Below are positions 1-12,521 of a stretch of 12,521 nt of DNA, one piece after another. Source of the DNA: JALSIF01 sp026981635 [NCBI: bacterium] (lineage in GTDB: Bacteria > 4484-113 > JALSIF01); contig JALSIF010000253.1 in assembly GCA_026981635.1 (NCBI GenBank), positions 1 through 12,521 of the forward strand, in the 5' to 3' direction. Made by a program: the position numbers and the translations under genes. Under the pieces are notes generated by a model that saw only the letters and a list, made by a program, of their open reading frames with translations, did no database searches and was not told the origin of the DNA. The number at the start of each line of letters is the position of its first letter. The stretch's first letter is position 1.

Positions 1-1
1 G

Positions 2-676
2 CGGGAGGCCAAGCGGCTCATGGCCCAGGGGGAGGTGGAGCTCAGGCGAGCGAGGGAGGAGGCGGAGGCCATCCTTCGCCATGCTAGGGAGGAGGCAGAA
101 AAGCTCCGCCAGCAGGCAGAAGGGGAGGTCAGGCGGAGGGCCAAGGAGGCGGCAGAGCAGGCCCGCGCCAGGGTGGAGGGGGAGATCCGCCAGCGCTGCG
201 AGGAGGTGGTGAGAAAGCTTGAGGGCCTGCCCCGGGTGCTGGAGGAGAAGCTTAAGCAGGAGATAGAGGAGCTGGAGCCGGATCTAGTGGAACTAGCTCT
301 GGCGGTGGGGAGGGTACTGGCGGAGCACGAGCTTTCCCTGGATCCCTCGCCGGTTAGAAAGGCCATCCTGGAGCACCTCAGACTGATTGAGGGCGAGAGC
401 CATATCTCCATCCGCATCGCCCCCCGGCTCATGCGCAGATTGGAGGAGGCGGGCGAGCTTGAGCTTCTCAGAACCGAACTCAAGAACCGGGGCAACGGGG
501 TGGAGATCAGGGCCGACGAGAGCCTGGAGGGGGGCTATCTCATTGAGACCCCGCGGGTGAGCATTGATCACTGCTGGGGGCGGGTGATGGAGGAGATCCG
601 AAGAGTGCTGGGGCAAGGCGCTGGCGGCAGGCAGGAAGATACCGGGGCAGACAGGGAGGCGCAGGGAGAAGCTTAG
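2..676 (+). CDS. FliH/SctL-like ATPase-associated stator protein (5' end outside window)
   Basis: The reading frame is open to the left edge, so the ATG at 20 is probably internal and the gene is partial. The visible protein starts with about 80 residues of charged, Glu/Arg/Ala-rich coiled coil. A globular part follows that matches the FliH family in layout: a helix with LVELALAVGRVL, then a strand with ISIRIAPRLMRRLEE, then VEIRADESLEGGYLIETP and an Ile-Asp near the end. FliH and SctL dimers hold the flagellar or type III secretion ATPase (FliI/SctN) and link it to the export machine at the inner membrane; subunit E of V/A-type ATPases is a distant relative. The tail after about residue 200 is Gly/Gln/Asp-rich and probably disordered. 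No fliI follows; the next gene is a flavoprotein. The family assignment is fairly sure, but whether it serves a flagellum, a secretion system or something else cannot be told here. Confidence 0.75.
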   Translation, partial: REAKRLMAQGEVELRRAREEAEAILRHAREEAEKLRQQAEGEVRRRAKEAAEQARARVEGEIRQRCEEVVRKLEGLPRVLEEKLKQEIEELEPDLVELALAVGRVLAEHELSLDPSPVRKAILEHLRLIEGESHISIRIAPRLMRRLEEAGELELLRTELKNRGNGVEIRADESLEGGYLIETPRVSIDHCWGRVMEEIRRVLGQGAGGRQEDTGADREAQGEA

Positions 677-699
677 GGCTTAGGGGTAGACCTTCCTCA

Positions 700-730
700 G
701 GCCCCATCCACCCATTTCACCGCAGGGGCC
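700..730 (+). terminator. Possible weak hairpin terminator after the FliH-like gene
   Basis: A perfect 6-bp inverted repeat, GGCCCC (700-705) and GGGGCC (725-730), encloses a 19-base loop and is followed by the pyrimidine-rich stretch CTCTCTCTTT. It lies in the 76-base gap between the FliH-like gene and the flavoprotein gene. The tail is not a true T-run and the loop is long, so this may be a weak terminator or a chance palindrome. Confidence 0.3.
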
Positions 731-752
731 CTCTCTCTTTCCGCTAGCTAGA

Positions 753-2126
753 ATGGGTGCTGCCGTGAGCGAGCGGGACTTTGATGTGATCATTGTGGGT
801 GCGGGCATCGCCGGCTCCACCGCGGCGCTGGTGGCGGCCCGGGCGGGGCTCTCTACTGTGGTGCTTGAGCGGGGGGAGAAACCGGGAGCCAAGAACCTCT
901 CCGGCGGGGTCCTCTTCTCCCCGGTCATCAACCGGCTGATCCCCAACTTCTGGGAGGAGGCACCGGTGGAGCGGCCGGTGGTAAAGCGCAAGTATGCCTT
1001 CCTCTCCAGGGAGCGCTCGCTGGTGGTTGAGTTTGCCAGCGAGAAGTTTGCCGAGCCTCCCTACAACAACAACTTCACCGTGCTGAGGAGCAAGTTTGAC
1101 GAGTGGCTGGCGGGCAAGGCGGAGGAGGCGGGGGCGGAGATCTACTCCGGCATCGTGGTGGACGATGTGATCTGGGAGGGGGAGGGCGAGGAGCGAAGGG
1201 TTATCGGCATCAAGGCAAGGAGCGAGGAGGGCCACGACGAGATCACCGCCCACGTGGTGATCATCGCCGAGGGGGCCAACTCCTTCCTCCCCGAGCGGAT
1301 GGGCATCCGGCCCATGTGGGGGCCAAATGACTATGTCACCACCGCCAAGGAGATCGTCCGGCTGGATCCGGAAAAGATTGAGGAGCGCTTTGGCCTGGGG
1401 CCGGGGGAGGGGTGCGCCATTGAGTACCTGGGCCTGCCGGGGAGCACCATGATGGGGGGAGGATTTATCTATACCAACCGGGAGACCCTCTCGGTGGGGA
1501 TAGGGGTGCTCATCGGCGACCTGATGAAGGAGCGCATTACCCCCTACAACCTGCTGGAGATGTTCAAGAGCCACCCCCACGTGGCGCCCCTTCTGGCCGA
1601 CAGCGAGGTGATTGAGTACTCGGCCAAGATGATCCCCGAGGTGGGGCTGGACAAGATGCCCAAGCTTTATGGCAACGGGTTCATGGTGGTGGGGGATGCG
1701 GCCGGGTTTGTCAACAACTCCCTCTACCACGAGGGGACCAACTTCGCCAGCGCCAGCGGGATGTATGCGGCAGAGACGGCGGCCGAGGCCAAGGAGAAAG
1801 GAGACTTTTCGGCTAGGGCCCTTGCCTCCTACAGAGAGAAACTGGAGGGGTCCTTCGTGCTCAAGGATCTTCGCCGCTTCGGGGAGGTGGCAGACTTCAT
1901 CCACTCCCATCCGGAGCTCATCTCCACCTATCCGGAGACCTTCATGGAGATGATTGAGCACTACTTCTCGGTAAGCGAGGACCCCAAGGAGGAGAACATC
2001 ACCCGCATGATCGGCACCTTCAAAAGCCGGGTGCAGCTCTTCCGTTTCCTGATGGACAGCTACAAGGCCCACACCAAGGTGCTGGGCTTCAGCCCAACGG
2101 CCTTCCTTACGGGGAAGGGCAAATAG
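753..2126 (+). CDS. fixC: FixC-family FAD-dependent oxidoreductase (ETF-quinone oxidoreductase type)
   Basis: This 457-aa flavoprotein has the N-terminal dinucleotide fold DVIIVGAGIAGS (residues 11-22), with the acidic ribose-binding Glu in VVLERG (about 39). The second FAD motif, VVGDAAG, is at 312-318. Further FixC-like blocks are PGAKNLSGG (44-52), FTVLRSKFDEWL (108-119) and MGGGFIYTN (234-242). FixC works with the electron-transfer flavoprotein FixAB and the ferredoxin-like FixX, passing electrons to quinone; in FixABCX complexes this is coupled to electron bifurcation. Unlike mitochondrial ETF-QO there is no fused 4Fe-4S domain, so a separate FixX would be expected. None fits in the 58 bases before the convergent gene, and FixA/B are not in view. 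A GTG at 765 is an equally possible start, since neither has a clear ribosome binding site. A geranylgeranyl-reductase-like role is possible but less likely. Confidence 0.88.
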   Translation: MGAAVSERDFDVIIVGAGIAGSTAALVAARAGLSTVVLERGEKPGAKNLSGGVLFSPVINRLIPNFWEEAPVERPVVKRKYAFLSRERSLVVEFASEKFAEPPYNNNFTVLRSKFDEWLAGKAEEAGAEIYSGIVVDDVIWEGEGEERRVIGIKARSEEGHDEITAHVVIIAEGANSFLPERMGIRPMWGPNDYVTTAKEIVRLDPEKIEERFGLGPGEGCAIEYLGLPGSTMMGGGFIYTNRETLSVGIGVLIGDLMKERITPYNLLEMFKSHPHVAPLLADSEVIEYSAKMIPEVGLDKMPKLYGNGFMVVGDAAGFVNNSLYHEGTNFASASGMYAAETAAEAKEKGDFSARALASYREKLEGSFVLKDLRRFGEVADFIHSHPELISTYPETFMEMIEHYFSVSEDPKEENITRMIGTFKSRVQLFRFLMDSYKAHTKVLGFSPTAFLTGKGK

Positions 2127-2150
2127 GCTGGAACCTTCACCTAGCCAGAC

Positions 2151-2176
2151 GGGAAAGGGAGCGCCCCTTGCTTCCT
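2151..2176. terminator. Weak hairpin between convergent genes, possible bidirectional terminator
   Basis: AAGGG (2155-2159) and CCCTT (2165-2169) form a 5-bp stem with a 5-base loop. Flanking GGGAA and CTTCC can extend it imperfectly. It sits in the 58-base gap between the stop codons of the FixC gene and the convergent zinc-ribbon TPR gene, where a shared terminator is expected. There is no T-tract on either strand, so the call is tentative. Confidence 0.3.
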
Positions 2177-2184
2177 GCTCAGCC

Positions 2185-2991
2185 TCAGACAAGCTTTGCA
2201 ACCAGCCAGATGAGCAGGATGAGGACCAGGAGCTCCACCGAGTTCTCCGCCAGCCAGGCGGCAAAGCCCTGGGGAAAGAGAGTGCGCCATAGGGTAGCAC
2301 CCTCCTCCGGCGCCGGCGGCTCCATGGCCAAGAGGATGCGCTCTCTGACCTGGTCGTAGTGGGGGCTTCGTGCCACCTCGGGGGGGGCCTGCTCAAGCAC
2401 CTCCAGCGCCCGCTCGGGGCGCTCAAGCTCAAGGTATGCCTCGGCCAGGGCGAGATGGGGGCGGATAAGGTGGGGGGCAAGGCGCACCGCCTGGGCAAAC
2501 TCGTTTAGCCCGTCCAGCAGGTAGCCCCGCCGGGCGGCGGCGAGACCGGCGTTGAACCGCTCCATGGCGGCACGCTCACCTTCGCGCAGATAGGCCACCC
2601 TGCCCCTAAGCAGGCGGACCGGCTCGCTCTCCTGATCCAGGCGAGAAAGCAGCTCCTCCGCCTCGTCCAGGCGGTGGAGGCCCACCAGCGCCTCGGCCAA
2701 AAGGAGCTGGGCCTCCTGCCTAAGCTCGTCCCACAACAGGGCGGCCCGGTCGGCAAGCTCCAGCACCTCCTCAAACTCGCCCCGGGCAAGCTCCAACCTG
2801 GCCTGGGCGATGAGGCCCCGCGCCTCGGCGGCAAGCTCCATAAAGGGGGACAGGTCGCCCCCGCACTCGGGGCACCTATCCGGCATGGGATGGGGCAGGC
2901 GGCTCCGGCAGAGGGGGCAGAAGTGGAGGGTGAGAGCTTCGCTTCTCTGCTCGGTCTCAATCGTCACCGTAAGGCTAATGCCCCCTTGCAA
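2185..2991 (-). CDS. Zinc-ribbon, TPR protein with C-terminal membrane anchor
   Basis: The 268-aa product has three parts. An N-terminal zinc ribbon is formed by C25-x2-C28 (CPLC) and C40-x2-C43 (CPEC). A helical TPR region covers about residues 55-215, with TPR-like signatures such as AEAYLELERPERALEVLEQA. A final hydrophobic helix of about 18 residues (VELLVLILLIWLVAKLV) ends the protein, as in tail-anchored proteins, so the bulk would face the cytoplasm. It is the last gene of the chaperone operon, 50 bases after dnaK. This position suggests a membrane-bound adaptor for the Hsp70, but that is inference; no named family was recognised. The start is uncertain: the TTG at 2991 has no clear ribosome binding site, while the GTG at 2967 has AAGGGGGC about 13 bases upstream. 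Either start keeps the zinc ribbon. Confidence 0.8.
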   Translation of the reverse strand: MQGGISLTVTIETEQRSEALTLHFCPLCRSRLPHPMPDRCPECGGDLSPFMELAAEARGLIAQARLELARGEFEEVLELADRAALLWDELRQEAQLLLAEALVGLHRLDEAEELLSRLDQESEPVRLLRGRVAYLREGERAAMERFNAGLAAARRGYLLDGLNEFAQAVRLAPHLIRPHLALAEAYLELERPERALEVLEQAPPEVARSPHYDQVRERILLAMEPPAPEEGATLWRTLFPQGFAAWLAENSVELLVLILLIWLVAKLV

Positions 2992-3041
2992 GTTGCCAAT
3001 CGCCTAGCCGGTTCCTTGGCTGGTTCCCGGGATGACTCAGG

Positions 3042-4787
<1,746 letters not shown>

Positions 4788-4815
4788 ATCTTTGGCCCGT
4801 CCGTTTGAGGTGTGT

Positions 4816-4830
4816 GACAGATTGCCTGTC
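4816..4830 (-). promoter_or_regulatory. Inverted repeat in the dnaK leader (operator or RNA hairpin)
   Basis: GACAG and CTGTC form a perfect 5-bp inverted repeat around the 5-base spacer ATTGC. The repeat lies between the predicted dnaK -10 box and the start codon, so it would fall in the first part of the transcript. It does not match the CIRCE element (TTAGCACTC-N9-GAGTGCTAA). It could be an operator or a short hairpin; function is unproven. Confidence 0.35.
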
Positions 4831-4843
4831 TACAAGGTGGATA

Positions 4844-4849
4844 ATTATA
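4844..4849 (-). promoter_or_regulatory. -10 box of a likely internal promoter for dnaK
   Basis: On the minus strand the hexamer is a perfect TATAAT, inside an AT-rich island in otherwise GC-rich sequence, 57 bases upstream of the dnaK ATG. The expected -35 position (about 4867-4872) reads GAGTGG, a poor match to TTGACA. If active, it would give dnaK and the zinc-ribbon TPR gene a start point independent of the TPR/J-like and grpE genes. An alternative sigma factor with a different -35 preference cannot be excluded. Confidence 0.5.
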
Positions 4850-4870
4850 CCTCAACTGTTAGCCTTCCAC

Positions 4871-5518
4871 TCACTGGCCCGGGTTGCGGTTGACCACCAC
4901 TTCGGTGGGGCGGAGCACCGCACCCTCAAACTGGTAGCCGGGCCTAAGCACCCTGATCACCCACTGATCGGGAAGGTCGTCGTGTTCCTCCCGGGCCACT
5001 GCCCGCTGGGTCTTGGGGTCAAAACGGTCGGTTAGGGGGAGGGGCTCAGCCCCCCAGGCCCTGAGCCTGCCCATGAGCAGGTCGCGGATGGCCATCAGCC
5101 CCTGCCACAGGGAGCCCTCCACCCGCTCCTCGCCCACGCTGGTAATCAGGCGGTCAAAGGCGTCAACGATGATGATCAGCTCCTCCACCGCCTGGCGGCG
5201 CCACTTCATCTCTCCCCCCATGAGCCTTTGGCTGAGGAGCTTGTTGGTCTCGGCAAGCTCGCGCCTCAGCTCCTCCAGGCCGATGGCCTCGGCGGGGGGC
5301 AGGCGCAGGGTCTTTAGCTGGTTGCTGAGGCGGAAGAACTCGGCCCTAAGCCGGCTGAGCTCGGTCTTAAGCTCATAAAGGGTGACGGCGGCTAGCTCGG
5401 CGTGATGCTCACCTGCCTCCCCGACAGGGCTGGCTTCGGACGGGGTCTCCAGCACCTCCCGGTAGGGCTCAAGCTGGTCCCACAGGCTCTCCTCGGCGGG
5501 TGCACCCTCAAGCTTCAT
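4871..5518 (-). CDS. grpE: GrpE-like nucleotide exchange factor (divergent)
   Basis: GrpE dimers open the DnaK nucleotide pocket and release ADP. The 215-aa product has an acidic, probably disordered N-terminus (1-45) and a long helical region (about 47-125) that fits the GrpE dimer stalk. A C-terminal beta domain follows with FDPKTQRAV (166-174), VLRPGYQFEGAVLRP (190-204) and VVVNR, which aligns with the FDP..HEAV and VLxxGYxxxDRVLRPAxV motifs of GrpE. Departures are Gly-Ala in place of Asp-Arg before VLRP, Gln in place of the usual His, and loss of the FxNYRKR signature of the helical region (GGEMKWRRQA instead). The ATG lies 6 bases after the stop of the TPR/J-like gene, and GGAGG ending 12 bases upstream falls inside that gene, so the two are probably translationally coupled. 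Position directly before dnaK supports the call. Confidence 0.88.
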   Translation of the reverse strand: MKLEGAPAEESLWDQLEPYREVLETPSEASPVGEAGEHHAELAAVTLYELKTELSRLRAEFFRLSNQLKTLRLPPAEAIGLEELRRELAETNKLLSQRLMGGEMKWRRQAVEELIIIVDAFDRLITSVGEERVEGSLWQGLMAIRDLLMGRLRAWGAEPLPLTDRFDPKTQRAVAREEHDDLPDQWVIRVLRPGYQFEGAVLRPTEVVVNRNPGQ

Positions 5519-5524
5519 CGCTGT

Positions 5525-8500
5525 CTATACCTCCGCCCACTCGCCCAGGTTTAGATTGAGGCTCAGGTTGGACCAAATCTCCTTTTCCACCTGATCGGGT
5601 GGGGAGGCCTCCCGTTCAAGGAAACCGTAGTCGGGAGGAGGTATCTCCACCTCAGGAGGCACCACCTCAAAGATGCCCGCCTGCCCCTCCCCGGCCACCT
5701 GGGCTCTGAGCTCCTTTACCGAGACGGGGTTGAAGGCAAACAGGTCCAGCACCTCGCGACGGGCGGGGCTGGTCAGGTTTTCGTAGGCCTCCTCTATGAG
5801 CATGAAGTCCTCTGCGTGGCGCTCGGGGTTGTAGATCTTGATCAGGCGGAAGTACTCCCGCTCCACCTGGGAGGGGCTGGCCCGCTTGGTTAGGCCGAGG
5901 ATGGCGTACATGCGGTGGACCCGGCGATATAGGTCTATCTTTGACTCTAGGTTGATGCGCTCAATGGAGTATTGGTCAAGGCCAGGAAGTTTCCTCAGGT
6001 CGCGGATGAGATCGTCCAGCGTCTTTAGCTTCCTGGCCAGTTCGGCGGGCACCCTTCCTCCCTCAACCTGCCGGTCAAGCAGGGTTTTGAGGCGTTCAAA
6101 GGTGGCCAGGGCATCCTCGTAGCGGCCGGCTGAGAGCTGGGCGATGGCCAGGTTCTGGACTATCTCGGGGTTGCGGTTGTCATATTTGAGGGCCTTTTTC
6201 CACTCCTCAATGGCTACCGTAAGCTGATCACGACGGGCAAGCTGGAAGGCGTTGAGATTGAGGGTGGCGGCGTATAGCTTGGCCAGGACATGGTGCATGT
6301 CCTTTAGCCTGCCCTGCTTCTCCCACAGCTTTCTCAGCTCCTCCCAGATCTCCATCGCCTCCTCGGCATAGCCCGCATCCAGGAAGGCCAGGCCCAGCTC
6401 CAGCAGGACTTGCTCGCGGCGCTGCTTGAAGTCGGGGTGGGCCTGGGAGATCTCTACCAGTCGCCGCCAGTAGTGCATGGCCACTTCCTTCTCCCCCCGC
6501 TCGGCGTGGAGCTTGCCCAGGTACCAGAGGAGGCGGGGGTCGTCCTGGCGATCCTTCTGCTTGAAGAGCTGATCAAGGATTTGCTGGGCCTTGTCTATGG
6601 TGCCGTCCTTGAGGTAGATGGCGGCGCCCACCAGGTCGTGGTCAGGAAGCTCCAGGCGGGCAAAACGCTGCTCACCCCGGGACTCGGTGTCCAGCAGAAA
6701 GGCACGGTAGAGCAGGGGATAGTCTCGCTCAAGCATTCCCCCGCGCTGGATTAGGTCGGCAAACACCTTCCAGGCCTTTTTCCACTGGGCGGCCTCCATG
6801 TAGCAGTAGGCCTGGTTGCGCTCAAGTTCAATGGGGTGCAGCCCCCACTGCAACTGCTGGTAGAAGACTACCGCCTGAGAATAAACCTTTAGCAGGTGGT
6901 AGGCGATGGCCAGGAAGTAGAGGTTGCGGGAACGCTCTGGGTCAATCTTGTAGGTGGCCTCGTAGAGAAGGATGGAGCGCTCGTAATCAGCGTTGAAGAA
7001 GGCGGGCTCGCTATAGGACCAGATCAGACGAGTGGCTAAGCCGATGAGATCCTGGTCTGCCCGAGAGCGGAAGTCACGGCCAGCAACCATTCGGGAGGCG
7101 GACTCATATTCCCCCTCCCTGAGCAGTTTGGCTGCCTGAATTAGCATGCACAAAGCGAGAAAGCGGTTCTCCGCCCGGCCGCGGGGGTTCAGTTCCAGGA
7201 TGCGCTCAAAGTGGCGCTCGGCGCCCTGGATGTCTCCCTCCCTAAGCATAATCACGCCCCGCTGGATCTCCACCCAGCGACGGAAGGCCTCCCCCCCGGG
7301 CTGTTCAAGGGCACGGCGGTAGAGGTCCTTGGCGGCGGAGAGATCACCCTTCAGCTCCAGGGCGTTGCCCCGTCGGATGGTGATCAGGGCGGGGGAGACC
7401 TCAAGGCCCATCTCCACCGACCTTTCCAACAGGCTGAGGGCGTTATCCGGCTCGCCCAGGGCAAGGTAGGCCACCGCCCGCCAATACTCCGCCCGGGGAC
7501 GCAGGCTCTCCTGCTTGATCTGGGAGAGGAGTTTCAGAGCCTCCTTGGCCTTGCCTTCCAGGATGAGCACCTTGGCCAAGCTGTAGCGGTTTAGGTCGGT
7601 ACCGGAGATCTCAAAGGCCACCCGGGCCGCCCGGGCCGCCTGCTCAAAGTTAAAGTGCTGCATGTAGAACTGGGTGATGTCGGAGAGGATTTCCACTCGG
7701 CCACTCGCCTTAAGCAGGTTCACCAGCCGGTCGGGGTCAGCATCAAAGGCGCGCACCACCATCTGGAGGGTGCGGCGAAGCAGTTTCTTCTGGCCAAGCA
7801 GTTCGGGCAGGAGACGGAAGGCGATCTCCGGGTGGGAGTGGAACTTGTCAATGTCAAAGGCCAGGTTGAGGATTTCCTTGACCGTGGGGTCCTTTTCCGG
7901 GTCGGCCCCTTCCTCAATAAATATCTGGGCCAGGATGCGCACCAGACGGGGGTTCTCGCGGACCTTGTCGCCCAGCTCCCGGTATAGCTCCAGGTAGGCC
8001 TCCTTGGCCTCCTGGTCGGTGAACTCAAGGTTGAGGAAGCAGCGGGCCTGGGCCAGCTTGAGGTCGCGGTGGCGCTTCTCCTGCTTGACCCGAGGAAGTA
8101 GAAAGTCAATCAGCCGCAGGGTCTTCTGATCAAACTGGGACTGACCAAGGCGCACGTCAAGCAGGATCTGGGCCAGCTCCACCTTGAAGGGGTGGCTGTC
8201 GGAAAGCAGGGCGAAGGCACGGTTGTAGACCTCAATGGCCTCCTCCGAGGTGTCCAGGGTCTGGGCATAGCTGTGGGCGAGAAGCTCAATGATCTCTGGA
8301 TCGGAGGGGTCGTAGCTGAGGGCGCGGTGGTATATACGGCGAGCTCCCTCGTCCACCCGCTTCTGGCGTACATATTCGCGGGAGAGCAACCAGTAGATCT
8401 TGTCGTCGGCCCGGTCGGGGAAGAGGTTGATGAACTCCTCATAGACCTTGGCGGCAAAGGGGGTCACCTCCTCAATGGCTACCAGGTGCTGCGTAAGCAG

Positions 8501-9520
8501 GTAGACCGCCCGGCGGGAGAGGTCGTGGTGGCGCAGGGCAGCCTCGTAGATCTGGCGGGCCTCCTCATCCAGGCGCTCCATCTCCACCAGGGTCTCGGCA
8601 TACTCCCCAATGAGCCTGCCCTCCCTGAGTCCCGCCTGATAGAGTCGCTCCGCCCATACCCCTTTGGGGAGGAACTTGCGGGTGCCGGAGAGCACCACAT
8701 CGGCCAGTTTTCTGAGCAGGTCCTTGTGCACCAGGCCCTGCTCCACCGCCTGCTCAATGAGGGGGGCGGAAAACTCGCTGATCTGACCGCGGCGGATCTT
8801 TTCGTTGGCATAGAGGCGAAGCACCTCGGGGTCCTCGTGCTCGCTTAGCCACTTCTCGTAGAAGCTGAGGGCAAAGTCGTCGCGGGCCTGGTGCTTCACA
8901 AGCACGTTGCGCAGCGTCTCGGCCAGCTTCTGGTCCTCGGGACGGTTTGACCAGGCTGCCTTGTAGACCGCAAGTGCCTTCTCGTCATCCCTACCCTGCT
9001 CAAGGTAGAAGCGGCAGATGAGCTCGCTTCCTCCCGTCCACATGGGGAACTCTTCCGCCGCCCGCTCAATGAGCTCAAAGTCATCCGGGGAGATATCCTC
9101 GCGCTTGACCAGCACCTTGGCCAGGTTGAGCAGGGTGCGGGTGTCCTTGGGGTCGTGGCGCAGCTTGCGGCGGAAGATCTCCTCGCTGTCGGGAGTAAAC
9201 AGCTTGTACTCGCTGATGAAGGCCAACGCCTCGCGCAGAACTTCGCTTCGGCCCAGCTGCTCCTCCAAAAGCACCGCCTCGCGGTAGGCGTGCAGGGCCT
9301 CTTCATACTTGCCCAGGCTTTTGAGGCCGCGGGCATAGAGCAGCCAGGCATCCAGCATCAGTTCCGGATCGGCCCCGGCACCGTCCTTCTCCCGCACCTC
9401 GGAGAAGAACTTTTCCAGCACCTCAATGGCCTGTTCGCTAAGTCCCCGCTCCAGCAGTCCGGAGGCTCGTCTGATGGCGGCCTGGGGGCCCCGGCTCAGA
9501 ATCTTGTCTAGCAGTCCCAT
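5525..9520 (-). CDS. Giant TPR protein with C-terminal J-like domain (HPD replaced by NPE)
   Basis: From the ATG at 9520 this is a 1331-aa protein; a GTG at 9532 adds four residues, but neither start has a strong ribosome binding site. Residue numbers below count from the GTG. Nearly the whole length, about 20-1190, is helical TPR-type repeat; clear units include YLALGEPDNALSLLERSVE and IAQLSAGRYEDALATFERLK. No signal peptide or membrane helix is seen, so it should be cytoplasmic. Residues 1208-1267 resemble a J domain: YAILGLTKRASPSQVEREYF, then LIKIYNPERH, then LIEEAYENL and SPARREVLD. The catalytic HPD tripeptide that stimulates Hsp70 ATPase is NPE (1235-1237), and the loop to helix III is short. 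An acidic, Pro-rich tail of about 65 residues follows. It is first in the operon with grpE, dnaK and a zinc-ribbon TPR gene, so it is probably a dedicated DnaK partner or scaffold. No named ortholog was recognised. Confidence 0.88.
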   Translation of the reverse strand: MGLLDKILSRGPQAAIRRASGLLERGLSEQAIEVLEKFFSEVREKDGAGADPELMLDAWLLYARGLKSLGKYEEALHAYREAVLLEEQLGRSEVLREALAFISEYKLFTPDSEEIFRRKLRHDPKDTRTLLNLAKVLVKREDISPDDFELIERAAEEFPMWTGGSELICRFYLEQGRDDEKALAVYKAAWSNRPEDQKLAETLRNVLVKHQARDDFALSFYEKWLSEHEDPEVLRLYANEKIRRGQISEFSAPLIEQAVEQGLVHKDLLRKLADVVLSGTRKFLPKGVWAERLYQAGLREGRLIGEYAETLVEMERLDEEARQIYEAALRHHDLSRRAVYLLTQHLVAIEEVTPFAAKVYEEFINLFPDRADDKIYWLLSREYVRQKRVDEGARRIYHRALSYDPSDPEIIELLAHSYAQTLDTSEEAIEVYNRAFALLSDSHPFKVELAQILLDVRLGQSQFDQKTLRLIDFLLPRVKQEKRHRDLKLAQARCFLNLEFTDQEAKEAYLELYRELGDKVRENPRLVRILAQIFIEEGADPEKDPTVKEILNLAFDIDKFHSHPEIAFRLLPELLGQKKLLRRTLQMVVRAFDADPDRLVNLLKASGRVEILSDITQFYMQHFNFEQAARAARVAFEISGTDLNRYSLAKVLILEGKAKEALKLLSQIKQESLRPRAEYWRAVAYLALGEPDNALSLLERSVEMGLEVSPALITIRRGNALELKGDLSAAKDLYRRALEQPGGEAFRRWVEIQRGVIMLREGDIQGAERHFERILELNPRGRAENRFLALCMLIQAAKLLREGEYESASRMVAGRDFRSRADQDLIGLATRLIWSYSEPAFFNADYERSILLYEATYKIDPERSRNLYFLAIAYHLLKVYSQAVVFYQQLQWGLHPIELERNQAYCYMEAAQWKKAWKVFADLIQRGGMLERDYPLLYRAFLLDTESRGEQRFARLELPDHDLVGAAIYLKDGTIDKAQQILDQLFKQKDRQDDPRLLWYLGKLHAERGEKEVAMHYWRRLVEISQAHPDFKQRREQVLLELGLAFLDAGYAEEAMEIWEELRKLWEKQGRLKDMHHVLAKLYAATLNLNAFQLARRDQLTVAIEEWKKALKYDNRNPEIVQNLAIAQLSAGRYEDALATFERLKTLLDRQVEGGRVPAELARKLKTLDDLIRDLRKLPGLDQYSIERINLESKIDLYRRVHRMYAILGLTKRASPSQVEREYFRLIKIYNPERHAEDFMLIEEAYENLTSPARREVLDLFAFNPVSVKELRAQVAGEGQAGIFEVVPPEVEIPPPDYGFLEREASPPDQVEKEIWSNLSLNLNLGEWAEV

Positions 9521-9553
9521 GATGAAAGGCACCAGATCGCTTGGCGCTAAGTG

Positions 9554-9568
9554 GCTAACTAGGTTAGC
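9554..9568 (-). promoter_or_regulatory. Perfect inverted repeat upstream of the chaperone operon, possible operator
   Basis: GCTAAC and GTTAGC form a perfect 6-bp inverted repeat with a 3-base spacer, 34 bases upstream of the ATG at 9520. On the minus strand it overlaps TGCTAACCT, which resembles a weak extended -10 element, with a TTGGAC further upstream that could serve as a -35 only at a non-ideal distance. The position suits a repressor site. The arms share TTAGC with CIRCE but the half-sites are arranged inside out and are much closer together, so HrcA control should not be assumed. Confidence 0.4.
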
Positions 9569-9594
9569 ACGGGCAGGGGACGGGGGTCCAACCC

Positions 9595-9622
9595 GGGGGA
9601 GGCTGTAAATCCCCCCTCCCCC
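9595..9622. repeat. GC-rich inverted repeat in the divergent control region
   Basis: GGGGGAGG (9595-9602) and CCTCCCCC (9615-9622) are perfect 8-bp inverted arms around a 12-base loop. The arms sit just upstream of the -10 box of the PilT/PilU gene and within the possible leader or promoter region of the chaperone operon. No T-run follows on either strand, so it does not look like a terminator. It may be a structural or protein-binding element, or simply a product of G/C-rich tracts. Confidence 0.35.
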
Positions 9623-9629
9623 AGGGCTG

Positions 9630-9635
9630 TATACT
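9630..9635 (+). promoter_or_regulatory. -10 box of the PilT/PilU gene promoter
   Basis: TATACT matches five of six positions of the sigma-70 consensus TATAAT and lies 53 bases before the ATG at 9689, giving a predicted transcript start near 9641-9643. The sequence at the usual -35 distance is not a recognisable TTGACA, so activation or another sigma factor may be involved. Confidence 0.5.
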
Positions 9636-9641
9636 CTGGTA

Positions 9642-9659
9642 GTAGGAGAGAGTTCCTAC
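9642..9659 (+). promoter_or_regulatory. Stem-loop at the predicted 5' end of the PilT/PilU gene mRNA
   Basis: GTAGGA (9642-9647) and TCCTAC (9654-9659) are perfect inverted arms. A further G-T wobble pair closes an AGAG tetraloop. The first base coincides with the predicted transcription start, so the mRNA would begin with a 7-pair hairpin. Such 5' hairpins can protect transcripts from decay; as DNA the same palindrome could be an operator. A strong ribosome binding site (AGGTGAGGAG, 9677-9686) follows. Confidence 0.4.
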
Positions 9660-9688
9660 ACACCTTACCCAAAGCGAGGTGAGGAGAG

Positions 9689-10858
9689 ATGGCGGTTGAC
9701 ATTGACGAAATGCTGGCCCTGGTCAAGGAGCGCAACGCCTCCGACCTGCACATCAGCGAGGGTCGGGTGCCGGCGCTCAGGCAGGAGGGTGACCTGGTCT
9801 ACACCGACTATCCGCCCCTCACGGCGGAGGAAATGGAGCAGATCTGCAAGAAGCTGCTCACCCCCAAGCGGGAGTACCTGCTGGAGGAAGAGAACGAGAT
9901 TGACTTTGCCTATGAGCTTGACGGGGTGGGCCGCTTCAGGGTGAACATCTTTCGCCAGCGGGGTCGGCTGGCCGCCGCCCTGCGGCTGGTGAAGAAGGAC
10001 ATCCTGAGCTTTGAGGAGCTGAACCTCCCCCTGGTGCTGGAGGAGATCGCCCTGGAGCAGAGGGGCATCGTGCTTATCACCGGAACCACCGGCTCGGGTA
10101 AGTCCACCACCCTGGCCACCATGATTGACTACATCAACCAGCGCCGGCCGGTCCACATCATCACCATTGAGGACCCCATTGAGTTCGTCTTTGAGGACAA
10201 GGAGGCGATTATCAACCAGCGTGAGCTTCACGTGGATACCAACAGCTTCGTGGACGCCATCCGCGCCGCCATGCGGGAGGACCCCGACGTGATCATGGTG
10301 GGGGAGATGCGTGACCGGGAGACGGTCACCGCCACCTTCCAGGCGGCACTGACCGGCCACCTGGTCTTTACCACCCTCCACACCCTGGACGTGCCCCGGA
10401 CCATCAACCGAATCATTGACTTCTATCCCGACGAGCTCCAGAAGCAGGCCCGCATCATGCTCTCTGAGACCATCCGGGCGATCATCTCCATGCGGCTTCT
10501 TCCCATGATGGGCGGGGGGCGCATCCCGGCCATGGAGATCATGCGCACCACCGGCCGGATCAGGGAGTACATCGCCGACCCGGAGAAGACCGACCTCATC
10601 CGCAAGGCGATGGAGGAGAACCTGCAGGACGGGATGATCACCTTTGACCTCTACCTGCTCAAGCTCTACAAGGAGGGCAAGATCAGCTACGAGACGGCGC
10701 TCAACGCGGCCAGCTCGCCCCACGACTTCAAGCTGCTTGAGCAGAAGGCGACCGAGATTGAGGTCAAGGGCCGGCGAGATCCCTTTGCCATCAACCGGGA
10801 GATCGCCGAGCGCCTGCAAAAGAGCGAAACCGGCCTTGAACCGGAGCGGGGGATTTAG
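9689..10858 (+). CDS. PilT/PilU-family type IV pilus retraction ATPase
   Basis: A 389-aa secretion-type hexameric ATPase that would power pilus retraction at the inner-membrane base of a type IV pilus. The N-terminal domain has SDLHISEG (18-25). The motor domain has Walker A GTTGSGKST (132-140), the Asp box ITIEDPIEF (158-166), Walker B VIMVGEMRD (201-209) with catalytic Glu206, and the His box HLVFTTLHT (224-232). The C-terminal part, with GMITFDLYLLKLYKEGKIS (315-333) and ASSPHDFKLL, looks more like PilU than PilT, and the classic PilT AIRNLIRE box is not intact. I therefore leave the symbol open. A strong ribosome binding site precedes the ATG. The gene is divergent from the chaperone operon, and a PilB/GspE-type gene begins about 1.3 kb downstream. 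Confidence 0.93.
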   Translation: MAVDIDEMLALVKERNASDLHISEGRVPALRQEGDLVYTDYPPLTAEEMEQICKKLLTPKREYLLEEENEIDFAYELDGVGRFRVNIFRQRGRLAAALRLVKKDILSFEELNLPLVLEEIALEQRGIVLITGTTGSGKSTTLATMIDYINQRRPVHIITIEDPIEFVFEDKEAIINQRELHVDTNSFVDAIRAAMREDPDVIMVGEMRDRETVTATFQAALTGHLVFTTLHTLDVPRTINRIIDFYPDELQKQARIMLSETIRAIISMRLLPMMGGGRIPAMEIMRTTGRIREYIADPEKTDLIRKAMEENLQDGMITFDLYLLKLYKEGKISYETALNAASSPHDFKLLEQKATEIEVKGRRDPFAINREIAERLQKSETGLEPERGI

Positions 10859-10919
10859 AAAGCTGATCAACTATCAACGACCAGCAATTTCGCTCTTAAC
10901 TGAGTTGAATTTCTGTTGT

Positions 10920-11459
10920 TTATGGACCGAACACAATGAGCAGGGTGCCCAGGATGATGAGGACCCAGGGGAGGTCGTGGGGGGAGCCGGTGGCAAAGAG
11001 GGCTATGCCGGCCCCCACCAGTCCACCCCCCAGAGAGATCACCAAGCGGCCCGCCAGAGGCGTGCGGTATAGGCTCGCCTCCTCCCCTGGGGTCAGCGTC
11101 TTACGATAGGGCTTGGGCTTGCGGACGAGGGGGTCCTGGAGCAGGGGGTCAAAGTCTTCAATGAAAAATTTGGGTGCCCCCCGCTCAAAGCCCACCTTCT
11201 CCTGGGCGATGGCCTGGGTGAGGATGAGCTGCTCAATCTCTCTCTTAGTTAGGGGACGGCCCAGCCTACGGTCGTAGGGGGCACCGTAGTACTCCGGGTA
11301 GGAGAGGCGGCGGGGATCAATGGCCTGGTGGGTAAGGCTGCTAGGCTTCTCGCGCCGCTTGGGAGTAATCAAATTGAGCAGCCTCCTGCCCGGAGAGCTT
11401 TTAGCTTTGGCCGGGGGCGGCAAGGAAGGGTCTTGCTTAGGCTGCCTCAAACTACCCAA
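10920..11459 (-). CDS. Small membrane protein with two C-terminal helices, function unknown
   Basis: The 179-aa product is not recognised. Residues 1-50 are basic and rich in Pro, Ser and Lys, likely disordered. Residues 50-125 hold a Tyr/Pro-rich segment (RRLSYPEYYGAPYDRRLG), a helix (LTKREIEQLILTQAIAQE) and FFIEDFDPLLQDPL. Two hydrophobic helices follow, about 137-157 (Gly-rich) and 163-178, ending two residues before the stop. This predicts a membrane hairpin with a cytoplasmic N-terminal domain. The start is a TTG with AGG five bases upstream; an in-frame TTG three codons later is an alternative. The gene is convergent with the PilT/PilU gene (61-base AT-richer gap without a clear terminator) and divergent from apt (78-base gap). 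Reality as a gene is supported by good spacing to both neighbours, a composition typical of protein and clear helices, but not by homology. Confidence 0.65.
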   Translation of the reverse strand: MGSLRQPKQDPSLPPPAKAKSSPGRRLLNLITPKRREKPSSLTHQAIDPRRLSYPEYYGAPYDRRLGRPLTKREIEQLILTQAIAQEKVGFERGAPKFFIEDFDPLLQDPLVRKPKPYRKTLTPGEEASLYRTPLAGRLVISLGGGLVGAGIALFATGSPHDLPWVLIILGTLLIVFGP

Positions 11460-11537
11460 TTCTACCTGAGCAGGAAAAGGTGGGTGAAGAGCGCTAAGAT
11501 TTAGGCCCTGTGGATCGGTTAGCCTGGGGGTAAGGAT

Positions 11538-12056
11538 ATGGACCTAAAGGACTTCATCGCATCGGTGCCCGACTTCCCCCAGCCGGGGATCATCTTCCGC
11601 GACATCACCCCCCTGCTTCACGACCGGGACGCCCTGATGATCGCCGTGCGGCGGCTGATTGAGCCCTGGACCAGCTGGGATGTGGACTACATCTGTGCGG
11701 TGGAGAGTCGGGGGTTCATCTTCGGCGGGGCGGCAGCCATCCTGCTTGACTGTGGGTTTATACCGGTGCGCAAGAAGGGCAAGCTCCCCCGGGAGACCTT
11801 CGCCTATGAGTATGCCCTGGAGTACGGTTCGGACACGGTGGAGCTCCACAGGGACGCACTGGGAGAGGGGGACCGGGTGCTCATCATTGATGACCTCATC
11901 GCCACCGGCGGCACCGCCTGGGCCACCGCCAAGCTGGTTCAGGAGGCGGGGGCAGAGGTCAAGGGGGCGACCTTCCTCATTGAGCTAATCGAGCTGGGGG
12001 GGAGGAAACGGCTGGAGGAGCTGGGGGTTAGGGTGCACAGCCTGATCAAGTATTGA
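11538..12056 (+). CDS. apt: Adenine phosphoribosyltransferase
   Basis: The 172-aa enzyme converts adenine and PRPP to AMP and diphosphate in purine salvage in the cytoplasm. The sequence shows the expected order of motifs: an N-terminal FPQPGIIFRDITPLL (13-27), AVESRGFIFG (54-63), the flexible-loop region RKKGKLP (78-84), and the PRPP-binding loop VLIIDDLIATGGTA (114-127) with its two Asp residues. Length and ends fit bacterial Apt (about 170-180 aa). The ATG is preceded by TAAGGAT, an AAGGA placed unusually close to the start. A weak -10-like TAAGAT lies at 11495-11500. It is on the same strand as the flanking pilus ATPase genes but separated from both by other sequence, so a functional tie to them is not implied. 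Confidence 0.97.
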   Translation: MDLKDFIASVPDFPQPGIIFRDITPLLHDRDALMIAVRRLIEPWTSWDVDYICAVESRGFIFGGAAAILLDCGFIPVRKKGKLPRETFAYEYALEYGSDTVELHRDALGEGDRVLIIDDLIATGGTAWATAKLVQEAGAEVKGATFLIELIELGGRKRLEELGVRVHSLIKY

Positions 12057-12059
12057 GCT

Positions 12060-12088
12060 TTGCCGCCGCCCCGGTTTTGGGTTAGAAT
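12060..12088 (+). promoter_or_regulatory. Sigma-70-type promoter for the PilB/GspE-like gene
   Basis: TTGCCG (12060-12065) and TAGAAT (12083-12088) are separated by exactly 17 bases, with four and five matches to the TTGACA and TATAAT consensus. The predicted transcript start near 12095 leaves a leader of about 110 bases before the ATG. The promoter begins just after the apt stop codon, so the ATPase gene is probably transcribed on its own. Confidence 0.6.
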
Positions 12089-12206
12089 GGAGGGCAAGTG
12101 GGAACTTTGTGGCGTGGGGAGGGTCTAGAAGAATCTGCCCGGCGCCAGGCTCGGGTGCTCAGAGAACACTCCACGGGCGTCCGGGTGAGTGAGGAGCGAA
12201 CCCGCC

Positions 12207-12521
12207 ATGCAAAAGAAACTTGGTGACATCCTAGTTGAGGAGGGTGTGATCTCTCTGGACCAGCTGCAGGCCGCCCTGGACCGGCAGCGGGAGACCGGCG
12301 AGCGCCTGGGAAAGGTCATCGTGGAGATGGAGATGGCCACCGAGGACGACATCCAGAAGGCGCTGGCCAAGCAGCTCAACGTGGAGATGGTGGACCTCTA
12401 CGAGGAGCCCATTGACCAGGAGGTGCTGGAGCTGGTCACCCCGGAGATGATCAAACGCCACCAGGCCATCCCGGTCCGCTTTGAGGACGAGAACACCCTG
12501 CTGGTGGCGATGGTGGACCCC
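12207..12521 (+). CDS. PilB/GspE-type assembly ATPase, N-terminal MshEN domain (3' end outside window)
   Basis: The first 105 codons of a gene cut by the right edge. The ATG follows GAGGAG (12191-12196). The visible part is the N-terminal domain of type II secretion and type IV pilus assembly ATPases (GspE, PilB, MshE), which drives pilin polymerisation or secretion. Two tandem 24-residue blocks match the c-di-GMP-binding MshEN pattern RLGxxLxxxGxxxxxxLxxxLxxQ. The first (residues 4-27) keeps Leu5, Gly6, Leu9, Gly13, Leu20, Leu24 and Gln27, with Lys for the first Arg. The second (33-56) keeps Arg33, Leu34, Gly35, Leu53 and Gln56, with Ile, Glu and Ile at the other places. It probably pairs with the retraction ATPase gene at 9689. 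The ATPase core is not in view, so PilB, GspE or MshE cannot be separated. Confidence 0.88.
   Translation, partial: MQKKLGDILVEEGVISLDQLQAALDRQRETGERLGKVIVEMEMATEDDIQKALAKQLNVEMVDLYEEPIDQEVLELVTPEMIKRHQAIPVRFEDENTLLVAMVDP

Follow-up and report, generated by a model that had tools for sequence, protein, structure and literature searches.

A conserved TPR/J-like, GrpE and DnaK gene set proposed as a second Hsp70 machine in candidate phylum UBP7 and in other bacterial lineages

Four adjoining minus-strand genes that encode a giant TPR/J-like protein, GrpE, DnaK and a zinc-ribbon/TPR protein lie, according to open reading frame (ORF) analysis and Pfam, in the window studied here, which is a whole contig of 12,521 bases (C253 of G000) from a 1.75 Mb draft genome that is 85% complete. 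The intergenic gaps are exactly 6, 83 and 50 bases. A first-pass annotation had described four same-strand genes in this order with these gaps, and this description is borne out. The features are as follows.

5525..9520, minus strand: giant TPR protein with C-terminal J-like domain, 1331 aa (ORF, Pfam TPR and DnaJ, AlphaFold)
4871..5518, minus strand: GrpE-family nucleotide exchange factor of the operon, 215 aa (Pfam GrpE, E 7.3e-18; homologues in the same place in 10/10 class genomes)
3042..4787, minus strand: second DnaK, 581 aa (Pfam HSP70, 5e-191; trees)
2185..2991, minus strand: zinc-ribbon and TPR protein with C-terminal hydrophobic segment, at most 268 aa (CPLC...CPEC, TPR_19, hydropathy; homologues in 10/10 class genomes)
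9521..9688, no strand: divergent intergenic region between operon and pilT, with an 11-nt inverted repeat at 9592-9625

The giant gene starts with an ATG at 9520, with a GTG upstream at 9532 also open, and the start of the zinc-ribbon/TPR gene is uncertain (TTG at 2991 or in-frame GTG at 2967). It is the spacing of the four genes that suggests their co-transcription. Pfam and NCBIfam identify the flanking genes as FliH/SctL-like, a FixC-like oxidoreductase, pilT, apt and a PilB-type N-terminus, alongside a 179-aa ORF that matched no model. The pilT gene is oriented divergently to the operon, and the PilB-type N-terminus lies 2.7 kb away.

Each part of the operon belongs to a known superfamily. 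The DnaK matches PF00012 over its whole length (5e-191), which identifies it as an Hsp70, and scores 704 bits against NF001413 (PRK00290 DnaK), above the cut-off of 648; its TIGR02350 score of 692.8 is below the cut-off of 822.55. The second protein is a GrpE by PF01025 (positions 12-164 of 165, E 7e-18), and all 21 listed NCBIfam GrpE models score below their cut-offs. Many TPR models match the giant protein, which also has a DnaJ-domain match above cut-off at residues 1203-1258 (PF00226, E 1.5e-9). The zinc-ribbon/TPR protein matches TPR_19 (3e-12), with a DZR match (0.004) below cut-off, and reaches a hydropathy of 2.19 at residue 250. It had been read as a membrane adaptor. By hydropathy this description fits the window's protein and those of two relatives (L105 and L107), and no membrane-like segment was found in the other 7/10 UBP7 proteins.

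An ordinary Hsp70 system occurs in the same genome, as the first-pass annotation had proposed to check. Contig C131 carries a DnaK, an Hsp20 and, truncated at the contig end, a GrpE (the last two by Pfam), and on contig C92 an HrcA at the contig end adjoins a zinc-type DnaJ (Pfam). The operon DnaK is 52% identical to the ordinary DnaK of this genome, and there is hardly any alignment between the operon GrpE and the fragment of the ordinary one. The operon resembles the canonical E. coli-type DnaK-DnaJ-GrpE system in having a GrpE and a whole-length HSP70 DnaK that passes the PRK00290 cut-off, but its DnaK falls in a separate group (below), has a shorter C-terminus (581 aa against ~615 in the ordinary DnaK) and a linker of VVVD or VTIVD instead of VLLLD; its GrpE is diverged, and a TPR/J-like protein without HPD replaces DnaJ.

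The window belongs to a class identified as candidate phylum UBP7, represented by 10 genomes: the window's own and nine relatives. The giant protein is present in 10/10 of these genomes, with 34-36% identity to the window's protein in the nine relatives, and GrpE, DnaK and the zinc-ribbon protein adjoin its gene in the same order in all ten; as with all conservation and residue counts given here, these run over related sequences and are not independent events. The giant gene of G008 is cut by a contig end. With starts as called, the TPR and GrpE genes overlap by 1-4 bases in 7/10 genomes and by 16 in L108, abut in L112 and are 6 bases apart in the window. The four-gene neighbourhood, a search for which in other genomes had been suggested, is kept throughout the class, and it also recurs outside it.

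Against 385 genomes, a profile of the giant protein matched 31 at E 1e-10, and 21 of those 31 fall beyond the class; loci were taken from ten of these 21 genomes, and from G169. The ten outside loci comprise giant proteins (L151-L153), weaker long proteins (L154, L155) and short or split J-TPR proteins (L156-L160). GrpE directly follows the giant gene in L151, GrpE and DnaK follow J-TPR in L156-L160, and neither was seen beside L152-L155. A short-type profile matched 62 of the 385 genomes at E 1e-15. Most of these matches span a portion of the profile only, as is usual for TPR proteins; strong matches of nearly full length came from G308, G021, G137, G274, G169, G289 and G152, and J-TPR, GrpE and DnaK occur together in G169, G289 and G152 (L219-L221); no J-like domain was found in L222 (G191). 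Altogether J-TPR, GrpE and DnaK adjoin in 8/8 of these loci outside the class (L156-L160, L219-L221), and all four genes stand in the window's order in L159, L160, L220 and L221. No zinc-ribbon gene was found beside L156, L157 or L219. The short type is present at E 1e-60 in 34/39 genomes of the class of G308 and G021, which is very probably Sumerlaeota. Twenty-seven new loci from this class, with flanks of about 1.5 kb, have DnaK beside J-TPR in 24 cases and GrpE in 22; GrpE is absent within the short flanks of 5/27 (L239, L240, L245, L246, L253), three of which also lack DnaK, and four further matched genomes yielded no locus. The giant TPR-J protein is also found in 4/4 genomes of the phylum that holds G254, G118 and G381. 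In these three genomes and in G231, DnaK lies apart from the long TPR gene. Plasmid records yielded nothing beyond partially matching TPR proteins, and no description of the module appeared among the matches listed from open-licence literature, judged by title or abstract start.

The operon DnaKs are distinct in phylogeny as well as in gene linkage. A careful tree of 50 DnaKs, rooted at midpoint, unites 10 UBP7 operon DnaKs, 8 DnaKs of J-TPR operons and four unlinked DnaKs in one group with support of 99/96, and 27 ordinary or other DnaKs lie on the opposite side of the supported branch. The four unlinked members come from G254, G118, G381 and G231, genomes with a long TPR-J protein, and a fifth DnaK, from G086 (L031), falls immediately outside this group. 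L158 and L207 are on long branches. Partial matches inside long ORFs (L213, L214, L218) and matches shorter than 480 aa, including the ordinary DnaK fragment of G008, were left out of this tree.

The arrangement could be thought to be an ordinary HrcA-controlled heat-shock operon copy into which TPR genes were merely inserted, with no special machine. In support of this reading, hrcA-dnaJ lies directly upstream of the operon in 4/4 genomes of one family, f2 (G001, G005, G007 and G008), where Pfam identifies HrcA in G001, G005 and G007 and DnaJ in G005 and G007, and the DnaJ of G001 is recognised by similarity; in G008, the beginning of the giant gene lies with HrcA and DnaJ on another contig. 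In addition, groES-groEL is divergent from the operon in G002. Against it, searches beside the operon in the window, L105, L106, L107, L109 and L112 turned up neither HrcA nor DnaJ, no CIRCE-like site precedes the operon in the window, TPR/J-like, GrpE and DnaK genes stay together in far-apart lineages, and the DnaK group and its residue changes (below) are specific. We consider an inserted heat-shock copy unlikely. The first-pass annotation had made the lack of HrcA, DnaJ and CIRCE part of its case. Within the window this holds: neither HrcA nor a zinc-type DnaJ was found there, nor any CIRCE element with up to 3 mismatches, and the canonical hrcA-grpE-dnaK-dnaJ arrangement, with HrcA, DnaJ and CIRCE accompanying the operon, is not what the window contains. 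As a hallmark of the module, the lack of HrcA and DnaJ fails, because the four f2 relatives carry hrcA-dnaJ directly upstream.

No perfect CIRCE occurs across the 160 loci scanned, and a relaxed scan, which covered the plus strand of 18 sources and allowed at most 5 mismatches, returned two matches, one in L107 with 5 mismatches and one in L105 with 4. The L105 site is on the groES promoter of G002 and therefore marks groESL. The best CIRCE-like sites before the operon (window, L106, L107, L109, L112) and before hrcA (L104, L108, L110) are no better than those of many shuffles, and no inverted repeat shared across these stretches was seen. In the window, promoter and terminator consensus matches are about as numerous as in shuffled sequence, and no sigma-70-like promoter or CIRCE match was found in 9521-9688. 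HrcA/CIRCE control of the operon was accordingly rejected, since the sites do not exceed shuffles and the L105 match belongs to groES.

Upstream neighbours of the UBP7 operon vary by family: G002 has groES-groEL in divergent orientation, a LiaF-like gene is found in L106 and a PspC gene in L109 of family f4, and pilT lies beside the operon in the window. The last of these bears on a second possibility, that a second Hsp70 set is tied to type IV pili and to the export of polysaccharide, like Nostoc DnaK1/DnaJ3 or Myxococcus SglK. Like the Myxococcus SglK/GrpS system and cyanobacterial DnaK1/DnaJ3/GrpE, the module would provide an extra DnaK with a special role. The Nostoc extra DnaK is described as working with GrpE and Nostoc Hsp70s as acting in this way (PMC9239167), and SglK as an extra DnaK with a special role that affects S-motility (PMC8265645). 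The window adds the divergent pilT and the nearby PilB-type N-terminus. However, PilT and the PilB N-terminus match in 0/22 other module loci (7-19 kb each), and this pilus neighbourhood, including the pilT adjacency, is not conserved for the module, a difference from the SglK/GrpS and DnaK1/DnaJ3 systems. G036, called Myxococcus-like from a GltE match of 772 bits, has 12 Hsp70s, of which the four best-scoring were placed in a quick tree; the operon group was kept (support 95) and those four fell outside it. The grpE-dnaK pair of G036 has no J-TPR beside it. A coupling to pili and polysaccharide export is thus very improbable, and a type IV pilus link as a general role was rejected because the flanking genes are missing from the 22 other loci and the four Myxococcus-like DnaKs placed lie outside the group.

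The C-terminal domain of the giant protein, encoded at about 5744-5911 of the window, has the sequence and fold of a J-domain, and is termed J-like because the HPD motif is missing: NPE stands in its place. It aligns with solved J-domains across the motif (best 2dn9, E 2.4e-5), with NPE lining up with HPD and a shorter loop after the motif. The substitution is not peculiar to the window. Among 50 J-like/TPR proteins (51 loci scanned, window included, and L152-L155 among the proteins), 49 have xPE, one has DQE (L250) and none has HPD; PE is preceded by N, D, P, S, T or G. The class yields 35 J-domain matches; ten come from the operon proteins, and HPD is present in 25/25 of the remainder. The J-like domain is, by sequence, a member of a conserved xPE family, a point missing from the earlier reading.

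An AlphaFold model of the last 430 residues (9 sequences, mean pLDDT 86) has a TPR array running into the J-like hairpin, with the motif in a loop between helices 315-328 and 335-348. Among the matches listed, a structure search gave mostly generic TPR superhelices (best Z 15.1, LGN); it hardly covered the J part, and the listed matches exclude no family. TPR and J parts are arranged as TPR-J, as J-TPR or as two ORFs (L158), and this range of fusions and separate genes argues that the two parts act together. Eukaryotic P58(IPK)/DNAJC3 has a TPR array followed by a C-terminal J-domain, which is the layout of the giant protein, and P58(IPK) structures are among the Foldseek matches of the model, in a match dominated by generic TPR similarity. 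The same order is described for DNAJC7 (PMC13254874). The module differs from these proteins in its much longer array, the missing HPD and its genes beside a dedicated grpE and dnaK.

Residues at the J-docking site of DnaK offer a view from the other side of the contact. The E. coli contacts are described in PMC8215388 and PMC7289447: the HPD residue H33 touches the linker at L391, D35 reaches both R167 and Q378, and R167 itself forms pairs with D393 and D481. The J-docking arginine R167 is kept in all 50 aligned DnaKs, and the window's DnaK combines it with a hydrophobic linker, VTIVD, ending in Asp. DnaKs of J-TPR operons (L158 excepted) have N170D, D393H and an insert of about 10 residues before the linker in 7/7 cases, against 0/27 comparison DnaKs with N170D or D393H and one with E at 393. 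This interface change is not universal, because UBP7 and giant-type DnaKs, the window's included, keep N170 and D393; the UBP7 linkers are valine-rich. Position E31 is E in 26/27 comparison DnaKs, R in 14/14 UBP7 and giant-type DnaKs and L or V in 7/7 of the short type. The adjacent position, G32, is a GrpE-contact residue.

How an xPE domain would act on DnaK can be read in two ways. Pam16 (Tim16) is a J-fold without HPD in the mitochondrial Hsp70 motor and is not known to have a TPR array. The J-like domain resembles it as an HPD-less J-fold that would partner Hsp70, and differs in the attached TPR array and in keeping the proline and acidic residue. The domain could be a non-stimulating Pam16-type tether or restraint of the second DnaK, with stimulation left to an ordinary HPD DnaJ; this concerns one step and is compatible with the rest of the explanation preferred below. 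HPD is missing in 50/50 J-like/TPR proteins, and according to PMC8215388 substitution of H or D in HPD abolishes stimulation in the systems tested, so the J-like domain may not activate DnaK. Moreover, HPD-type DnaJs are present in all 10 class genomes, directly upstream of the operon in G001, G005, G007 and G008. Yet the proline and acidic residue are kept in 49/50 proteins and R167 in all 50 DnaKs, which suggests a retained J-DnaK contact, and no neighbouring DnaJ turned up in the window, L105, L106, L107, L109 or L112. The tether reading is possible, at somewhat less than even probability. PMC13254874 reports activity of a designed J-analogue without HPD. We tentatively entertain an ancient Hsp70 machine in which the xPE J-domain would be a true activator of a co-evolved DnaK. 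Its docking chemistry might have been rebuilt: the J-domain has lost His and has E where D stood, and in one branch the partner DnaK carries N170D and D393H. Such an activator could work with a TPR client scaffold, either within one protein or as a separate partner. This reading as a whole is conceivable, at somewhat less than even probability.

Taken as a whole, the module probably constitutes a complete, old and self-contained second Hsp70 machine that is inherited as a unit beside the ordinary one and in which the TPR protein would bring DnaK to its clients. The specialised Hsp70 machine of the first-pass annotation survives in its conserved neighbourhood and its separation from an ordinary set; its reliance on missing HrcA and DnaJ and on a general membrane adaptor does not. 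In the proposed mechanism, the TPR superhelix would bind a client or partner protein, and the attached J-like domain would dock under the linker of its own DnaK. The E of xPE, which stands for the D of HPD, would have been kept to reach the conserved R167, with His missing. The diverged GrpE would reset the second DnaK, and the zinc-ribbon/TPR protein, which has a membrane segment in some lineages, may be an accessory adaptor. What the sequences themselves show is the distinctness of the module, the conserved linkage of its genes, the xPE motif and, in one branch, corresponding changes at the DnaK interface. TPR, J-like, GrpE and DnaK recur together among varying neighbours: in relatives, the neighbouring genes tested have chaperone or stress functions (hrcA-dnaJ, groESL, LiaF- and PspC-like), and those of L151, L159 and L160 are ribosome-related. 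A constant set among such neighbours favours a protein-quality machine with client selection by TPR. We therefore favour a general protein-quality role over a pilus device, a single-pathway device or one with a single metabolic client.

HPD is regarded as the hallmark of a functional J-domain. Across several bacterial lineages, the xPE family consistently replaces it while keeping the proline and acidic residue. Together with the change in the DnaK docking site on one branch, this family supplies natural pairs with which the rules of J-Hsp70 recognition can be tested. If xPE domains do activate DnaK, they would break the rule that HPD is indispensable. These findings suggest that some candidate phyla may run two distinct Hsp70 machines, one of them built around a very large TPR scaffold.

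The features that surround the operon within the window are:
2-676, FliH/SctL-like coiled-coil protein that enters from the contig edge (Pfam/NCBIfam)
753-2126, FixC-like electron-transfer oxidoreductase, identified from FAD_oxidored and ETFQO_UQ-bd matches
9592-9625, inverted repeat of 11 nt (91% complementary) between the operon and pilT
9689-10858, pilT, divergent from the operon
10920-11459, minus strand, 179-aa ORF
12189-12521, PilB/MshE-type N-terminus, downstream of apt
The 179-aa ORF has no match in Pfam or NCBIfam; it may encode a membrane protein, or it may not be a real gene. Neither pilT nor the PilB/MshE-type N-terminus recurs at any of the 22 other module loci examined. Outside the class, Pfam matches place ribosome-related genes near the module: those for S16, RimM, and TrmD at the giant-protein locus L151, and, at two J-TPR loci, those for S16 and TrmD (L160) and for TrmD (L159). 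A CIRCE-like site with 4 mismatches occurs in a UBP7 relative, G002 (L105, 9505-9531), directly past a TTGACA/TATAAT promoter ahead of groES, and is probably an HrcA operator of groESL in that genome.

L250 carries DQE in place of xPE, the sole such case among the 50 J-like domains compared. The DnaK of L031, which adjoins a GrpE match, branches just outside the operon DnaK group; its genome, G086, gave no match at E 1e-10 when genomes were searched for the giant protein.

Comparison of the window with L104-L112, the module loci of its UBP7 relatives, reveals a DF..E.Y/H motif near the GrpE N-terminus in nine of the ten operon GrpEs, with the window's own protein alone in lacking it. This motif is possibly a contact through which UBP7 operon GrpEs would engage the TPR protein.
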